A stretch of 64,000 nucleotides of DNA from Chloroflexaceae bacterium (lineage in GTDB: Bacteria; Chloroflexota; Chloroflexia; Chloroflexales; Chloroflexaceae), in contig JANWYD010000014.1 in assembly GCA_025057155.1 (NCBI GenBank), positions 62,001 through 126,000 of the forward strand, given 5' to 3'. The notes below the pieces were generated by a model that worked only from the letters and a program-made list of their open reading frames with translations, was not told the DNA's origin and did not search any database. How positions within the stretch are numbered: position 1 is the first letter of the stretch; each line of letters begins with the position of its first letter. Positions 1-64,000 of this stretch are shown here, in pieces. Position numbers and translations under genes: made by a program.

Positions 1-77
1 GCAGGTAGAGTGGGCCGCGCCGCAGCGTGTGGGCGGGTGATTCTCTGCCCGCGGGAGTAGCGTAACCCTTCAGGTTG
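1..77. other. Left edge, noncoding
   Basis: No gene is visible in these bases. A weak imperfect stem (GTAACC then GGTTGC, about 62-78) lies just past the stop codon of the following minus-strand gene. It could be part of a 3' end structure, but it has no T-run and is not called a terminator. Confidence 0.4.
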
Positions 78-1445
78 CTACCCTTCCTCCAACCGGCCGC
101 GGGCCAGACGCACCCCCACGCCCCGGTGCGTGATCAGGTGGCGCGGGTTGCGCCCGTCATCGCCAATCGAGTCGCGCAGGCGCTTGAGCAGGGTGTCAAT
201 CCGTTCGTCGTTCGCTTCCAGCCGTTCCTCTGGATAGAGCGCGCTCAGGATCTCCTCCCGCGGGCACACGGTTCCTGCCCGCTCCGCCAGGTAGGTAAGC
301 AGGCTGAACTCCAGCGGCGGCAACGGGCCAGGCAACAGGCGCCCGTCAACCCAGACCCGCCGCTGGCGTCGGTCAACGACGATCCCCTCGCTGCTCGCGC
401 CGCCCTGGTTGCGCACATAGGCGGCAAACACCGGCGCGAAGAGCTGCGGCGGCTCGCTGCGCACCAGTTCGATCAGACGCAGATCCGCCAGGACCTCTTG
501 ATCGGCGTCGCTCATATCCAGCCCGGCGGCCAGATGCCTGACGACGCGCTGCTCATCGGGCAGCAGGTCGTTCCAGAGTTTGGCGCATTCCTGGGCCACT
601 TCGGGTAGAGCGGCAATGCGCTCGGGCGCTTCGCCGGGCCACTGTTCGTCCAGGGTCCACGCGAGCGCCCGAATGAGGGCCGGGTAGCCGCCACTGGCAT
701 CAAGCACCGCCCGCGCCATCTCCGCCGTAGGCGCGACCCCGCGGCGCCGGGCGATGCGTTCGAGGATCTCACGGGCCTCGCTCTCAGTATGCATGCCCAG
801 GCCGAAGGTGTGCGGCTCGAAGAGCTCCCAGAACGCCTCGACGTCGTCGGCGTCGCCTCTGGCCCGCTGGCGCGCGCGAGACAGGCGCTCGCGAGTGATG
901 GTCAGGTAGATCAGGCGGTACTTGAACTCATCGCGCAGGTAGCGCAGGTTGCGAAAGAGACCGGCGTCGAGCGCGCGCCAGATGTCCTCGAACTGATCGA
1001 AGAGGAGAATGAGCCGCAGCCCCTGGTCCTCAATCAGGCGCCCGCAGATGCGCTCGAGGTAGCGCAGGGCCAGCAGGAGGTTGCCCTCGTTGAGCAGGGT
1101 GATGTGAAGCCGGTCGAGGGGCGCGATCACGCTTTCGGGGAGGTTGCGGCGCTCGGCCTCGCGGATCAGCCGGTGAGCGATCAGTTCGAAGACGGCGAAC
1201 TCGCGCGAGGCGTCTGCGGCTGCCAGAGCGTTGCAATCAATCAGCACGATCCACGTCGGCGCGTCAGGGAAGTACAGCGCCTGCACATCCTGGCGTTGCA
1301 GAAAACGGCCAAGATTGGTCTTGCCGACGCCACTGGGGCCGATGATTGAACAGCATTCTCCCGCGCGCAGGCGCGCGGCTACCCGCTGAAGCAACCCGGC
1401 GCGGAAGGTGAGCGGCTGCGGGGATGTAGCATGGTCGGGGAGCAT
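78..1445 (-). CDS. AAA-type ATPase with C-terminal winged-helix DNA-binding domain
   Basis: A 455-residue protein. Residues 36-43 (GPSGVGKT) are a Walker A P-loop, and a hydrophobic strand ending LLFDQFED (147-154) is a probable Walker B. The last 100 residues resemble the OmpR/PhoB-type winged helix: a short beta hairpin (VVDRRQRRVWVDGR), then LEFSLLTYLAERAG, a second helix after CPREEIL, and a basic end with THRGVGVRL. This pairing of a STAND/AAA-like ATPase with a trans_reg_C domain suggests a signal-responsive transcription regulator in the cytoplasm. The start is supported by GAGGTG a few bases upstream. Ligand and targets are unknown. It shares its strand with the next three genes, and a family D hairpin lies directly upstream. 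Confidence 0.7.
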   Translation of the reverse strand: MLPDHATSPQPLTFRAGLLQRVAARLRAGECCSIIGPSGVGKTNLGRFLQRQDVQALYFPDAPTWIVLIDCNALAAADASREFAVFELIAHRLIREAERRNLPESVIAPLDRLHITLLNEGNLLLALRYLERICGRLIEDQGLRLILLFDQFEDIWRALDAGLFRNLRYLRDEFKYRLIYLTITRERLSRARQRARGDADDVEAFWELFEPHTFGLGMHTESEAREILERIARRRGVAPTAEMARAVLDASGGYPALIRALAWTLDEQWPGEAPERIAALPEVAQECAKLWNDLLPDEQRVVRHLAAGLDMSDADQEVLADLRLIELVRSEPPQLFAPVFAAYVRNQGGASSEGIVVDRRQRRVWVDGRLLPGPLPPLEFSLLTYLAERAGTVCPREEILSALYPEERLEANDERIDTLLKRLRDSIGDDGRNPRHLITHRGVGVRLARGRLEEG

Positions 1446-1462
1446 TATTTCACCTCAAGGAG

Positions 1463-1495
1463 GGCCGAAGCATTGGCTGCGCCAATGCTTTGGCC
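1463..1495. repeat. Family D hairpin, copy 1
   Basis: Left arm GGCCGAAGCATTGGC (1463-1477) and right arm GCCAATGCTTTGGCC (1481-1495) pair over 15 bp with one mismatch around a 3-base loop, followed by TTAC. The same hairpin recurs at 31742-31774. It sits between two genes of the same strand. Confidence 0.75.
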
Positions 1496-2371
1496 TTACG
1501 GGGCGGGGGCGGAGCGATCATAGCCCCGTAAGGCCGGTTCAAGATCGGTGCGATCCAACAGGTAGAGCAGCAGGCCGGCATCAATCCGCTGGCCATCCGA
1601 ACTGCGCCCGGCGCGCAGTTCCGGTTCGCCGAACCAGCGCACGCCTTCACCCGCGGGCGCGTCGCGATGGAGCGTTACGATGAAGGGATAGAAGCGGGTG
1701 CGGGTACGCACGCCGTAGGTCGGCGAGTCGCGCACGGCGATCAGCGGTGGCAGGGGATGCAGGGAGAGATCATCGGGAACGCGGGTTCGCGGCAGGCCCA
1801 GTTCTTCGTGCAACTCGCGCAGCAGCGTGGCCTCAAGGCTGTGGTCATTGAGGGCGCGCCGTCCGCCGGGCAGTTGCCAGGCCCCCGCGTCGGCGTCGAA
1901 GGCCAGCAAGAAGCGCCGCTCGTCATAGCCCTCCGCGCGGGAAATCACCCCCACGGCTGCCTCAACCTCGCGCACGGGCGCGGCGTGCGGCAGCACCTCG
2001 CGCCTTCGCGCCTCCAGAGCCGCCAGCAGGTCGCCGGGGCGCTGGAAGGAATGGCAGGCGGTAACGCCAGGGCTGTGCCAGTCGGCAATGAGGGGCGCGC
2101 CAGTGTCGAGCAGATCGCTCAGGAGCCGCAGCGTCCAGCCCGCCTGGGGCGAGACCGCTGAGGCGCCGAGGCCATCGGCGGTCTGGCGCAGGGCGCCGAG
2201 AAAGGTGAGTGCGTCAAGAATGCCGAGCAAGTAGTCGCGCTCGGCGCTCTCTTCGAGGTAGACGAGCTGGCCAGGAGCGCCGCTTTCGGAGGGTGCGGCG
2301 GCCGCGAGCCGGTCGAGGAGGGTGCACGCGAGCGCCCGGCGCTTCGTGGCGGCAGCGCAAACCTGTGACAT
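1496..2371 (-). CDS. Nudix-hydrolase-like protein
   Basis: About 291 residues from the ATG at 2371, chosen because AAGGAGA lies just upstream; a longer frame starting at 2464 runs through a family C repeat and is unlikely. The C-terminal 150 residues look like a Nudix fold, with LPGGRRALNDHSLEATLL followed by RELHEELGL. The second half of the Nudix box (REL-x-EE-x-G) is intact, but the first glutamate position holds Asp and there is one extra residue, so the box is slightly degenerate. The first 140 residues are not recognised. Nudix enzymes cleave nucleoside diphosphates linked to another group; the substrate cannot be named here. It lies 50 bp upstream of the ATPase-regulator on the same strand. 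Confidence 0.55.
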   Translation of the reverse strand: MSQVCAAATKRRALACTLLDRLAAAAPSESGAPGQLVYLEESAERDYLLGILDALTFLGALRQTADGLGASAVSPQAGWTLRLLSDLLDTGAPLIADWHSPGVTACHSFQRPGDLLAALEARRREVLPHAAPVREVEAAVGVISRAEGYDERRFLLAFDADAGAWQLPGGRRALNDHSLEATLLRELHEELGLPRTRVPDDLSLHPLPPLIAVRDSPTYGVRTRTRFYPFIVTLHRDAPAGEGVRWFGEPELRAGRSSDGQRIDAGLLLYLLDRTDLEPALRGYDRSAPAP

Positions 2372-2436
2372 CGCATGTTCTCCTTCTGACTCTCTTTCCA
2401 GGAGAGTGTAACCCTCCCAGACCCGCCCCTCAGGCA

Positions 2437-2468
2437 GGGGCGTGGGGAAACCCTGTTTCCCCACGCTC
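2437..2468. repeat. Family C palindrome (GGGGAAACC-GGTTTCCCC), copy 1
   Basis: GCGTGGGGAAACCCTG then TTTCCCCACGC forms a near-perfect palindrome. It is preceded by a C-rich run ending CAGGCAGGGG, as in other copies of this family. Confidence 0.7.
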
Positions 2469-2497
2469 GCGTGGAAATTATTCAGGGAGACGCCGCG

Positions 2498-2743
2498 CTA
2501 GCCAAACAGCGCCAGGGCCAGCATCAGCAGCAGCGCGAGCGCCAGCAGCGCCAGACAACCGCTGCCGCGGCTCTCCTCGCGTTCGGTCTCCATCGGCACG
2601 TACACAACCGTCGGCGTGGGGCGGCGAGCGGGCTGGAGCAGGACGAACAACATCACGCCGAGCAACAGCAGACCGAGAGGCGTCACAAGCGCGTTCAGCG
2701 CGGCGAGGAGCAGATCGGTGAGGGAGAAATAGGCGGTGTACAC
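2498..2743 (-). CDS. Small two-helix membrane protein
   Basis: An 81-residue protein. A first hydrophobic stretch covers about residues 8-38 (LTDLLLAALNALVTPLGLLL onward). A basic, proline-containing loop follows (QPARRPTPTVVYVPMETERE), and a second helix lies at 62-80 (GCLALLALALLLMLALALFG). Both ends are probably on the same side of the membrane. A GGAAGGAGA ribosome-binding site lies upstream of the ATG. I do not recognise the family. It may be a small accessory protein, but nothing in the context shows its role. Confidence 0.55.
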   Translation of the reverse strand: MYTAYFSLTDLLLAALNALVTPLGLLLLGVMLFVLLQPARRPTPTVVYVPMETEREESRGSGCLALLALALLLMLALALFG

Positions 2744-2931
2744 TGGCAGTCTCCTTCCCGGTACGCAGTTGGCCTGCCACAGTGGAGCCAGGGTTGCGAT
2801 GCGCGCAGTGGTGTATCATCAGCATACGTCTGCGTACCTGAAGTTGCCTGCCAGCAAATGGACAGCACGGCCACGGACGCCTGGCGAAGGGGTGGCATGC
2901 CTGGCATAGAGGATGCTTTCCAGGCCGCGCC

Positions 2932-3459
2932 TTATGCGCCGTCGAGCAGACGATTGATGCGCTCACGCATGGCGGCATCGGCATAGGCGCCTTCGCGCGT
3001 GCCCATGCAGAGACAATAAGCCCCCGCGCCCGCGTCGCGGCGCACCGCAACGCGATAGGGGCCATTGGCGGGCAGGGGCGGGACATGGCTCTGCACCAGG
3101 CGGTAGTCGCGGCCCGCGATGGTCAGAGGCGTCGCGATGAGAGGTGGCGTCAGACCCTCCGGGGGCAGGCCGGGGCCGGTCAGGGTGAAGTGCGCCTGAA
3201 AACCCGCTTCGTAATCACGGGCGGGAACGAGCAGCAAGAGTCGCACGCCTTCGCCAGCGCGACCGTTGAAAGCGTAGTGGTCGGCAGAGCGAGCCTCGTG
3301 AAGCCGGCCGTAGATCGCCTGGGCCAGCGCAGGGTCGCTGACGAAGAAGGGCGCGGCGGGATCGGGTGAGCCGGCGTCGTTAGCGATGCCCAGGTGCAGG
3401 CGCGCCAGCGCGAGCCACCCGGCGAGCAGCGCCACTCCCATGGCAAGCAGGGCGCTCAC
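2932..3459 (-). CDS. Membrane-anchored protein of unknown function
   Basis: About 175 residues from a GTG start at 3459. The GTG overlaps the TGA of the upstream gene in a GTGA arrangement, which indicates translational coupling. The N-terminus is a signal-anchor (SALLAMGVALLAGWLALARL). The rest is a soluble domain with alternating hydrophobic strands (VRLLLLVPARDY, AHFTLTGPGL, YRVAVRRDAG) that would lie outside the membrane. The strand pattern and the HYAFNGRAGEGVRLLL segment are reminiscent of beta-sandwich pre-peptidase domains, but the similarity is too weak to name it. The frame is open further upstream, but that part overlaps the neighbouring gene and has no protein-like character. Confidence 0.5.
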   Translation of the reverse strand: MSALLAMGVALLAGWLALARLHLGIANDAGSPDPAAPFFVSDPALAQAIYGRLHEARSADHYAFNGRAGEGVRLLLLVPARDYEAGFQAHFTLTGPGLPPEGLTPPLIATPLTIAGRDYRLVQSHVPPLPANGPYRVAVRRDAGAGAYCLCMGTREGAYADAAMRERINRLLDGA

Positions 3460-3860
3460 GCGATGAGCCTCCACAGATCGAAGCCCAGCGACAGCAGGAT
3501 GATCAGCAGAATCACCGCCGAGAGGGGCAGCATATCGAAACGCCGGGGATGGCGGACGGCCCAGAAGTAGCGCAGGCTTCGCACCAGCAGCGTCAGGGCG
3601 ACGAGATCGAGCAGGATGACCAGCGGCAGGGCCAGGTCGGTGGCGAAGCCGATCAGCGGCAGCACCACCGGCAGGATGATGTACTGCAGCGTGCAACGCA
3701 GCCCCGAAATCAGCAGCGACAGCCCGAAGGCGCGAGTGGCCGGGGCGCTGTCTGCCTCGCTCTCAATGCCTGCGTCGCACGTTTCGGCGACCGGTTGCGG
3801 CGGCGGAGGAACCCGGAGCAAACGCGCGAAGAACCGATCTACGGTGTCGATCATTGCCAT
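3456..3860 (-). CDS. Small membrane protein of unknown function
   Basis: About 134 residues from the ATG at 3860; a second ATG two codons later is equally possible. Two or three hydrophobic helices follow a charged N-terminal half: around LSLLISGLRCTLQYIILPVV, LALPLVILLDLVALTLLV, and a final LPLSAVILLIILLSLGF. A short basic patch (RYFWAVRHPRRFDM) lies between the last two. No family is recognised. It is translationally coupled to the following anchored protein, so the two are likely partners. Confidence 0.5.
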   Translation of the reverse strand: MAMIDTVDRFFARLLRVPPPPQPVAETCDAGIESEADSAPATRAFGLSLLISGLRCTLQYIILPVVLPLIGFATDLALPLVILLDLVALTLLVRSLRYFWAVRHPRRFDMLPLSAVILLIILLSLGFDLWRLIA

Positions 3861-3974
3861 ACGCGTTCCATTTCCAGACCTGCGGGGTGCAATATGGGCC
3901 TTTCTACCGGTATGGTACACATTATACCTGATTGGGCAAGGAGGGTGGCCGGCCCTGATGATAAGGTAAGGGGG

Positions 3975-4003
3975 TTGTATTTGCTTCCAGTGCGTGCTAT
4001 ACT
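3975..4003 (+). promoter_or_regulatory. Promoter of the DtxR-type regulator gene
   Basis: TTGTAT (3975-3980), a 17-bp spacer and TATACT (3998-4003), preceded by TGC, which adds an extended -10. The predicted start of transcription is near 4010, about 135 bp before the gene. The AT-rich character contrasts with the surroundings. Confidence 0.6.
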
Positions 4004-4144
4004 TCTGGTAGTTAGTAATCGAAACACTATGATCGTGACACTTTGAACCGCTTGTCTCATACTGATGTTGGGCGGCGACGCCGCCTGTCACGGGTGGCCG
4101 GAAGCGCTTCCGTTTCTTGCGGGAACGCTCAGAAGGCGACGAGT

Positions 4145-4888
4145 ATGACGGAGACCCCCTCAACGAAGCGTACCAACCCGCGTCAGCGCCGACGGGTTGG
4201 AACTGACGGCCCGACCACCAAGGAGCGCGACTACCTGGAGGTGCTCTACTACCTGTCGCAGCGGAGCGAACCGGTGATCGCGGCTCAGGTGGCGCGCTGG
4301 CTTGCCCTCCAGCCGCCCACGGTCAGCCACGCCCTCCAGGAGATGGAAAAGAAGGGCTATATTCGGCGCGATGAGCGCGGCGAAATCGCGCTCACCCCCC
4401 TTGGCGCGGGGCTTGCCGAGGGGATTGTGCGTCGCCATCGCATTCTCGAACGTTTCCTGGCAGATGTTCTGGGTGTGCCCTGGCATATGGTGCACGAAGA
4501 GGCGGTGCACCTGGAGCACGCGCTGTCGCCTGCCCTCGAGGACCGGATTACTGCCCTGGTCGGCCATGCTACCACCTGCCCGCACGGCAATCCCATCCCC
4601 GGCAGCGGCGAGAGCTATCGCAAGCTCGTCCGCCTCGATATGGCGCCGCCGGGCGCGCTCTTCACCGTCCGGCGGATCGAAGAGGAGGCCGAGGAACGCA
4701 CTGATCTGCTGCGCTACCTGGAGGCGAACCGCCTGCTGCCCGGAAATCAGTTCTTTATCCCCGATACCTCGCCAACCTATGGCGTCACCCTGCGGAGCTG
4801 CAACCGCGATACCACCGTCTCGCCGGAAATCGCCGCGGTGATCTGGGGTGAAACGGCAACAATTGACCCCAGGACTGGCGGGTCGTAG
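4145..4888 (+). CDS. DtxR/MntR-family metal-dependent transcriptional repressor
   Basis: About 247 residues from the ATG at 4145. Order of domains: a winged HTH near residues 20-85 (ERDYLEVLYYLSQRSEPV, then AAQVARWLALQPPTVSHAL); a metal-binding/dimerisation helix region (RRHRILERFLADVLGV, then HEEAVHLEHALSP) with the His and Glu residues typical of the family; the segment CPHGNPIPG, characteristic of DtxR/IdeR/MntR; and a C-terminal FeoA/SH3-like domain (VRLDMAPPGALFTVRRIEEE). Such proteins bind DNA when loaded with Fe2+ or Mn2+. The next feature downstream is the B12 riboswitch and cobalt-uptake operon, so a link to metal or cobalt uptake is plausible but not shown. Confidence 0.85.
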   Translation: MTETPSTKRTNPRQRRRVGTDGPTTKERDYLEVLYYLSQRSEPVIAAQVARWLALQPPTVSHALQEMEKKGYIRRDERGEIALTPLGAGLAEGIVRRHRILERFLADVLGVPWHMVHEEAVHLEHALSPALEDRITALVGHATTCPHGNPIPGSGESYRKLVRLDMAPPGALFTVRRIEEEAEERTDLLRYLEANRLLPGNQFFIPDTSPTYGVTLRSCNRDTTVSPEIAAVIWGETATIDPRTGGS

Positions 4889-4941
4889 ACGGCGCGACCC
4901 GGAGGCTTGCGCCGCCGTCGAGTCCCAAACTGGCGGGGCCA

Positions 4942-4969
4942 TTGCATCTGCGGCCCCTTGTGCTATAAT
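4942..4969 (+). promoter_or_regulatory. Promoter of the cobalamin operon
   Basis: TTGCAT (4942-4947), a 16-bp spacer and TATAAT (4964-4969) with TGC immediately before it (extended -10). Transcription would begin near 4976, about 30 bp before the first riboswitch stem. A second TATAAT at 4991-4996 has no good -35. Confidence 0.65.
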
Positions 4970-5004
4970 CCGGTATCATAAATGCACCCGTATAATGTCC
5001 ATAC

Positions 5005-5132
5005 CGTCGCGGCGACCCGATAGCCCGGATGCCAGGGCGTAAAGGTGGAAGCTGGTGCAAGTCCAGCGCTGTGCCGCAACTGTAACCGGCTGTTCCTCAC
5101 AATAGCCGGAAGCCAGGATGCCTGCCGCGACG
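5005..5132 (+). promoter_or_regulatory. Cobalamin (B12) riboswitch
   Basis: The ends pair perfectly: CGTCGCGGC (5005-5013) with GCCGCGACG (5124-5132), forming P1. Inside are the conserved elements of this class: GGTGCAAGTCC (compare GGTGAAAATCC), GCCGCAACTGTAA (compare GCCACTGT), and AGCCAGGATGCCTGCC, the B12 box. It lies in the 5' leader of cobO-cbiMNQO, so binding of adenosylcobalamin should turn down B12 synthesis and cobalt uptake. Two central bases differ from the usual consensus (GCAACTG for GCCACTG). Confidence 0.93.
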
Positions 5133-5220
5133 TTGCCGTTCAACCCTTCTCGAGCCAAGGAGGACGAACAAGCCCCGCGCCCCTGAACGCTTCCGCGTTA
5201 AGGCCGGCTCGGACCATTGT

Positions 5221-5252
5221 CGCCCCGGCACTCGAAAGAGGCCGGGGCGTTT
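5221..5252 (+). terminator. Hairpin terminator after the riboswitch
   Basis: CGCCCCGGC (5221-5229) pairs with GCCGGGGCG (5241-5249), followed by TTTC. The stem is very strong and the T-run short. Its place, 90 bp past the riboswitch and before cobO, suggests transcriptional control. AAGGCCGGCTCGG (5200-5212) could compete with the stem as an antiterminator. Confidence 0.6.
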
Positions 5253-5270
5253 CAGTCTGGCGGATGAGGA

Positions 5271-5402
5271 GTCTGTGAATGAGGTTTCCTTTCATTTCCG
5301 CCCCCTCCCAACTTCCCCCCGTCGGGGAAGGAGCCGGAGTCCCTTCCTCAGCGAAGGAGGGTGGGGGAGAGGGCGGGGTTACCGAAAAACGTCGTTCACA
5401 CA
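5271..5402. repeat. Family A repeat, copy 1
   Basis: Starts GTCTGTGAATGAGGTTTCC and ends GGTTACCGAAAAACGTC then GTTCACAC, giving imperfect inverted ends around a C/G-rich palindromic core (CCCCCTCCC, GGGGAAGGAGCC, GGAGGGTGGGGGAG). It lies between the riboswitch terminator and cobO, so it is part of the operon leader. Confidence 0.8.
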
Positions 5403-5478
5403 TCGCTTTCCCCAGAGTCCCAGGCTGGAAGGTTGAGGCCACCCTGAGAGCCGGTTATCCAGAAGCACGGAAATAGCT

Positions 5479-6096
5479 ATGACTGCCGAAACACCCGCAG
5501 AGCCGGGCGGAACCCGGATCGACTCCACCCCTGAAGCTGAAGAGCGCCGGAAGGCCGCGCGCGCCAACCGCGCCCGCAAGGGTCTGCTCATCGTCAACAC
5601 CGGCAATGGCAAGGGCAAAACCACCGCCGCCCTTGGCATCCTGTTGCGCGCCTGGGGCCGCGATCTGCGGGTCGGCGGCATCCAGTTCATCAAGCACGAG
5701 AATGCCAACTACGGCGAACTGCGCGCCCTTGAGCGCATGGGCATCACCCTCACGCCCATGGGCGATGGCTTCACCTGGACCAGCCGCGATCTCGATGAGA
5801 CCCAGGCCAGGGCGCTGCACGGCTGGGAAACGGCCAAAGCGAAGATCGTCTCCGGCGACTACGACGTCTTTTTGCTCGATGAGTTCACCTACGTGCTGCA
5901 TTTCGGCTGGCTCGATACCCACGAGGTGGTCGCCTGGATTCGCGAGCACAAGCCCCCGATGCTGCACCTGATCATCACCGGGCGCGACGCTCCACAGGCC
6001 CTGATTGATGCCGCCGATCTGGTGACCGAGATGCGTGAGGTCAAGCACCCCTTCCGCGATCAGGGGCTCAGGGCCCAGCCGGGGATTGAGTTTTAG
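5479..6096 (+). CDS. cobO: Cob(I)yrinic acid a,c-diamide adenosyltransferase
   Basis: A 205-residue protein of the CobO/BtuR/CobA (ACAT) family. It transfers the adenosyl group of ATP to the reduced cobalt of corrinoids. A basic N-terminal segment precedes the P-loop [14 protein letters not shown] (40-53), followed by [12 protein letters not shown], the Walker-B-like strand [13 protein letters not shown], and [12 protein letters not shown] near the end. Length matches the family. It is the first gene after the B12 riboswitch, before the cobalt transporter, so it is under B12 control. Cytoplasmic. Confidence 0.95.
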
Positions 6097-6104
6097 AGCG
6101 CCGA

Positions 6105-6191
6105 AATGATTGATCCGCAGAGGATCCTGAGCCGTATGGCTCGCCGCGCTCGCGCCGCCAGTTGTGGATCCGTCGTTTCGAGAAATGCTAC
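6105..6191. repeat. Family F repeat, copy 1
   Basis: From AATGATTGATCCGCAG to GAGAAATGCTAC. It contains GATCCGCA and TGTGGATC as near-inverted ends of an inner 60-bp unit, and TGAGCCGTATGGCTCG in the middle. It matches 22961-23045 in the opposite orientation over about 85 bp. Confidence 0.7.
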
Positions 6192-6316
6192 GGGGAAATC
6201 ACGGATGGGCATAGCCCCTCCGAAAACTGCGTTCCGGGACGGTGCGCTGGCGCCGCGCTGGGACGCGCAATGTTGCGAGGCCGCAGGCCCCGTCTTTTCA
6301 GGTGAGGACAAATGCT

Positions 6317-7063
6317 ATGAACGACCACTTGAAACGCTGGTTGCCGGTCGCCGCCGGAGCAGCGGTGTTGCTTGTCTTCGAGGCGCGCCCGGCTTATGCG
6401 ATGCACATTATGGAGGGCTTTCTGCCCCCGCTCTGGGCCGCGTTCTGGTTCGTCGTCACGATTCCGTTCTGGGTGATCGGGCTGCGCCAGATCAATCGCC
6501 TGATCGTCGAGAAGCCTGAAACCCGGCTGCTGCTGGGGCTGGCCGGAGCTTTCACCTTCGTGCTCAGCGCTCTGAAGCTCCCCAGCGTCACCGGTTCAAG
6601 CAGCCATCCCACGGGCACGGGCCTGGGAACGATCCTCTTCGGGCCAATGGTGATGAGCGTGCTCGGCACGATTGTCCTCCTCTTCCAGGCCCTGCTGCTG
6701 GCCCACGGCGGCCTGACTACCCTGGGGGCCAATGCCTTCAGCATGGCCGTGGTCGGGCCGCTGGTGGCCTGGGGCGTCTGGAAAGGGCTGAAGGGTCGCG
6801 CGCCAATCTGGCTGGCGGTGTTTCTCGCCGCGGCCCTGGCCGATCTTGCCACCTATGTCGTTACATCGGTGCAACTGGCTCTGGCCTATCCCGATGCGAC
6901 CGGCGGGTTCGTAGCCTCGTTCGCCAAGTTCGGGACGATCTTCGCCGTGACCCAGATCCCCCTGGCGATCAGCGAGGGCATTCTGACTGTGGTGATCTTC
7001 AATGCGTTGCAGAGGAATGCCGAGACTGAACTCCAGACCCTTGGCGTGCTGAAAGGAGCATAG
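6317..7063 (+). CDS. cbiM: Cobalt ECF transporter, substrate-binding membrane subunit
   Basis: About 248 residues from the ATG at 6317, chosen over an upstream in-frame ATG because GGTGAGG precedes it and a signal peptide follows. That peptide (residues 1-28) has a basic start, the core AAGAAVLLV, and ends PAYA. Cleavage after it exposes [10 protein letters not shown], the hallmark N-terminus of CbiM, whose Met-His is known to bind the metal. About six more hydrophobic helices follow, and [12 protein letters not shown] is the conserved loop. With CbiN, CbiQ and CbiO it imports Co2+ for B12. Confidence 0.95.
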
Positions 7064-7065
7064 CC

Positions 7066-7419
7066 ATGCAGGCGAAACCCTTCGGGTGGGGCGTTACGCT
7101 ACTGCTGCTGGGCGTTGTGGTGGTCCTGGCGATTCTTCCCCTGCTGTTCATCCGCGACTCGGAGTTCGGCGGGGCCGATGCAGCGGCTGAAGAGGCCATT
7201 GGTGAAGTGGCCCCCGACTATGAGCCGTGGTTCAAACCGCTGTTCGAGCCGCCCGGCGGCGAGACCGAAAGCCTGCTCTTCGCCGTGCAGGCAGCCATCG
7301 GCGCCGGGCTGATCGGCTACTTCTTCGGGTTGAAGCACGGCCAGCGCCAGGCCCGCGCCTCGACCTTGGCGGAGAGCGCCCCGACCGGGCAGGCCGCCGG
7401 TGAGCGGGTGACCCGGTGA
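7066..7419 (+). CDS. cbiN: Cobalt ECF transporter, CbiN subunit
   Basis: A 117-residue protein beginning 3 bp after cbiM. Two membrane helices (about residues 9-30, VTLLLLGVVVVLAILPLLF, and 71-89, LLFAVQAAIGAGLIGYFFG) flank an extracytoplasmic loop containing DYEPWFKPLFEPPGGETESL, the typical CbiN loop. The C-terminal tail of about 25 residues is longer than usual. CbiN is needed with CbiM for cobalt loading. Its stop is followed at once by an array of 8-bp repeats. Confidence 0.92.
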   Translation: MQAKPFGWGVTLLLLGVVVVLAILPLLFIRDSEFGGADAAAEEAIGEVAPDYEPWFKPLFEPPGGETESLLFAVQAAIGAGLIGYFFGLKHGQRQARASTLAESAPTGQAAGERVTR

Positions 7420-7425
7420 GTGAGG

Positions 7426-7600
7426 GTGTGGAGGTGTGGAGGTGTGGAGGTGTGGAGGTGTGAAAGAATACCTGCAAATTCGAGCAGGATAGCGATCTGG
7501 TCGTGGCGATCCAGTGTGGAGGTGTGGAGGTGTGAAAGAATACCTGCAAATCTACAGCTCCACAGCTCTACAGCTCCACAGCTCCACGGCTCTACAGCTT
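7426..7600. repeat. Octamer tandem arrays (family G) between cbiN and cbiQ
   Basis: Four units of GTGTGGAG at 7426-7460 and two more at 7514-7530. A related 8-bp array of AGCTCCAC/AGCTCTAC lies at 7554-7600. A 30-bp direct duplication (7450-7479 and 7522-7551, ending GAATACCTGCAAAT) joins the first two. The 190-bp gap between cbiN and cbiQ consists almost wholly of this material. Confidence 0.9.
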
Positions 7601-7611
7601 GAACAAAAACG

Positions 7612-8376
7612 ATGCACATCATTGACCGCTACGCCTACACCAACGCCATCCGCGAGCTGGACCCGGCTCAGAAGGGTGGCCTGGCGCTACTGGCCATGCT
7701 GCTCTGTCTGGCGCTGGACCAGCCGGCGGTCGGGTTGCTCACGCTGGGGTGGATGTTCGCGCTGGCGACCCTGTGGGCGCGGGTGCCCGCGCCGGTCTTC
7801 GGGCGCGCGTTGCTTGCCGAGGCGCCGTTCTTGCTCCTCTCGCTGGTCGGTGTAGCCGTCAATGTCAGTCCGGCCCCTCTGCCAATGCCGGCGGTGCGCC
7901 TTGGCCCGCTCTGGCTCGGCAGCAGCGCCGAGTCCCTGGCCCTGGCAATGCGCCTCTTCACCCGCGCCCTGGGCTGCGCGGCGGCGCTGAACTTTCTCAT
8001 TCTCACCACGCCGTTGCTCGATCTGATCGAACTGCTGCGCCGTCTGCGCGCGCCTGAGACGCTGATCGATCTGATCAGCCTGACCTACCGGGCGATCTTT
8101 GTGTTGCTTGAGAGCCTCCAGCGCATGGCCACCGCGCAGGACGCCCGTCTGGGCTACGCCGGTCCCTGGCGCGCGCTGCGCAGCGCCGGTCTGCTGGGGA
8201 GCCAGCTCTTCCTCGATGCCTACCGGCGCAGCCAGCGCCTGCAGATGGCGCTGGAGAGCCGGGGCCTGGCCGGGCCGCTCCGTGTGCTGCCCCTCGACTA
8301 CCGGCGCGACCGGCGCGCGCGGTGGTTCGGCGCGGCCCTTGCCGCCAGCCTGCTGCTGGCGGGAGCGTGGCGATGA
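7612..8376 (+). CDS. cbiQ: Cobalt ECF transporter, transmembrane (T) subunit
   Basis: A 254-residue integral membrane protein with about five helices, for example LALLAMLLCLALDQPAVGLL and FLLLSLVGVAVNV. The cytoplasmic coupling region has EVLRRLRAP-like text (LIELLRRLRAPETLIDLISL) and the family's second motif AQDARLGYAG, which contacts the ATPase. It links CbiM to CbiO. The start codon follows the octamer arrays and has no obvious strong ribosome-binding site. Its stop overlaps the cbiO start as ATGA. Confidence 0.92.
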   Translation: MHIIDRYAYTNAIRELDPAQKGGLALLAMLLCLALDQPAVGLLTLGWMFALATLWARVPAPVFGRALLAEAPFLLLSLVGVAVNVSPAPLPMPAVRLGPLWLGSSAESLALAMRLFTRALGCAAALNFLILTTPLLDLIELLRRLRAPETLIDLISLTYRAIFVLLESLQRMATAQDARLGYAGPWRALRSAGLLGSQLFLDAYRRSQRLQMALESRGLAGPLRVLPLDYRRDRRARWFGAALAASLLLAGAWR

Positions 8377-9113
8377 CCGCGCTGCTTGAACTTGAACAAT
8401 TGCACTACCGCTTTCCTGGCAGCGCCGAACCTGCTCTACGCGGGGCCAGCCTGCGCCTGGAGGCGGGCCAGCGGGTTGCCCTCCTGGGGCGCAATGGCGC
8501 GGGCAAAAGCACATTGATGCTCCATGCCAACGGCCTGTTGCGCCCCTCATCCGGCCAGGTGCGCGTGGCCGGCGAGCCGCTGGTCTACACCCGTCGCGGC
8601 CTGCTCGTCGCTCGCCGCCAGGTGGGGTTGGTGTTCCAGAATCCCGACGACCAGTTGTTCAGTGCGAGTGTCGCTCAGGACATTAGCTTCGGGCCGCTCA
8701 ATCTGGGCCTGGATCTGGCCGAAGCGCGCCGGCGCGTTGCCGATGCCGCCGCGCTGTGCGAGGTGGACGATCTGCTTGACCGGCCCACCCACGCTCTCAG
8801 CGGCGGGCAGAAGCTCCGGGTGGCCCTGGCAGGGGTGCTGGCCATGGCGCCACGGGTTATCCTGGCCGACGAGGTGACGTCTGGTCTAGACCCCTGGATG
8901 CGCCGGCAGGTCTTGGCCATCTTCAACCGTCTGGTCGCCCAGGGGGTGGCGGTGTTGCTGGCGACCCACGATCTGAGCGCCGCGCGTCAGTGGGCCGATC
9001 TGGTAGCGGTGATGGAGGCGGGGCGGGTGATCGCCGTCGCGCCGTCCGCCGAGGTCTTCCGCGACGCGGAGTTGCGCCGCCTCATCGGCGCGGATGCGTG
9101 TATAGGAGTCTGA
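8373..9113 (+). CDS. cbiO: Cobalt ECF transporter, ATP-binding subunit
   Basis: About 246 residues from the ATG at 8373 (ATGA overlap with cbiQ). A standard ABC ATPase: Walker A GRNGAGKST, Q-loop in VGLVFQNPDDQLF, signature LSGGQK, Walker B VILADEVTSGLDPW and switch histidine in LLATHDL. The Walker B has LADE rather than the common LLDE, but the catalytic Glu is present. QNPDDQLFS is characteristic of ECF-type ATPases. It powers cobalt uptake at the inner face of the membrane. Confidence 0.95.
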   Translation: MTALLELEQLHYRFPGSAEPALRGASLRLEAGQRVALLGRNGAGKSTLMLHANGLLRPSSGQVRVAGEPLVYTRRGLLVARRQVGLVFQNPDDQLFSASVAQDISFGPLNLGLDLAEARRRVADAAALCEVDDLLDRPTHALSGGQKLRVALAGVLAMAPRVILADEVTSGLDPWMRRQVLAIFNRLVAQGVAVLLATHDLSAARQWADLVAVMEAGRVIAVAPSAEVFRDAELRRLIGADACIGV

Positions 9114-9118
9114 TGCTA

Positions 9119-9153
9119 TTTTGGATTTTGGATTTTGGATTTTGGATCTGGAT
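9119..9153. repeat. Heptamer tandem array (family H), copy 1
   Basis: Four and a half units of TTTTGGA, beginning 5 bp after the cbiO stop and decaying into TCTGGATAG. The same 7-bp unit occurs at 25444-25472. Confidence 0.85.
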
Positions 9154-9259
9154 AGTTGTTGATGGTATCTCGATTGGACCTGGCACGGCTTCACAGGCGC
9201 GTTGACGTTCAAGGGGCGTCCTCCTCTCGGCCTCCTGCCCAACGGGGGGGAGGCCGGGT

Positions 9260-9432
9260 TCTCAGGTGTAGGGTTTTCCGGCGCATCCTCGCGTCGCATG
9301 CGCCATCTGAAGCATTGAGACGCCCGAATCCCCCCTCTCCCGCGAGCGGGAGAGGGGGGAAGGGGGGTGAGGATCGTAAGCGCATCGGAATGCCGAAAAC
9401 CCTTTCGCGCTCGAAAACCCCTACACCTGAGA
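9260..9432. repeat. Family B repeat, copy 1
   Basis: A 173-bp element with inverted ends TCTCAGGTGTAGGGTTTT and CCCCTACACCTGAGA. Inside are GGCGCATCCTCGCGTC, GCATGCGCC, and a C/G core (CCCCCCTCTCCCGCGAG, then CGGGAGAGGGG). Material at 9210-9258 and 9433-9480 resembles the core of family A. The whole gap 9114-9687 between cbiO and cbiB holds only repeats. Confidence 0.85.
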
Positions 9433-9535
9433 GGCCCAACTCCCCCTTCTCCCGCTCAGGAAGAGAGGGGCAGAGAGTGAGGGTGAAACGGCGCATCCCA
9501 ACGCCATGAATCACATCTGCGCTCATGCGTTCTGT

Positions 9536-9632
9536 CCGCCTAAACCCCGTAGCGGGGAGGCGCCGGACTCCCTTCCCCGGCGGGAGAGGGTTGGGGAGGG
9601 GGGGTTACCGAAAAACTTCGTTTACAGACTAC
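9536..9632. repeat. Family A repeat, copy 2 (one end only)
   Basis: The right half is clear: GGGAGAGGGTTGGGGAGG, GGTTACCGAAAAACTTCG, TTTACAGACTA. The left terminus is degenerate, ending in TAAACCCCGTAGCGGGG. Confidence 0.7.
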
Positions 9633-9687
9633 TCAGAAGGATTGAGGAGAACCCTTCTTCACCGGAACACGCGGAGCGGACTGCGTT

Positions 9688-10632
9688 GTGAACACTCCCC
9701 CGAACATGGCCGAGATCCTCGCGGCGCGCTGCCGGGCGCTGCTGGTCGCCCTGGCCGCTGACGCGCTGCTGGGCGATCCGCCGAATGCCTGGCACCCGGT
9801 GGTGCTGCTCGGAAGCTGGATGCGCCTGGGTGAGCGGCTTGCGCCCCGGAGCGCGCGGGCGCGCCTGGGATGGGGCGCCCTCTGGGTGACGGGCGGTGCG
9901 CTGCTTGCCGGTGGAACCGCCTGGCTGCTGCCGCGTCAGGTTCTGATCCAGGGCTTGCTGGCCTCAACCCTGCTGGCCTACCGGAGCCTCGACCGGGCCG
10001 TGGGCGCGGTACAGGCTGCGCTGGAGACTGGCGACCTGGAGGAGGCGCGGCGCCTGGCGAGCTGGCACCTGGTCAGCCGTCCCACTGCCGAGCTCCGTGC
10101 CGACGAGGTGGCCGCGGCGGCCATCGAGTCGTTGGCCGAGAATCTCTCCGACAGCCTGGTGGCCCCGGCCCTGGCTTATCTGAGCGGCGGTCTGCCGGCG
10201 CTGGCGATGTATCGCCTGGTCAATACCGCCGATGCCATGTGGGGCTACCGGAACGAACGCTACGAGTATCTGGGCAAGGCGGCGGCGCGCCTTGACGACG
10301 CGCTGAACCTGGGGCCAGCCCGCCTGACAGCCGCGCTGATCGCTCTGGCCGCGCAGATGACCATCGGGCGCGGCGCTGCTGCCTGGCGCGTTGCCCGGCG
10401 TGACGCGGGCCGGACGGCCTCGCCCAACGCTGGCTGGCCCATGGCGGCGATGGCCGGCGCGCTGGATACGACGCTGACCAAACGCGATCACTACCGTCTG
10501 GGTGATGGCCCGCGCCTCCCGGACGCTGCGCTGATTGCCGAGGCCCGCCGGATCGGCCGGGCGCTGGTGGTCCTCTTAGCGCTCGCCTTGCTGCCCGGCG
10601 CGCGAGCGTGGGGAAATGCGTCACGTTCTTGA
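9688..10632 (+). CDS. cbiB: Adenosylcobinamide-phosphate synthase
   Basis: A 314-residue membrane protein from a GTG start at 9688; an ATG at 9706 is an alternative without a ribosome-binding site. Family motifs: LLGDPPNAWHPVVLLGSWM at the N-terminus, SLAENLSDSLVAPAL, and MYRLVNTADAMWGYRNERYEYLGKAAARLDD, the conserved CbiB/CobD centre. Several hydrophobic helices fit an inner-membrane enzyme. It attaches (R)-1-amino-2-propanol phosphate to adenosylcobyric acid. No family-specific residue is missing. Confidence 0.93.
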   Translation: MNTPPNMAEILAARCRALLVALAADALLGDPPNAWHPVVLLGSWMRLGERLAPRSARARLGWGALWVTGGALLAGGTAWLLPRQVLIQGLLASTLLAYRSLDRAVGAVQAALETGDLEEARRLASWHLVSRPTAELRADEVAAAAIESLAENLSDSLVAPALAYLSGGLPALAMYRLVNTADAMWGYRNERYEYLGKAAARLDDALNLGPARLTAALIALAAQMTIGRGAAAWRVARRDAGRTASPNAGWPMAAMAGALDTTLTKRDHYRLGDGPRLPDAALIAEARRIGRALVVLLALALLPGARAWGNASRS

Positions 10633-10640
10633 ACGGGAGG

Positions 10641-10672
10641 CAGGGGCGTGGGGAAACCCGGTTTCCCCGCTC
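10641..10672. repeat. Family C palindrome, copy 2
   Basis: GCGTGGGGAAACCC then GGTTTCCCCGC, preceded by CAGGG. It lies just past the cbiB stop. Next, at about 10720-10800, is a C-rich/G-rich stretch (CCCCCTCCC, GGGGGGAGG) resembling a family A core without its ends. Confidence 0.75.
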
Positions 10673-10874
10673 TCCTCAACGTGTTACGCGTCATAGGCGC
10701 ATTACCATTTATGGGGTTCTGCCCCCCTCCCGGCCTCCCCCCGTTGGGGGGAGGAGCCTGATCCTCTCCTCTGGCAGGGGAGGGTCAGGGAAGGGGGCAG
10801 GACCGCAGGAGAAGGTAACCCGGGCATCGCCCTTCAGCAACCATTGTCTTGCTCATCATAAAGTAGAGGCCGCT

Positions 10875-11765
10875 ATGCACTTCCAACCGGACGCGCTCCT
10901 GCTCATCGGTCACGGCAGCCCCGACGCGGCGGGCAATGCCGAGTTTTACCGCTTCGCCGAGGACCTGGGACAGCACCTGGGTGTGGCGATCCAGCCCTGC
11001 TTTCTCGAACTTGCCGAACCGTCCATTGGCGAAGGCTTCGCCCGGTGCGTCGCGGCGGGCGCGCGCCAGATCGCCGCCCTGCCGCTCTTTCTGGGCGCGG
11101 GACGCCACCAGAAGCGCGACGTGCCCGACCTGCTGGCCGAGGCGCAGGCCGCCCACCCCGGCGTGAGGCTGCGCTACGGCGCGCCGCTCGGCTCGCAGTT
11201 GCATCTCATCGACACCCTCGCCGCTCGCGCCGCCGCCGCCCTCGCCCACAGCACCCGCTCCGCGCCTCCCGATGCGACGGCGCTCCTGGTGGTCGGGCGC
11301 GGCAGCAAGGATCCCCAGAGCAACGCCGAACTGCCCCGCCTGGCGCGCCTGCTCGCCGAGATGTACGGGCATCCGCTGGTCGAATACGCTTACCAGGCCG
11401 TCGTCGGGCCGGACGTGGGGCAGGCGGTGACCCGCTGCGCGCGGCTGGGCGCGCAACGGGTGGTGGTGCTGCCGTATCTGCTGTTCACCGGCTTCGTGCG
11501 CGACGACATTGCGCGGCAGGCCCGTGTAGCCCAGGAGCAGCACCCCGAGCTGGAGATCCTGGTCGGCGACCACCTTTTTCCCCATCCGGGCCTGCTTATC
11601 GCCGCTGCAGCCCGTTACCGCGAGATCGTGGTTGGTACGGCGGCCATGACCTGCGATCTCTGCATCTACCGCCGGAGGGCCGTTGACGCCGAGGCCCATG
11701 GTTACCATCATGACGGTCATCACCACCGGCATGCCCACCATAGCGACGAGGAGGTCCACCCGTGA
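10875..11765 (+). CDS. cbiX: Sirohydrochlorin cobaltochelatase with MxCxxC and His-rich tail
   Basis: About 296 residues from the ATG at 10875; the upstream open frame is repeat DNA. Two CbiX halves: LLLIGHGSPDAAGNAEFYRF with FLGAGRHQKRDVPDL, then LLVVGRGSKDPQSNAELPRL with LPYLLFTGFVRDDI. The C-terminus has MTCDLC, the MxCxxC motif that in Bacillus megaterium CbiX holds a 4Fe-4S cluster, followed by a His-rich tail (HHDGHHHRHAHH). It inserts Co2+ into sirohydrochlorin at the start of the anaerobic B12 route. Its stop overlaps the cbiC GTG start (GTGA). Confidence 0.93.
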   Translation: MHFQPDALLLIGHGSPDAAGNAEFYRFAEDLGQHLGVAIQPCFLELAEPSIGEGFARCVAAGARQIAALPLFLGAGRHQKRDVPDLLAEAQAAHPGVRLRYGAPLGSQLHLIDTLAARAAAALAHSTRSAPPDATALLVVGRGSKDPQSNAELPRLARLLAEMYGHPLVEYAYQAVVGPDVGQAVTRCARLGAQRVVVLPYLLFTGFVRDDIARQARVAQEQHPELEILVGDHLFPHPGLLIAAAARYREIVVGTAAMTCDLCIYRRRAVDAEAHGYHHDGHHHRHAHHSDEEVHP

Positions 11766-12409
11766 CGACCCATCCCCACGCCATCGCGGCTGAGTCTTTC
11801 GCCATTATCCGCCGGGGCCTGGCGGAGCGTGGCCACGCCTTCGACCCGCCGCTGGCGGCAGTGATCGAGCGCATTGTTCACTCAACCGCCGATTTCGAGT
11901 TTGCCGACCTGGTCCGGACCAGCCCCGGCGCGGTCGAGGCCGGAGTGGACGCGCTGCGGGCGGGCTGCGCGGTGCTTACCGATGTGCATATGGTGCGCGT
12001 GGGCGTCAACGCCGGGCGCCTGGCAGCGCTGGGCGGATCGCTCCACTGCCTGATTGATGACCCCGAAGTGCAAGCCTTCGCCGCCGCCAGCGGCGTCACC
12101 CGCGGTGCGCAGAGTATGCGCCTGGCCGCGGAACGGGGCTTGCTGGAGGGCGCCATCGTTGCCATCGGGAACGCTCCCACCGCTCTCGAAGAGGTGATCC
12201 GCCTGGTAGCGATGGGGGCGCGCCCGGCGCTCATCGTCGGCGTGCCGGTGGGCTTTGTTGGCGCTGCCGAGAGCAAGGCTGCCCTCGCCGAGGTGACCGC
12301 CGTGCCCTGGCTAATCACCAGCGGTCGCAAGGGCGGCTCGACTGTGGCGGTCGCGGTGATCAACGCCCTGCTGCGTCTGGCGGCAGGCGCGGGGAACGAT
12401 GCATTGTGA
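11762..12409 (+). CDS. cbiC: Cobalt-precorrin-8 methylmutase
   Basis: A 215-residue protein from the GTG at 11762. IVHSTADFEFADLVR carries the expected catalytic His (residue 40). Other conserved segments are DVHMVRVGVN, AIGNAPTALEEVIRL, LIVGVPVGFVGAAESK and the final ITSGRKGGS. It moves the C11 methyl group to C12 to give cobyrinate. It is coupled on both sides (cbiX and cbiD) by overlapping start and stop codons. Cytoplasmic. Confidence 0.95.
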   Translation: MTTHPHAIAAESFAIIRRGLAERGHAFDPPLAAVIERIVHSTADFEFADLVRTSPGAVEAGVDALRAGCAVLTDVHMVRVGVNAGRLAALGGSLHCLIDDPEVQAFAAASGVTRGAQSMRLAAERGLLEGAIVAIGNAPTALEEVIRLVAMGARPALIVGVPVGFVGAAESKAALAEVTAVPWLITSGRKGGSTVAVAVINALLRLAAGAGNDAL

Positions 12410-13569
12410 TGGTGACCTGTATGGATGCGCCCGTACCGCCGCGCAACCGGCGCGGCATGCGCACCGGCTTTACTACCGGCACCAACGCGGCTGCGGCGGC
12501 GCGCGCCGCTACCATGGCCCTGTTCACGGGGGCCTGGCCCGAGACGGTGACAGTCAGCCTGCCCACGGGCGAGACGACCGCGATGACCCCGCTGGAGCGC
12601 CGTCTCGACGCTGATGCCGCCTCGTGCTGCATGCGCAAGGACGCGGGCGATGACCCGGACGTGACCCACGGCGCGCTGATCTGCGCCACAGTGCGCCGGA
12701 CGCCCGAGCCGGGCCTGCGTCTCGACGGCGGCCCGGGCGTAGGCCGGGTGACCCTGCCCGGTCTGGGACTGCCCGTAGGCGAGGCGGCGATCAACCCCGT
12801 GCCGCGCCGGCAGATCACCGAGAACGTGCTCGCGGCCCTGGGCGAGGTCACCCCCGAAGGGCCGGCAATCCTGGAGCGCATTGGGCTTGAGGTGATCATC
12901 AGCGTGCCCGAGGGCGAACGTCTGGCTCGCAAGACCCTCAACCCGCGTCTGGGGATCATCGGGGGCATCAGCATTCTCGGCACGAGCGGAAAGGTGTACC
13001 CGTACAGCACGGCCGCCTGGCGCCATAGCGTGTTGCAGGCGGTGCAAATGGCCGCTTACCACAGTCCCGAGCGGGTCGTGCTCGCTACCGGGGCGCGCTC
13101 CGAGCAGTACGCGATGCGCCTCTTCCCCGATCTGCCCGAAGTTGCTTTCGTCGAGATCAGCGTGTTCACCGGGGCGGCGCTGCGGGCCTGCGTCAACCAC
13201 GGCGTGCGTGAGGCCACCCTGGTCGCTATGATCAGCCGGATCATCAAGACCGCCCAGGGCCGTATGGTTACCCACGTTGCGGGCAATCCGGTGGACTTTG
13301 CCTTTCTCGCCCAGGTGTGCCGCGAGATCGGCGCTTCGCCCGAGCTGATTGCCGCAACCGAGAGCGCCAACACCGGACGCCATTTTCTGGAAATCTGCCA
13401 GGCCCGGGGTGAAATGGCCCCTCTCGAACATCTCACCGCCATGGCCCTGGAGCAGATGAGACGCTTCGTGCAGCAGTTTCACGCCAGCATGCGCCTGGAG
13501 GCCGTCCTGGTGGACTTCGACGGCGCGGTCCTGGCCCGAAAACGATCCGAGGATAGCGATGGGCGCTGA
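12406..13569 (+). CDS. cbiD: Cobalt-precorrin-5B C1-methyltransferase
   Basis: A 387-residue protein. GTG at 12406 (GTGA overlap) or ATG at 12409 (TGATG) can start it. The family's N-terminal motif RTGFTTGTNAAAAARAA is present, then DAASCCMRKDAGDDPDVTHG, VGRVTLPGLGLPVGEAAINP and SILGTSGKVYPYS. CbiD marks the anaerobic (early cobalt) branch of the pathway and replaces CobF. Its end runs into a repeat-rich gap. Confidence 0.95.
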   Translation: MMVTCMDAPVPPRNRRGMRTGFTTGTNAAAAARAATMALFTGAWPETVTVSLPTGETTAMTPLERRLDADAASCCMRKDAGDDPDVTHGALICATVRRTPEPGLRLDGGPGVGRVTLPGLGLPVGEAAINPVPRRQITENVLAALGEVTPEGPAILERIGLEVIISVPEGERLARKTLNPRLGIIGGISILGTSGKVYPYSTAAWRHSVLQAVQMAAYHSPERVVLATGARSEQYAMRLFPDLPEVAFVEISVFTGAALRACVNHGVREATLVAMISRIIKTAQGRMVTHVAGNPVDFAFLAQVCREIGASPELIAATESANTGRHFLEICQARGEMAPLEHLTAMALEQMRRFVQQFHASMRLEAVLVDFDGAVLARKRSEDSDGR

Positions 13570-13588
13570 AACGTTCCTTTGCAAGAAG

Positions 13589-13620
13589 GGGCGTGGGGGA
13601 ATCTGGTTTCCCCGCTCTCC
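13589..13620. repeat. Family C palindrome, copy 3
   Basis: GGGGCGTGGGGGAATCTGG then TTTCCCCGC, about 20 bp after the cbiD stop. One position in the left arm is changed (AATC for AACC). A further hairpin of CGCCGGG type follows at 13635-13665. Confidence 0.65.
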
Positions 13621-13676
13621 GTCAGCCGGTGCCGGCCCGCCGGGACGCCCGGCGGGCCGGGGCGCGGGGGGGCCTC

Positions 13677-13843
13677 TCTCAGGTGTAGGGTTTTTCGAGC
13701 GAGAAGAGGTTTTCGGCATTCCAATGCGCTTTCGGTCCTCACCCTCCCTCTCCACCGTAGGTGGAGAGGGGGAAGTTGGGCGTCCCAATGCTCCAGATGG
13801 GGCATGTGACGCGAGGATGTACCGGAAAACCCTACACCTGAGA
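13677..13843. repeat. Family B repeat, copy 2
   Basis: 167 bp with ends TCTCAGGTGTAGGG and CCCTACACCTGAGA, inverted relative to copy 1. The GGCATGTGACGCGAGG segment is on the right side here. Confidence 0.85.
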
Positions 13844-13914
13844 ACGGGGGGTCTCGGGTTCCCCTCTATCCTTACCTTTGCAGATCGGCCGCACGAATCC
13901 AACATGGATTAGTC

Positions 13915-14050
13915 CTCTGTGAACCAGGTTTTTCGGTAACTCCGCCCCCTTCCCAACCCTCCCCCGCTGGGGGAGGGAGTCCGGCGCCTCCCCCCAACGG
14001 GGGGAGGCTAGGAGGGGGGCAGAAATGCTAGGAAACTTCGTTCACAGACC
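13915..14050. repeat. Family A repeat, copy 3
   Basis: Ends CTCTGTGAACCAGG and GGAAACTTCG plus TTCACAGACC, with the TTTTTCGGTAAC segment on the left, so reversed relative to copies 1 and 4. With copies C3 and B2 it fills the 495-bp gap between cbiD and cbiET. Confidence 0.85.
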
Positions 14051-14064
14051 ACTAAGAGGCTCCA

Positions 14065-15342
14065 ATGAATCAAACCGCCCCCGAACCTTCCCGGCGCATC
14101 CTGGTGGTGGGCATGACCGGCGCCGGTTGCGCCGGTCTTCCCGAGGCGTTGATCGCTCGCGTGCTGGGCGCCGATCTACTGGTCGGTGGCGAGCGTCATC
14201 TCGATGCCTTCCCTGCCTTTGGCGGCGAGCGGCTGAGCGTGCGCCAGGGATTGCCGCTCGTGGCCCGGCGCCTGCGCGCGGCCCTGGAGCGGGGGGAACG
14301 GGCGGTCGTGCTGGCTTCAGGTGATCCGCTATGGTATGGCATCGGCGCCAGTCTGCGGCGCTGGTTTGCTGCCGAGGAGCTGGAGATCATCCCCGCACCC
14401 ACTTCGTACCAACTGGCCTTTGCCGCCCTGGGCGAACCCTGGCACGACGCTGCGCTGCTCAGCGCCCATGCCCGTCCCCTTGACGAGGTTGTCCGCGGCG
14501 TACGGCAGGCGCCTAAGGCGGCCATCCTCACCGACGACCGCCACAGTCCCGCGGTGATCGCCCGGGCGCTGATCGAGGCCGGCCTGGCGCCCACCGCGGC
14601 ATGCGCCGTCTGCGAGAACCTGGGTGAAACCGGGCAGCGCATCGTGCGCACGACGCTGGAAGACGCGGCTGCTCAGACCTTTGCGCCGCTGAATGTGCTG
14701 GTGGTCTGGCGCGATGCGAGCGGCCAGCCGCCCGATGAGGAGGCGGCGCGAACCGCTTTGCCGGCGGCCCGCGCCCCCGGCCTGCCCGACGCGGCCTTCA
14801 GCGCCGATGCCGGGCTGATCACCAAGCGCGAGGTGCGCCTGCTGAGCCTGGCCGAGCTGGCCCTGGGGCCAGGCGAGGTGCTGTGGGACATCGGGGCGGG
14901 CAGCGGGTCGGTGGGCATCGAGGCCGCCCGCGCGCAACCGGCGGCCACGGTCTACGCCGTGGAGCGGCGGGAGTCGCTGTGCGAGCGCATCCGCGAGAAC
15001 CTGCGTCGCTTCCCTGCCCCGAACTTCCACCTGGTTCACGGCGAGGCCCCCGATGCTTGCGCCAATCTGCCCTCTCCCGACGCGATCTTCATCGGCGGCA
15101 GCGGCGGGCGCCTGGGCGCGCTGCTTGACCTGGCCCGCCGGTGCCTGCGCCCCGGCGGGCGCCTGGCGCTCAACCTGGTGACCCTGGATCGGTTGCACGA
15201 GGCGCGCCAGCGCCTGCCCGACGCGCGCCTCTACCAGGTCCAGATAAGCCGCGGCGCGCCGATCCAGGACGACCTGCGCCTGGAGGCGCTGAATCCGGTG
15301 TTTGTGGTGACGTGGGTGAAAGAGGGGGCTGATGCTTCGTGA
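14065..15342 (+). CDS. cbiET: Cobalt-precorrin-7 (C5) methyltransferase / C15-methyltransferase (decarboxylating), CbiE-CbiT fusion
   Basis: A 425-residue two-domain protein. Residues 10-215 are a tetrapyrrole methylase of the CbiE type, with ASGDPLWYGIG (84-94) and IIPAPTSYQLAFAALG. Residues 245-420 are the CbiT domain, a Rossmann SAM methyltransferase with LITKREVRLLSLAEL, WDIGAGSGSVGIEAAR (274-289), AVERRESLCERIREN and GGSGGRL. It methylates C5 and C15 and removes the acetate group at C12. The fused form, called CobL in aerobic bacteria, is common. An AGAGGC ribosome-binding site precedes the ATG. Confidence 0.95.
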   Translation: MNQTAPEPSRRILVVGMTGAGCAGLPEALIARVLGADLLVGGERHLDAFPAFGGERLSVRQGLPLVARRLRAALERGERAVVLASGDPLWYGIGASLRRWFAAEELEIIPAPTSYQLAFAALGEPWHDAALLSAHARPLDEVVRGVRQAPKAAILTDDRHSPAVIARALIEAGLAPTAACAVCENLGETGQRIVRTTLEDAAAQTFAPLNVLVVWRDASGQPPDEEAARTALPAARAPGLPDAAFSADAGLITKREVRLLSLAELALGPGEVLWDIGAGSGSVGIEAARAQPAATVYAVERRESLCERIRENLRRFPAPNFHLVHGEAPDACANLPSPDAIFIGGSGGRLGALLDLARRCLRPGGRLALNLVTLDRLHEARQRLPDARLYQVQISRGAPIQDDLRLEALNPVFVVTWVKEGADAS

Positions 15343-15363
15343 GGATAAAGCCGCATTGCTGCG

Positions 15364-15483
15364 TTGTAACGACTTACGATTAAATCCTGCATAGCCCGCG
15401 CTGGCGGGCTTCGCATGGGTAGCCCGCGGCTTCAGCCGCCGGGCTACAGGGCGATTGTATGTTCTTAATCTTCATAATTAAGA
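15364..15483. repeat. Family E repeat, copy 1
   Basis: Runs from TTGTAACGACTTACGATTAA to TTCTTAATCTTCATAATTAAG. The core is two hairpins: AGCCCGCGCTGGCGGGCT, then GTAGCCCGCGGC with GCCGCCGGGCTAC. It matches 28989-29124 in reverse orientation. With C4 it fills the gap between cbiET and the next gene. Confidence 0.85.
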
Positions 15484-15558
15484 GCGTATCCGGATAACCT
15501 GGTTATCCGATCCCTTTTCTAGGAGGGCGTAGCCCTCCCAGCCCCTCCCCTCAGGGAG

Positions 15559-15590
15559 GGACGTGGGGAAACCCGGTTTCCCCACCCTCC
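15559..15590. repeat. Family C palindrome, copy 4
   Basis: GGACGTGGGGAAACCC then GGTTTCCCCACC, preceded by a GGAGGGCGTAGCCCTCCC hairpin and a CCCTCCCCTCAGGGAGGG run. Confidence 0.75.
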
Positions 15591-15645
15591 TGCAGGAGTT
15601 ATTCGGATAGGCTCTAAGTGGCGTGTTTCTTCGGTGAAATGCGTC

Positions 15646-16182
15646 TCATCTGGGGTGGAAGTCGTCATAATGCGATGATCCGAACTCGAGATCGGCCAGG
15701 GTGATAAGCGCATCGAGGTCTTCCAGCAACCCGGGATTGTATCGCTCAACTACCTCGCGTACCATCTGGCGTTCGGCGGGCGGGGTAAAGGCGAGCAGAC
15801 GCTGGATGTCGGCCAGATCCTGGGTGCGACCGGCCTGGAGCTTGATCAGGATCAAGAACGGCCGTCCCAGGACGGGGAAGCCGGCCGGATCGCGGGACGG
15901 ATTGTGCAGCGCCTCGTCGAGCCAGGGATCGGAACGGGTCAATACGTCGAGCAACGCTGCATCGTTCCGTTGCACCGTAAAGCCACCGATGCTCAACGCG
16001 CCCACGAAGCGGTACCCGGCGTCAAGCAGGTCCTTTTGCGCTGCCGGCGCGTCGCGTTCGTGGATGAGAATGGCTACATCCAGCGTCGGGCGCTCGGGCA
16101 GATAGGCCCGTAGCGCCAGGCCCCCAACTAGCGCCCAGGGTAGCGGTCCGAGGATGGCATCGAGGTCAGGAACCGGTTGCAT
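15646..16182 (-). CDS. Nucleotidyltransferase-like protein (possible AbiEii/MNT type)
   Basis: About 178 residues from the ATG at 16182. The N-terminus ALVGGLALRAYLPERPTLDVAILI matches the start of nucleotidyltransferases that carry a GG-x-A-x-R-x-Y loop followed by a T-x-D-x-D strand. Here that strand is TLDVAIL, so only one of the two metal-binding acidic residues is obvious. PFLILIKLQAGRTQDLADIQRLL, with K-x(4)-R-x(2)-D-x-x-D, is typical of the second half of this fold. It lies alone on the minus strand inside the otherwise plus-strand cobalamin cluster. It may be an antitoxin or toxin partner without a visible mate, or a stand-alone enzyme. Confidence 0.55.
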   Translation of the reverse strand: MQPVPDLDAILGPLPWALVGGLALRAYLPERPTLDVAILIHERDAPAAQKDLLDAGYRFVGALSIGGFTVQRNDAALLDVLTRSDPWLDEALHNPSRDPAGFPVLGRPFLILIKLQAGRTQDLADIQRLLAFTPPAERQMVREVVERYNPGLLEDLDALITLADLEFGSSHYDDFHPR

Positions 16183-16402
16183 AGCCGTGCGCCGGGTGTA
16201 AAACGCAACTTGTGAGCCCGTGCCCCGCGCCGCCCGGCAGAGCGCCAGGCGCAGAAAGCGGGTCGCCAGGCGTGGTGTTACTTCAGGATCGTCTGCCTCG
16301 CGCATACTGGAAAGCATATTACGATGTTCCGCCGCGCTCGGGCGCGGATTCTGGACAGGGCTGTTGCAAATACCTACGGGGCTTGCCCCGAACCCCGGGT
16401 TA

Positions 16403-16441
16403 TTCGTTGGTCTTGGCGGCTTAGCCGCCAAGACCAACGAA
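16403..16441. repeat. Perfect 18-bp palindrome
   Basis: Arms TTCGTTGGTCTTGGCGGC (16403-16420) and its exact reverse complement (16424-16441) with loop TTA. It sits in the 364-bp gap before cbiL. A second hairpin follows at about 16457-16482 (GGGGGCCT and AGGCCCCC), and C/G-rich text continues to cbiL. No other copy was noticed in the window. Confidence 0.8.
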
Positions 16442-16546
16442 CAACGACCTTGTCGGGCGGGGGCCTGGGGAGCGCAGGCCCCCGGAAAGAAACCCTTTTT
16501 GCTCCGAGGGGCGCTGCCCTCCGCACCTCCCGAAAAAGGCACAAAG

Positions 16547-17293
16547 ATGGAAACTACATTTTCAGGCGCGTTTGAACCAGAGCTTACCGTAGTCGGTCTG
16601 GGGCCGGGGGACCCCGAGTTGATCACCCTCAAGGGGTTGCGGGCCATCCAGGCCGCTGAGGTGGTCTTCGCGCCCCGCAGCCGCGACGGCGCGCAGAGCA
16701 TCGCCCTGCGCATTGCTGGCCCCTGGCTCGACCCCGCCCGGCAGCGGGTCGTCGAGCTGGCGCTGCCCATGGTCCGCGACGCGGCCCAACTGCGCCCGGC
16801 CTGGCGCGAGGCCGCGGCGACCATCGCCACGGCCCTGGGCGCCGGGCAACGCGGAGCCTATCTGCTGCTTGGCGATCCGCTGCTCTATGGCACGGTCACC
16901 TACCTGTGGCGCGAACTGACTCTCCTGGCTCCCCGACTGCAACTGCGGATCATCCCCGGGGTGACCTCCTTCGCCGCGGCGGCAGCGGCCGGCGCCCTGC
17001 CCCTGGCCCTGGCCGATGAGCGCCTGGTCGTGCTGCCCGCCAGCCACGAGGACGACCCGGAGCGCCTGCGGCGCCTGCTCACCGATTTCGAGACCGTCGT
17101 GCTGCTCAAGGCCGGCCCGGCTCTTCCCCGCATCGTTGCCGCCCTGGAGGAGACCGGCCTGCTCGACCAGGCCCTCTACGCCGAATACGTCGGCATGCCC
17201 GAAGAGTTGATCGCCCGCGACCTGCGCAGCCTCGACCTCCACAATCGCCCCTATCTGTCGCTCGTGATTGTTCGCCGAGGAGACCGTTTATGA
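16547..17293 (+). CDS. cbiL: Cobalt-precorrin-2 C20-methyltransferase
   Basis: About 248 residues from the ATG at 16547; the upstream open frame is noncoding hairpin DNA. A tetrapyrrole methylase: [21 protein letters not shown] at the N-terminus, [12 protein letters not shown] for the SAM-binding loop, [20 protein letters not shown], and [16 protein letters not shown]. The extra [18 protein letters not shown] segment is typical of CbiL/CobI. It adds the C20 methyl group. The stop overlaps the next start as ATGA. Confidence 0.93.
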
Positions 17294-20200
17294 GTTACCC
17301 CGTCACCCCCGGTACCGTCTACTTCATCGGCGCGGGACCGGGCGCCCCCGATCTGATCACCGTCCGCGGGCGCGATATCATCGCCCGGGCTGACCTGATC
17401 CTCTACGCCGACAGCCTGGTGGACGAGGCGGTGCCGGCTGCTTATGCCCGACCCACCGCCCGCGTGGTCGGCAGCGCCGGTCTGGATCTGGAGCAGATCG
17501 TCGCCCTGATGGTCGAAACGGCGCGGGCGGGCGGGGTGGTGGCCCGGGTCCACACCGGCGATCCCTCCCTCTACGGCGCGATCCACGAGCAGATGGCCGC
17601 CCTCGATGAGCAGGGCGTCCCCTACGAGATTGTGCCGGGGGTTACAGCGGCCTTTGCCGCCGCGGCTCGCCTCGGCGTCGAGTTGACCGTGCCCGAGGTG
17701 ACCCAGACGCTCATCGTCACGCGGGTGGCCGGGCGCACCCCCGTGCCTCCCGGCGAGGCCATGCGCGGGCTGGCCGCCCACGGCGCCTCGCTGGCGCTCT
17801 ACCTCAGCGTGGGCCAGATTGAGCAGGTGGTAGCCGAGTTGCTGGCCGGCGGCGCCTATGCCCCTGATACGCCGGTCGCGGTGGTCTACCGGGCCACCTG
17901 GCCCGACGAGCGGGTCATCACCGGCACGCTGGCCGACATCGCCCCTCAGGTGCGCGAAGCCGGCCTCACCCGCCACGCCCTGATCCTGGTCGGCCCAGCC
18001 CTGGGCGCTGCGCGGCCCGCCACGCGCAGCCGGCTGTACGATCCGGAGTTCGCCCACGGCTACCGGCGGCGGCAGGCGACCACCGACGCGCCGGCGGAGC
18101 CGGCCGAAGCGCCCCACACCGCAGTGATCGCCGTCACCCGCGCGGGAGCGCGCCTGGCCGCCCGGCTGGCCCCGGAACTGGGGGCCACGGCCTATGCGCC
18201 GGCGAAGCTCGCCGCCGAGGCCCCGGGTGCCACGACCTACACCGGCCCGGCGCGCGATTTGGTGCGGACCCTCTGGGGCCGCGCCCGCGCCCTGGTGCTG
18301 GTGATGGCCACGGGCATCGCCGTGCGCGCCGTTGCCCCTCTGCTCACCCACAAAGGCGTAGATCCCGCCGTGATCTGCCTGGACGAAGCCGGTCGCGCCG
18401 TGGTGCCGCTGCTCGGCGGCCACCGCGCCGGGGCCAACGACCTGGCCCGGCGCATCGCCGCGTTCACCGGGGGCCAGCCCGCGATCACCACCGCCAGCGA
18501 CACCCAGGGCCTGCCCGCCCTCGACCGTCTTGGCCAGGAGGCCGGCTGGCGCATCGTCGAAGACGCAGCCCTGACCCACGCTATGGCCTGTCTGGTCAAC
18601 GGCGAACCGCTGGGCTGCTACGTGGACCCGGCGCTTCCCCACCAGCGCCGCCAGCTCGAGACCTGGCTCGCTGCATGCCCCGATCTTACCTTCGTTGATG
18701 ACCCGGCGGACCTCACCGACCCGCGCTTCGCCGCCGCGCTGCTGGTCAGCCAGCGCGCCCTGGCGGAGCACTGGCCGGCCCTGCGCGACAGAACCGTGCG
18801 CTACGCGCCGCCCGTCCTGGTGGCCGGCATCGGCTGCCGCCGCGGCGTGCCCGTCGAGGAGGTGCGCGCCGCCCTGGATGCCGCGCTGGCCGATGCCGGT
18901 CTTGACCCACGCTGCCTGGCCGCCCTGGCAACCGCCGCGCTCAAAGCCGATGAGCCAGGGCTGAAGGCCCTGGCCGAGGAACGGGGCCTGCCGCTGGTCA
19001 TCGTACCCGACGCGCGCCTCCGGGCCCTCGATCCCGCCGACTTCAACCCCAGCGCCGCCAGCGCCCACACCGACCTGCCCGGCGTGGCCGAACCCTGCGC
19101 CGTCGTGGTGGCAGGCGGGCCGCTCCTGCTCCCCAAGCGCGCCTTCGCCCGCTGCACGGTCGCCGTGGCCCTGCGCCCCGATACGGCCGCGTGGCCCGAG
19201 TTCGTCACCTCCACACCTCCACACCTCCACACCTCCACACCTCCACACCTCCACACCTCCTCCCCCGGCCACCTCACCCTGGTCAGCATCGGCCCTGGCG
19301 ACCTGAGGCAGTTGACCCTGGCGGCCCGGCAGGCGCTCCAGGAGGCCGAGGTGGTGGTGGGTTACGGCGTTTACGTCGAACTGGTGCGCCCGCTGCTGGC
19401 GCCCCACCAGGAGGTGCTGATCACTCCGGCAATGGGCGACGAGCTGGGCCGGGCGCGGCAGGCCCTCGACCTGGCGCGGGCCGGGCGCCGGGTGGCGCTG
19501 ATCAGCAGCGGCGACATTGGCATCTACGCCATGGCCGCCCCGGTCTTCGAGCACCTCCGCAACGAGGGGTGGGACGGTACGCGGCCCTCGGTGGAGGTGC
19601 TGCCCGGTATCAGCGCCTTTCAGGCCCTGGCGGCTCGCCTGGGCGCGCCGATCAGCCACGACTTCAGCGTGATCAGTCTGAGCGACCTGCTCACGCCCTG
19701 GGAGGTGATCGAGCGCCGCATCGCCGCCGCCGCCGCCGCCGACTATGTGGTGGCCTTCTACAACCCGCGCTCCCGCGAGCGCCACTGGCACCTCGGCGCG
19801 GCCCTGGCCATCCTGCGCGCCCATCGCCCGCCGGAAACCCCCGTGGCCCTGGGGCGCAACGTAATGCGCGCCGATGAGCATGTTACCCTCACCACCCTGG
19901 CCGAGGTTGACCCCTCCCAGGCCGATATGTTCACCGTGGTGCTGGTGGGCAACAGCCAGAGCTACCCCCTCGCCGGGCGCCTCGTCACCCCCCGCGGCTA
20001 CGAAGCCAGAACTCGCCCCGTATCCCCGCCTCCACACCTCCACACCTCCACACCTCCACACCTCCACACCTCCACACCTCCCTCTCCCTACCCCATCGTG
20101 CTCACCAACCTGAGGGACGCGCCGGTGGTGGTCGTCGGCGGAGGGCCAGTGGGTGAGCGCAAGGTGCGGGGGTTGCTGGAGGCGGGGGCGCGGGTGCGGC

Positions 20201-21429
20201 TGATCAGCCCGGAGGCCAGTCCGCAACTCCGGGCCTGGGCCGCCGCCGGGCGCATCGTCTGGACGCCGCGCGCCTACGCCCCCGGCGACCTGGCCGGGGC
20301 GCGCCTGGTCTTCGCCGCGACGAACGAGCGCGAGGTGAATGCCCGTGTCGCTCGCGACGCCGCCCTCCACGGCGCGCTGTGCAACGTCGCCGACGCCCCG
20401 GAGGAGGGCGATTTCCACCTGCCGGCGCTCCACCGCTCTGGCGAGATGACCATCGCCGTCAGCAGCGGCGGCGCGGCGCCGGGGCGCTCCGCGGCCCTGC
20501 GCGACGCCATCGCCGCCTGGCTCGAAGGCCGCTCCCCCAACGGGCAGCCCGGCAGCGCGCCGCCGTCCGCCGAGGGAGCGCCCGCGCCCGACCGACGCCC
20601 TGCGAGAGCGGCGCCCGGCGGCAAAGCCTACCTGGTCGGCGCCGGGCCGGGCCGGGCCGACCTGATCACCCTCCGCGGGCTGACCCTGCTGCGCCAGGCC
20701 GACGTGGTGCTCTACGACTGGCTGGTGGCCCCCGAACTGCTGGAGCAGACGCCCGCGGGCGCCGAGTTGATCTTCGTCGGCAAGACTCACGACCGCCATA
20801 CCCTGGAGCAAGACGCCATCACCGACCTGCTTGTGGCCCACGCGCGGGCCGGGCGGCGGGTGGTGCGGCTCAAAGGCGGCGACCCCGGCGTCTTCGGCCA
20901 TGCCGGCGAGGAGGCCCTGGCCCTGGCGCGGGCCGAGCTGCCCTTTGAGATCGTGCCCGGCGTCTCCTCGGCCCTGGCCGCCCCGGCCTACGCCGGCATC
21001 CCGCTCACCTTCCGCGGCCTGGCCAGCGGCTTCGCCGTGGTCACCGGGCACGAAGCGCCCAGCACCCCCCATCACCTGGACTGGGCCGCCCTGGCCCGCG
21101 TGCCCACCCTGGTGGTGCTGATGGGCCTGCACCGTACCGAGGCCATCTGCGCCGCCCTGCGGGAGGCCGGGCGCGCCCCCGACACCCCCGTGGCGGTCAT
21201 CAGCCGCGCCACCACCCATGAGCAGCGGGTTCTGCGGGCCACCCTGGACAGCCTGCCCGCGGCCCTGCAGGCCCAACCTCTGCCGACGCCCGCCGTGCTG
21301 GTGATCGGCGATGTCGTCGCCCTGGCCGACGATATGGCCTGGTTCGACCCGGAGCTGGCCGCGGAGCACTTTGTGCCGTTCGATGAAGCGGCCCGGCACG
21401 CCCATCTTTCGGAGCGGAGCAACCCATGA
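17290..21429 (+). CDS. Five-domain corrin enzyme: CbiF-CbiG-CbiH-precorrin-2 dehydrogenase-SUMT
   Basis: A single 1379-residue frame. Residues 1-258 are CbiF/CobM (C11-methyltransferase: [31 protein letters not shown]). About 276-637 is CbiG, the cobalt-precorrin-5A hydrolase ([43 protein letters not shown]). 662-908 is CbiH/CobJ, the C17-methyltransferase ([39 protein letters not shown]). 936-1078 is an NAD-dependent precorrin-2 dehydrogenase of the SirC/Met8 type ([18 protein letters not shown]). 1112-1379 is uroporphyrinogen-III C-methyltransferase ([32 protein letters not shown]). Linkers 640-660 and 911-935 are repeats of TSTPPHLH, encoded by 8-bp tandem arrays. Starts in an ATGA overlap with cbiL and ends in one with cbiA. 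Confidence 0.95.
19206..19260 (+). repeat. Octamer array (family G) inside the fusion gene, first linker
   Basis: About seven units of CACCTCCA (reverse complement GTGTGGAG family). Three units (24 bp) encode one TSTPPHLH octapeptide. The array lies exactly between the CbiG and CbiH domains. Confidence 0.92.
20029..20080 (+). repeat. Octamer array (family G) inside the fusion gene, second linker
   Basis: About six and a half units of the same 8-bp repeat, in the same strand and same reading phase as the first array, so it also encodes PPHLHTST. It lies between the CbiH and precorrin-2 dehydrogenase domains. Confidence 0.92.
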
Positions 21430-22859
21430 GCATTGCGCTGCCACGGCTGCTGCTGGCCGCGCCGATGAGCGGCAGCGGCAAAACTACCATCACCGCCGGC
21501 CTGATCGCCGCCCTGAGCGCGCGGGGTCTGGCGGTGGCGCCCTTCAAGTGCGGGCCGGACTATATTGACCCCAGCTACCATGCCCTGGCCGCCGGGCGCC
21601 CCTGCGCCAATCTCGATGCCTGGCTCGTGCCCCCGGAACGCATCCCCGAGGTGCTGGCGCGGCGCAGCGCGGGCGCCGACCTGGCGCTGATCGAGGGCGT
21701 GATGGGCCTCTTCGACGGCTACGCCGGCGACGACGACACCGGCAGCAGCGCCCACATCGCCCGGCTGACCGGCGCCCCGGTCGTGATCGTGCTCGACGTG
21801 CGGGCCATGGCCCGTACCGCCGCGGCCCTCGTCGCCGGCCTGCGCGACTTCGACCCCCGGGTGCGCGTCGTGGGCGTCATCCTCAACCGCGCTGGCAGCC
21901 CTCGCCACACCGCCATGGTGCGCGCGGCCATCGAAGGCGACGCGGGCCTGCCCGTCCTCGGCGCGCTGCTGCGCGACGAAGCCATTACCCTGCCCGAGCG
22001 CCACCTGGGCCTGGTACCCACCGCCGAAGCGGGCCGCTGGCAGTCCTGGCTCGATGAGGTGCGCGCGCGCATCGAAGCCGGCGTGGACCTCGAGGCCCTC
22101 CTGACCCTGGCCCGCGCCGCGCCCCCCCTCGACCTGCCCGCGTCCGCGTTACCCGCAGCAGCGCCAGAACCACCCTTCGCGCTCAACAACGCTCCCTCCG
22201 GCGACGAAGCGCCGATCATTGCCGTGAGCCGCGACGAAGCCTTCAGCTTTCTCTACGACGACAACCTCGACCTCCTACGCGACGCCGGGGCCACCATTGT
22301 CTTCTTCAGCCCCCTGCGCGACGCGGGCCTGCCGCCCGGCGCAGGGGCGCTCTACCTCTGCGGCGGCTTTCCCGAACTCTACGCCGCGCAGTTGAGCGCC
22401 AACGAGTCCATGCGCGCGGCCATTCGCGCCGCCGCCGCCCGCGGCCTGCCGATCTACGCTGAATGCGGTGGTTTGATGTACCTCACCGAGACCCTGATTG
22501 ACGCCGCTGGCCAGGCCCATCCGATGGTGGGCCTGCTGCCCGGGCGCTCGGTTATGACCCCGCGCCTGACCCTGGGCTACCGCACTGTGCGGGCCAGCGG
22601 CGCGAGCTGGTTGTGGGAGAGCGGCGAAACCGTCCGCGGCCACGAGTTTCACTACTCGGTCTGGGAGGACCGGCCCGCCGATCTCCCCTGGCTCTACACC
22701 TGCCTGCCCGACGCCCTGCGCCCCGACGCGCGCCCCGAAGGGGCCTGCGCGGGCAACGTCCTGGCCTCCTACGTCCACATCCACTGGCTGGCCGCCCCCC
22801 ATCTCGCCGCGCGCTTCGTCGCCGCGGCCCGGCGGCTGCGTGACGGCGCAGAGGCGTAG
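21426..22859 (+). CDS. cbiA: Cobyrinate a,c-diamide synthase
   Basis: A 477-residue two-domain amidotransferase. The N-terminal ATPase domain has the P-loop [10 protein letters not shown] (12-21), [13 protein letters not shown] and EGVMGLFDG (90-98). The C-terminal class I glutaminase domain has [10 protein letters not shown] and the nucleophile Cys347 in [13 protein letters not shown], plus a final His in [10 protein letters not shown]. It amidates the a and c side chains of cobyrinate with glutamine and ATP. It is the last cob gene of the run and is coupled to the fusion gene by ATGA. Confidence 0.95.
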
Positions 22860-22960
22860 CGCGATGGTAGATTGCCGATTGTGGATTGCGGGTCGGGCGC
22901 GGCGCATCTGGAGGTGCAGGCGTCACGCTGATGTTCTGGCAGGTCGCGGGGAGGCGCGCT

Positions 22961-23045
22961 ATAGCGTTTCTCGAAAAGGTTAATCCGCAACGATCGCGGC
23001 ACGAGCGTAGCGAGCCACACGGCTCAGGGTCCTTAGTGGATTAAA
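22961..23045. repeat. Family F repeat, copy 2
   Basis: ATAGCGTTTCTCGAAAAGG to CCTTAGTGGATTAAA. It aligns with the reverse complement of 6105-6191, including CGAGCGTAGCGAGCC and ACGGCTCAGG. It abuts family A copy 4 directly. Before it (22860-22960) I see nothing beyond a short GATTGCCGATTGTGGATTG stretch. Confidence 0.7.
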
Positions 23046-23186
23046 TAGTCTGTGAACGAAGTTTCCGCGCATTTCTACCCCCCTCCCAACCTCCCCCCAA
23101 CGGGGGGAGGCGCCGGACTCCCTCCCCCAGCGGGGGAGGGTTGGGGAGGGGGCGGAGGTTTAGCGAAAAACTTCGTTCACAGACTA
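23046..23186. repeat. Family A repeat, copy 4 (best-preserved)
   Basis: 141 bp with perfect 19-bp inverted ends TAGTCTGTGAACGAAGTTT and its reverse complement. The core has paired C/G blocks (CCCCCAACGGGGGGAGG, CCTCCCCCAGCGGGGG). TTAAA lies directly outside both ends (23041-23045 and 23187-23191), which would fit a 5-bp target-site duplication. Confidence 0.9.
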
Positions 23187-23229
23187 TTAAACCTTCCGGT
23201 CAGTGCTCTCGCCTCCCCACAACCCACGT

Positions 23230-24468
23230 TCATTGTGCCAGCAGCCACTCGACCACGGAGCGCACCTCGATAGTGAGGCCGTCCGTTTCGGTTGGCGCGG
23301 CGCTGGCGTCGGTCAGGATCAAACCGTGGGTCAGGCCCAGGCCGTGCAGCGCGTCACTCAAGGCGCGTATCTCACGCTCGCGCGTGGCCGGCTGCGCCAA
23401 ATTCTGGCTGACCTGGATCAACTCGCCCGTCCGCGGCAGGTAGAAATCTATCTCGTAGCCGCCTGGCGAGGTGTAGTAGTACACCTCGGGCGTCTGCCGC
23501 CGCAGCGCCAGGAACACCAGGTTCTTCAACAGCTTTCCCGTATTCGGAGAGAAGAAGAAGCCGACCGCGTTCGCCAGGCCGGTGTCGATGGCGTAGACCT
23601 TTTTCGGCGCGATCTGCTGGCGCTTGACCGAAAAATCGTAGACGTTGACGGTAAAGATGAGCCAGCTATTCTCCAGGTACTCGACGTAGTTCTTGACCGT
23701 GTTGACGCTGCCCAGCCGGAGTTGCTCCTTGAGCTTGTTAAACGATACTCGCCCGGCCGGGTTGCTCATAAGGTAGAAAGCCAGCGCCTTAAGCGCACGC
23801 ACCTCCTCGATCCGGTAGCGTGTGGCGATATCGCGGTATAGCACATCGTCGTAGAGGGTGCGCGCCAGCGGCAAGTCGGGATACTTCAACGGTTCCGGGA
23901 TGCCGCCCAGGCGCAGATAGTCAGCAAGATGGCCTTGTAGACGGGCGGCCTCAACCGTGGTCAGCCGGGTCAGGTCGGGCGGCGGGTAGCCGCGAAAGCG
24001 CAGGAATTCGGCGAAGGAGAAGGGAAACAGTTCCACCGGCACATAGCGTCCCGTCAGGCGCGAGCCCAACTCGCGGCTGAGCAGCGCGGCGTTCGAGCCA
24101 GTAATGTAGAACTTCAGCCCCAGGTCCATAAAGCGGCGCGCAAAGCGCTCCCAGCCGGGCACATTCTGGATCTCGTCAACCAGGAAAACTCCGCGCTCGC
24201 CAAACAATTCGACCAGGTGCGCGTAGAGGTCATTCGCGTCGTCGGCCTGGAAGCCGAGAAAGCGCTCGTCTTCAAAGTTGACATAATAGAAAGCGTCTTC
24301 GCCGAGCCGGTAGGCCAGTTGCGCCAGCAGGGTGGACTTGCCGACGCGCCGCAGGCCGGAGATGATCACCGCGTGGGGCAACGGGGCCGCGCGCTCGAGT
24401 TGCGCCAGTTGGGCGCGCTCGATGCCGGTGTCGCGACGCCAGAAAGCCTGGAACTGTTCCAGCAGCAT
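23230..24468 (-). CDS. AAA-type ATPase with DUF4143 (archaeal-type ATP-binding protein)
   Basis: A 412-residue protein. Walker A is ISGLRRVGKSTLLAQL (about 36-51), Walker B GVFLVDEIQNV, and sensor strand KFYITGSNAALLSRELGSRLTGR. The C-terminal half (FLRFRGYPPPDL, LGGIPEPLKYP, SVNTVKNYVEYLENSWLIF, APKKVYAIDTGLANAVGF, YYYTSPGGYEIDFYL) is the DUF4143 winged-helix plus nuclease-like fold. The IDF(Y) and D residues resemble PD-(D/E)XK nucleases. Proteins of this type are widespread and patchily distributed. Their role is not settled; toxin-like or mobile functions have been suggested. Confidence 0.8.
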   Translation of the reverse strand: MLLEQFQAFWRRDTGIERAQLAQLERAAPLPHAVIISGLRRVGKSTLLAQLAYRLGEDAFYYVNFEDERFLGFQADDANDLYAHLVELFGERGVFLVDEIQNVPGWERFARRFMDLGLKFYITGSNAALLSRELGSRLTGRYVPVELFPFSFAEFLRFRGYPPPDLTRLTTVEAARLQGHLADYLRLGGIPEPLKYPDLPLARTLYDDVLYRDIATRYRIEEVRALKALAFYLMSNPAGRVSFNKLKEQLRLGSVNTVKNYVEYLENSWLIFTVNVYDFSVKRQQIAPKKVYAIDTGLANAVGFFFSPNTGKLLKNLVFLALRRQTPEVYYYTSPGGYEIDFYLPRTGELIQVSQNLAQPATREREIRALSDALHGLGLTHGLILTDASAAPTETDGLTIEVRSVVEWLLAQ

Positions 24469-24536
24469 GGCCCGGATCTAGTCTTTCGACCAGCGGGTTG
24501 CCCAGGAGTTTTCATTCATGCTGTAATCATACGACT

Positions 24537-24552
24537 AAAAGTTTTCACTTTT
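24537..24552 (-). promoter_or_regulatory. AT-rich palindrome upstream of the ATPase gene
   Basis: AAAAGT-TTTC-ACTTTT in a 50-bp AT-rich stretch, about 70 bp before the start of the DUF4143 gene. It may be a promoter/operator region, or a terminator-like hairpin for the gene ending at 24632. No clear -10/-35 pair was found. Confidence 0.3.
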
Positions 24553-24631
24553 AATGAAATTATTGGGCGCGAACGCCTTCCTGCGGATAACGCTCATCTG
24601 AGAGATGGGGAGATCGCCCCTCCGCGGGCCG

Positions 24632-25438
24632 TCAGGCGTCAGGGGAGCGGACTTCCACCTGAACGGGCGCGCCGCGCCGCAGACCGAGCGCCGTGTCGGC
24701 TCTGCCGTCGCGCACGGCCACTTCCAGGTAACCAGCGCTGTTGATCAGCGCCAGGGCCGCGCCCACTGCGACGTCGGCGAAGGTGCGCCGCAGCGGCCCC
24801 AGATCGCGCCCGGCTACAAGGACCCGGAGCGTTGACGGTTCCCCGAGGCTGGCGAGATCCGCGTCGCGGATATTGCTCGCGCAGTTCCCGAAGTGATCGA
24901 TGGCCAGAATCTCGCCCTGAAGCGCGCCTGCCTCCCGGCGCACCGGCGGCAGGTCCAGGCGCGCCAGGTCGTTCACCGGCGATCCCAGGGCCTCAAGCGG
25001 CAGACCGGCGGCGAGATGCGCGGCCACGGGCGTAAACACGTCGCGCCCGTGGAAGGTAGGCGCGACCCGGGGGCGCCAGTAGCGCGCCTCGGTCAGGCTG
25101 ACGGCGCGAAAGCGCTCGGCGCCGGCCAGCAACGGCCAGAATAGCCCGTTGTCGGGGCCGACCAGCACCTGCCGCGCTCCATTCAGCCACGCTTCCAGCG
25201 CCAGTCCCCGGCGCTCGCTGCCCACCCCGGGGTCCACCACGGCCACGTGCACGCTATCAGGCGGGTAGAAAGGCACATAGGCCGGCAGGAGCAACGCGCC
25301 CGCCAGCACGTCCTGGGGCGGCACGGCGTGGGTAATGTCAATGAGTGTGGCCCCGGGGCAGATCCCCAGGGCCACGCCCTTCATCGCCCCGACATAGGCG
25401 TCTGCGTAGCCGAAATCGGTGAGGAAGGTGATAACCAT
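24632..25438 (-). CDS. SAM hydroxide adenosyltransferase (DUF62 / chlorinase-fluorinase family)
   Basis: About 268 residues from the ATG at 25438; the open frame upstream reads through the heptamer array. FLTDFGYADAYVGAMKG at the N-terminus has the metal/ribose-binding Asp of the family. Also present are LIDITHAVPPQDV, VAVVDPGVGSERRGL, VGPDNGLFWPLL, TFHGRDVFTPVAAHLA and IDHFGNCASNI. Most bacterial members use water rather than halide, splitting SAM to adenosine and methionine. Nothing here points to halogenase activity. It follows secD-secF on the same strand. Confidence 0.85.
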   Translation of the reverse strand: MVITFLTDFGYADAYVGAMKGVALGICPGATLIDITHAVPPQDVLAGALLLPAYVPFYPPDSVHVAVVDPGVGSERRGLALEAWLNGARQVLVGPDNGLFWPLLAGAERFRAVSLTEARYWRPRVAPTFHGRDVFTPVAAHLAAGLPLEALGSPVNDLARLDLPPVRREAGALQGEILAIDHFGNCASNIRDADLASLGEPSTLRVLVAGRDLGPLRRTFADVAVGAALALINSAGYLEVAVRDGRADTALGLRRGAPVQVEVRSPDA

Positions 25439-25443
25439 ATTGT

Positions 25444-25472
25444 TGGATTTTGGATTTTGGATTTTGGATTGC
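25444..25472. repeat. Heptamer tandem array (family H), copy 2
   Basis: Four units of TTTTGGA-type sequence in the 53-bp gap between secF and the SAM-hydrolase gene, in the same orientation on the plus strand as copy 1 at 9119-9153. Here it lies 6 bp before a start codon. Confidence 0.85.
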
Positions 25473-25491
25473 AACCGGTCTGAGAACGGCG

Positions 25492-26508
25492 CTAATTGGC
25501 GGGGGCGGCGCTGCGCTCGTCGGCGCTGGAGCCGCCCCGGCCAAACCAGCGGCGCCACTCGCGGTGCTCCCAGACGACGAGCAACTGCGCGGCGTTGAAG
25601 ATTGATGAGTAGGTGCCGCTGATCAGGCCGATCAGCATGATCAGCACGAAGTTCTGGATCGTCTCCCCGCCGAAGAGCAGCAGGGCGGTGAGGGTGAAGA
25701 ACGTGGTCAACTGCGTGTTGATCGAGCGCGGCAGGGTCTGCACGATGCTGTGGTTGACGATATCATCGAAGGTTTCGGCGGGATGGCGATTGATCAGGTT
25801 CTCGCGGATGCGATCGAAGACGACGATAGTATCGTGCACCGAAAAGCTCAAAATGGTGAGCAGAGCGGTGAGGAACAGCGCATCCACCTCGAAGCGCGGG
25901 TTGAAGGTGCTGAAGATCGCCGCGATCCCCAGGACGACGAGCACATCGTGGATCATCGCCAGGATAGCGCAGATCCCGTAGCGCACCGGATGGGGCGCCT
26001 TGCGGAAGGCCCACGTCAGGTAGAGCAGAATGATCAGCGTGGCGACGACCACGGCGATGATCGCGCTGCGGGTGCTCTCCTGGCTGACGGTGGGGCCGAC
26101 GCTTTCCAGTCGTTCGCGGGTCACCGTCCCGAACTCGGCCTGTAGAGCGGCCTCGACCGCGGCGGTCTCTTCGCGGGGGTTGGTTTCGCTGAGGGGGCGG
26201 GTACGCACAATCGCGTCGGCCACCTGGCGGCCTTCGAGTTCAACCTGGCTCATGCGCACCTGGGCGTTGTCGAAGCCCTGAGCGGCGAACACCGCCGCCA
26301 CGGCCTCGTCGCTGATTTCGCCAGGGGCCTTGTCGGCGAAGCGCAACTCCCACAGAGCGCCGCCGCTAAAATCAATGCTGGGACGCAGACCAAGGGCGAA
26401 CTTCCCCGTGGTGACCAGCGGATGCAGGAGCATGAAGTACATGCCCGGCAGGATCATCAGCAGGGAGAGAAGAAACCACCAGTAGCGCCGGGCGACAAGT
26501 TTTTCCAT
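25492..26508 (-). CDS. secF: Protein translocase subunit SecF
   Basis: About 338 residues from the ATG at 26508, 7 bp after the secD stop. One N-terminal helix (RRYWWFLLSLLMILPGMYFML) is followed by a periplasmic domain starting LRPSIDFSGGALWELRF. Five helices follow, with family motifs VGPTVSQESTRSAI, LTILSFSVHDTIVVFDRIREN and TLPRSINTQLTTFFTL. With SecD it uses the proton or sodium gradient to help pull proteins across the membrane. Confidence 0.95.
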   Translation of the reverse strand: MEKLVARRYWWFLLSLLMILPGMYFMLLHPLVTTGKFALGLRPSIDFSGGALWELRFADKAPGEISDEAVAAVFAAQGFDNAQVRMSQVELEGRQVADAIVRTRPLSETNPREETAAVEAALQAEFGTVTRERLESVGPTVSQESTRSAIIAVVVATLIILLYLTWAFRKAPHPVRYGICAILAMIHDVLVVLGIAAIFSTFNPRFEVDALFLTALLTILSFSVHDTIVVFDRIRENLINRHPAETFDDIVNHSIVQTLPRSINTQLTTFFTLTALLLFGGETIQNFVLIMLIGLISGTYSSIFNAAQLLVVWEHREWRRWFGRGGSSADERSAAPAN

Positions 26509-26515
26509 AACTGTT

Positions 26516-27919
26516 CTACACCACCTTGGGTCCGGCGGGCGGCGCCGCCAGGGACTCGCGGCGATCAATGCCGAAGAGCCAGGCTCGCTCTTCGCGGAAC
26601 AGCGGCGTGGCCAGGCGCAGGAAGGTGCGCGTCACCACCACCGCCGTGAAGAGACTGATCAGGATGCCGAGGCCCAGGGTCAGCGCGAAGCCCTGAATGA
26701 TGCTCACCCCGAAATTGCTGCCGAAGACAAAGAGCACCGCGCAGGTGATCAGGGTCGAAACGCTCGAATCGCGAATGGCCGGCCAGGACTCCTCGAAGCC
26801 CAGTTCCAGGGCGCTGCGAATGTCGCGGCCCCGCCGGTACTCCTCGCGGAGCCGGGCGAAGATCAACACATTCGCGTCCACCGCCAGGCCGATCGAGAGC
26901 ACAAAGCCGGCAATGCCGGGCAGGGTCAGCGTGATAGGCACGAAGCGGTAGATCGCGAAGCTGATCAGCGTGTAAATGATCAGCGCCAGGGTCGCCAGAA
27001 TGCCGGGGAAGCGGTAGAAGAGGATCATGAACAGGGCCACCACCACCAGGCCCACCGTGCCCGCGATAATACTGGCCTGGACCGACTCCTGCCCCAGGGT
27101 GGCGGTGATCGAGCGGGTAGTTTCTACGACCAGGGGAACCGGGAGGGCGCCGTATTTCAACTGATTGAGGATGGCATCGCGATCCTCAACGCTGTTGGTC
27201 GTAATCACCCCGGAGCCATCGGTCAGCGCGGCGTCAATCACGGGGCAACTGACGACGCGATTATCCAGGACGATGCACATCGGCTGGCCGACGTTGCTGG
27301 CGGTGAACTGGGCCAGGCGCGTGGCCGATTCGCCGCGGAAGGTGAAGGACACGGCGGGGCGGCTGGTAACGCCGGTTTGAGAAATAGTTGGCTGGACCGA
27401 ACCGGTATCAAGGTCGGCCCCATCGGTGATGCTCTGGTAGATCGGGCCGAGGGTGGCGGGATCAACGGTCTCGGTCACCCCCTCGGCGGCGCTCAACTGG
27501 GGCGGATTGGGGCTGTTACTGGTGCGCACAACCGTGCCAGGGGCCAGGAACTGTCCCTGCGGGTCAATGAACTCCAGCCGCCCGGTGCCGCGCAGGGTGT
27601 CAATAGCCTGCTCGGGGTTCTCTACGCCGGGCAGTTCGACAATCACCCGGTCGTTCCCGGCGAGCTGCACCACCGTTTCACCGACGCCAAGGGCGTTAAC
27701 GCGCCGTTCGATCACCCGGCGGGCGGTTTCCATCTCCTCAGGGGTGGTTTCGGGGTCGGTCGAGCGGAGCAGCACCTGGATGCCGCCCTGCAGATCGAGA
27801 CCGAGACGGAAGCTGACATCGCGGCCCAGGAACGTCTGGCCGGGGGCCAGATTGATCCAGAGGGCCAGGGCTGTCACGACCGCGATGAGGATGAGCGAAA
27901 GAAGTTCCCGGTTACGCAC
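26516..27919 (-). CDS. secD: Protein translocase subunit SecD
   Basis: A 467-residue protein with an N-terminal helix (LLSLILIAVVTALALWINL), the P1 region beginning LGLDLQGGIQVLLR, and DRVIVELPGVENPEQAIDTL. Six C-terminal helices follow; key motifs are GLAVDANVLIFARLREE and FEESWPAIRDSSVSTLITC. It is shorter than the E. coli protein because the periplasmic domain is smaller, as in many Gram-positive and Chloroflexi-type versions. A divergent noncoding stretch of 180 bp precedes it. Confidence 0.95.
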   Translation of the reverse strand: MRNRELLSLILIAVVTALALWINLAPGQTFLGRDVSFRLGLDLQGGIQVLLRSTDPETTPEEMETARRVIERRVNALGVGETVVQLAGNDRVIVELPGVENPEQAIDTLRGTGRLEFIDPQGQFLAPGTVVRTSNSPNPPQLSAAEGVTETVDPATLGPIYQSITDGADLDTGSVQPTISQTGVTSRPAVSFTFRGESATRLAQFTASNVGQPMCIVLDNRVVSCPVIDAALTDGSGVITTNSVEDRDAILNQLKYGALPVPLVVETTRSITATLGQESVQASIIAGTVGLVVVALFMILFYRFPGILATLALIIYTLISFAIYRFVPITLTLPGIAGFVLSIGLAVDANVLIFARLREEYRRGRDIRSALELGFEESWPAIRDSSVSTLITCAVLFVFGSNFGVSIIQGFALTLGLGILISLFTAVVVTRTFLRLATPLFREERAWLFGIDRRESLAAPPAGPKVV

Positions 27920-28102
27920 GAGGCACCTGACTTCTGCGATGTAGAGGCAAGAACCGCGGCATTATAACCGCGCGGATACGGGCTGTCAATGAGCTTGCCG
28001 GGACGTGTTCGGATTCACGCAGAGCGCGCAGAGGATGTGCTTTCTGAAGCCTTTTGCGCCCCTCTGCGGCGCCAACGTGTTCAGTTGATGCCGGTGCTAT
28101 CG

Positions 28103-28807
28103 CTACTTGCCAGCCGCCCGCAGGGCCGCCTCGATGGCGCCGGGAAGGCCGCGCATATCAACGATCTGACCGTTCACGTTGAAGGTCGGCGTCGCGTTCA
28201 CCCCGGCGGCGAAGGCCGCCTCGGCTGCCGCGGTGACGGCCCGGGCCTGAGCGCCGCTGCTCATGCAGGCGTCGAAGGCGGTGCGGTCGAGGCCCAGCTG
28301 CCCGGCATAGCCGCTGAAGACATTCTGCACATTGTTCAGGGGCGACCACTGCTGCTGGTTGAGGTAGAGCATAGCGTGCATCTGCCAGAACTTGTTCTGC
28401 TCGCCGGCACAGCGGGCGGCGGCGGCGGCGGCCACGGCGTGGCGGTGGCTGTCGAGCGGCACCTCATGGTAGACGAACTTGACCTTGCCGGTCTCGATGT
28501 AGTCGCGGGAGATGATCGGGGCCAGGTTGCGTTCGTAGTAGGCGCAGGAAGGGCACTGGTAATCGGCGTACTCGGTTACGGTCACCGGGGCGTCAGGGTT
28601 GCCCTTGTACCAGAAGCCCTCTTCCGTCTGGCCTACCGGGACAGTTGGCGCGGCAACCGGCGGATTGGCGCGGTTCCACAGAGTATAGGTGGCAAGCGCG
28701 GCAATTCCGATCACCACGATGCCGCCGACAATAAGATAAAAGATGGTCAGAGGATTCTGTTTGCGCTCAGTCACTTTGCGCCCGCGCTGCCCGGAGACGC
28801 TGCTCAT
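28103..28807 (-). CDS. Membrane-anchored DsbA-family thiol oxidoreductase
   Basis: A 234-residue protein. A basic N-terminal tail is followed by a signal-anchor at about 20-44 (LTIFYLIVGGIVVIGIAALA) and an extracytoplasmic thioredoxin fold. The active site is YQCPSCAYYE with Cys85 and Cys88. GVNATPTFNVNG supplies the cis-Pro loop, and an inserted helical region has RCAGEQNKFWQMHAMLYLNQ. It probably forms or shuffles disulfides in exported proteins. The neighbours secD and secF fit a protein-export context. It is the last gene before the tetrapyrrole cluster. Confidence 0.88.
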   Translation of the reverse strand: MSSVSGQRGRKVTERKQNPLTIFYLIVGGIVVIGIAALATYTLWNRANPPVAAPTVPVGQTEEGFWYKGNPDAPVTVTEYADYQCPSCAYYERNLAPIISRDYIETGKVKFVYHEVPLDSHRHAVAAAAAARCAGEQNKFWQMHAMLYLNQQQWSPLNNVQNVFSGYAGQLGLDRTAFDACMSSGAQARAVTAAAEAAFAAGVNATPTFNVNGQIVDMRGLPGAIEAALRAAGK

Positions 28808-28916
28808 GGTGGTTTCTCCGCGTGAGGTGCTTCCTGGCTTTACAATCTGGTCATGGCAGGTTGACGGTTCGCGCCTGCCCTATCTCTGGCGGGACTGCCG
28901 CCGGCATAACAGGGGC

Positions 28917-28946
28917 ATTATAGTCCAGCCGCGAGTCGGGCGTCAA
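28917..28946 (-). promoter_or_regulatory. Promoter of the DsbA-like gene
   Basis: Read on the minus strand: TTGACG (28946-28941), an 18-bp spacer and TATAAT (28922-28917). It lies about 110 bp before the ATG at 28807. Confidence 0.6.
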
Positions 28947-28988
28947 CTCGAGTTTAAGCGGTATGTGTTCAGATCTTATGTGAGGGGA

Positions 28989-29124
28989 ACGACTAATGAA
29001 GATTAAGAACATAAACCGGTATTCGCTCTGTAGCCCGGCGGCTGAAGCCGCGGGCTACGGATGCGAAGCCCGCCTGTGCGGGCTATGCCGGATTTAATTC
29101 TTAATCTCCATAAGTCGTTACAAC
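28989..29124. repeat. Family E repeat, copy 2
   Basis: Ends ACGACTAATGAAGATTAAG and CTTAATCTCCATAAGTCGT are inverted repeats with two mismatches. The core has GTAGCCCGGCGGC with GCCGCGGGCTAC, and AGCCCGCCTGTGCGGGCT. Homology to copy 1 extends to GTTACAAC at the right end. It fills the gap between the DsbA-like promoter and the bchL terminator. Confidence 0.88.
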
Positions 29125-29205
29125 GAGAGAACCCAGGTGGAAATTAATTTTACGGAAGAAAAACCAGTAATTACGACTTTAGTGGTTTCACCATTATTAG
29201 AGCGA

Positions 29206-29236
29206 AACGCACCCTCAGCCTGTCGCAGGGTGCGTT
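29206..29236 (-). terminator. Terminator hairpin after bchL
   Basis: AACGCACCCT (29206-29215) pairs perfectly with AGGGTGCGTT (29227-29236) around an 11-base loop. On the minus strand the stem ends in TTTCG followed by AT-rich sequence. It lies 37 bp past the bchL stop, at the end of the long minus-strand pigment cluster. The T-run is short. Confidence 0.6.
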
Positions 29237-29272
29237 CCGCCGGTATACCTGAATAAGTTAGAGCAATCCCGG

Positions 29273-30091
29273 CTACTTCCAGCCGCCCACAGCGTCGAAG
29301 ATCGCCCGATCGTGCAGCGGATTGGGCACGGTGGCCTCGGGTTGGCCCAGCAAGTACTCGGCCATGTCGTAGAAGGGCCTGACGCACTCTTCTTTGCCCT
29401 CGCCCTCCATCTCGAACAGGGTCTTGCCGGCCAGGCGCGAACGGCGAATCAGATCGTGGTAGGGCACGCGGCCGATGATCCTGGTGCCGACGGTTTCGAC
29501 AAACTGCTCGAGCAATTCGGTGCCGCCGAACTCCGGGTCAACCCGGTTGGCGATCACGCCGGCCATCCTCACCTTGTGGCGCTGGCTCTTCTGGGCGATC
29601 GCCAGACAGAGGCGATTGGCGGCGAAGATGCTGTCGAAGTCGTTGCAGGCGACGATCAGCCCGTAGTCGGCATAGTTGAGCGGGGCGGAGAAGCCGCCGC
29701 ACACCACGTCGCCCAGCACATCGAAGACGATCACGTCATACTTGTGGTACAGACCAAACTCCTTCAGCAGCTTCACCGTCTCGCCAACGACGTAGCCGCC
29801 GCAGCCGGAGCCGGCGGGCGGACCGCCGGACTCCAGCGTATCCACGCCGGCGAATCCGGTGCGGATCACGTCCTCGCGGACCACATCCTCCACATGGAAG
29901 TCCACCTCCTCCAGCACATCAATCACCGTGGGCTGGAGCAAGCCGGTAAGTGGGAAGGTGCTGTCGTGCTTTGGATCGCAGCCGATCTGCAACACTTTGG
30001 CGCCCTTGAGGGCCATGGCTGCGGAAAGGTTGGCGCTGGTGGTTGATTTGCCAATGCCGCCTTTGCCGTAGACCGCGAGGATCAGACTCAT
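29273..30091 (-). CDS. bchL: Light-independent protochlorophyllide reductase, iron-sulfur ATP-binding protein
   Basis: About 272 residues from the ATG at 30091. A NifH-like protein: P-loop [17 protein letters not shown], switch [13 protein letters not shown], ligand Cys97 in [12 protein letters not shown] and Cys131 in [13 protein letters not shown]. These numbers equal the cluster ligands of the Rhodobacter enzyme. As a dimer it carries one 4Fe-4S cluster and passes electrons with ATP hydrolysis to BchN-BchB, reducing ring D of protochlorophyllide without light. It is separated from the upstream bciB-like gene by 380 bp of repeats. The ribosome-binding site is AAAAGGAGAG. Confidence 0.97.
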
Positions 30092-30295
30092 TCGTGCTCT
30101 CCTTTTCTCCCTGGCTGCTCTCATTGCCGACGACGCTTCGTCTCGGCGGGGATTGCGATGTCCTGCGGCCCCCGCAGGATTTCCGCGACCCGGCGAAGCC
30201 GCGCCGCGCTCGAACGGTGCTGTTGGAGTGAGGAGGATCCCCCAGGCCTCCCCCGGAGCTGCGTCTCGCCCGGCCCTCCCGCGAGCGGGAGGGGC

Positions 30296-30326
30296 GGAGG
30301 GGTGGGGAAACCAGGTTTCCCCACCC
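30296..30326. repeat. Family C palindrome, copy 5
   Basis: GGGTGGGGAAACCAGG then TTTCCCCACCC, an almost perfect palindrome in the bciB-bchL gap. To its right in the plus direction lies family A copy 5; to its left are C-rich/G-rich runs and a CCTGCGGCCCCCGCAGG hairpin (30163-30179). Confidence 0.75.
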
Positions 30327-30336
30327 TGTGGCTCTA

Positions 30337-30468
30337 TCTGTGAATGAAGTTTCCTTGCCTTTCCGCCCTCCTCCCAACCTCCCCCCTCGGGGGGAGGAGC
30401 CGGTCTCCGTCCCCCAGCGGGGGAGGGTGGGTGAGGGGGCGGGGTTACCGAAAAACTTCGTTCACAGA
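30337..30468. repeat. Family A repeat, copy 5
   Basis: Starts TCTGTGAATGAAGTTTCC and ends GGTTACCGAAAAACTTCG plus TTCACAGA. The ends pair with few mismatches. It stops 4 bp before the bciB-like stop codon. Confidence 0.85.
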
Positions 30469-30471
30469 CGA

Positions 30472-31725
30472 CTATGGAGGAGTCAGGGGGCGACCGAACT
30501 CCTGCTCATACACGTCGGCGACGCCGGCCAGGGCGCGATAGACATAGCCCGGAACGATGCGGCGCTCCAGGCGGGCGTGCTGGTCGCGCACGTAAACCAG
30601 GTTGCGGATCAGTTTCATCTCGATCACCCCGCGGGCGAATTCGAGACCTTTAGTGCCTCTGGTGCGCTGCATCCAGGCGACGAACTTGCGCACCGGCGCG
30701 GGTGGGCGCCGGGGGGGCTGGCGCAGCATGCGCACGTAGGCGCGCATCCCGGCCCGGCGGTCGCCGCCCTGGGTGAGCTGGCCCAGCTCCAGACGAGGGC
30801 GGATCAGGTTGAAGAGTTCCTCGCCCCGCTCGGTGCGCACCAGGGTCCACTGCCAGCGTTCCTCCGGCGGCAGCGGCGCGCCCATGTAGCCGATGGTCAG
30901 GTCCGACAGGCCGTTCTGGTAATCGAAACAACTCAGGCAGGCGGGGGGAAAGATGCCCCGCTCGCCGCCGAGTTTTCCAACGTCCAGGTCAACGAAGTTG
31001 ACCTTCTCGATGCGCCCGTCCTCGTGGCGCAGGTGGACGCGGAAATCCTGCATAAACTCGTGATGCACGACCGTTTCGGGCGACCTGGAGACCACCTTGA
31101 GGAAGCGCATGAGGTCGGGGTAGGCGGTGTTGTCGGTGCAGGGGATGCCGATCACATAGAGCCGTTCCAGGCCCAGTTCCGCTTCGAGCGCCCGCAGGGC
31201 GTGCACCTGGCAACCGGTGCCGATAAAGGCCAGGCGTTTGAGACCGCACGCCCGCACCTCGTCGAGCACCTCCAGGTTGGGCGAGAGGCAGGGCTTGTTG
31301 CCGGCGGAGGCGATTACCTCGGCGGGGGCGCGGGCCAGGAAGGGCAGCGGCGCCCAGCGCGTGCCCGGCACAGCCCGCGTGGTGATCACTCCCTCCACCA
31401 GGCCCTGTTCGAGCAGCAGCGCGCCCAGAGCGGTCACCACGCCGCTCCACTGGGCCGCGGGGTTGACCGGGCGCAGACGGATGACATGGATGGCCCGGTA
31501 GATGCCGAACAGCAACTCGTCGCCATCACGCCGGTTCCGACCGTGGAGGCGCATTTCGAGGTCCTCGTGCTGATTGTGGACGAAGACGCACGCCCGCGCC
31601 ATCGCCGGGCGCAACTCGCCGCCGCACACGCCACAATCGGAGCAGAGCTTCGGGCGACCTTTGAAGCGTTCGGCCTGGCTCAGCAGGGTGATCTCGTGCA
31701 GCGGTCGGGCGGGTGTGGTTGCCAT
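30472..31725 (-). CDS. BciB-type 8-vinyl reductase (F420H2 dehydrogenase beta-subunit family)
   Basis: About 417 residues from the ATG at 31725. Cys28, Cys31 and Cys34 in [10 protein letters not shown], and the pair in [20 protein letters not shown] (Cys263, Cys266), fit two 4Fe-4S clusters. [11 protein letters not shown] and [10 protein letters not shown] are conserved in the FrhB/FpoF-FdhB family. Members in phototrophs are BciB (ferredoxin-dependent divinyl reductase) and 7-hydroxymethyl-chlorophyll reductase. Its place between bchB and bchL argues for BciB: reduction of the C8 vinyl group of divinyl (proto)chlorophyllide. The alternative (C7 hydroxymethyl reduction) cannot be excluded by sequence reading alone. 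Confidence 0.8.
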
Positions 31726-31741
31726 AGGTCTCTCTCTGTTG

Positions 31742-31774
31742 GGCCGAAGCATTGGCGTAGCCAATACTTCGGCC
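31742..31774. repeat. Family D hairpin, copy 2
   Basis: Arms GGCCGAAGCATTGGC (31742-31756) and GCCAATACTTCGGCC (31760-31774), loop GTA, followed by TTAC as in copy 1. The left arm is identical to copy 1. It is in the 69-bp gap between bchB and the bciB-like gene. Confidence 0.75.
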
Positions 31775-31794
31775 TTACAGCGCAGCCAGCCTCC

Positions 31795-33435
31795 TTACGC
31801 CCCCAGGGCCTCCTTGGCGGCGAGCAGCACCTCGGCGGTGATCTCGGCGTGACCGCGCTCGCGGGCGTACTTCTCGACATTGGCGCGCACCCGGCCCCGC
31901 ACGAAGAAAGGCACCTTCTTCAGCATAGCCTCAGCCTCGGAGGTCCAGACCGGATTCACGACGGTCTGAACAGGCGGGGGCGCGATGGCCGCCGCGCCGC
32001 CGTTGGCGGAGGCGAGGGCCGACGCGGCCTGGGTCACAGGTTCGGCAAGCTCGACGGCGGGCGCCGGCGCGCCGTTGGCGGCGGGGGCCCTGTCGTCATC
32101 AAGGCCCGCGTCGCCAAAGAGGTCAATCAGGTGCTTCTCCATGCCCAGGGTGCAGGTGGTGTACACCTCATCGGCGATCACATCGGCGCCGTCGAAGCCG
32201 AGGAAGGGGCGGTAGGCCAGCAGGTGGTTCTCGATATGGGTCGGCGGCGCGATGACCATACAGTTCAGGTCATAGCGACGGGCGGTATGGCGCTCCATCT
32301 GCGTGCCGCAGACCAGCTCCGGGCGCAGGTCGGCCAGGCGGGCGGCTACCTGCTGGAACTCGTCGGTGGCCAGGAACTGATCATCGCTGACGTAGCCTCG
32401 GAGCTGTTCGCGCACCCAGTCGGCCTCCTTAAGCAGATAGGTGCCCGCGCCCACGATGGGCATCCCCAGTTCATCGGCCAGGAACTTCACCACCCCGACG
32501 GTGTGGGTCGCGTCGCCGAAGACAAAGGCGGTCTTGCCGGAGAAGCTTTCCATATCGGCGGTGCGGGCGAACCATGGCACGTTGGAGGGGGCTGACATGC
32601 CATCGAGGGAGAAGGCGGTGAGAGGCGGCAGGGCGACCGGCGCAAAGGCGGGCCCGGCGGCGCGGGCGCCGACCTGATTGAGAAGCTCAACCAGCGCGTT
32701 GAGCCAGCGCAGGGTGGGCTGCACGCCGATGGGGGCCTCGCACAGGGCAGGCACGCCGAACTGCGCTTGCAGATGTTCGGCGGCCAGGCGTCCCAGTTCG
32801 CGGTAGGGCGCGATAGTTGCCCAGGCGGCGGGGAGGCGTCGCAGGTCGTCGAGCGAAGCGCCCCAGGGAGCGACAACATTGACCTCCACGCCGAGCGCCC
32901 GCAGCATGCGCCGCAGGGCGATCAGGTCGTGCCGGGCGTGGAAGCCGAGCGAGGAGGGGCCGAGGATGTTGACGCTGGGGCGGGGCGTCAGGGCCTGGGG
33001 CGCGGCGTAGCGCCGCACCAGTTCGGTGAACAGCGCATCGGCGGCGCGGGTCTCGGCCATGCGGTAGGGATTGGCGTCGAAGACCAGCACCTCGCAGCCG
33101 ACGCCCGCAGAGCGCGCGGCGATCTCCAGGTTCTCCTGAAGCAGAATGGTGGAGCACGACGCCACAACCACGATGAGATCGGGCTTCTTGCTGGCCTCGA
33201 CCTGTCGCAGGGTTTCGGGCAGGCGGATGGTGCCCCGGGCCAGGTCGGTGCCGCTCACCACGCTGGTGGTCATGGCGGGGAAGCCAGGGGTGCGCTCCAG
33301 CATGGTGAAAATCGTCGTCACATAGTCATCGCCCTGGGGCGCGTGGAAGACGGCGTGGACGCCGCGCATCGAGTTGGCGATCCGGCCAACGCCGTGGTGG
33401 GCGGTGCCCTCGTACATCCAGTAGGCTAGTCGCAT
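31795..33435 (-). CDS. bchB: Light-independent protochlorophyllide reductase subunit B
   Basis: About 546 residues from the ATG at 33435. [14 protein letters not shown] is the typical start. HAPQGDDY places Asp36, the unusual aspartate ligand of the NB 4Fe-4S cluster. Also seen are [30 protein letters not shown] and [12 protein letters not shown] linker of about 50 residues rich in Ala and Pro precedes a C-terminal PCP_red domain ([21 protein letters not shown] onward). With BchN it forms the catalytic heterotetramer that binds protochlorophyllide. It lies 20 bp after bchN. Confidence 0.97.
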
Positions 33436-33455
33436 CGCTCGTCCTTTCAGCGCAC

Positions 33456-34739
33456 TCAACTCCGCATCAGCGGGATCACCTCGCCCGCCATGCTGGGCAT
33501 TACCCCGGCGGTCCAGACCGGATCGAGGCCCAGCGGGTCGAGCTGGGCGTGGCGGCGCAGGGCGCGAGTGAACAGGTTGGCGAGCATATTCACGCCGGCC
33601 CACCCGTGGATGGGCGAGAAGATGAACTCGGTGCCCCACTTGGCCACCACGCCGTGCCCGATCAGGGGGTTGGCGGTAATGATATTGGAGATGACCAGAT
33701 CGGGCTGTTCCTCGGCGATGGAGCGGAGCTGGCGTTCGAAATTGGCCTGTTCAACCAGGCGCACCCCCTCCAGGGCCTGCAACTCGCGGCTGTGGAAACG
33801 CCGGTTAATATAGGGAGTGGAGCACTCCAGCACCTCGGCCCCCGCGGCGCGCAGAAAGCGCGCCAGGGGCAGCTCGAGAAGCGTATCGGCGGCGAAGAAG
33901 ACCTTCTTGCCGCGCAGCAGGTCGGTATGGTGCTTGATGCGTTCCCAGGCCTGAGCCTCCCGTTCTGCGAGATCCGCCTTCAGGCCGAACTCGGCGGCCA
34001 GATCCTCCCAGAAGGCGCGGCAGCCGTCGGGGCCGAAGGGGAAGAGCGACGTGAGCACGGTGCAGCCGCGCTCGTTTGCGAGCTGGTTGGCAACCTTCGG
34101 CAGAAACGGCTGCAGCGGGGCGACCACCGTGCCGGGGCCGATCGGCGGCAGTTCGTGGAAATGGTTGGCGGGCAGGAACCCGGCCACGGGAATGCCGAGA
34201 CGGGCGGCCTCGAGGGCGAAATCGTCGGCGGTCGCGTCGTTGACCGAGCCGAGGAAGACCACGCGCCGGTCATCGGGCGGGGCCATCGGGCAGAAGGGCA
34301 GCAGCGCCTGCAGCACCGAATCCTCGCTCTGGGCGAAGGTGTAATCCAGCCCCGAAGCCGGCACGAACAGCACCGGCACCTCCGGCGTGCTCACCGAGTG
34401 GGCCAGACCCTCGAACTCCACCTTCATTACCTCGGGCGTGCATGATGAGAGCAAAAAGATCACCGAGGGCCGGTGTTCGCGTTTGATCTCCTCGATCTGG
34501 TCGGCAATGTGCGGCTGCGCCGAACTCAGATCGCCCTCCTCAAGTAGCGAGACGGCGAAACGGGGCCGGGCGAAGATCATCACGCCGAGGGTGTTCTGGA
34601 GCAGATGAGCGCAGGTGTGGGTGCCCAGGATCAGGAAGAAGCTGTCCTTGATCTTCTGGTAGAGCCAGCCGACGCTCACCAGACCGCAGAACGAATGGTA
34701 GAGACCGTCTTCGCGCGTAAAGGTTGCCTTCGGGGGCAT
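33456..34739 (-). CDS. bchN: Light-independent protochlorophyllide reductase subunit N
   Basis: About 427 residues from the ATG at 34739. The frame is open upstream, but that part covers the promoter. [19 protein letters not shown] supplies Cys18, [10 protein letters not shown] Cys43, and [11 protein letters not shown] Cys100. These three Cys complete the NB cluster together with BchB Asp36. Also present are [14 protein letters not shown] and [13 protein letters not shown]. It is the first gene of the bchN-bchB-bciB-bchL group. A GGGAGAG ribosome-binding site precedes it. Confidence 0.97.
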
Positions 34740-34796
34740 AGCTCTCTCCCTTGGGAAAGCCCGGTTCGTCGCAGATTGGGCCACGGCGTTTCCCGC

Positions 34797-34826
34797 ATTA
34801 TAACACTTTATGAAAGGATGTGTTAT
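34797..34826 (-). promoter_or_regulatory. bchN promoter with inverted-repeat operator
   Basis: On the minus strand a perfect TATAAT (34802-34797) lies about 60 bp before bchN; the -35 position reads only TAACAC. An inverted repeat ATAACAC (34800-34806) / GTGTTAT (34820-34826) has its half-sites 20 bp centre to centre, one on the -10 and one on the -35. This looks like a repressor or activator site for the protochlorophyllide reductase genes. The protein is not known. Confidence 0.55.
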
Positions 34827-34858
34827 ATAAACATTTTTCGTGCATAAGGTGTGCAAGC

Positions 34859-35791
34859 TCAACCGGCCCAGTCGCGCGGAACCAGGAAGCGCGCCATCTC
34901 GGCCTCGGGCGAGCCGGGTGGGGGCATGTACCGGAACTCCCAGCGGGCCAGCGGCGGCAGCGACATCAGAATGGCCTCGATATCGCCCTCGGTTTGCAGC
35001 CCGAAGCGGGTGCCGCGGTCGAGCGCCAGGTTGAACTCGACGTAGCGGCCGCGCCGGTAGAGTTGCCAGCGGCGTTCACGCTCGCCGTAGGGTGTTGCCA
35101 GGCGACGACGCACCAGCGGCAGGTAGGCGGCCAGGATGGTGGCGGCGCCATCGCGAACGAAGGCCAGCGTCCGCTCGAAGCTCTCTTCATCGGGGAGACT
35201 CAGATCGTCGAAGAAGATCCCCCCGATGCCGCGCATCTCGTGGCGATGAGGCAGGTAGAAGTAGCGGTCGCACCAGTCCTTCACCGTCGGATAATCCACC
35301 ACCCCGTGCCGCTCGACGTAGGCCTTGAGGGTGACGTGGAAGTGGCGCGCGTCCTCCTCGAAGCCGTAGGAAGGCGTCAGGTCCATGCCGCCGCCGAACC
35401 AGCGCTCCATGCCGGCCTCGAAGTAGCGAAAGTTGGCGTGGAAGGCGGGCGCATAGGGGTTGCGCGGGTGCAGCACCATCGAGACGCCGGTGGCGAAGAA
35501 GGGAAGCCCGCGCGTGCCTGGCTTCTCCTGGTAGATGCTCGGCGGCGCCTCGTCTCCGTAGACGGCGGAGACATTTACCCCGGCGCGCTCGAAAACCGCG
35601 CCCTCGGTGAGCACGCGAGCCGTGCCGCCGCCTCCACCGGGGCGCTCCCAGGTCACTCCATCGAATCGGCCGGGAGGCAGGCCGGTACAGGTTGCGCCCT
35701 CCCGCTCCACTTCCTCGAAGCCCGCGATGAGGGCTGCTTGCGCCTCGCGCATGATCCCATGGACCTGTTCACGGGTGTCGGTCAGGGTCAT
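34859..35791 (-). CDS. hemF: Coproporphyrinogen III oxidase, oxygen-dependent
   Basis: A 310-residue protein matching HemF throughout: [33 protein letters not shown] with the conserved His, [30 protein letters not shown], and [18 protein letters not shown]. It converts coproporphyrinogen III to protoporphyrinogen IX with O2. The oxygen-independent HemN is encoded 15 kb upstream in the same cluster. The stop is only 30 bp from the bchN operator. Confidence 0.96.
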
Positions 35792-35825
35792 CAGGTTTTC
35801 TCTCCGTTGCTCTGTTATGCTGAAA

Positions 35826-35854
35826 GGGCGGGGATACCTGGTTTCCCCACGCCC
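35826..35854. repeat. Family C palindrome, copy 6
   Basis: GGGCGGGGATACCTGG then TTTCCCCACGCCC in the leader of hemF, with one mismatch pair. A second partial arm follows (AAAAAGTGGGGAAAGCC). Confidence 0.6.
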
Positions 35855-35896
35855 CTGCCGAAAAAGTGGGGAAAGCCTCTCCCTCGATCATCATTT

Positions 35897-36030
35897 TCTG
35901 TGAACGAAGTTTTTCGAAGCCTCCGCCCCCTCTCCAACCCTTCCCCGCCGGGGGAGGTGGTCCGGCGCCTCCCCCCAACAGGGGGAGGTTGGGAGGGGGG
36001 CGGAAATGCCAGAAACTTCGCTTACGGACT
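35897..36030. repeat. Family A repeat, copy 6
   Basis: Ends TCTGTGAACGAAGTTTTTCG and AGAAACTTCGCTTACGGACTA. ATCATTT occurs on both sides (35890-35896 and 36031-36037), a possible 7-bp target-site duplication. From 36045 to 36120 there is a degenerate family C tract (GAAGCCGGTTTTCCAACG, then GCAACCGGGTTTCCCGCC). Confidence 0.85.
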
Positions 36031-36123
36031 AATCATTTGTAGAAGCCGGTTTTCCAACGCTCCTGCGAAAGACCGGGGAAATCCTCTGCCTCGTGAGGTT
36101 GGAGCAACCGGGTTTCCCGCCAT

Positions 36124-38046
36124 TCACCCCAGCGCCTCGCGCGCCTCGGCATAGTTGCGATAGACCGCCTGCGGCATATTGATCCCTTCCAGGCGCGCGC
36201 CGAGCAGACGCCGGAAGAAGGCGTTGGTGGAGTAGCGGGTCGAAGAGAGAAAGTACCGCTCCGTATTGCGCCGGACCATGGCGTAGAAGGCGTCGGCGGC
36301 GGCGGGGTTGAGGTTGAAGTTGTCGTAGTTGACGATCACGTTGACGCGCCGGCCCAGGCTCTGGAAGTAGCCGTCCAGGAACGCCGAGAGCTTCGCCACG
36401 TCATCTTCGGTGACCAGGTTCAGGCCCTCGAAATTGGCGTAGCAGATGTTGGCCTCGGGATCGTAGTGAACCCGCTCTTCGAGCCGCAGCACCGCCTGCT
36501 GCGACAGCCCCATCGCGCGCTCGGCGAAGATGCGCGGGTCCATCAGGCGCAGGTTGGGGCTGATGAGCGGGCGAAACTCCATCCGCGCGAGCACATCGCG
36601 TTCGAGGTCGAGTCCCGGAGCGATTTCGAGCAACTCCAGCCCTTCGGCGGTCAGGCGGAAGAGGGCCCGTTCGGTGATGTAGCGCACCTGCTGGCCGCGC
36701 CGGGCGGCGAAGGGGCCGCTGAAGGTCACCTGTTCCACACGGCGCACGAACTTGCGCTGCCCGCCTTCCTGCTGGATGCGCACCTGCCCTTCCTCGATCG
36801 TCACGATGGCGTCGCTGGTCAGTGTGCCGAGGAAGAACAGGTTGCGGGCGTTCTGGCTGATGTTGATGAACCCCCCTGCCCCGGCGAGGCGCGCGCCGAA
36901 GCGGCTGACGTTGACGTTGCCCCGTTCGTCTACCTGAGCCATGCCGAGGTAGGCCTGGTCCAGCCCGCCGCCGTCGTAGAAGTCGAACTGGTTGGGCTGG
37001 TCAATGATCGCCTGGGGGTTGGTGACGGCGCCGAAGCTCAACCCGCCGGCGGGAATGCCGCCCACGCCGCCCGGCTCGACCGTCAGGGTGATCAGGTCGA
37101 GGATGCCTTCCTCGTTGGCCACTGCGGCCACGCCCTCGGGCATGCCGATGCCGAGGTTGACCACGGCGTTGATGGTGAGGAACTGCGCGGCGCGGCGGGC
37201 GATGACCTTGCGCGGCGTGAGCGGCAGGGGCGGAAGGCGCCCGCGGGGGGCGCGCACCTCGCCGGTGTAAGCCGGGTTGTAGGGTTCGCCGAAGGTCTGC
37301 GGATGCAGTTCGGGCGGGGCGATTACCACGCAGTCCACCAGGATGCCGGGGACCTTGACCTCCTTGGGATTGCGCACGTGCTCGGTCGTCACCCGTTCAA
37401 CCTGGGCGATGACGATGCCGCCGGAGTTTTTGACGGCCTGGGCGATCGCCAGACTCTCCAGGGTCAGCGCCTCGCGCTCCATGGTGAGGTTGCCCTCTTC
37501 ATCGGCGGTCGTGGCGCGGATCAGCCCGATGGAGATGGGAAAGGCGGGATAGAAGAGATACTCCTTGCCGTCCAGTTCCACCACTTTAACCACTTCATCG
37601 GTGCTGATGGCGTTCAGCCTTCCGCCTTCGAGGCGCGGGTCAACGAAGGTATGCAGGCCGACGTGGGTGATCACGCCGGGCTTGCGGCCGGCGATGGCCC
37701 GAAACAGGTGCGAGATGACGCCCTGGGGGAGACAGTAGGCGCGGATCTTGCCTTCGAGGGCCATGCGCCCGAGCGCCGGCGCCAGACCCCAGTGCCCGCC
37801 GATGGCGCGGGCCACCAGCCCCTCGTGGGCCAGGTGGTTCAGGCCCCGCTGCCGCCCATCGCCCTGCCCGGCGGCGAAGACCAGACCCAGATTGCGGGGC
37901 GAGCCGGTTTCCAGAAAGCGGCGCTCCAGCGCCACGGCCAGGGCTTCGGGGAAGCCGATGCCCACGAACCCTCCCGTTGCCACAGTATCGTCGTCCAGGA
38001 TCACCCGCACCGCCTCTTCCGCGCTGATTACTTTGTTGCGTTTCAT
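36124..38046 (-). CDS. Acyl-CoA:acetate/3-ketoacid CoA-transferase, alpha-beta fused, with C-terminal extension
   Basis: A 640-residue protein of the propionate CoA-transferase/YdiF type (family I). The alpha half has [30 protein letters not shown]. The beta half has [19 protein letters not shown] and the catalytic glutamate Glu324 in [19 protein letters not shown]. Usual members are about 520 residues; here the last 110 or so ([18 protein letters not shown] to the end) look like a separate small domain. It moves CoA between carboxylic acids. It lies between hemL and hemF without an obvious pathway link, although CoA-transferases serve 3-hydroxypropionate-type and acetate metabolism in these phototrophs. 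Confidence 0.85.
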
Positions 38047-38117
38047 CGTCGTCCTTGCTGCTGCTCGTGGCCTGTCCGGTCAACTTCTTTAACCTTACGT
38101 TCCTCCGGGTTGAAGCA

Positions 38118-38145
38118 CGTCGGGGAAACCCGGTTTTCCTGCCTC
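38118..38145. repeat. Family C palindrome, copy 7
   Basis: CGTCGGGGAAACCCGG then TTTTCCTGCC between hemL and the CoA-transferase gene; the right arm is imperfect. Confidence 0.55.
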
Positions 38146-38203
38146 GAAGTTGAACCGGCAACACTTCACAGCAGCAAGGATACCGCAAAACGACGAACAC
38201 GCG

Positions 38204-39517
38204 CTAGGCCAGGGCCAGCGCCTCGCGCGCGGCGGCCAGGGTGCGTTCCACCTCATCGGGGCCATGGGCGGCGCTGAGGAAGCCGGCTTCGAACTGCGAC
38301 GGCGCCAGGTAGACCCCCCGTTCGCACATAGCCCAGAAGAAGCGCCCGTAGCGCTGCGGGTCCACCAGACGTCTGGCCTCGGCCCAGTTGGTGACGCGCG
38401 CGTCGCTCTCCTTCAAGAAGTAGAACCCGAACATCGTGCCGACCTGGCCCACCTGAAGCGGAATCTCACATTCTTCGGCCAGGGCGCGCAGACCGGCGGC
38501 CAGTTCAGCGGCGCAGGCGGCGGCCCGATCAAAGGGCGTCACGCCCTGCTCGGAGGTGAAGGCGGTGTTGAGCGTCGCCAGTCCGGCGGCCATGGCCAGG
38601 GGGTTGCCCGAAAGCGTGCCGGCCTGGTACATCGGCCCGGCGGGAGCGACCATCTGCATGATCGGCGCCTTGCCGGCATAGGCGCCCACGGGCAGGCCGC
38701 CGCCGATGACCTTGCCCAGGCAGGTCAGATCCGGATCAAGGCCCCACAGGCCCTGGGCCCCGCCGGGGGCGACGCGGAAGCCGGTCATCACCTCGTCGAG
38801 GATCAGCAAGGCCCCGTGCTCGCGGGTCAGCGTCCGCAGCCCCTCGAGGAACCCCGGTTCGGGGAGCACAAAGCCCATGTTGGCGGCGATCGGCTCGACG
38901 ATCACCGCGGCGATCTGCGCGCCGTAGTGGTCAAAGAGGCGCCGCACCGCCTCCAGGTCGTTGTATTCGGCGGTGAGCGTGTCGGCGGCGGTGCTGGCGG
39001 TGACGCCGGGGCTGTCGGGCAGGCCCAGAGTGGCTACGCCCGAGCCGGCCTGCACCAGCAGCATATCGGCGTGCCCGTGGTAGCAGCCGGTGAACTTGAC
39101 GATCTTGTCGCGGCCGGTGTAGGCGCGCGCCAGACGCAGGGCGCTCATGGTCGCCTCGGTGCCGGAGTTGACGAAGCGCACCTGCTCGAGTCCGGGCATC
39201 AGCTCCAGCACGCGCCGGGCCAGGGCCGTCTCCAGTTCGGTTGGCGCCCCGAAGCTGGAGCCGCGCGCCACCTGGGCCTGGACGGCCTCAACCACCGCCG
39301 GGTGGGCGTGGCCGAGGAGCAGCGGCCCCCAGGAGAGCACGTAGTCAATATAGCTATTGCCGTCGGCGTCCCAGATATAGGCGCCCTGGCCGCGTTCGAT
39401 AAACAGCGGCGTGCCGCCGACGCCGCGAAAGGCCCGTACCGGCGAGTTGACTCCGCCGGGGATCAGCCGGACGGCCTCGGCGTAGAGTTCTTTCGAGCGG
39501 GCGTAGCGATCGCTCAT
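38204..39517 (-). CDS. hemL: Glutamate-1-semialdehyde 2,1-aminomutase
   Basis: A 437-residue PLP enzyme of the C5 pathway. It starts [23 protein letters not shown]. Other motifs are [43 protein letters not shown] and [15 protein letters not shown]. The PLP-binding Lys269 is in [17 protein letters not shown]. It turns glutamate-1-semialdehyde into 5-aminolevulinate. With hemA in the same cluster it shows that ALA comes from glutamyl-tRNA and not from glycine. Confidence 0.97.
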
Positions 39518-39554
39518 GGTTCACTCCGTGGCTTTGAGAGCCTGTCAGCATAAC

Positions 39555-39693
39555 TGGTCGGTGAACGAAGTTTTTCGGTAACCCTGCCTCCTCCCCAACC
39601 CTCCCCCGCTGGGGGAGGGAGTCCGGCGCTTCTCCCCAACGGGGAGAGGTTGGGAAGAGGGCGGAAATTCAAGGAAACTTCGTTCACAGACTA
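39555..39693. repeat. Family A repeat, copy 7
   Basis: From CTGGTCGGTGAACGAAG with TTTTTCGGTAACC to GGAAACTTCG plus TTCACAGACTA. The left terminus is altered (TCGGTG for TCTGTG). It lies in the gap between hemE and hemL. Confidence 0.82.
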
Positions 39694-39703
39694 AAAACTC
39701 CTG

Positions 39704-39740
39704 GGGGTAAGTGGGGAAACCGGGTTGCCCCACGCCCCTG
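39704..39740. repeat. Family C palindrome, copy 8
   Basis: GTGGGGAAACCGGG then TTGCCCCACGCCC, immediately beside family A copy 7 and 20 bp past the hemE stop. Confidence 0.65.
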
Positions 39741-39760
39741 CCTGAGGAGAGGTCCAGGGT

Positions 39761-40801
39761 TCACACGCGATACCCCTGAACGAACTCCACCAGACGGCGC
39801 ACGTTATCTTCGGGCGTTTCGGTGAGGATGCCGTGGCCGAGGTTGAAGATGTGGCCGGGGCGCCCGGCGGCCTGCTCGAGGATGGCCCGCGCGCGGCGCT
39901 CGATCTCGGGCCAGGGGCCGTGGAGCGCCGTGGGGTCCAGGTTCCCCTGCACGGCCACGTCTGGGCCGAGCCGGGCCCAGCCATCGTCGAGGCGGATGCG
40001 CCAGTCAAGGCCAATGACCTCGGCCCCGGTTTCCCGCAGCAGGGGCAGCATGCCGTTCAGATCGGTGCCGAAGTAGACCACCGGAGGCGCCTGGCCAGGA
40101 GCAAAAGCGGCGCGGAACCGGCCGATAGCCCGCTGGAGGTGCGGCAGCACATACTCGCGGAAATCATCAGGGGCCAGCGTGCCGGCCCAGGAGTCGAAGA
40201 TCTGCACCACATCGGCGCCAGCGCGCACCTGGGCCGCGAGGTAGTCCGCCACCAGGGCGGCCAGTTTCTCCATCAGCAGGTTCCAGCTTGCCGGGTCGCT
40301 GTACATCAGCACCTTGGTGCGGCGGTACTCATGGCTGCCTCCGCCCTCGATGGCGTAGCTGGCGAGGGTGAACGGCGCTCCGCTGAAGCCGTAGAGGGCC
40401 GTGTCGGGGGGCAGGGCCCGCTTCACCAGGCGCAGCGCCTCCAGGGTGTACCCCGAAGCCTCCTCGGCCACGTAGGGCCGCAGGGCCTCAATGTCGGCGC
40501 GGCTGCGGATGGGGTTGTGGATGACCGGACCCTCGCCCTTCTCGAAGGTAAGTTGGATGCCGATGCCCTCCAGCGGCGGCAGAATGTCGGCAAAGATAAT
40601 CGCCGCATCCATGTGGAAGGCCTCGATCGGCTGGAGGGTCACCTCGGCGGCCACCTCGGGCCGTTTGACCATTTCGAGGAACCCGTGGCGCTCGCGCACG
40701 GCCCGGTAGACGGACATATAGCGACCCGCCTGGCGCATCAACCAGATGGGCGTGCGGTCGGTCGGTTCGCGCCGGCAGGCGGCCAGAATACGGTTGGTCA
40801 T
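39761..40801 (-). CDS. hemE: Uroporphyrinogen decarboxylase
   Basis: About 346 residues from the ATG at 40801, 10 bp after the hemB stop. The two signatures are present: [19 protein letters not shown] at the N-terminus and [19 protein letters not shown] in the centre. Also [17 protein letters not shown], with the catalytic Asp, and [16 protein letters not shown] at the end. It removes four carboxyl groups from uroporphyrinogen III to give coproporphyrinogen III, the haem/chlorophyll branch that competes with SUMT (the last domain of the cobalamin fusion). Confidence 0.97.
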
Positions 40802-40811
40802 GGGGGTCTCC

Positions 40812-41825
40812 TTACCCGCGGAGCCAGCGCGCGGCATCTTTGGCCCAGTAGGTGATAATCAGGTCGGCGCCGGCGCGGGCAATCGCGGTCAGCGTCTCCA
40901 TGGCGACGCGCCGCTCATCAATCCAGCCCTTCTCGGCGGCGGCCCTGACCATGCTGTACTCGCCGCTCACCTGGTAGGCGGCCAGGGGCAAATCGAAGCG
41001 GTCGCGCACCTGGCGGATGATGTCGAGGTAGGCCAGGGCCGGTTTGACCATCAGCAGATCGGCCCCCTCGTCAACATCGAGAGCCACTTCGCGCAGGGCC
41101 TCGCGGCGGTTGGCCGGGTCCATCTGGTACTCGCTGCGATCGCCAAAGCTCGGAGGACTCTCGGCGGCATCGCGGAAGGGGCCGTAGAAGCTCGAGGCGA
41201 ACTTGGCGGCGTAACTCATGATGGCCGTCTCGTGCAGGCCGGCCAGGTCCAGGGCGGTGCGAATGCGGGCCACCATGCCGTCAATCATCCCCGACGGGGC
41301 GATAATGTCGGCCCCGGCCTGGGCGTGCACCACCGCGGCCTTGCCCAGGATCTCCAGGGTGGGGTCGTTGAGCAAGTATCCTTCGGCCAGACGTTCGTTG
41401 TAATACTTGCTCCGAGGAACGTTGATGATTCCGCAGTGCCCATGATTCGTATATTCGCAGCAGCACATGTCGGAAATGACAATCAGTTCTGGCACGGCGC
41501 GTTTGATGGCGGCGGCGGCCCGGGGCACAATGCCATCGGGGTCGAAGTTCTCGCTGCCCAGTTCGTCTTTATGGGCGGGAATGCCGAAGAGCAGCACGGC
41601 GGGGATGCCCAGTTCGGCCAGGGCCTCGGCCTCGCGCACCGCCATATCAACCGAGAGTTGCGCATGGCCGGGCATCGAGGCGATGGGGCGCACGATCCCG
41701 CTGCCATGGCGGATGAACAGTGGCGCGATCAACTGGTCAATCCGCGGCGCCGTCTCGCGCACCATGCGCCGCAACGTGGCTGTGCGGCGCAACCGCCGCG
41801 GCCGAATGGTAGGAAACCCGGACAT
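40812..41825 (-). CDS. hemB: Delta-aminolevulinic acid dehydratase (porphobilinogen synthase)
   Basis: A 337-residue enzyme. The Zn-type metal site is [14 protein letters not shown] (Cys121-123 and Cys131), so it should be a zinc enzyme rather than the Mg/Asp type of many phototrophs. The substrate-binding lysines are Lys208 in [15 protein letters not shown] and Lys261 in [12 protein letters not shown]. It condenses two ALA molecules to porphobilinogen. Strand and spacing show one transcription unit with hemE. A 13-bp hairpin lies just upstream of its start. Confidence 0.97.
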
Positions 41826-41845
41826 GCGCGTTCCTCCTTTGTGTC

Positions 41846-41876
41846 GTCGAGAGGCGCCTCCAGGGCGCCTCTCGAC
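41846..41876 (-). promoter_or_regulatory. 13-bp hairpin between hemD and hemB
   Basis: GTCGAGAGGCGCC (41846-41858) pairs exactly with GGCGCCTCTCGAC (41864-41876) around a 5-base loop, 20 bp before the hemB start. There is no T-run on either strand, so a role in RNA processing or translation is as likely as termination. A degenerate family C palindrome follows at 41894-41930. Confidence 0.5.
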
Positions 41877-41893
41877 ATCCCTCTACATTCAGT

Positions 41894-41930
41894 GGGGGTG
41901 TGAGGAAACCCGGTCTCCCCGCACCCCTCC
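41894..41930. repeat. Family C palindrome, copy 9 (degenerate)
   Basis: GGGTGTGAGGAAACCCGG then TCTCCCCGCACCCC; one G in the left arm became A. It is in the hemD-hemB gap. Confidence 0.5.
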
Positions 41931-41954
41931 AACCGGTCGGGGGTTGCGGGAAGT

Positions 41955-42776
41955 CTATGGTTCCCTGCGCCCCTCCTGGCGGTAATGGGCCACCAGGGCC
42001 TCCAGCAGACCCGCTTCGGTCGAGACGGCGGCAACCACGGCGGGCGACAGGCCCAGTTCGCGGCAGGTTTCGGCCGTCGAGGGGCCGATACAGGCGACCA
42101 GGCAGCGCCTCGCCGCCTCCAGGCCCTCGACGCCCACCTGCCGGGCGAAGTAGCGCGCGGTGGAGCCGCTGGTGAAGAGCAGCGCATCAATCGCGCCCTC
42201 GCGCAGCCAGGCCGCCAGTTCCTCGCCGCCGGGCGCCGGCACGGTGCGGTAGGCCACCACCCGGTCCACCTGCGCGCCAGCGGCGCGCAGGCGCTCCTCC
42301 AGCTCCGGGCGGGCAATGTCAGCATTGGGCAGCAGCACGCGCCGCCCTGCCAGGTCGCCCATTGCGGCGACCAGTTCGGCGCCCATGAAGCGTTCAGGCA
42401 CGGCGGCAGGCTCGGCGCCCAGCAGTTCGCGGCAGGCGGCGGCGGTGGCGGGGCCGACCGCACCGATCTTCAGCGACAGGCGATGGGCCAGGCGCGGCGC
42501 ACGTTCGCCCAGGGCCTGAGCCACCACCTCGACCGCGGTGACGCTCGTCAGCAGCAGCCATTCGTACATCCCCGCCTCCAGCCGGCTCATGGCTTCGGCC
42601 AGAGCCGCCGGGTCCTCGGGCGGGGCATAGGCGATGGTCGGGCGCAGCACCGGCGTCGCGCCCAGGGCCGTCAGGCGCGCTGCCAGTTCATCGCCGCGCC
42701 CGGCGGCGCGCGGTACCAGCACTCGCAGTCCCGCCAGGGGCAGGCGGTCGGATTGTGGGCGTTGCGTGTCAGACAT
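41955..42776 (-). CDS. hemD: Uroporphyrinogen-III synthase
   Basis: About 273 residues from the ATG at 42776; the open frame upstream is octamer-repeat DNA. The family is weakly conserved, but the usual marks are here: RVLVPRAAGRGDELAARL, YEWLLLTSVTAVEVV, KIGAVGPATAAACRELLGAEP, GRRVLLPNADIARPELEERL, RVVAYRTVP and LLFTSGSTARYFARQVG. It closes the linear tetrapyrrole made by HemC with inversion of ring D. Position between hemC and hemB supports the call. Confidence 0.93.
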   Translation of the reverse strand: MSDTQRPQSDRLPLAGLRVLVPRAAGRGDELAARLTALGATPVLRPTIAYAPPEDPAALAEAMSRLEAGMYEWLLLTSVTAVEVVAQALGERAPRLAHRLSLKIGAVGPATAAACRELLGAEPAAVPERFMGAELVAAMGDLAGRRVLLPNADIARPELEERLRAAGAQVDRVVAYRTVPAPGGEELAAWLREGAIDALLFTSGSTARYFARQVGVEGLEAARRCLVACIGPSTAETCRELGLSPAVVAAVSTEAGLLEALVAHYRQEGRREP

Positions 42777-42802
42777 GTGTGGCTCCGCCGGGGAGCGTGG
42801 AA

Positions 42803-42914
42803 ATGTGGAGGTGTGGAGCTGTGGAGGTGTGGAGGTGCAGGGTTTTCTCTCCCCCGCTGTCCGCCTCTCCAACTCTCCGACTCTCCAGCTCCACAGCTCC
42901 ACACCTCCACACCT
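42803..42914. repeat. Octamer arrays (family G) between hemC and hemD
   Basis: GTGGAGGT/GTGGAGCT units at 42803-42838, then a spacer with AACTCTCCGACTCTCC, then CAGCTCCACAGCTCCAC and CACCTCCACACCTC at 42886-42914. The two parts run in opposite sense and could fold into one long hairpin. The second array reaches the hemC stop codon (42915-42917). Confidence 0.88.
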
Positions 42915-43904
42915 CTACAAGTCCCTACCTCTCCCCGTCAACGCCGTCAGCACCTCGGCGGCGCCCTGCGCCAGCAAGGCTTCGGCCAGGGCCGTTCCCA
43001 GGCTCTCGGCTGCCTCAACCGGGCCGGACTGCTCGCCGCGGACCACGGTGGATCCGTCGAGGGAACCGACGAGACCGCGGAGGCGCAGGCGATCCGGCGC
43101 GTCGGGGGTGGCATAGGCGGCAATGGGCACCTGACAGCCGCCTTCGAGGCGGCGCAGGAAGGCCCGCTCGGCCAGCGCGGCGGCGCGGCTCGGCCCGTGA
43201 TCGAGGGGGGCGAGCAGGGCCTGGGTGTCGGCATCGTCGGCGCGGCACTCAATGACCAGAATGCCCTGGGCCACAGCGGGCAGCATAGTTTCGGCGGGCA
43301 CCGGGGCGGCCACGAAGGTCGCGCCGTCGCTGCGCAGGCGCCCGGCGGCGTCGAACAGGCCCAGGCGCTCCAGGCCCGCCGTAGCCAGCACCAGCGCGTC
43401 GAACCGTCCCTCGGCCAGCTTGCGCAGCCGGGTGTCCACATTCCCGCGCACGTCGCGCAGCTCCAGATCGGGCCGCAGGGCGCGGATCTGGCAGGCGCGG
43501 CGCAGCGAACTGGTGCCCACCACCGCGCCGCGCGGCAGGGCCTCGAGGGTGGCCTGATCCGGCGCCAGGGCACCCTCTCGCAGCACCAGCATGTCGCGCG
43601 GATCGACCCGTTCGGGGAAGGCGGCGAGGATCAGGCCATCGGGGATGACCGAGGGCATATCCTTGCAACTGTGGACGCAGAAGTCCACTTCTTCATCCAG
43701 GAGCGCCTGCTCAAGCTCTTTGACGAACAATCCCTTGTCACCAACGGCGGAGAGGGCGACATCGAGGATACGGTCGCCGCGGGTGGTAATGACGCGCAAC
43801 TCCACCTCCAGGCCGGGATGTGCGGCGCGCAGGGCATCGGCGATCATGGTTGACTGGACCAGGGCCAGACGTGAGCCCCGCGTCCCGAGGATGCGTTTGG
43901 GCAT
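42915..43904 (-). CDS. hemC: Hydroxymethylbilane synthase (porphobilinogen deaminase)
   Basis: A 329-residue enzyme. RILGTRGSRLALVQS is the usual start; TRGDRILDVALSAVGDKGLFVKELE, SSLRRACQIRALRP and RGNVDTRLRKL follow. The dipyrromethane cofactor Cys is Cys257 in RRLEGGCQVPIAAYA. The segment normally reading VHSMKD or VHSLKD is CVHSCKDMP here, an unusual extra Cys beside the active site. It links four porphobilinogens into hydroxymethylbilane. Its stop codon lies at the edge of an octamer array. Confidence 0.96.
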   Translation of the reverse strand: MPKRILGTRGSRLALVQSTMIADALRAAHPGLEVELRVITTRGDRILDVALSAVGDKGLFVKELEQALLDEEVDFCVHSCKDMPSVIPDGLILAAFPERVDPRDMLVLREGALAPDQATLEALPRGAVVGTSSLRRACQIRALRPDLELRDVRGNVDTRLRKLAEGRFDALVLATAGLERLGLFDAAGRLRSDGATFVAAPVPAETMLPAVAQGILVIECRADDADTQALLAPLDHGPSRAAALAERAFLRRLEGGCQVPIAAYATPDAPDRLRLRGLVGSLDGSTVVRGEQSGPVEAAESLGTALAEALLAQGAAEVLTALTGRGRDL

Positions 43905-43948
43905 AGACTCTCCGCCGTGGTTCGGAAGGCCGCCGGAGTGGCCTTATA

Positions 43949-44090
43949 TGTCTGTCAACAAAGTTTTTCGCTAAACCTCTACCCCCGCCCCGGCCCTCCC
44001 CCAGCGGGGGAGGGCGCCCGGCTCCTTCCCCCGCCGGGGGAGGAAACTGGGAGAGAGGCGGAAATGCCAGAAAACTTGCTTTACAAACTA
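43949..44090. repeat. Family A repeat, copy 8
   Basis: From TGTCTGTCAACAAAGTTTTTCGC to CCAGAAAACTTGC plus TTTACAAACTA. The termini are more degraded than in other copies. It fills half of the hemA-hemC gap. A GCCCGCGCCCT / GGGGCGCGGGC hairpin follows at 44128-44160. Confidence 0.75.
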
Positions 44091-44127
44091 CTGATGGCGT
44101 GTAAGCAACTGATCGGCCTATCCCCCT

Positions 44128-44160
44128 GCCCGCGCCCTGAGCCGGTCGAGGGGCGCGGGC
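44128..44160 (-). promoter_or_regulatory. GC-rich hairpin after hemA
   Basis: GCCCGCGCCC (44128-44137) pairs with GGGCGCGGGC (44151-44160). It lies 60 bp past the hemA stop and has no T-run, so a terminator role is uncertain. Confidence 0.4.
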
Positions 44161-44221
44161 CGCTGGTATACCCGGAAAGAGGTGCAGAAACTTGATCAGG
44201 CCGTCGCGCGCCGTCCGTGCG

Positions 44222-45550
44222 TCAGCGCTCCACTGTTGAAGGCGAAGGCTCCAGATTGAACAGATCGCGCACCATGGCCGCGTAGCGCATCCCGTCGCCT
44301 TCGGCGGCGGCGTCGCGCAGGCGGCGGGTGGGCATATGCAGCAGTTTGTTGACGATGCTGCGGGTGAGGGCCTCGATCACCGTGCGTTGTTCGGGTGAAA
44401 GATCAGCCAGACGACGCAAGGCCCGTTCCAGTTCAGCGTTGCGGAGCGCCTCGGCATGCTCGCGGAGCATCGTCAGCGCCGGCACCGCCTCCTGGGTGCG
44501 CACCCAGGCCCGGAAGGCACGCATCTCTTCGAGGATGATCTCCTCGGCCCGCTGGGCGGCCTGGGCGCGCTGGCCCAGGGTGGCCTGCACCACGTCTTGC
44601 AGGTCGTCAACGGTGTATACATAGGCGCCGGGCACGCTGGCAACATCAGGATGGATGTCGCGAGGCACCGCCAGATCGATCAGCAGCATCTCAGGGCGGG
44701 GCGCTGCGCCGTTCACCGCGCATGCCAGGGTCTTGACCGCCAGGGCTTCGCTGATGTGCTCGCGGTAGATGATCGGCACGGGGGCGGAGGTGGAACTGAT
44801 CACAATATCGGCGCGAGGCAGCACCGTAGACAGTTCTTCCAGGCCATAGGCGGTGGCGCCGTAGCGCTCGGCCAGTTCCCGGGCGCGCGCGGTGGTGCGA
44901 TTGACGATCATCAGCCGGTCGGCGCCGTTGGCGAGCAGGTTCTGGGCCGCCAGTTCGCTCACCTCGCCGCCGCCGATGAGCAGCACCACACGGCCCTTCA
45001 ACTCGCCGAGGCGCTGCCGGGCCAGTTCCACGCCGGCCTGGGAGATGCTCGCCGCGCCCTGCCCCAGGGCTGTCTCCGAACGGGCGCGCTTGCCGGCCAC
45101 CAGCGCATGCTGGAACAGACGATGCAGCATCGGACCGGCGGTGCCAGCGGCCTGGGCCTGCTCATACGCGGTGCGCACCTGCCCCTGGATCTGGGCCTCG
45201 CCAAGGACCAGGGAGCGCAATCCGGCCGCGGTAGCGCAGAGATGGCGCGCCACGTCCTCACCATTGTAAAAGTACAGCGTATGGGCGAATTCGCGTTCCT
45301 CAACACCGTGAAACTCGGCCAGAAAACTCACCAGACTCTGTGCCGTACTGCCCGCGTGGCTCACGCCGTAGATCTCCACGCGGTTGCAAGTTGAGAGGAT
45401 AGCCGCCTCGGCCAGCAGCGGCGGAGCGTCACCACTCTTGCCGGTGAGCCGCGCCAGCGCGGCGGTGATGTCAGTGGTGGAAAACGCCAGCCGCTCGCGG
45501 ATCTCCACCGGCGCGGTGGTATGATCGAGGCCGGCGAGAAGGAGCTTCAT
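44222..45550 (-). CDS. hemA: Glutamyl-tRNA reductase
   Basis: About 442 residues from the ATG at 45550. [21 protein letters not shown] starts the protein. The catalytic Cys55 is in [38 protein letters not shown] and [19 protein letters not shown] (NADPH domain) follow. The helical dimerisation tail ends near [14 protein letters not shown]. It reduces glutamyl-tRNA to glutamate-1-semialdehyde, the first committed step of the pathway and the usual control point. It heads the hemA-C-D-B-E-L series. Confidence 0.97.
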
Positions 45551-45734
45551 GCTCGACCCCCAAATGCTGAGACCAGAGTTCCTGTACCCGCGGAACCCCG
45601 CCCTCCCCATCGCGGGCGAGACCCCGTCCTGCGTCGCGCAACACGTTCGTGAAGAAAATCACGCTTACATGGGCCGCGATCAACCACGGGCGCGCCCGTT
45701 GGCAGACGCGGGGCGCGCCCCGGAGGCAACGGCG

Positions 45735-47096
45735 CTAGACATCGGCCATCGCCAGCGCCGAGGCGGGCGCGGGCGCTCGCCCCGCCACGAAGCCGGGCGC
45801 GTCAACGCGCGCCAGAATACCGATACAGACGAGCAGACCGAAAGCCGACAGCACGAATACGCTGCCGTAGGCAATGGAGGGCGTTCCGGTCATCCAGAGC
45901 ACGACGTCGCGCAGCCCCCCGCCGAGGGCCATACCGACGCCGCGGAAGACGAGTTGCGCCACTGTCCAGAGACCCAGATAGGCCCCGGCGTGGCGATCGG
46001 TGGTCATGGCCATCAGCAACCCGATTGCCCCGACAGTATACACGCCGAAACCCGCGCCGAAGAGGAAGATGGCCGGGATGAGCAGAACCTGCAACTTGAA
46101 GAACCCCGCCACCCCGATGAGCGCCAGCGGCAGTGCGGTGAGAAGCAGACCGAGCCGCGCGGTGGGCGTTTGTTCGTGAGGCGCGCGCCGGCGGGTGATC
46201 ACTGTAGTGACGATCATGCTGATCAGCACCCCCAGCCCCCAGAAGGCGTTGAAGCGCGTGGTCGCGCCCACATCGAGACCGAAGACATCCCCGCCGAACG
46301 GCTCCAGGATGGCGTCCTGAGCGAAGGCGCAGATCGAGCCGAGCGCCAGCAGCATGAAGAAGGCGCGAGGCCGCGGATCAGCCCAGATCATGCGCAGCAG
46401 CGGCAGGAAACCGATCGCCGGCCCGGACTCCGCGCCGCCAGAGGTCGCAGGTGCACGCCGATCCTCGCCTAATACCGAGAAGAGCCAGAAGGGGATGGCC
46501 AGCCCGACCCCGACCAGGACGGTGCGCAAGAAGGCTTCGGGGCTGTAATGCTTCATCACCGCGGCGTAGATCCCCGGCACGATCACCGAGGCTACCAGCA
46601 GCATAATCTGGGCGATGCTCAGGGCCTGGCCGCGCTTGCTCGGCGGAGTGCGGTCACGGATGAGCGCCATGAAGGGGCTGCCGGAGATCAGCGTGCCAAT
46701 GCCGTAGATAAGAAAGGCCAGCGTGGCGAGGATCCATCCAGGGCGCGAGGCCCCGTCTTCAGCAATCTGCACCGTCGCCAGGGGCGTGAGCAGCAGGCCC
46801 ACCACCATGAGGGCCCGTCCGCTCCAGATATACGGCGTCCGATGGCGCCCGAAGATGGGATGGCTGTCGGAGCGGTTACCGGCCCAGATGCTGAGGGGGG
46901 CCAGCAGGTAGCGCAACGCCGAGAGCAGCGCCACCGGCGTGGCGAGCGCCCCCAGATCGCTGATCAGCACCCGGTTCCACACCGCCGAGGTCAGCATGTC
47001 AGAAAAAGCCGAACCGACATGGAACGATCCGATCTTAAAGGTTCGCGGCAGATTCAGCTTTTCGGCCTGGTCGTTACGTTCGGTTGCGTCGTGCAT
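45735..47096 (-). CDS. PucC/BCH2-family major-facilitator protein, first paralogue
   Basis: About 453 residues from the ATG at 47096. A 12-helix MFS protein of the PUCC family: KIGSFHVGSAFSDMLTSAVWNRVLISDLG, GNRSDSHPIFGRHRTPYIWSGRALM, ALGSICAFAQDAILEPFGGDVFGLDV and FNAFWGLGVLISMIVTTV. Members (PucC, LhaA, BCH2) are needed for light-harvesting complex assembly or pigment delivery. It is adjacent to a second paralogue on the same strand, and both lie between hem genes, which supports a pigment role. Substrate not known. Confidence 0.88.
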   Translation of the reverse strand: MHDATERNDQAEKLNLPRTFKIGSFHVGSAFSDMLTSAVWNRVLISDLGALATPVALLSALRYLLAPLSIWAGNRSDSHPIFGRHRTPYIWSGRALMVVGLLLTPLATVQIAEDGASRPGWILATLAFLIYGIGTLISGSPFMALIRDRTPPSKRGQALSIAQIMLLVASVIVPGIYAAVMKHYSPEAFLRTVLVGVGLAIPFWLFSVLGEDRRAPATSGGAESGPAIGFLPLLRMIWADPRPRAFFMLLALGSICAFAQDAILEPFGGDVFGLDVGATTRFNAFWGLGVLISMIVTTVITRRRAPHEQTPTARLGLLLTALPLALIGVAGFFKLQVLLIPAIFLFGAGFGVYTVGAIGLLMAMTTDRHAGAYLGLWTVAQLVFRGVGMALGGGLRDVVLWMTGTPSIAYGSVFVLSAFGLLVCIGILARVDAPGFVAGRAPAPASALAMADV

Positions 47097-47203
47097 CGCG
47101 TTAACCCCCGCCAGAACATTCGGTCCTCGGGCGCTTCTCGCGGCGATCACCCCTGGCAGCCGGCCCACCGCTCCAGATGCGCCATACCCTATTAGCAATC
47201 TCG

Positions 47204-48505
47204 CTAGGCGTCGCCGGCGACGGCGATCAGTTCGGACAGCGTGACCTCCTGCTCGCCCCGGAAGGTTGCGGGGTCAATCTGGCGCAGCAGCACAAGGGTA
47301 ACACAGAGTATCAGCCCCTCGAGCAGGAACACCACCCCGTACCCGGCGACGGGATTGGCGAGGACGGCGGTGGCGATGTCGCGCACCACGCTGGCCAGGA
47401 AGTTCCCCGTTCCCCGCGCCGCGGCATCGGCGATGCCCCAGGCGCCGATGAACAGTCCGGCGTTGGCCGGCGTGGTCATATCGAGCATGAGCGCCAGGTT
47501 GGTGGTGGTGGCGATCCCCGTGCCGAAGCCCAGGATGGCCACTCCCGGCACGAAGAGCGCCTCGACATGCAGCAGGCCGCTCAGCGTGATCGTGAAGAAG
47601 CCCAGGGCCGCCAGCGAGGACCCCAGCGTGGCCCCGGCTTTCTTGCTGAGGAAGCGGCTAAGCACAAAACCATACAGCAGCAACGCCAGCAACGTCGCCC
47701 CGCCCCACACCGCGGTCAACTGGGTTGTCTGGCGCACGCTCATGCCGAAGGCTTTGGCGCCAAACGGCTCCAGCAACACATCCTGGCCGAGAATGGCCGC
47801 CAGGAGGAGTGTCAGGTACACGAAGAAGAGTCGCGCCTGGGGATTGCTCACTACCGCCCCGATGGCCTCGCGCGGGCTGTGGCGTTCGCCGGGGCGGGCC
47901 GTCTGGCCGCGCGGCTCCAGGCCGATCAGCCCCAGGAAGCCCAGCGTCAGCGCGATGCCGCCAGCGGTGAAGAAGACGCGCACCAGCAGTCCCGGATCGT
48001 AGTGCTCCATCGCTCGCCCGGCAATGATCGCCGTGGCGATCACCGCGGTGATCATCATGAACCACATCACCGCGATGGTGCGGGAGCGCTGGCTCTCGTT
48101 CGACATATCGCTGGCAAGGGAGAGATAGGAGACTACGGCCAGGTTGTACCCGATGCCCCAGATCAGGAAGGCGACGAAGGCGAAGGCCAGCCCAGGCCAG
48201 AAGTTGGCGTCCATCGCCAGCGCGGCGATGGGGGTGAGCACCGAGCCGCCCACGCAGAGCAGCAGGCCGGCGGCGATGTAGGGCGTGCGCCGGTAGCCCC
48301 ACAGGGGATGGGTGTCAGAGAACTGCCCGATCACCATCTGCATCGGCGACAGCAGGTGGGGAAGGATGATCAGCCCCGCCACGATCGTCGCCAGGATGCC
48401 GAGTTCGTGGATCATCACCCGGTTCAGGACACTGGTGATCGGGACCAGGCTGATCGCCACCGCCATGTGGATCAGGCCGAGCCGGAAGTTCTTGAACAGG
48501 GTCAT
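47204..48505 (-). CDS. PucC/BCH2-family major-facilitator protein, second paralogue
   Basis: About 433 residues from the ATG at 48505. Same family as the neighbour: VLNRVMIHELGILATIVAGL, GQFSDTHPLWGYRRTPYIAAG, AILGQDVLLEPFGAKAFGMSV, TAVWGGATLLALLLYGF and GFGTGIATTTNLALMLDMT. The two proteins diverge widely outside these motifs, so the duplication is old or they were brought together. A possible division of work is between two antenna types or between antenna and reaction centre. It lies 107 bp upstream of the first paralogue. Confidence 0.88.
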   Translation of the reverse strand: MTLFKNFRLGLIHMAVAISLVPITSVLNRVMIHELGILATIVAGLIILPHLLSPMQMVIGQFSDTHPLWGYRRTPYIAAGLLLCVGGSVLTPIAALAMDANFWPGLAFAFVAFLIWGIGYNLAVVSYLSLASDMSNESQRSRTIAVMWFMMITAVIATAIIAGRAMEHYDPGLLVRVFFTAGGIALTLGFLGLIGLEPRGQTARPGERHSPREAIGAVVSNPQARLFFVYLTLLLAAILGQDVLLEPFGAKAFGMSVRQTTQLTAVWGGATLLALLLYGFVLSRFLSKKAGATLGSSLAALGFFTITLSGLLHVEALFVPGVAILGFGTGIATTTNLALMLDMTTPANAGLFIGAWGIADAAARGTGNFLASVVRDIATAVLANPVAGYGVVFLLEGLILCVTLVLLRQIDPATFRGEQEVTLSELIAVAGDA

Positions 48506-48519
48506 CGCGCGCTCCTCAG

Positions 48520-48590
48520 GTGAACCTGCGGGGAAACCGGTCTCCCCACCCACTGCCAGGGAGAAACGGGTTCCCCTGCGCCTCTCGTTA
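48520..48590. repeat. Family C palindrome, copy 10 (doubled)
   Basis: GCGGGGAAACCGG then TCTCCCCACCC, followed by GGGAGAAACGGG then TTCCCCTGCGCC: two adjacent palindromic units between hemY and pucC2. Confidence 0.6.
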
Positions 48591-48593
48591 TCC

Positions 48594-50003
48594 TTAATTT
48601 GCCGCTACGCTTTCAGCACGCCCCGCCAGAAGCTCGCCGATCCGGTCGGCCAGGGCCACGCCGTTGTGCCAGCACTTCGGCACGCCTACTCCGCCCCGGT
48701 AGCTGCCCAGGAAGGCCAGGCCCGGCTGCTCGCGCTCCAGGCGTTCGAGTTCGGCGATGCGCGCGTCGTGCCCGAAGGTGTACTGGGCAATGGCCCGCTC
48801 CCAGCGGGTGGCGTGGGTCAGTTCCGGGTCGCCCGCGGCCCCGAGCACGGCAGCATTCTCAGCCACGGCGGTGGCGATCAGGTCGGCGTCGCTCTGCAGG
48901 GCCAGTTCAGGCGCCAGGGCGCCGCCCATCAGCGTCGTGGTCAGCACCCGTCCCGCCGGGGCGCGCCCGGCGAACAGCGACGAGGACCAGAGGATGCCCA
49001 GGAAGCGCCGCCGTTCCGAGGAGGGGGCCAGCACGCCGAAGCCGTCCAGGGGATGTTGCACCTGCTCGCGGCGGTAGCCCAGTTGCACCACGGAGACCGG
49101 GGCGTATGGAATGCCGCGCAACGCCGCCGCCGCCCGCGCGTCCAGTTCCTCCACCAGCCCGGCGGCGGCGTAGGCCGGCAGGGCCAGGATCACCGCGCGG
49201 GCCTCCAGCGTCTCAGGCAGCCGCTCGCGCTCAACGGTCACCTGCCAGAGGGCGCCGTCGGGGCGCACCGCAGTGGCCCGGGCGTTGCACCAGACCCGCC
49301 GCGGTCCCAGGGCCGCGGCGATGGCCCGCGGCCACTCGGCGATGCCGCCGGGGAAGCTGAAGGTCAGGCTGCGCATCTTTGGACCTCTGGGCGCGCCGGG
49401 CGCGGGCTTCTTTCGCCCGCTGAGCATGCCCTTGATGATGCTGCCGGCGCGCTGCTCGGCTTCCCAGAGGGTGGGGAAGGCCGCCTTGACGGAGATCTGC
49501 GCCGGATTGCCGGCGTACACGCCTGAGACGAAGGGGTCAACCAGGCGCGCTGCAGGCTCGGGTCCGAGCCGCCGGGCGAAGAAGCTCGCCACGCTCTCGT
49601 CGCCGCCGGTGGCGCGGGGGATGAACGGCTCGCGGAAGATCCGCAGCTTCGCTGCGCCGGAGAGCAACGGCGTGCGCGCCAGACCCACCGGAGACATAGG
49701 GATCTCCTCGGGCTTGCCATTGAGCAAGATATAGCGTCGCTTGCCCCGGCGATCGGCGGGGAGCAACCGCCCTAGCAACCCCAGGTCGGCGAACTCGGCC
49801 CACAGACGCGGGTCCTTTGTGGCAGCGGTATTGGGGCCGCAGTCCAGCACATACCCTTCCGGGGTGACGATGCTGCGCATCACCCCGCCGACCTCCGGGG
49901 CGGCCTCGATCACCAGCACCTCGAGGCCGCGCTTGAAGAGGGTATAGGCTGCGCTCAGGCCGCTGATCCCCCCGCCGACAATGATGGCATCGTAGGTCTC
50001 CAT
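48594..50003 (-). CDS. hemY: Protoporphyrinogen oxidase, oxygen-dependent (HemY type)
   Basis: About 469 residues from the ATG at 50003. The N-terminal FAD-binding motif is DAIIVGGGISGLSAAYTLFKRG, followed by VIEAAPEVGGVMRS and DCGPNTAATKDPRLW. FVSGVYAGNPAQISVKAAFPTLW is the conserved centre of PPO enzymes, and FLGSYRGGVGVPKCWHNGVALADRIGELL the C-terminal FAD-contact region. It oxidises protoporphyrinogen IX to protoporphyrin IX with O2. It follows hemN with 51 bp spacing. Confidence 0.92.
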   Translation of the reverse strand: METYDAIIVGGGISGLSAAYTLFKRGLEVLVIEAAPEVGGVMRSIVTPEGYVLDCGPNTAATKDPRLWAEFADLGLLGRLLPADRRGKRRYILLNGKPEEIPMSPVGLARTPLLSGAAKLRIFREPFIPRATGGDESVASFFARRLGPEPAARLVDPFVSGVYAGNPAQISVKAAFPTLWEAEQRAGSIIKGMLSGRKKPAPGAPRGPKMRSLTFSFPGGIAEWPRAIAAALGPRRVWCNARATAVRPDGALWQVTVERERLPETLEARAVILALPAYAAAGLVEELDARAAAALRGIPYAPVSVVQLGYRREQVQHPLDGFGVLAPSSERRRFLGILWSSSLFAGRAPAGRVLTTTLMGGALAPELALQSDADLIATAVAENAAVLGAAGDPELTHATRWERAIAQYTFGHDARIAELERLEREQPGLAFLGSYRGGVGVPKCWHNGVALADRIGELLAGRAESVAAN

Positions 50004-50054
50004 AGCGTTGCCTTTCCTCACCGCAGGCAGGCTCGCCGCGCGGCGCGAGCCGCC

Positions 50055-51422
50055 CTAGATCGTCCGTGAGAAGAGCGGTCGCTCCGCCGTGCGCGCCAGG
50101 TAGGCGTCCAGTTCCATACACAGGTTGCGCAGGAAGAAGCGCCCCAGATCGGTGACCACGATCCGCTCGCCGTCCACCTGCACCAGGCCCTCCTCGGCGT
50201 GGGCGGCGACGCGTTCGATGGCCTCGATCATGGCCTCGTCGCCCCCGTCGAGGGCGGTGCTGAGCGGCAGTTCCAGGTTGCACATCAGATGGGTGATCGC
50301 CGCGCGCCGGCGCCAGTCGTCATCGCTGAGCCAGTGGCCGCGCACGATCGGCAGGCGGCCCTCGTCAATCGCCTTCTGGTAGCGCCCCAGGTGCGCGTCG
50401 GTCTGGGCGAAGCAGCCGCCCAGATCGCCGATGGCGCTCATTCCCAGCCCTAGCAGGTGCGGCGCGGGGCGCACGGTGTAACCCATGAAGTTGCGGTGCA
50501 GCCGTTTCTCGCGGGCGGCCACCGCCAGTTCATCGGAGGCCAGCGCGAAGTGGTCCATCCCGATCCAGTCGTAGCCCGCCGAGGTGAAGCGTTGCACCGC
50601 CTGCTGGAAGAGGCCGAACTTGGCGTAGGGCGAGGGCAGCCCGGCGGCGTCCACCCGCTTCTGGTTGGGGCGCGCCTGGGGAAGATGGGCGTAACTGAAA
50701 CAGGCCAGCCGGTCCGGGCCAAGGTCAATAATGGCGTCGAGGGTCCGGGCGAAGTTCTCGGTGCTCTGGTAGGGCAGGCCATACACCAGGTCAATGTTGA
50801 CACTGGTGTAGCCCGCCGCGCGGCAGGCGCCGAAGAGCGCAGCGGTCTTCTCGAAGGGCTGAATGCGACCAATCGCCGCCTGCACCTGCGGGTTGATGTC
50901 CTGCACGCCGAGACTCACGCGGTTGAAGCCCAGCTCGCGGTAGAAGGCCGCCTGCTCGGGGCCGCCGAGGCGCGGGTCCATCTCCAGAGCGATCTCGCCG
51001 TCCCGATCTATGGTGAAGGCCGCGTCGAGCATGGCCATCAGGCGGCGCGCCTGAGCCTCGGTCAGGAAGTTCGGCGTGCCTCCACCCCAGTGGAGTTGCA
51101 CCACCCGGCGCCGCTCGCCCAGCAGCGGAGCCACCATGCTCAGCTCCCGCTCAACCCGGTCGAGGTAGGCGTCCACCACGTGGGCGTGCTTCGTCGAGGT
51201 GGCGTTGCAGCCACAGTAGGCGCAGCGCTCGGCGCAAAAGGGAAGGTGGACATAGATGGAGAGGGTCTCGTCGGGCCGGGCGGCGACAGCCGCCAGGGCC
51301 GCGCGATAGTCCGTCTCGCTGAACTGCGCGCTCCACACCGGCACGGTCGGGTAACTGGTGTAGCGAGGACCGGGCTTGTTGTAGCGGTCAATCTGCTCCC
51401 GCGTCACGTGCACAGGGTCCAT
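50055..51422 (-). CDS. hemN: Oxygen-independent coproporphyrinogen III dehydrogenase
   Basis: About 455 residues from the ATG at 51422. A radical-SAM protein: the cluster motif CAERCAYCGC gives Cys63, Cys67 and Cys70, with the additional Cys72 known in HemN. GPRYTSYPTVPVW precedes it. LHWGGGTPNFL, SLGVQDINPQVQAAIGRIQPF, NIDLVYGLPYQSTENFARTL and MGYTVRPAPHLLGLGMSAIGDL match true HemN rather than HemW. It makes protoporphyrinogen IX under anoxic conditions using SAM. Confidence 0.96.
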   Translation of the reverse strand: MDPVHVTREQIDRYNKPGPRYTSYPTVPVWSAQFSETDYRAALAAVAARPDETLSIYVHLPFCAERCAYCGCNATSTKHAHVVDAYLDRVERELSMVAPLLGERRRVVQLHWGGGTPNFLTEAQARRLMAMLDAAFTIDRDGEIALEMDPRLGGPEQAAFYRELGFNRVSLGVQDINPQVQAAIGRIQPFEKTAALFGACRAAGYTSVNIDLVYGLPYQSTENFARTLDAIIDLGPDRLACFSYAHLPQARPNQKRVDAAGLPSPYAKFGLFQQAVQRFTSAGYDWIGMDHFALASDELAVAAREKRLHRNFMGYTVRPAPHLLGLGMSAIGDLGGCFAQTDAHLGRYQKAIDEGRLPIVRGHWLSDDDWRRRAAITHLMCNLELPLSTALDGGDEAMIEAIERVAAHAEEGLVQVDGERIVVTDLGRFFLRNLCMELDAYLARTAERPLFSRTI

Positions 51423-51527
51423 GACCTGTCTCCTGGAGCTGGCGCGTCGGGCGCGCTGGCTCGCCATTGCTTTGCACTATACCTGCGCCATCCGCCACCC
51501 CCGGTGAAGAAACCTCCGCAACGGGTG

Positions 51528-51588
51528 GTGATACGATCACAATTCTACGTAAATCATCACAATTCTTGTTAATTCTTTGTCAAGAATT
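51528..51588 (-). promoter_or_regulatory. Regulatory region between bchH and hemN
   Basis: An AT-rich 70-bp stretch in a GC-rich gap. It holds a perfect palindrome GTGAT-ACG-ATCAC (51528-51540), an inverted repeat AATTCTT (51561-51567) / AAGAATT (51582-51588), and on the minus strand TTGACA (51583-51578), a perfect -35 reading towards hemN. With an 18-bp spacer the -10 would be the poor TGATGA. Two copies of AATTGTGAT lie 22 bp apart on the minus strand. This may be an oxygen- or light-controlled promoter of hemN-hemY. Confidence 0.45.
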
Positions 51589-51681
51589 ATTGAGTTTCGA
51601 TGAGCTGCGAGGAAATCGCTTCCTGGCAGCGTCGTTCCCTCCCCAACCCTCCCCCACCGGGGGAGGGAGGCTGTTTTCCCC

Positions 51682-54600
51682 CTACGCCGCACCGCCGGCG
51701 ACGATCCCCTCCAGCCGATCCTCTAGATCTTCGTAGATCGCGCGCAGGCGGTCGAGGGTCTCGTCGTCGGCGTCCCAGAAGCCGCGCCCGCTGGCCTCCA
51801 GCAGCCGGCGCACCATCCCCGCTGCAGCGTGGGGGTTGAGCCGTGCGAGCCGTTCGCGCATCTCGTCGTCGAGGGCGTAGGTTTCAGCGACGCTCTGGTA
51901 GACCCAGCCTTCCACCGCGCCGGTGGTGGCGCTCCAGCCATAGGTGTTGTTCAGGCGCGTCTCGATCTCGCGGGCGCCCTCGTAGCCGTGGGCCAGCATG
52001 GCTTCATACCATTTCGGATTGAGCAGCTTGGCCCGCGTCTCCAGGCGCACCATCTGGCTCAAGGTGCTCACGCGGCTGCCGCCGGTGGTCACCGCGTCCG
52101 ACACCAGCACCTCGGGGCGCTTGCCGCTCAGACGCTCGATGCTCTTGGTGACGCCGCCGAGGCTCTCGTAGTAGGTGTCAATGTCGGAGATGCCCACCTC
52201 GAAGCTGTCAATGTTCTGGAAGGTGAGCTGCACTCCCGCCAGGGCTCGTTCGAGCAGGGGCCGCGAGTCCTTCCATTCGCCGCCTTTGCCCAGCGTGAAG
52301 CTCTTGCGGCTGAGGAAGGCGTCGCTGATCTGGCTGTCGTCCTCCCACGAACCGCTTTCAATCAGGTGGTTGACGTGGCTGCCGTAGCTGCCCGGCGCAT
52401 TGGCGAAGACGCGGGTGGCCGCCTCCTCCAGCGGCACGCCCAGGGCCGCGGCCTGGGCCAGGGCATTGCGGCGCACGAAGTTGGCCTCGGGCGGCTCATC
52501 GGCCATGGCCGCCAGCCGGGCGGCTCGGTCAATCAGGCGCATCTGGCCCCCCAGCAGGTCGCGGAAGATGCCGCTGACCGTCACTACTACGTCAATGCGC
52601 GGGCGGCCCAGTTCCGCGAGGGGGATCAGGGCCACGTCGGTCACGTTGCCCAGCTCGTCGGGCACGGGACGCACGCCCATCAGCGCCAGCACCTGGGCCA
52701 CGCCTTCACAGTCGCTCTTGAGGTTGTCGCTGCCCCAGAGCACCACTGCGACGCTCTCCGGCAGCGCGCCGCCTTCGGCGACTGCGCGGGCCAGCAGTTC
52801 CTCGGTCAGGCGCATGGCTCGCTCCACCGCCGCTGCCGAGGGCGCGCGGGCCGGGTCAAGGCTGTAGACGTTGCGCCCCGTAGGCACGACGTCGGGGTCG
52901 CGCACGATGTCGTTGCTCGGCGAGGGGCGCACAAATCCGCCCTCGAGGGCGTGCAACAGCCCGGCCATCTCCTGATCGCTCGTCAGTCGCGCAAGCAGGT
53001 CGCCAAGGAAATGAGCCAGCGGCGCCAGGTCGCCCGGGGCGTACCCGCCGACCTCCAGCGGCGCTCCGCCCACAAAGCGCCGGATGCTCTCTTTGCAGCG
53101 AGCTTCAACCGCGCGCCAGGATTCCTGGGCCTGCAAATCGCCGGCCATGCGCTCACGCAGCGCCGCGTAATCCAGCCCCATGCTCCGGGCGACGAGGGCC
53201 GGCAGGGTCGTCTCCTCACCGCGCAGCCTGAAGCGCTGGAAGGTCGCGGTGAGGGCCAGCAGATCCACCAGTTCTTCGGTCGAGGGCGGTGCGCCGAAGA
53301 CGTGCAGGCCGGCGGGGATCATGCGCTGCTCGATCTGCAACAACTCGTGGCTGAGATGGGCCAGGTAGTCTGTCTCGGAGTCTGCTCTGACGGGCGCGTC
53401 GGCGCCGAGGCCCAGCTTCCCGGCCAGTTCGCGGATGGTGGCCAGCATCCCCGCATCGGGACGCTGCCGGTAGGCGTCAATAGCGTCCTTCAACTGGCGC
53501 AGGCCCTTGTAGAGGCCGGCCTGTTGCAGCGGCGGCACCAGGTAGCTGATCAGCGTCGCGCCGCTGCGGCGCTTGGCGATGGCCGCTTCGCTTGGGTTGT
53601 TAACGCTGTAGAGGTAGAAGTTGGGCAGATCGCCGATCAGCCGGGCGGGCCAGCAATCGGCGCTCAGGCCCGACTGCTTGCCGGGCATGAACTCCAGCGC
53701 GCCGTGGGTGCCGACGTGGATGACCGCATGGGCCCGGAACTCATGCCGCAACCAGGTGTAGAAGGCGGCGAAGGCGTGGTTTGGCGCGGCGTCGCGGGCC
53801 ATGAGCATGCGCATCGGGTCGCGCTCGTAGCCAAAGGGCGGCTGCACGCCGACGAAAATGTTGCCAAAGCGCCGCCCCAGGATGCGCAGGCGCCGGCCAT
53901 CGCTGAGCAACTCGCCGGGGGCGCGGCCCCAGTGAGGCTCAATCTCAGTGTAGGCCGGGAAGAGGCGCCGGTAATCCTCCACGCTGAGGAACCCTGCCAC
54001 GGCGGCGTCGGTCCCGTGGAGCAACGGCGAGGCGGCGGGGTCCCCGCGCCCCTCGATTACCATCTGGCGCAACTCCTCGGCATCGGCAGGCAGATCCACC
54101 GTGTACCCCCGCTCCTTGAGCGCCCGCAGAATGGCGTAGACGCTACGGAAGACATCGAGGTAGGCGGCCGTGCCCACGTTGCCGAGGTTCGGCGGGAAGC
54201 TAAAGAGCACGAGGGCCAGGCGCTTCTCGTGGTTGGGGGTGCGCCGCAGGGCCACCCGGCGGGCGATCCGGTCGGCGATCAACTCGACCTCGGGTTGGGC
54301 GGGCACAAAGGCCTCGGCGCGGGCGGTGGGGCCGCCAAAGACGATCGGCTCGGCGGCGCCCTCCAGTTCGGGCACGGCGATGCTCAGGGCCGCCTGCACC
54401 GGGGCCAGCCCGCCCCAATCGGCGCGCCAGTCCTCCACCCGCTGGAAGGCCAGGGGCACCGGGGCGAAGTAGCCGACATCGAGGGCCTCGAGGGCGGCCC
54501 GTGCGTCGGCCGGGCGGCTCTCGGCGGGGCCGCCGACCAGGGCGAAGCCCGAGGCGTTGACCAGCAGGTCCACCGTTGCCCGGCGCGGCTCGCTGGCGGG

Positions 54601-55524
54601 GGCCTTCTTGCGCCAGCCGCGGGCCTCGGGCGCGGCGGTGAAGAAGGCCTCAATCGCCGGGCGCATATCCAGGCCCGAAGCGTAGGCCATGCGCGCCTCC
54701 AGCCCCCGCGCCTCCAGCGCCCGCGCCAGGGCGTCGAGATGGGCCGTGTTGCCGCTCAGGGCCACCGTGCGCAGGGCCAGGACGCCCACCGCCCCCTGCC
54801 AGGCCGCCGGGCCGCCCTTTTTGCCCGCCGCGCGGGCGCGGCTTGCGCGCCACTGCTCATAGGCCGCCAGGGTCTCGAAGGGCGCCGGCGCGTCGGGGTG
54901 GATCAGCGCCTGCTCGGGGTAACTGACCGGGTCGAGGATGGGCAATTTGCCCTTGTAGCCGGGCACGTAGGCTTCGATCAGCAGGCAGATCAGCCGGTAG
55001 AGGTTTTCCGGCGAGGCATTGGTCCAGTACTGATGGGCGACGATATAGGTGTAGAGATCGCGGGCCTTGCCGGGGATGAGGCGCAGCACCCGCGAGAGGT
55101 TGCGCAGCACGGCCAGCTGGCGGCGCGCCTCGCCCGCGCCGCCCTGGGGCCGCAGCTTCTTGATCCACTGGCGCAGGGGGCCGCTGGCCTCCTCGCTCTC
55201 GCGGGCCGCCAGCACGAACTTGCCGATGCGCGTCTGGCGAATGAGCGCCGGGTTCGAGGTGATGATCAACACCGGACAGGCGGCCCGTTCGAGCAGGCGC
55301 TCCAATGGGCGCACATAGTCCTCGCCGAAGAGGCGCGCGCCGAAAATGAACGCTGCTCCCTTGACGTCGCGTTCCAGGCGCTGCCAGCCGTCCTCATCGC
55401 GCAGCGAGGCGGCGTCGTAGCACGCCGGGGTCATAGCGACCCCGTGCTCGGCGCGCAGCCGCGCCGCGGCCTGGCGGAGGGCGGCGGCGTGGTTGCCATC
55501 AATGGTGAGAAAGACGATGCGCAT
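51682..55524 (-). CDS. bchH: Magnesium chelatase subunit H
   Basis: A 1280-residue protein, usual length for BchH. It starts RIVFLTIDGNHAAALRQAA. Family segments include YVPGYKGKLPILDPVSYPEQALIHPDAP, LFSFPPNLGNVGTAAYLDVFRSVY, GVQPPFGYERDPMRMLMARDAAPNHAFAAFY, VHVGTHGALEFMPGKQSGLS-like text (IHVGTHGALEFMPGKQSG), NPSEAAIAKRRSGATLISYL and ARLNPHAAAGMVRRLLEASGRG. It binds protoporphyrin IX and, with BchI and BchD (not in this window), inserts Mg2+. CobN is related, but the neighbours acsF and bchM identify BchH. Confidence 0.95.
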   Translation of the reverse strand: MRIVFLTIDGNHAAALRQAAARLRAEHGVAMTPACYDAASLRDEDGWQRLERDVKGAAFIFGARLFGEDYVRPLERLLERAACPVLIITSNPALIRQTRIGKFVLAARESEEASGPLRQWIKKLRPQGGAGEARRQLAVLRNLSRVLRLIPGKARDLYTYIVAHQYWTNASPENLYRLICLLIEAYVPGYKGKLPILDPVSYPEQALIHPDAPAPFETLAAYEQWRASRARAAGKKGGPAAWQGAVGVLALRTVALSGNTAHLDALARALEARGLEARMAYASGLDMRPAIEAFFTAAPEARGWRKKAPASEPRRATVDLLVNASGFALVGGPAESRPADARAALEALDVGYFAPVPLAFQRVEDWRADWGGLAPVQAALSIAVPELEGAAEPIVFGGPTARAEAFVPAQPEVELIADRIARRVALRRTPNHEKRLALVLFSFPPNLGNVGTAAYLDVFRSVYAILRALKERGYTVDLPADAEELRQMVIEGRGDPAASPLLHGTDAAVAGFLSVEDYRRLFPAYTEIEPHWGRAPGELLSDGRRLRILGRRFGNIFVGVQPPFGYERDPMRMLMARDAAPNHAFAAFYTWLRHEFRAHAVIHVGTHGALEFMPGKQSGLSADCWPARLIGDLPNFYLYSVNNPSEAAIAKRRSGATLISYLVPPLQQAGLYKGLRQLKDAIDAYRQRPDAGMLATIRELAGKLGLGADAPVRADSETDYLAHLSHELLQIEQRMIPAGLHVFGAPPSTEELVDLLALTATFQRFRLRGEETTLPALVARSMGLDYAALRERMAGDLQAQESWRAVEARCKESIRRFVGGAPLEVGGYAPGDLAPLAHFLGDLLARLTSDQEMAGLLHALEGGFVRPSPSNDIVRDPDVVPTGRNVYSLDPARAPSAAAVERAMRLTEELLARAVAEGGALPESVAVVLWGSDNLKSDCEGVAQVLALMGVRPVPDELGNVTDVALIPLAELGRPRIDVVVTVSGIFRDLLGGQMRLIDRAARLAAMADEPPEANFVRRNALAQAAALGVPLEEAATRVFANAPGSYGSHVNHLIESGSWEDDSQISDAFLSRKSFTLGKGGEWKDSRPLLERALAGVQLTFQNIDSFEVGISDIDTYYESLGGVTKSIERLSGKRPEVLVSDAVTTGGSRVSTLSQMVRLETRAKLLNPKWYEAMLAHGYEGAREIETRLNNTYGWSATTGAVEGWVYQSVAETYALDDEMRERLARLNPHAAAGMVRRLLEASGRGFWDADDETLDRLRAIYEDLEDRLEGIVAGGAA

Positions 55525-55540
55525 CGGCGTTCCTCATTGC

Positions 55541-56650
55541 TTAATCCGCGGCGGCCACGCGCCGGGCCTGCCAGCCCGGACCGGGGTAGTTCGGGAAGCC
55601 CTCCAGACCACGCCACTTCGTCGTCTCCCTGGTGGGCAGGGGCGGCAGGCGGTAGGTCGCCAGCAGGCGCAGCACAATCCCGGCCCGCAGGCGAGCGGCC
55701 TGGGCCTGGTTCACTGCGCCGCCGCGGTTGGCCAGTTCATTGGCGCGCACATCGTACTCGGCGGCCCTGTCGAGATGGCGGAAGAAGCGCGGATCATCCA
55801 CCGGCAGGGTCTCGGGATAGACCTGGGTGGCGATCCGGTTGCAGAGGCGGATCACCTCCTGGTCATACTGGCGCCAGTCGAGGCCCAGGGCGCGGTAGAA
55901 ATCGGCGCGGCGCGAATCATTCAAGTACATCGTGGCGTACACCGCCAGGAGGAAGAAGCGGATCCAGCGCCGGTTGGCAGGTTTGTTCAGCAGTTCGGGC
56001 TGGCTGCGCATCAGCATGGAGAAGAACTCGCCGTGGCGGTACTCATCGTTGCACCACTGCTCGAACCACTTGAAAATCGGGTGGATGATGCGGTCGGGAT
56101 GCTTCTCCAGGTGTCGGTAGATCGTGATATACCGTGAATAGCCGATCTTTTCGGAGAGATAGACGGTATAGAAGATAAACTTCGGCTGGAAGTAGGTGTA
56201 CTTTTTCCGCTTCTGGAGCACGCTCAGGTCAAGCGCCACGTTCAGGTCGGCCATGGTCTTGTTGAGGAAGCCGGCGTGGCGGCCCTCATCGCGGCTCATG
56301 CACCGGAAGATCGAGCGCAGCGTCGGGTCCTTCAGATGCTTGACCATCTCGGCATAGAGGATGCAGCCGGAGAACTCCGCGGTGCAGGAGCGCTCGAGGA
56401 ACTCGATGAACAACTGCCGCGCGGGCATATCATCGAAGTTGGCCAGGAACTCCTCGGTGCGCTTGAAGTGATTGCGGTTATAATCGCGCTCAAACTCCTC
56501 GCGGATCCACTCAAACTCATCGCGTAGACCATTGCGATCAATATCCAGCGCGTCAATGGCCTTAAAATCAGTGGTGTAAAAGCGCGGGGTAAGGATGGCC
56601 TCCTGCAGGGCATGGCGCGTTGTGACGCTCAGATCCGGCATCTGCTCCAT
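55541..56650 (-). CDS. acsF: Mg-protoporphyrin IX monomethyl ester oxidative cyclase
   Basis: A 369-residue ferritin-like di-iron protein. Conserved features: TPRFYTTDFKAIDALDI near the start, IREEFERDYNRNHFKR, FLERSCTAEFSGCILYAEM, CMSRDEGRHAGFLNKTM (DEGRH at 121-125) and EQWCNDEYRHGEFF, the E-x-x-H pairs that hold the irons. It closes ring E to give divinyl protochlorophyllide using O2. BchE, the anaerobic alternative, is not in the window. A strong AAGGAGA precedes the ATG, and bchH follows after 16 bp. Confidence 0.96.
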   Translation of the reverse strand: MEQMPDLSVTTRHALQEAILTPRFYTTDFKAIDALDIDRNGLRDEFEWIREEFERDYNRNHFKRTEEFLANFDDMPARQLFIEFLERSCTAEFSGCILYAEMVKHLKDPTLRSIFRCMSRDEGRHAGFLNKTMADLNVALDLSVLQKRKKYTYFQPKFIFYTVYLSEKIGYSRYITIYRHLEKHPDRIIHPIFKWFEQWCNDEYRHGEFFSMLMRSQPELLNKPANRRWIRFFLLAVYATMYLNDSRRADFYRALGLDWRQYDQEVIRLCNRIATQVYPETLPVDDPRFFRHLDRAAEYDVRANELANRGGAVNQAQAARLRAGIVLRLLATYRLPPLPTRETTKWRGLEGFPNYPGPGWQARRVAAAD

Positions 56651-56727
56651 AGCTTCTCCTTATCGATCCCAGGATCGCCAGGTCTCGCCAGGACGCCATA
56701 TGCGGCAATCCGCAATCCGAAATGGCG

Positions 56728-57060
56728 TCAGGGGTGTTCCACCAGTTCGTTCACCTCGACCAGGCTGCTCTTCTTTATCAGGTTGCGCCGCAACCAGCTC
56801 GCCTTGTAGAGCTTGATGGGACTGGTGTAGGTAATCTCGCCATGGGTCTGGCCATTGATGCGCGGCAGCGAGACGATTTCCAGGGTGTCGCCCGGCTGGA
56901 TCTCCATCCCTGGCGGCAGATCGACATGCAGGTGGAAATGCTCGTGCTCGCTCTGCAAGTGCACCGTGCCTTCGCCCTCCTGCAACGTCTCGCGCTTGTA
57001 CCAGCGCCAGAGCGCATACCCTGCCGCCGCCGCCAGCGCCACTCCGAAAAGCTTGCGCAT
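56728..57060 (-). CDS. Small membrane-anchored protein between bchM and acsF
   Basis: About 110 residues from the ATG at 57060, chosen for its AAAGGGGG ribosome-binding site and its basic start MRKLFG. Residues 4-18 (LFGVALAAAAGYALWRWY) are a short membrane anchor followed by KRETL. The soluble part begins with a His-rich strand (HLQSEHEHFHLHVDLPPGM) and continues as probable beta strands (DTLEIVSLPRINGQTHGEIT, YTSPIKLYKASWLRRNL). No family is recognised. Its place between the methyltransferase gene and the cyclase gene suggests an accessory role at these membrane-bound steps, which is inference only. Confidence 0.65.
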   Translation of the reverse strand: MRKLFGVALAAAAGYALWRWYKRETLQEGEGTVHLQSEHEHFHLHVDLPPGMEIQPGDTLEIVSLPRINGQTHGEITYTSPIKLYKASWLRRNLIKKSSLVEVNELVEHP

Positions 57061-57258
57061 AGGCCCCCTTTCTTTGTGCAACGTAGTACAGATTATGGAC
57101 TGCAATCGCCCAAAAATATTGAACGCTGTCTTGATGGAATGAAGCTGCATGACCAATCGTAGAACAAACAAATGAAAAGAGTTTTTCTTGAGAGGGCGCA
57201 GCCCTCCCCAACCCTTCCGCGCGTGACAGGCATTCGCCGCAGCGCGAACATGACCTGT

Positions 57259-57957
57259 TCAGGTGCGCATGGCCTGGACGAGCGTGACGTGATAGAAGCC
57301 GCTGCTGATGCGCCGGGCGCGGCGGATGGACATGCCGCCAGCGGCGAGGGTGGCGCGCACCAGGTCGTCGCGGATCATTTGAATATCGGTACGGCGCTGG
57401 CTGTGGGGAAAAAAGGCGCCCACGCGATGCATCGCCGCGAGCAACGGGCTGTACGGGGCGTAGGTAAAGAGCAGCGTATCCGAGCAGCGATCAATCAGGT
57501 GGCGCAGCATCTGCTCAAACGGCCCGGGCGGGTAATGGATAAGCACATCAAAGCACGCCACTACGGCGAAGCGCCCCTGCAGCTCCTCCAGATCGGCGAC
57601 CAGCACGTCAATGCGCCCCGCCAGCCCGGCGGCTTCAGCCGCGGCCCGCGTGGCCGCAGCCATCTGCGGCGCCAGGTCCACCGCGGTTACTTGCATGCCC
57701 CGGCGGGCCAGGGCCAGACTGAACAGACCGGTGCCGCACCCGGCGTCGAGCGCCGCGCCGTCGCGGCCCCGCCCCTCGGCATCCAGCCATGTCTCCGCGA
57801 GGGCCAGCATCTGCGTGTGCCCGTCGCGGATCGAACGGCGAATGGGCGAGAGCCGCGCCTCGCCATAGATGGCCGACCAGCGCTCAAAGCCTACCCCATC
57901 GAAATACTGGCGTAAACGCGCTTTGTGCCGGGTGGTGTCCACGTCCGATCTCAGCAT
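57259..57957 (-). CDS. bchM: Mg-protoporphyrin IX O-methyltransferase
   Basis: A 232-residue SAM-dependent methyltransferase. The BchM-specific start DTTRHKARLRQYFDGVGFERWSAIYGE is followed by the SAM-binding loop LDAGCGTGLFSLALA (70-84). VTAVDLAPQM and CFDVLIHYPPGPFEQMLRHL complete the core, and RISSGFYHVTLVQAMRT the typical end. It methylates the C13 propionate of Mg-protoporphyrin IX, giving the substrate of AcsF. It is the first gene of the 29-kb minus-strand cluster. Confidence 0.96.
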   Translation of the reverse strand: MLRSDVDTTRHKARLRQYFDGVGFERWSAIYGEARLSPIRRSIRDGHTQMLALAETWLDAEGRGRDGAALDAGCGTGLFSLALARRGMQVTAVDLAPQMAAATRAAAEAAGLAGRIDVLVADLEELQGRFAVVACFDVLIHYPPGPFEQMLRHLIDRCSDTLLFTYAPYSPLLAAMHRVGAFFPHSQRRTDIQMIRDDLVRATLAAGGMSIRRARRISSGFYHVTLVQAMRT

Positions 57958-57976
57958 TCGCTGGCTAGGGGGAATT

Positions 57977-58001
57977 TCGTAGTGCGAACTATATACTACG
58001 A
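57977..58001 (-). promoter_or_regulatory. Inverted repeat in the bchM leader
   Basis: TCGTAGT (57977-57983) and ACTACGA (57995-58001) are perfect inverted repeats with an 11-bp spacer, centres 18 bp apart. It lies 20-45 bp before the bchM start and downstream of the predicted transcription start, a position suited to a repressor. Confidence 0.45.
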
Positions 58002-58013
58002 TCTTGCATCGCG

Positions 58014-58022
58014 ATTATAGCA
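58014..58022 (-). promoter_or_regulatory. bchM promoter, extended -10
   Basis: On the minus strand TGC-TATAAT (58022-58014), a perfect extended -10. No good -35 at 17 bp; TTGACT is present but only 8 bp upstream. The region to about 58110 is AT-rich. The remainder of the gap to ilvA (58110-58516) has no gene that I can see. Confidence 0.5.
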
Positions 58023-58276
58023 TAAAAGTCAACACCAGCACACTATATGCAAAAGGTGGACAAAAGGTTGAAGCGGCGATTCAAGGCTTTCTGAAGGGGT
58101 AAAATTTTCCTTCAGATCGTTTGGTTCTGTGCAAACGGTTGACGGATCTTGCTTACCAGGAACAATTTGTCACCCGGACAGGCGTCAGCAGCCCCCGGGG
58201 CTGCGGCGCCCATCGCCGGGATTACAGCGTCTATCCCTGGATGCGCAGGCTCCCGCGGCGCTCCGGGTTGCTCGCA

Positions 58277-58303
58277 CTGACAGATGCGCTATGCCGGTAT
58301 AAT
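58277..58303 (+). promoter_or_regulatory. Possible ilvA promoter
   Basis: CTGACA (58277-58282) and TATAAT (58298-58303) with a short 15-bp spacer. The leader of about 200 bases that follows has several small hairpins (AGAGGGTCTGACTCTCT at 58370-58386, GCGCGGCTTTGCCGC at 58405-58419). No known riboswitch or attenuator type was recognised. Confidence 0.4.
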
Positions 58304-58516
58304 GGCGCACATGCTCGCCGTCCGCTGGGCGTCCGGTGCGCCCGCGCAGCCGGGCGCGGCGGAGTGGCGCAGAGGGTCTGACTCTCTCTAAACTCCCTGT
58401 AGGGCGCGGCTTTGCCGCATCCCACCGGAAAGGGGTAAAGCGCGCGGGGGCCTCTGCCCCGCCATTCCCGCCGCGGCGAGGTCTCGTTGGAGTAGCCACG
58501 ATAAAGAGAGCGAACC

Positions 58517-60027
<1,511 letters not shown>

Positions 60028-60028
<1 letters not shown>

Positions 60029-60064
60029 GGGGGAGAGGGAAACCGGGTTTTGCTATCCCCCTCC
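60028..60064. repeat. Family C palindrome, copy 11 (degenerate)
   Basis: AGGGGGAGAGGGAAACCGG then GTTTTGCTATCCCCCTCC just past the ilvA stop. It could act as a weak terminator hairpin for ilvA. Confidence 0.45.
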
Positions 60065-60113
60065 GGGTGAATAAACGGCACATCCGGGAACGCGTAGTTT
60101 CCGACTTATTAGC

Positions 60114-60210
60114 ATGTGAACGAAGGTTTTTGCTCAACCTGCCCCCTCTCTAACCCTCCCCCGCTGGCGGCGGGCGTCCGGCGCCTCCCCCGACGGGGGA
60201 GGCCGGGAGT
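60114..60210. repeat. Family A repeat, copy 9 (right end missing)
   Basis: Starts ATGTGAACGAAGGTTTTTGC and keeps the C/G core (CTCCCCCGCTGGCGGC, CCTCCCCCGACGGGGGAGG), then is cut by family B copy 3. Confidence 0.75.
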
Positions 60211-60281
60211 TCTCAGGTGCAGGGTTTTCCGGCGCATCCTCGCGTCGCGTGCGCCATCCGGGGCATTGGGACGCCCGACTC
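60211..60281. repeat. Family B repeat, copy 3 (one half)
   Basis: TCTCAGGTGCAGGGTTTTCC, GGCGCATCCTCGCGTC and GGGGCATTGGGACGCCCGA match the left half of copy 1. The second half is absent; instead the sequence passes into the PIN-domain gene remnant. Confidence 0.82.
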
Positions 60282-60476
60282 CTCGCTGGCATCTGGTACG
60301 GCAAGAGGAGCGGCAATTTTCTGCGCGACAGCCACAAAAAACTCCGATAGCACCTGGGTGCTGAGCGCGCCTGAACTACTGACGGCCAGCGGATCGAGAA
60401 CATCCAGGGCTCGCCGCTGCTTCTCGGCTTCCGAGCGATCATAGGCGTAGACCAGGACGTTCGTGTCTACCAGCAC
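60213..60476 (-). pseudogene. PIN-domain toxin remnant, cut by a repeat
   Basis: An 87-residue frame from a GTG at 60476. Residues 1-65 are a clear PIN-domain N-terminus: MLVDTNVLVYAYDRSEAEKQ with catalytic Asp4, and STQVLSEFFVAVAQK with Glu45. From about residue 66 the frame is the family B repeat (translated VPMPRMAHATRGC), and its stop codon lies in the repeat's terminal sequence. The second half with the remaining acidic residues, which would give about 130-140 residues, is lost. No antitoxin gene is evident upstream. It is probably inactive. Confidence 0.75.
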
Positions 60477-60571
60477 CCTGGCGTATGAGGCGCTACAAGA
60501 CTTTTTTCAGTAGCAGGACCGGCGCGAAGTTCGCCCTTTTTTGCCGGCGAGGCGCCGCTTGAGCAAGCAAG

Positions 60572-60613
60572 AGAAGGGTCTGGAAGAGCTGCTACCACCT
60601 CCCAGACCCTTCT
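60572..60613. terminator. 12-bp hairpin downstream of the small membrane protein gene
   Basis: AGAAGGGTCTGG (60572-60583) pairs exactly with CCAGACCCTTCT (60602-60613). It lies 49 bp past the stop at 60662 of the minus-strand gene. No T-run follows on either strand, so it may be a Rho-dependent or processing structure. Confidence 0.4.
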
Positions 60614-60661
60614 GCGTGAAACCATCGGGGCAAACTGAACGCCCTGCGCTCCGCCCCGCCT

Positions 60662-61033
60662 TTAAGCGCCCGGCGACTCCTCGCCCCTCTCCTGGCGCGC
60701 CCGGCGCTGCTGCAGCAGACCGTACTCGATGGCCTGCCAGATGAGGATCGGCGCCCCTGCGCCCACGAACCCCGCTATGACCAGCCGCTCGTAGTCGCGC
60801 CAGGTCAGTTTCGAGCCGCCCTGCCGGGCGATCCAGCGCACCGGCAGACCGACCAGCAGCACCCCGCCGATCACTTCCAGCGCCACCCATGTGGGTTTGA
60901 TGGGCAGCGCCCGTTCCAGCACTGCCAGCATTCCAGAATAGCTCGCCCCGAGGATCGCCGTGGTCCAGAGCACCTTGTTCTGCAAGTACTCAGGATCATC
61001 CGTCTGGTACATCAGTGGCGAAGTCTGTGTCAT
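60662..61033 (-). CDS. Small membrane protein of unknown function
   Basis: A 123-residue protein with about three hydrophobic helices: VLWTTAILGASYSGMLAVL, WVALEVIGGVLLVGLPVRWI and YERLVIAGFVGAGAPILIWQ. A charged tail rich in Arg and Glu (QQRRARQERGEES) ends it. AAGGATAG lies a few bases before the ATG. I do not recognise the family. Its neighbours give no clue to function. Confidence 0.6.
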   Translation of the reverse strand: MTQTSPLMYQTDDPEYLQNKVLWTTAILGASYSGMLAVLERALPIKPTWVALEVIGGVLLVGLPVRWIARQGGSKLTWRDYERLVIAGFVGAGAPILIWQAIEYGLLQQRRARQERGEESPGA

Positions 61034-61220
61034 TATGGTGCTATCCTTTCTACTAATGCGCCTGAAGTCTGAGGGTCTGTCTGGACTGTCGAAAGGTCGA
61101 ATCAGGTTTTCCGAACAGACACACGGACTTCCTGTAGTGACAAACGTACACGGTTTCCTTTTTTTCCCGGCGACGCCCGGTTCCTGAGGTGAAAAACGAC
61201 CGCGCCCGAGACCGGCGGCC

Positions 61221-61253
61221 AGGGGTGGGGAGACCCGGTTTCCCCGCCTCTCT
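61221..61253. repeat. Family C palindrome, copy 12
   Basis: GGGGTGGGGAGACCCGG then TTTCCCCGCC. It lies directly before the -10 element of the next gene. Confidence 0.6.
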
Positions 61254-61259
61254 TTTCCG

Positions 61260-61268
61260 TGCTATACT
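61260..61268 (+). promoter_or_regulatory. Extended -10 promoter of the reductase-like gene
   Basis: TGC-TATACT (61260-61268), about 63 bp before the ATG. No -35 hexamer is seen; the family C palindrome occupies that place. Confidence 0.45.
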
Positions 61269-61330
61269 GGCGTCACCGCAGCAGTGAGCTAATTGACCAT
61301 GTGCAGCATACCCTGAATGAGGAGCGCGCA

Positions 61331-63394
61331 ATGAAGCGCATCGTGAGCATCAGTCTGGGTTCCTCGACCCGCGATTACCGCTTTACGACGTCCATCCTCG
61401 GGCGTGCGATCGAGGTCGAGCGCATCGGCGTTAACGGCGAGGCCGCGCGCGCCGCCGAGATGATCCGCGCCTTCGATGGGCGCGTGGACGCGATTGGCCT
61501 GGGCGGCCTTACGCCGGTCTTCCGGGTGGGCGCGGCGCGCTATCCCCACCAGGAGGCTGTGCATATCGCCGCCCAGGCTCACCGGACGCCAGTAGTGGAC
61601 GGCGGGGTGATCAAGGCCACTCTGGAACGCTGGGTCGTCGCCCAGGCTGCCCGGCAAGTTCCGGGCATCTTTCGTTACAAGAAGATACTCTTCACCAGCG
61701 GCATCGAACGCTACCAACTGGCCGCTGCGATCGCCCAGTATGGCGGCGAGTTGCGCTTCGCCGATCCGATTGTGCACATCGGGCTGCCTTCTCTGCCCGT
61801 GCCGCGCTCCCTGGAACAGCTCGAACTCTACGCCGCCACCACTCTGCCCATCACGGCGCTGTTGCCCTACCGCCTGCTGCATCCCGTTGCCCTGGGCCAG
61901 GAGGGCTACGATCCCCGCGCTGAGGGCCTCTTCCGCTGGGCCGAAGTGATCGCTGGCGATTTTGCCTTTATTCGCCGCTTCGCCCCCCAGGACCTCCGCG
62001 GCAAGACCATCGTGACCGACGACCCCTCGCCCGCCGAGATCGAGGACCTGCGCCAGCGCGGCGTGGTGACGCTGGTCACGATGACGCCGCCGTTCACCGA
62101 TCTTGACGGCGCGCCTGCGCCGCGGCCCTTCGTTTCCGCCGATGTGCTGGAGGCGATGGTTACGGCCATTCAGGAAACCGGCGCGCAGCCCGGCGAGGCC
62201 GAGGTGCTGGATTTCATCTCCGCCACGGGTTGGGGCGCGCATGTGCAGGAGCTGAATCCGCGACCAAAGCCGAAGTTTGCCTTCGTGATCCACCCCCTGC
62301 GCACCAGTCTGATCGCCAACGATCCCCGCTTCCGCTGGACGCGCTATCTGCCGCCGCGCCTGGTTGAGCGGGTCGCTGCCTACATTCCGCCTCTCTACCT
62401 CTCGCGCATTCGCGGCATTCGCTCGGCGGCCACAGGCGAGGAGGTCGAGGGCATTCTGCTGACCCTCGGCGCCACGCCGCGGGAGATGATGCGCCGCCCA
62501 CCGAGTTTCACCTACCGGCGGCTCATCCGCGCCGCGCGGATGGCCGAGAAGATGGGCGCCCAGATCATGGGGCTCGGCGCGTTCACTTCGGTGGTCGGCG
62601 ACGCGGGGATCACTGTGGCCCAGAAGAGCGATATCGGCATCACTTCAGGCAACTCGCTCACTGTGGCGGCCACCCTGGAAGCAGCCAAACAGGCTGTGCT
62701 GCTAATGAAAGGCGGGCGACCCGAAAAGGTCCGCGCTATGGTCATCGGCGCGACCGGCTCGATCGGCTCGGTGTGCGCGCGCCTGCTGGCCCAGGCCGTG
62801 CGCGACGTGGTGCTGATCGCCCCCCGCCCCGAGCGCCTCCTGGACCTCAAGCAGCAGATCGAGCGCGAGACGCCCGGCGCCCGCGTTATCGCCGCGACCC
62901 ATCCCGACGCCTATCTTGGCGATGCTGATCTGGTCATTACGACGACCAGTTCGCTCACTGGGCGGGTGATCAATATTGACAAGCTGAAGCCCGGCGCCGT
63001 GGTGTGCGACGTGGCCCGTCCCCCCGATGTGAAGGAAGAGGATGCCGCCCGCCGCCCCGATGTGCTGGTAGTGGAGAGCGGCGAAATCGTGCTGCCCGGC
63101 GAGCCTGATTTCGGCTTCGATATTGATATGCCTCCTGGCACAGCCTACGCCTGTCTCTCCGAGACGGCGTTGCTGGCCATGGAGGGCAAGTTCGAGGATT
63201 ACACCCTCGGACGCAACATCGAGATGGAGCGGGTCAAAGAGATGTATCGCCTCTGGCACAAGCACGGCCTGCAACTGGCCCGCCTGCGCTCCTTCGGCGT
63301 GTACGTGACCGACGAAATGATCGCCGAGAAGCGTCGCCTGACCGAAGAACGCCGCCGGCAGCTCGGGCTGCCCGCGGAGCATGTCGAGATGTGA
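61331..63394 (+). CDS. Large protein with C-terminal acyl-ACP-reductase-like domain
   Basis: About 687 residues from the ATG at 61331 (GAGGAG upstream). The C-terminal part (about 400-660) resembles cyanobacterial long-chain acyl-ACP reductase (AAR): MGLGAFTSVVG, ITSGNSLTVAATLEAAKQAV, the NADPH loop VIGATGSIGSVCARLL, and YACLSETALLAMEG followed by LGRNIEMERV. Cys608 aligns with the AAR catalytic cysteine (Cys294 in Synechococcus, ACFAEA). Known AAR is about 340 residues, so the first 390 are extra. That region (SISLGSSTRDYRFTT, VDAIGLGGLTPVFRVG, TPVVDGGVIKATLERW) is not recognised. The likely role is NADPH-dependent reduction of a thioester to an aldehyde; a semialdehyde or quinate/shikimate-type dehydrogenase is the alternative. 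Confidence 0.7.
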   Translation: MKRIVSISLGSSTRDYRFTTSILGRAIEVERIGVNGEAARAAEMIRAFDGRVDAIGLGGLTPVFRVGAARYPHQEAVHIAAQAHRTPVVDGGVIKATLERWVVAQAARQVPGIFRYKKILFTSGIERYQLAAAIAQYGGELRFADPIVHIGLPSLPVPRSLEQLELYAATTLPITALLPYRLLHPVALGQEGYDPRAEGLFRWAEVIAGDFAFIRRFAPQDLRGKTIVTDDPSPAEIEDLRQRGVVTLVTMTPPFTDLDGAPAPRPFVSADVLEAMVTAIQETGAQPGEAEVLDFISATGWGAHVQELNPRPKPKFAFVIHPLRTSLIANDPRFRWTRYLPPRLVERVAAYIPPLYLSRIRGIRSAATGEEVEGILLTLGATPREMMRRPPSFTYRRLIRAARMAEKMGAQIMGLGAFTSVVGDAGITVAQKSDIGITSGNSLTVAATLEAAKQAVLLMKGGRPEKVRAMVIGATGSIGSVCARLLAQAVRDVVLIAPRPERLLDLKQQIERETPGARVIAATHPDAYLGDADLVITTTSSLTGRVINIDKLKPGAVVCDVARPPDVKEEDAARRPDVLVVESGEIVLPGEPDFGFDIDMPPGTAYACLSETALLAMEGKFEDYTLGRNIEMERVKEMYRLWHKHGLQLARLRSFGVYVTDEMIAEKRRLTEERRRQLGLPAEHVEM

Positions 63395-63430
63395 GGAGGG
63401 GCGAAAGGGTTATTCGCCGCATCATTCAAT

Positions 63431-63702
63431 TGTCTGTGAACGAGGTTTCCTTGCCTTTCCGCCCCCCCTCCCTGCTTCTTCTCAAGCGTAGGGTTTTTCG
63501 GCGCATTCTCGCGTCGCATGCGCCATCCGGGGCATTGGGACGCCCCCCACCCCCCTCTCCCACGAGCGGAAGAGGGGGGTGGGGGGGTGAGGGTCATAAG
63601 CGCATTGGAATGCCAAAAACCCCTTCTCGCTCGAAAAACCCTGCACCTGAGAGCAGGGGAGGGGGCGGGTGGTTGCCGACGAACCGACGTTACAGACCAG
63701 TC
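63431..63702. repeat. Family A repeat, copy 10, with a family B element inside
   Basis: The left end TGTCTGTGAACGAGGTTTCC lies at 63431-63450. The right end (GGGGGCGGGTGGTTGCC then GACGTTACAGACCAG) lies at 63661-63700. Between them is an almost complete family B element. The left and right parts together equal one family A unit. Confidence 0.8.
63480..63652. repeat. Family B repeat, copy 4
   Basis: 173 bp, the same length as copy 1. Ends TCTCAAGCGTAGGGTTTTTC and CCCTGCACCTGAGA. The internal GCGTCGCATGCGCCATCC and GCGCATTGGAATGCC segments match copy 1. Confidence 0.85.
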
Positions 63703-63710
63703 AAGACGCC

Positions 63711-64000
63711 ATGACGGCTCTCGAACATCTCACCAGCTACCCCGTGCAGCGGCGCTATCGCGCGCCGCTGCTGCTAATCCACGGCGCCTGGCACGGGGCG
63801 TGGTGCTGGGAGGCGGCGCGGGAGGACCTGGCGGCGCGCGGCTTCGAGGTGCATGCCATCAGCGTCCGGGGGCACGGCGGCAGTCCGGCGCCGCCAGGAT
63901 ATCGGCGCTCGACGATCCTCGACTATGCGCGCGAGGTGCGCGGCGCAATTGCTGCGGTGGGCAGGCAGCCCATTGTGGTCGGGCACAGCGCCGGGGGCTA
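63711..64000 (+). CDS. Alpha/beta hydrolase, partial (runs off the right edge)
   Basis: The first 96 codons of a gene starting at the ATG at 63711. LLLIHGAWHGAWCWEAAR carries the HG oxyanion motif. VHAISVRGHGGSPAPPGY follows, and VVGHSAGG holds the nucleophile serine. The substrate cannot be told from this part. The start has no strong ribosome-binding site, and the right end of family A copy 10 lies only 10 bp upstream. Confidence 0.85.
   Translation, partial: MTALEHLTSYPVQRRYRAPLLLIHGAWHGAWCWEAAREDLAARGFEVHAISVRGHGGSPAPPGYRRSTILDYAREVRGAIAAVGRQPIVVGHSAGG

Follow-up and report, generated by a model that had tools for sequence, protein, structure and literature searches.

Arrays of the octamer GTGTGGAG tend to follow gene 3′ ends with a fixed strand, the element often starting within about 15 nt of the stop codon. 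They are best explained, with a probability of about 0.6, as the arms of hairpin-forming tandem-repeat elements, a family specific to the lineage that occupies gene 3′ ends. Judging from the sequences, these would be fast-turning, slippage-prone 3′-end hairpin elements, and we infer a function for them.

Stop codons and strand

The window, a stretch of 64,000 nucleotides, corresponds to G000:C14:62001-126000 in a source genome (G000) of 5.13 Mb. It holds 23 copies of GTGTGGAG, against 1.67 expected and a maximum of 6 in 100 shuffles, and the exact 16-mer made of two GTGTGGAG units was located at 259 places across the whole source genome. Read backwards, the octamer gives a rotation of its own sequence, so that the reversed pattern is uninformative as a control for the 16-mer and 24-mer counts. 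When contig C1 was scanned for perfect runs of at least 2.5 copies with periods of 7 to 15, only five runs of period 7 and eight of period 8 were obtained, and all eight period-8 runs share one unit; simulated sequence gave 0.8 and 0 runs, respectively. The unit consists of 8 bases with GG runs at most (no three-G tracts) and contains no stop codon in any of its frames. Since 8 and 3 have no common factor, arrays of this stop-free unit are always open, in both orientations. Its translation is TSTPPHLH in the C-rich sense and VWRCGGVE in the G-rich sense, and both were observed.

Positions were evaluated in three sets of DNA from the source genome. The first comprised the whole contigs C1, C8 and C14 (768,692 bp). 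The other two, of 235,727 bp (30 loci, the first listed 16-mer places on C2-C7) and 121,884 bp (20 loci, from match lists), were picked for carrying arrays and thus inform on position rather than on density. Genes were called with a purpose-written dicodon model instead of standard annotation, and arrays were located by ungapped match to the cyclic octamer unit. Only 4 of 151 arms were coding, while the coding share of the DNA in the first two sets was 81% and 76%, which supports the conclusion that the arrays avoid coding DNA and favour gene borders.

Within 15 nt of a stop codon, 55 of the 147 noncoding arms were found with the G-rich strand as sense and 2 in the opposite sense; three lay within 15 nt of a start codon. 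The first-pass annotation had proposed insertion at gene borders. This holds in that the arrays are mostly noncoding and border-biased, but the preference is restricted to 3′ ends. Per set, the stop-adjacent G-sense arms amounted to 19/41, 20/56 and 16/50, with 1, 1 and 0 in the opposite sense. Free placement in any gap gave means of 1.18, 1.21 and 0.59 (largest value 5), and placement within the own gap (1000 runs) gave means of 5.6, 8.7 and 4.3 with maxima of 13, 18 and 10. The observed counts exceed the own-gap maxima in all three sets, so that the non-random position with respect to gene borders, as had been anticipated, is supported. A description as intergenic repeats can thereby be replaced by a precise rule of position and strand.

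An arm at a stop was present in 46 of 88 clusters (16/27, 17/32 and 13/29 per set), and 54 of 57 multi-arm clusters were in G..C order. Single arrays behaved in the same way, with 11 of 31 at stops in G-sense and none in the opposite sense; the rule for stop and strand is thus not only a by-product of arm pairing. The remaining 92 of the 147 noncoding arms made no stop contact, partly because two-armed elements often place one arm away from the stop. Arrays occurred in 8 of 66 convergent gaps and in 14 of 309 co-directional gaps. The stop, mostly TAG or TGA, is often inside or touching the first octamer unit. The stops at the 55 arms were TAG in 32 cases, TGA in 22 and TAA in one, compared with 178, 273 and 112 in the sample background of 563 genes (Fisher p 1.5e-4 for TAG).

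Gene ends that carry no arrays were included in a rough hairpin survey (12 mononucleotide shuffles per site). A fold z below -2 was observed for 38% of the convergent and 26% of the co-directional ends, compared with 12% of divergent 5′ sides and 2% of CDS. In the source genome, TTTTT was present in 5-8% of gene-end stretches.

A second repeat in the source genome, the heptamer GGATTTT, is unrelated to the octamer and forms mostly single arrays. One of them lies in the window at 9118-9147 (+ strand), 4 nt past the stop of the gene at 8373-9113, and follows the same strand rule. Another GGATTTT array of the window is located at 25443-25470. In the 768,692-bp set, 27 of 58 GGATTTT arms were at stops in G-sense and one in the opposite sense; in the two further sets the numbers were 10/22 and 3/7, with none opposite.

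Operon-internal elements and coding arrays

Arrays had been reported in the cbiN-cbiQ and hemC-hemD gaps of the window, and both were confirmed. In the first gap, cbiN (7066-7419, + strand; Pfam CbiN 2.6e-30) ends in a TGA stop immediately 5′ of the array. The G-rich arm (7420-7462, +) starts at this stop, with GTGTGGAG units at 7425-7462. It is followed by a second G-rich array of GTGTGGAG units (7514-7534, +) and by a C-rich arm of ACAGCTCC-type octamers (7554-7599, +), which is the partner of the G-rich arm in the fold; cbiQ (Pfam CbiQ 1.7e-32) begins thereafter (7612-8376, +). The second G-rich array is within an exact direct repeat, 7442-7479 being equal to 7514-7551; the duplication noted earlier is therefore present, but its length is 38 bp and not 30. 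The RNA fold of the element was predicted at -95.4 kcal/mol (z -9.05 versus shuffles). The distance from cbiN to cbiQ is 192 nt in the source genome and about 3-12 nt in the outgroup loci L041, L043 and L048, in agreement with the view that operon neighbours have been pushed apart.

The second gap is on the reverse strand, between hemC (42915-43904; Pfam Porphobil_deam 9.6e-78) and hemD (41955-42776; Pfam HEM4 3e-61). An arm that is C-type on the forward strand and G-rich on the hem coding strand (42860-42919, - strand) overlaps the hemC stop, and an arm of G-type on the forward strand, C-rich on the coding strand, adjoins hemD (42797-42837, -). An array abutting the hemC stop had been described; the stop TAG is even contained in the unit TGTAGAGG. 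The predicted hairpin has an energy of -83.9 kcal/mol (z -8.10 versus shuffles). In both gaps the inverted pair opens with a G-rich arm after the stop, followed by a spacer and then a C-rich arm. The operon-internal arrays would be the same 3′-end elements, placed behind a non-final gene. An intrinsic terminator, with a GC stem and then a U-run, was considered for the two sites and discarded: no T-run comes after position 7599 in the first gap or, in the second, beyond 42797 towards hemD.

Two further arrays lie within the gene of a cobalamin fusion protein of 1379 aa (17290-21429, + strand), which comprises three TP_methylase domains, CbiG and NAD_binding_7. Both are in-frame CACCTCCA arrays on the + strand, one in the linker after CbiG_C (19206-19260, C-rich strand coding) and one in the linker before NAD_binding_7 (20029-20081). 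Of 18 orthologues that allowed a measurement, 15 keep the reading frame open through both linkers, and most of them do so without this octamer. The exceptions were L045 and L049, closed at linker 1, and L032, which ends before linker 2; L047 and L089 were left out of the count. Every open linker has a length that is a multiple of three. Members of the genus have CACCTCCA, CAGCTCCA or decayed arrays in these linkers, whereas outside the genus and in G001 other octamers, REP-like palindromes or plain linkers were found. In other Chloroflexales (L033, L034, L038 and L041) the two linkers carry in-frame REP-like palindromes or other octamers, similar in this respect to the palindromic elements of Rickettsia. 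Loci of Chloroflexus, Roseiflexus and Oscillochloris likewise encode the fusion, with different linkers.

Since both linkers are open in most orthologues, and mostly without this octamer, the fusion predates the arrays. The fusion linker appears to tolerate and accumulate any repeats that are present in the genome, and the arrays presumably survive there because the unit is stop-free in every frame and the linker is tolerant. Rickettsia palindromic elements are inserted in frame within genes. Repeat DNA is likewise tolerated in a protein in the fusion linkers, although coding arrays of the octamer are rare, single in orientation and placed in linkers. The third internal coding array, in L202, covers residues 109-120 inside a glycosyltransferase domain match; its coding strand is C-rich, as it is in both linker arrays. 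At L206:4007-4036 an array in G-sense contains the end of a called gene, whose C-terminus is apparently lengthened by the repeat. Read-through of a lost stop into the array is possible in this case; it is not the cause of the cobalamin fusion.

According to the first-pass annotation, an expanding octamer inserts at the borders of tetrapyrrole genes or of their domains, and may fuse genes through stop loss. This is hardly probable. The separation of cbiN from cbiQ and of hemC from hemD by arrays, the arrays in two fusion linkers and the L206 C-terminus speak for it, but the genes at array sites are of many kinds: ten of them include a decarboxylase, an aconitase, a penicillin amidase, a SpoU methylase and an FGGY kinase, two of the ten being without a match. 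A preference for domain borders was not supported either, as the two linker arrays belong to one gene and the L202 array is inside a domain match. Starts are unfavoured and coding arrays few; an equal excess at starts, domain borders and stops, as for a border-inserting element, was not seen among the 147 noncoding arms and 3 internal coding arrays. Stop removal as the origin of the fusion was rejected, since Chloroflexus, Roseiflexus and Oscillochloris share the fusion with other linkers. Caution is advised before arrays of this kind are held to shape operons or to cause gene fusions.

The strand of the coding arrays also bears on a translational explanation, in which the G-rich strand, through repeats of TGGAGGTG, would provide Shine-Dalgarno-like landing pads that hold or re-load ribosomes behind the stop. 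The motif TGGAGGTG has 7 of the 8 letters of the complement of the 16S tail, the 16S gene of the source genome ends in GGATCACCTCCTTTCT, and the C-rich coding strand of the linker and L202 arrays looks as if the Shine-Dalgarno-like strand were avoided in genes. The explanation is nevertheless very improbable: arrays also occur between convergent genes, where there is no downstream partner (8/66 gaps), the motif is buried in the hairpin, GGATTTT obeys the rule and is not Shine-Dalgarno-like, and the L206 coding array is in G-sense.

Related genomes and orthologous slots

The octamer is a patchy, lineage-specific unit. Among the 158 genomes of the class, five contained the 24-mer of three units: 4 of 5 in the genus of the source genome and 1 of 3 in the genus of G014, a separate one within the family. 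A further 20 Chloroflexota loci (322 kb) were scanned for perfect arrays with periods of 7 to 12, without shuffle control, and gave 18 arrays of period 7, 18 of period 8 and 4 of period 9. The units of these short arrays vary between lineages.

In G014, 16 of 40 noncoding arms were at stops in G-sense and none in the opposite sense, whereas the own-gap null gave a mean of 7.2 and a largest value of 15. Contamination is an unlikely source of these arrays, the array contigs being about 68-81% identical to the G000 DNA compared. In G001, the most divergent member of the genus, the position rule is weak: 9 of 31 arms were at stops in G-sense versus one opposite, which is above the own-gap mean of 3.8 and below the largest value of 11, and arm order is without bias (3 GC, 3 CG, 1 CGC). 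None of the three GGATTTT arms in the G001 DNA compared was at a stop.

Orthologous slots were compared for 28 site-species pairs, obtained from 91 array clusters by alignment of both flanks and removal of repeat rows; the table needs two aligned flanks and thus leans towards conserved places. The octamer was present in 6/7 slots in G002, 4/6 in G004, 5/11 in G001 and 1/4 in G003. The octamer-free slots were nearly empty or contained either other palindromes (C1 237958 in G003) or longer stretches of unrelated DNA. For instance, at the place of a 156-bp octamer hairpin behind a stop in G000 (L223:2880-3035), G001 has a slot of 9 nt; by eye, this hairpin lies between the stop codon and the start of a putative tRNA gene. 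An octamer pair in G001 faces a GGATTTT array in G000 (C8, about 115729-115760), and one in G014 faces a weak GGATTTT array in G000. Copy number varies at shared slots, with, for example, 150 bp in G000 versus 69 bp in G002 between the same two convergent stops. It was thereby shown that both unit number and unit sequence vary between species at the same place.

The two operon elements gave a similar picture. The cbiN-cbiQ element is present in G000, shorter in G002 and replaced in G003. The hemC-hemD element is present in G000, G002 and G004, part of it was found in G003 (contig end), and it is absent from G001. Inspection by eye of three near-empty slots revealed no target-site duplication. 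Since neither a target duplication nor a mobilising enzyme was found, spread by insertion is inferred. The octamer elements would spread into new 3′ slots, subsequently growing and shrinking by slippage, and would persist because a hairpin behind a stop codon is tolerated or useful. Each may be one of several interchangeable 3′-end hairpins that are co-transcribed with the upstream gene. Once transcribed, such a hairpin would most likely act on the 3′ end of the mRNA, by shielding or terminating it, or would dampen the gene before it at translation, in the way reported for REPs that lie close to a stop.

The main rival of the hairpin-element reading is a mutational origin, in which the ribosome-free nascent RNA behind the stop forms R-loops in the G-rich sense and repair or replication generates and lengthens the repeats, with no function needed. 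It would account for the stop edge, the strand rule and the single arrays, and also for the fact that the octamer and GGATTTT obey one rule and share orthologous slots. Alone, it does not account for inverted pairs in G..C order where both genes run in one direction (hemC-hemD, for example), nor for a single unit sequence at hundreds of sites in place of many local ones. It is considered unlikely.

Contigs of the relatives were seen to end in or near octamer arrays (G003:C685, G003:C219, G001:C368, G014:C9 and G014:C238), and the G003 fusion gene is split over two contigs around the second linker. The 3′-end arrays may account for draft contigs of the group breaking at gene ends.

Known repeat families

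Within one open-access library, no paper on the octamer repeat came up for Chloroflexi, Roseiflexus or prokaryotes in general. The host group consists of uncultured green non-sulphur bacteria with hundreds of octamer copies.

The closest precedent is given by the GGGNATC / GGGGATT heptamer repeats of Xanthomonas and Nostoc (Rehm et al. 2015, PMC4692102). In the part of that report considered here, these are short G-rich tandem units that are dispersed, mostly intergenic and variable in copy number, as are the octamer arrays. Their sense strand lies up to 50 bp from the stop, stop overlaps included, so that a sense strand close behind stops is common to both families (PMC4692102). Many convergent inverted pairs and few arrays between divergent genes are also described for Xanthomonas (PMC4692102). 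The octamer differs by its 8-bp, GG-only unit, without three-G tracts, and by its occurrence in another phylum; with respect to the heptamers as described there, its stop edge is tighter, TAG is in excess and a second, unrelated unit follows the rule. Site conservation is poorer than the 83% given for two Xanthomonas (PMC4692102).

Octamer hairpins resemble REPs and BIMEs in lying behind ORFs, in convergent and co-directional gaps (PMC3733652, PMC12306157, as far as these accounts extend). ORFs often take their TAG stop from a GTAG REP (PMC3733652), and REPs less than 16 nt from the stop are reported to lower translation (PMC12306157). An element of REP/MITE type, moved by a REP-associated tyrosine transposase, would agree with the ORF-3′ placement, the TAG at the element edge and the pairs in opposite orientation, which match the GTAG REPs as presented in PMC3733652. 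Against this, the arms vary by whole octamers and lack the fixed 20-40 bp palindrome tagged with GTAG/CGTC; no common palindrome was seen among the octamer elements, although TAG is enriched at the edge (32/55). Moreover, the Y1 transposase domain (PF01797) gave no match in the source genome, which is estimated to be 100% complete, while the same search was positive in 5 of 14 control genomes. Transposition by a RAYT was rejected on the basis of this result, and there is little chance that the elements are of REP/MITE type.

The TAACTGA heptamers of Beggiatoaceae likewise form many sets of one short unit, mostly intergenic and sporadic in distribution (PMC4679880). They are found mainly upstream of start codons, in contrast to the octamer arrays behind stop codons, according to the portion of PMC4679880 used here. 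The octamer family thus shares its placement with the Xanthomonas/Nostoc heptamers and the REPs, as these are portrayed in the sources cited, but not the heptamer unit, the REP palindrome or the transposase.

In one genome, two unrelated repeats occupy the same stop-codon edge on the same strand, and their slots are refilled between species. The stop rule links tandem repeats, REP-like hairpins and translation termination. As a speculative generalisation, to which a low probability is given, the region just behind the stop could serve bacteria in general as the place where short tandem repeats originate and are exchanged. As the last ribosome leaves, G-rich sense RNA would open the DNA, and lineage-specific 7- or 8-bp units would arise, lengthen, become hairpins and replace one another. 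Unrelated units in unrelated phyla (the octamer and GGATTTT; GGGNATC of Xanthomonas and Nostoc) would then come to obey one rule of strand and position.

Apart from the octamer, a repeat of roughly 145 bp, dispersed and with a G+C-rich palindrome in its interior, was observed at G000:C1:226859-227004 and in the window at about 23043-23190. Many dozens of matches to it were listed in G000, G002 and G003.

Follow-up and report, generated by a model that had tools for sequence, protein, structure and literature searches.

The 687-residue protein encoded at positions 61331..63394 (+) of the window, the 64,000-nucleotide stretch of Chloroflexaceae DNA analysed here, is probably an NADPH-dependent, aldehyde-forming fatty-acyl thioester reductase that carries a non-catalytic partner domain and feeds fatty-alcohol and wax-ester synthesis. 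This assignment is drawn from sequence, predicted structure and gene context. The coding sequence, supported by its open reading frame, orthologs and family matches, comprises an N-terminal domain (residues 1-312, 61331..62266, +) and an AAR/PigE-type thioester reductase domain (residues 313-687, 62267..63391, +). An order-wide genome search recovered orthologs of the whole protein in 51 of 61 relatives within Chloroflexales; these begin at the same ATG with MKRIVSISLGS or a near variant, and their full-length identities range from 97% down to about 62%. Chloroflexales contain two paralogs. The window copy is paralog 1, which is near-universal in the order and appears to be present in three families, Chloroflexaceae, Roseiflexaceae and Herpetosiphonaceae; paralog 2 is about 50-54% identical to it.

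NCBIfam models matched residues ~361-676, PigE with an E-value of 8e-55 (NF053554 positions 51-362; 186 bits against a cut-off of 850) and cyanobacterial long-chain acyl-ACP reductase (AAR) with 3e-18 (TIGR04058; 66.2 bits, missing the equivalog cut-off of 449.7). Solved PigE and AAR structures were likewise the top sequence matches, with 4ppm at E 3e-55 for the profile of alignment A3. A predicted full-length model (mean pLDDT 87) was matched in a fold search to AAR 6jzq with a TM-score of 0.82 of the target, followed by the terminal domain 'TAD' of the carmabin-pathway NRPS (TM 0.64-0.71), on which a literature search returned nothing. The Pfam scan detected no aminotransferase domain in the window protein, and no SDR/FAR-type or HMGR-type domain scored over cut-off in the Pfam and NCBIfam scans. 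An initial annotation, made from the sequence alone, had described the C-terminal part as AAR-like and proposed a profile search against AAR models; that search bore the description out, with PigE as the stronger match. We conclude that the reductase domain (residues ~313-687) is truly related to AAR, and more closely still to the thioester-reductase half of PigE.

All four motifs listed in that annotation were confirmed. These are TSGN at residues 438-441 (62642..62653, +), with T127, G129 and N130 invariant in alignment A3; the NADPH-binding loop GATGSIG at residues 473-479 (62747..62767, +), whose AAR counterpart is GATGDIG; GRN at residues 627-629; and the catalytic cysteine, Cys608 (codon 63152..63154, +). 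Cys608, located in the model on the basis of sequence alignment and fold matching, corresponds to AAR Cys294, the residue that is Cys in 6jzq and Ser in 6jzz (C294S mutant), and its position is occupied by Cys in 53 of 53 aligned family sequences. Among residues of AAR that contact the NADPH phosphate, the equivalent of R193 is R or K in 50 of these 53 sequences and that of R314, Arg628 of the GRN motif, is R in 40; the equivalent of AAR R189 is Pro498 in the window protein. The AAR reaction proceeds through an acyl-Cys294 intermediate that is reduced by NADPH (PMC7089970), and the N-terminus of PigE has an equivalent Cys and reduces a thioester (PMC8341465). By homology, the window protein would accept a fatty-acyl thioester, acyl-ACP and/or acyl-CoA, take the acyl group onto Cys608 and reduce it there with NADPH as in cyanobacterial AAR. 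The fatty aldehyde released would not be decarbonylated but reduced to a fatty alcohol, and the gene context of paralog 2 and of the proteobacterial and acidobacterial relatives suggests that this alcohol is then used for wax esters.

The initial annotation had also raised the idea of a distinct reductase group tied to wax or lipid metabolism, and the neighbouring genes agree with it. Distant fused relatives (37-39% identity) are found in Burkholderiales, Gammaproteobacteria and Acidobacteriota. An iron alcohol dehydrogenase gene lies directly upstream of the fused form on the same strand at 29 proteobacterial loci, and a gene for the wax-ester synthase WS/DGAT lies directly downstream on the same strand at seven proteobacterial or acidobacterial loci, with gaps of 197-300 bp between the matched parts. 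WS/DGAT was present in 36 of 36 genomes with the proteobacterial fused form versus 35 of 250 in the order background (Burkholderiales), an enrichment (Fisher p 5e-27) inflated by close relatives among the genomes. Fused-form genomes were compared with the background because a single random draw of Burkholderiales contained too few cases (5/250) to set reductase against WS. One acidobacterial locus, L072, holds two divergent fused reductases at 5865-7853 (-) and 10001-12001 (+), with WS/DGAT and iron alcohol dehydrogenase genes near.

Within Chloroflexales the link runs through paralog 2. Eight Chloroflexaceae genomes, that of the host among them, have a WS/DGAT gene directly downstream of it in the same orientation (in the host on contig C3, paralog 2 at 199242-201227, then the wax-ester synthase at 201461-202219). 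The genome-wide search for partner enzymes suggested earlier yielded this synthase directly after the host's paralog 2 and no oxygenase. WS/DGAT was detected in 18 of 23 Chloroflexales genomes with paralog 2 versus 0 of 38 without it; three near-complete genomes of a single genus have paralog 2 with WS/DGAT not detected. In a quick tree with long branches, all fused forms grouped together (support 99), and paralog 2 and the wax-linked proteobacterial and acidobacterial genes formed one clade (support 91) that leaves paralog 1 outside. The gene context ties the reductase family to wax esters.

The window copy itself has no adjoining WS/DGAT, and paralog 1 is also found in Chloroflexus-like and Herpetosiphon-like genomes that lack WS/DGAT, so the two paralogs may lead to different final products. 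Directly downstream in the window is an alpha/beta-hydrolase gene (Abhydrolase_6; 63714..64000, +, continuing beyond the window end and equal to L110 9715-10506), a neighbour kept in Chloroflexaceae, where it directly follows paralog 1 at 18 of 23 loci from five genera of the host family. It is a candidate acyltransferase or esterase. In two genomes, probably of Chloroflexus, the two genes overlap by 4 bp, paralog 1 is the sole copy and no WS/DGAT was found. The Herpetosiphonaceae ortholog (L084) adjoins an iron alcohol dehydrogenase gene; at this locus (10001-12023, KatS3mg057) the reductase open reading frame is split into several frames, probably by assembly frameshifts.

Roseiflexus and Chloroflexus produce wax esters (PMC4400912), and in Chloroflexus stearol is the main esterifying alcohol of BChl c (PMC9066304). 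Because Chloroflexus makes both while apparently carrying paralog 1 as the sole copy and no WS/DGAT, the most likely role of the window copy is a general supply of fatty aldehyde and alcohol. In chlorosome-bearing members the alcohol could also become the stearyl tail of BChl c. A stricter division of labour, in which paralog 2 alone serves wax esters while the aldehyde of the window copy ends up outside waxes, either as the stearyl alcohol in BChl c or in an ether or alkylamine lipid, appears to us possible but the lesser prospect. It would fit the near-universal occurrence of paralog 1, including in genomes without WS/DGAT, its branching outside the wax-linked clade, the stearol of Chloroflexus BChl c and the distance of only 3.4 kb between the window gene and the bchM/acsF/bchH genes. 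Against it, Roseiflexus and Herpetosiphon appear to carry paralog 1 too, although Roseiflexus lacks BChl c and Herpetosiphon is not phototrophic, and the sole-copy paralog 1 of the wax-ester-producing Chloroflexus plausibly serves waxes.

The N-terminal domain is the less familiar half of the protein. Split-gene relatives and the predicted model place the domain boundary near residue 312-315. At five loci, a separate ORF of ~300-340 aa equivalent to residues 1-310 directly precedes an ORF matching residues 312-676; such split-gene pairs were found in Bacillota and Armatimonadota. The 390 residues originally allotted to the N-terminal region therefore ran about 75 too far, but its description as an unfamiliar domain stands: no Pfam or NCBIfam family was found in the window protein and none credible in its homologs, and its profile found nothing credible among PDB sequences. 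Structure prediction, which the initial annotation had recommended, gave a confident alpha/beta fold (AlphaFold, pLDDT 91). In a Foldseek search with this domain alone, AAR ranked third (E 1.7e-5) with a TM-score of up to 0.47, the best among the matches listed. R31, G33, P87, G91, D145 and G209 are invariant in the domain alignment, and no Ser or Cys occurs in its invariant or nearly invariant columns. It contains no dinucleotide-binding loop, carrier-protein fold or phosphopantetheine motif. The idea that the domain holds the thioester as a carrier protein is accordingly rejected on its alpha/beta fold and the lack of a conserved Ser or Cys.

The same Foldseek result raises the prospect that the N-terminal half is itself an AAR-like domain that has degenerated and lost its catalytic activity, which would make the protein an internal pseudo-duplication with one active and one inactive half. 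Profile-profile alignment of the two halves with hhalign, for which a trimmed alignment was used since the untrimmed one aligned only common linker residues, was collinear over 209-234 columns, whereas 400 shuffle runs reached at most 116. However, its scores of 18-25 fell inside the shuffle range (maximum 29) with hhalign probabilities of just 0.3-2.7%, the TM-score between the N-terminal domain and AAR is below 0.5, and sugar-binding proteins and other Rossmann-like folds gave E-values similar to that of AAR. We regard such an origin as conceivable, though on balance doubtful; it concerns the N-terminal half alone and is compatible with the thioester-reductase assignment of the whole protein.

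A reductase was found somewhere in the genome in 16 of 19 genomes with the N-terminal domain, most of which have the domain gene without an adjacent or fused reductase and two of which (those of L089 and L091) had entered the set via the reductase, versus 5 of 250 in the Burkholderiales sample; three of the genomes yielded no reductase. Conversely, reductases without the N-terminal domain exist in five genomes, so the domain is not indispensable. One of these, G018, has at L118 (8751-10046) a reductase without the N-terminal half, an apparent loss, and this locus looks syntenic with L127, which holds a full-length copy; a GlpX-type gene lies beside both. At L092 and L093 (about 8245-10984), the N-terminal-domain gene stands in a row with apparent coaX (pantothenate kinase III) and dusB genes, and L082 has a similar row. 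We infer that the N-terminal domain is an old partner subunit, not a thioester carrier, and that in one clade it was joined with the reductase into a single protein. It is probably non-catalytic and most likely shapes the reductase, receives the substrate or passes the product on; in origin it may possibly be a dead AAR copy.

A broader version of the partner-subunit reading, offered tentatively and with less than even expectation, is that a widespread fatty-acyl reductase works as two components, with the domain as its very old partner (and perhaps an inactive AAR paralog), and that its fatty aldehydes go into several classes of lipid: the wax esters of Chloroflexota, Burkholderiales and Acidobacteriota, the stearyl-BChl c of Chloroflexus and the alkylamine phosphoglycolipids of Deinococcota. 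If true, bacteria would have one more way of making fatty alcohols, based on an AAR-type enzyme. Genomes of Thermaceae, Deinococcales and Trueperaceae encode the N-terminal domain on its own and also carry PlsY-AAR fusions, in which a PlsY-like membrane domain of the glycerol-3-phosphate acyltransferase kind (PF02660) has attached to its C-terminal side a reductase of the same superfamily, from a more distant clade (L141 847-2532, L143 370-2289, L144 778-2589, L147 787-2556). These three groups contain an alkylamine phosphoglycolipid (PMC3398001). Its synthesis could sensibly start from a fatty aldehyde, and the PlsY-AAR fusion could be the aldehyde source for these lipids.

The closest characterised relatives by profile are PigE and TamH of prodigiosin and tambjamine synthesis (4ppm), whose thioester-reductase domain carries the same Cys and converts an acyl thioester to an aldehyde (PMC8341465). 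In PigE this domain is joined to a class III aminotransferase, in the window protein to the N-terminal domain instead. Cyanobacterial AAR (6jzq, 6jzy and 6jzz) shares with the window protein the overall fold, the NADPH loop, the catalytic Cys and the GRN Arg (Arg314 in AAR), but identity is only ~23-24%, the score is far below the family cut-off (66 vs 450 bits), the window protein has the additional N-terminal domain, and its family is found in a wax-ester rather than an alkane context. The four wax-ester acyl reductases listed in PMC11948995 (FarA, AcrB, Acr1 and FcrA), none of them AAR-like, carry out the same step that is proposed here, from fatty acyl to aldehyde or alcohol before WS/DGAT; they are of SDR/FAR or HMG-CoA-reductase type, a different family from the window protein.

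Since the reaction type is already known, the window protein is a variation on established chemistry, and what is truly new in it is the partner domain, a widespread unnamed family that these comparisons expose. In the literature covered, no account of a fusion between the N-terminal domain and the reductase was found; one may exist beyond it. AAR-type chemistry would extend well past cyanobacteria and prodiginine clusters, with a possible added enzyme source for oleochemicals. In Roseiflexus/Chloroflexus mats, wax esters serve for lipid storage and as a diel pool of carbon (PMC4400912), and the window gene and paralog 2 are concrete candidates for the acyl-reductase step of their synthesis, a gap in the wax-ester pathway of several bacterial groups. 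The iron alcohol dehydrogenase beside the proteobacterial relatives is in turn a candidate for the fatty aldehyde reductase called unknown in PMC11948995.

Two other functions can be largely set aside. Homology to AAR might suggest alkane synthesis in the cyanobacterial style, but aldehyde-deformylating oxygenase (ADO, PF11266) was missing from all 61 order-level genomes, including the whole host genome, while the Synechococcus elongatus control was positive; an ADO partner for the window reductase is rejected, its reported absence next to the gene holds genome-wide, and an alkane role is very improbable. Still less credible is a shikimate/quinate or glutamyl-tRNA-reductase type of dehydrogenase, since Pfam Shikimate_DH (PF01488) is only narrowly over cut-off (26.5 vs 24.3 bits) and glutamyl-tRNA reductase models match weakly in the NCBIfam scan, whereas the AAR and PigE matches are far stronger and span the whole reductase domain, quinate/shikimate dehydrogenases reach TM 0.48-0.49 (other families <=0.49 among the matches listed) against 0.82 for AAR, and both the sequence and the fold search put the catalytic Cys at the AAR position; both dehydrogenase readings are rejected.

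Upstream of the reductase gene, bchH, acsF and bchM lie close together on the opposite strand (51682-57957, -), and their presence in the same window indicates that the host is a phototrophic member of the Chloroflexota. A 1414-aa antisense ORF over bchH and acsF (51829-56073, +) looks like a high-GC artefact.
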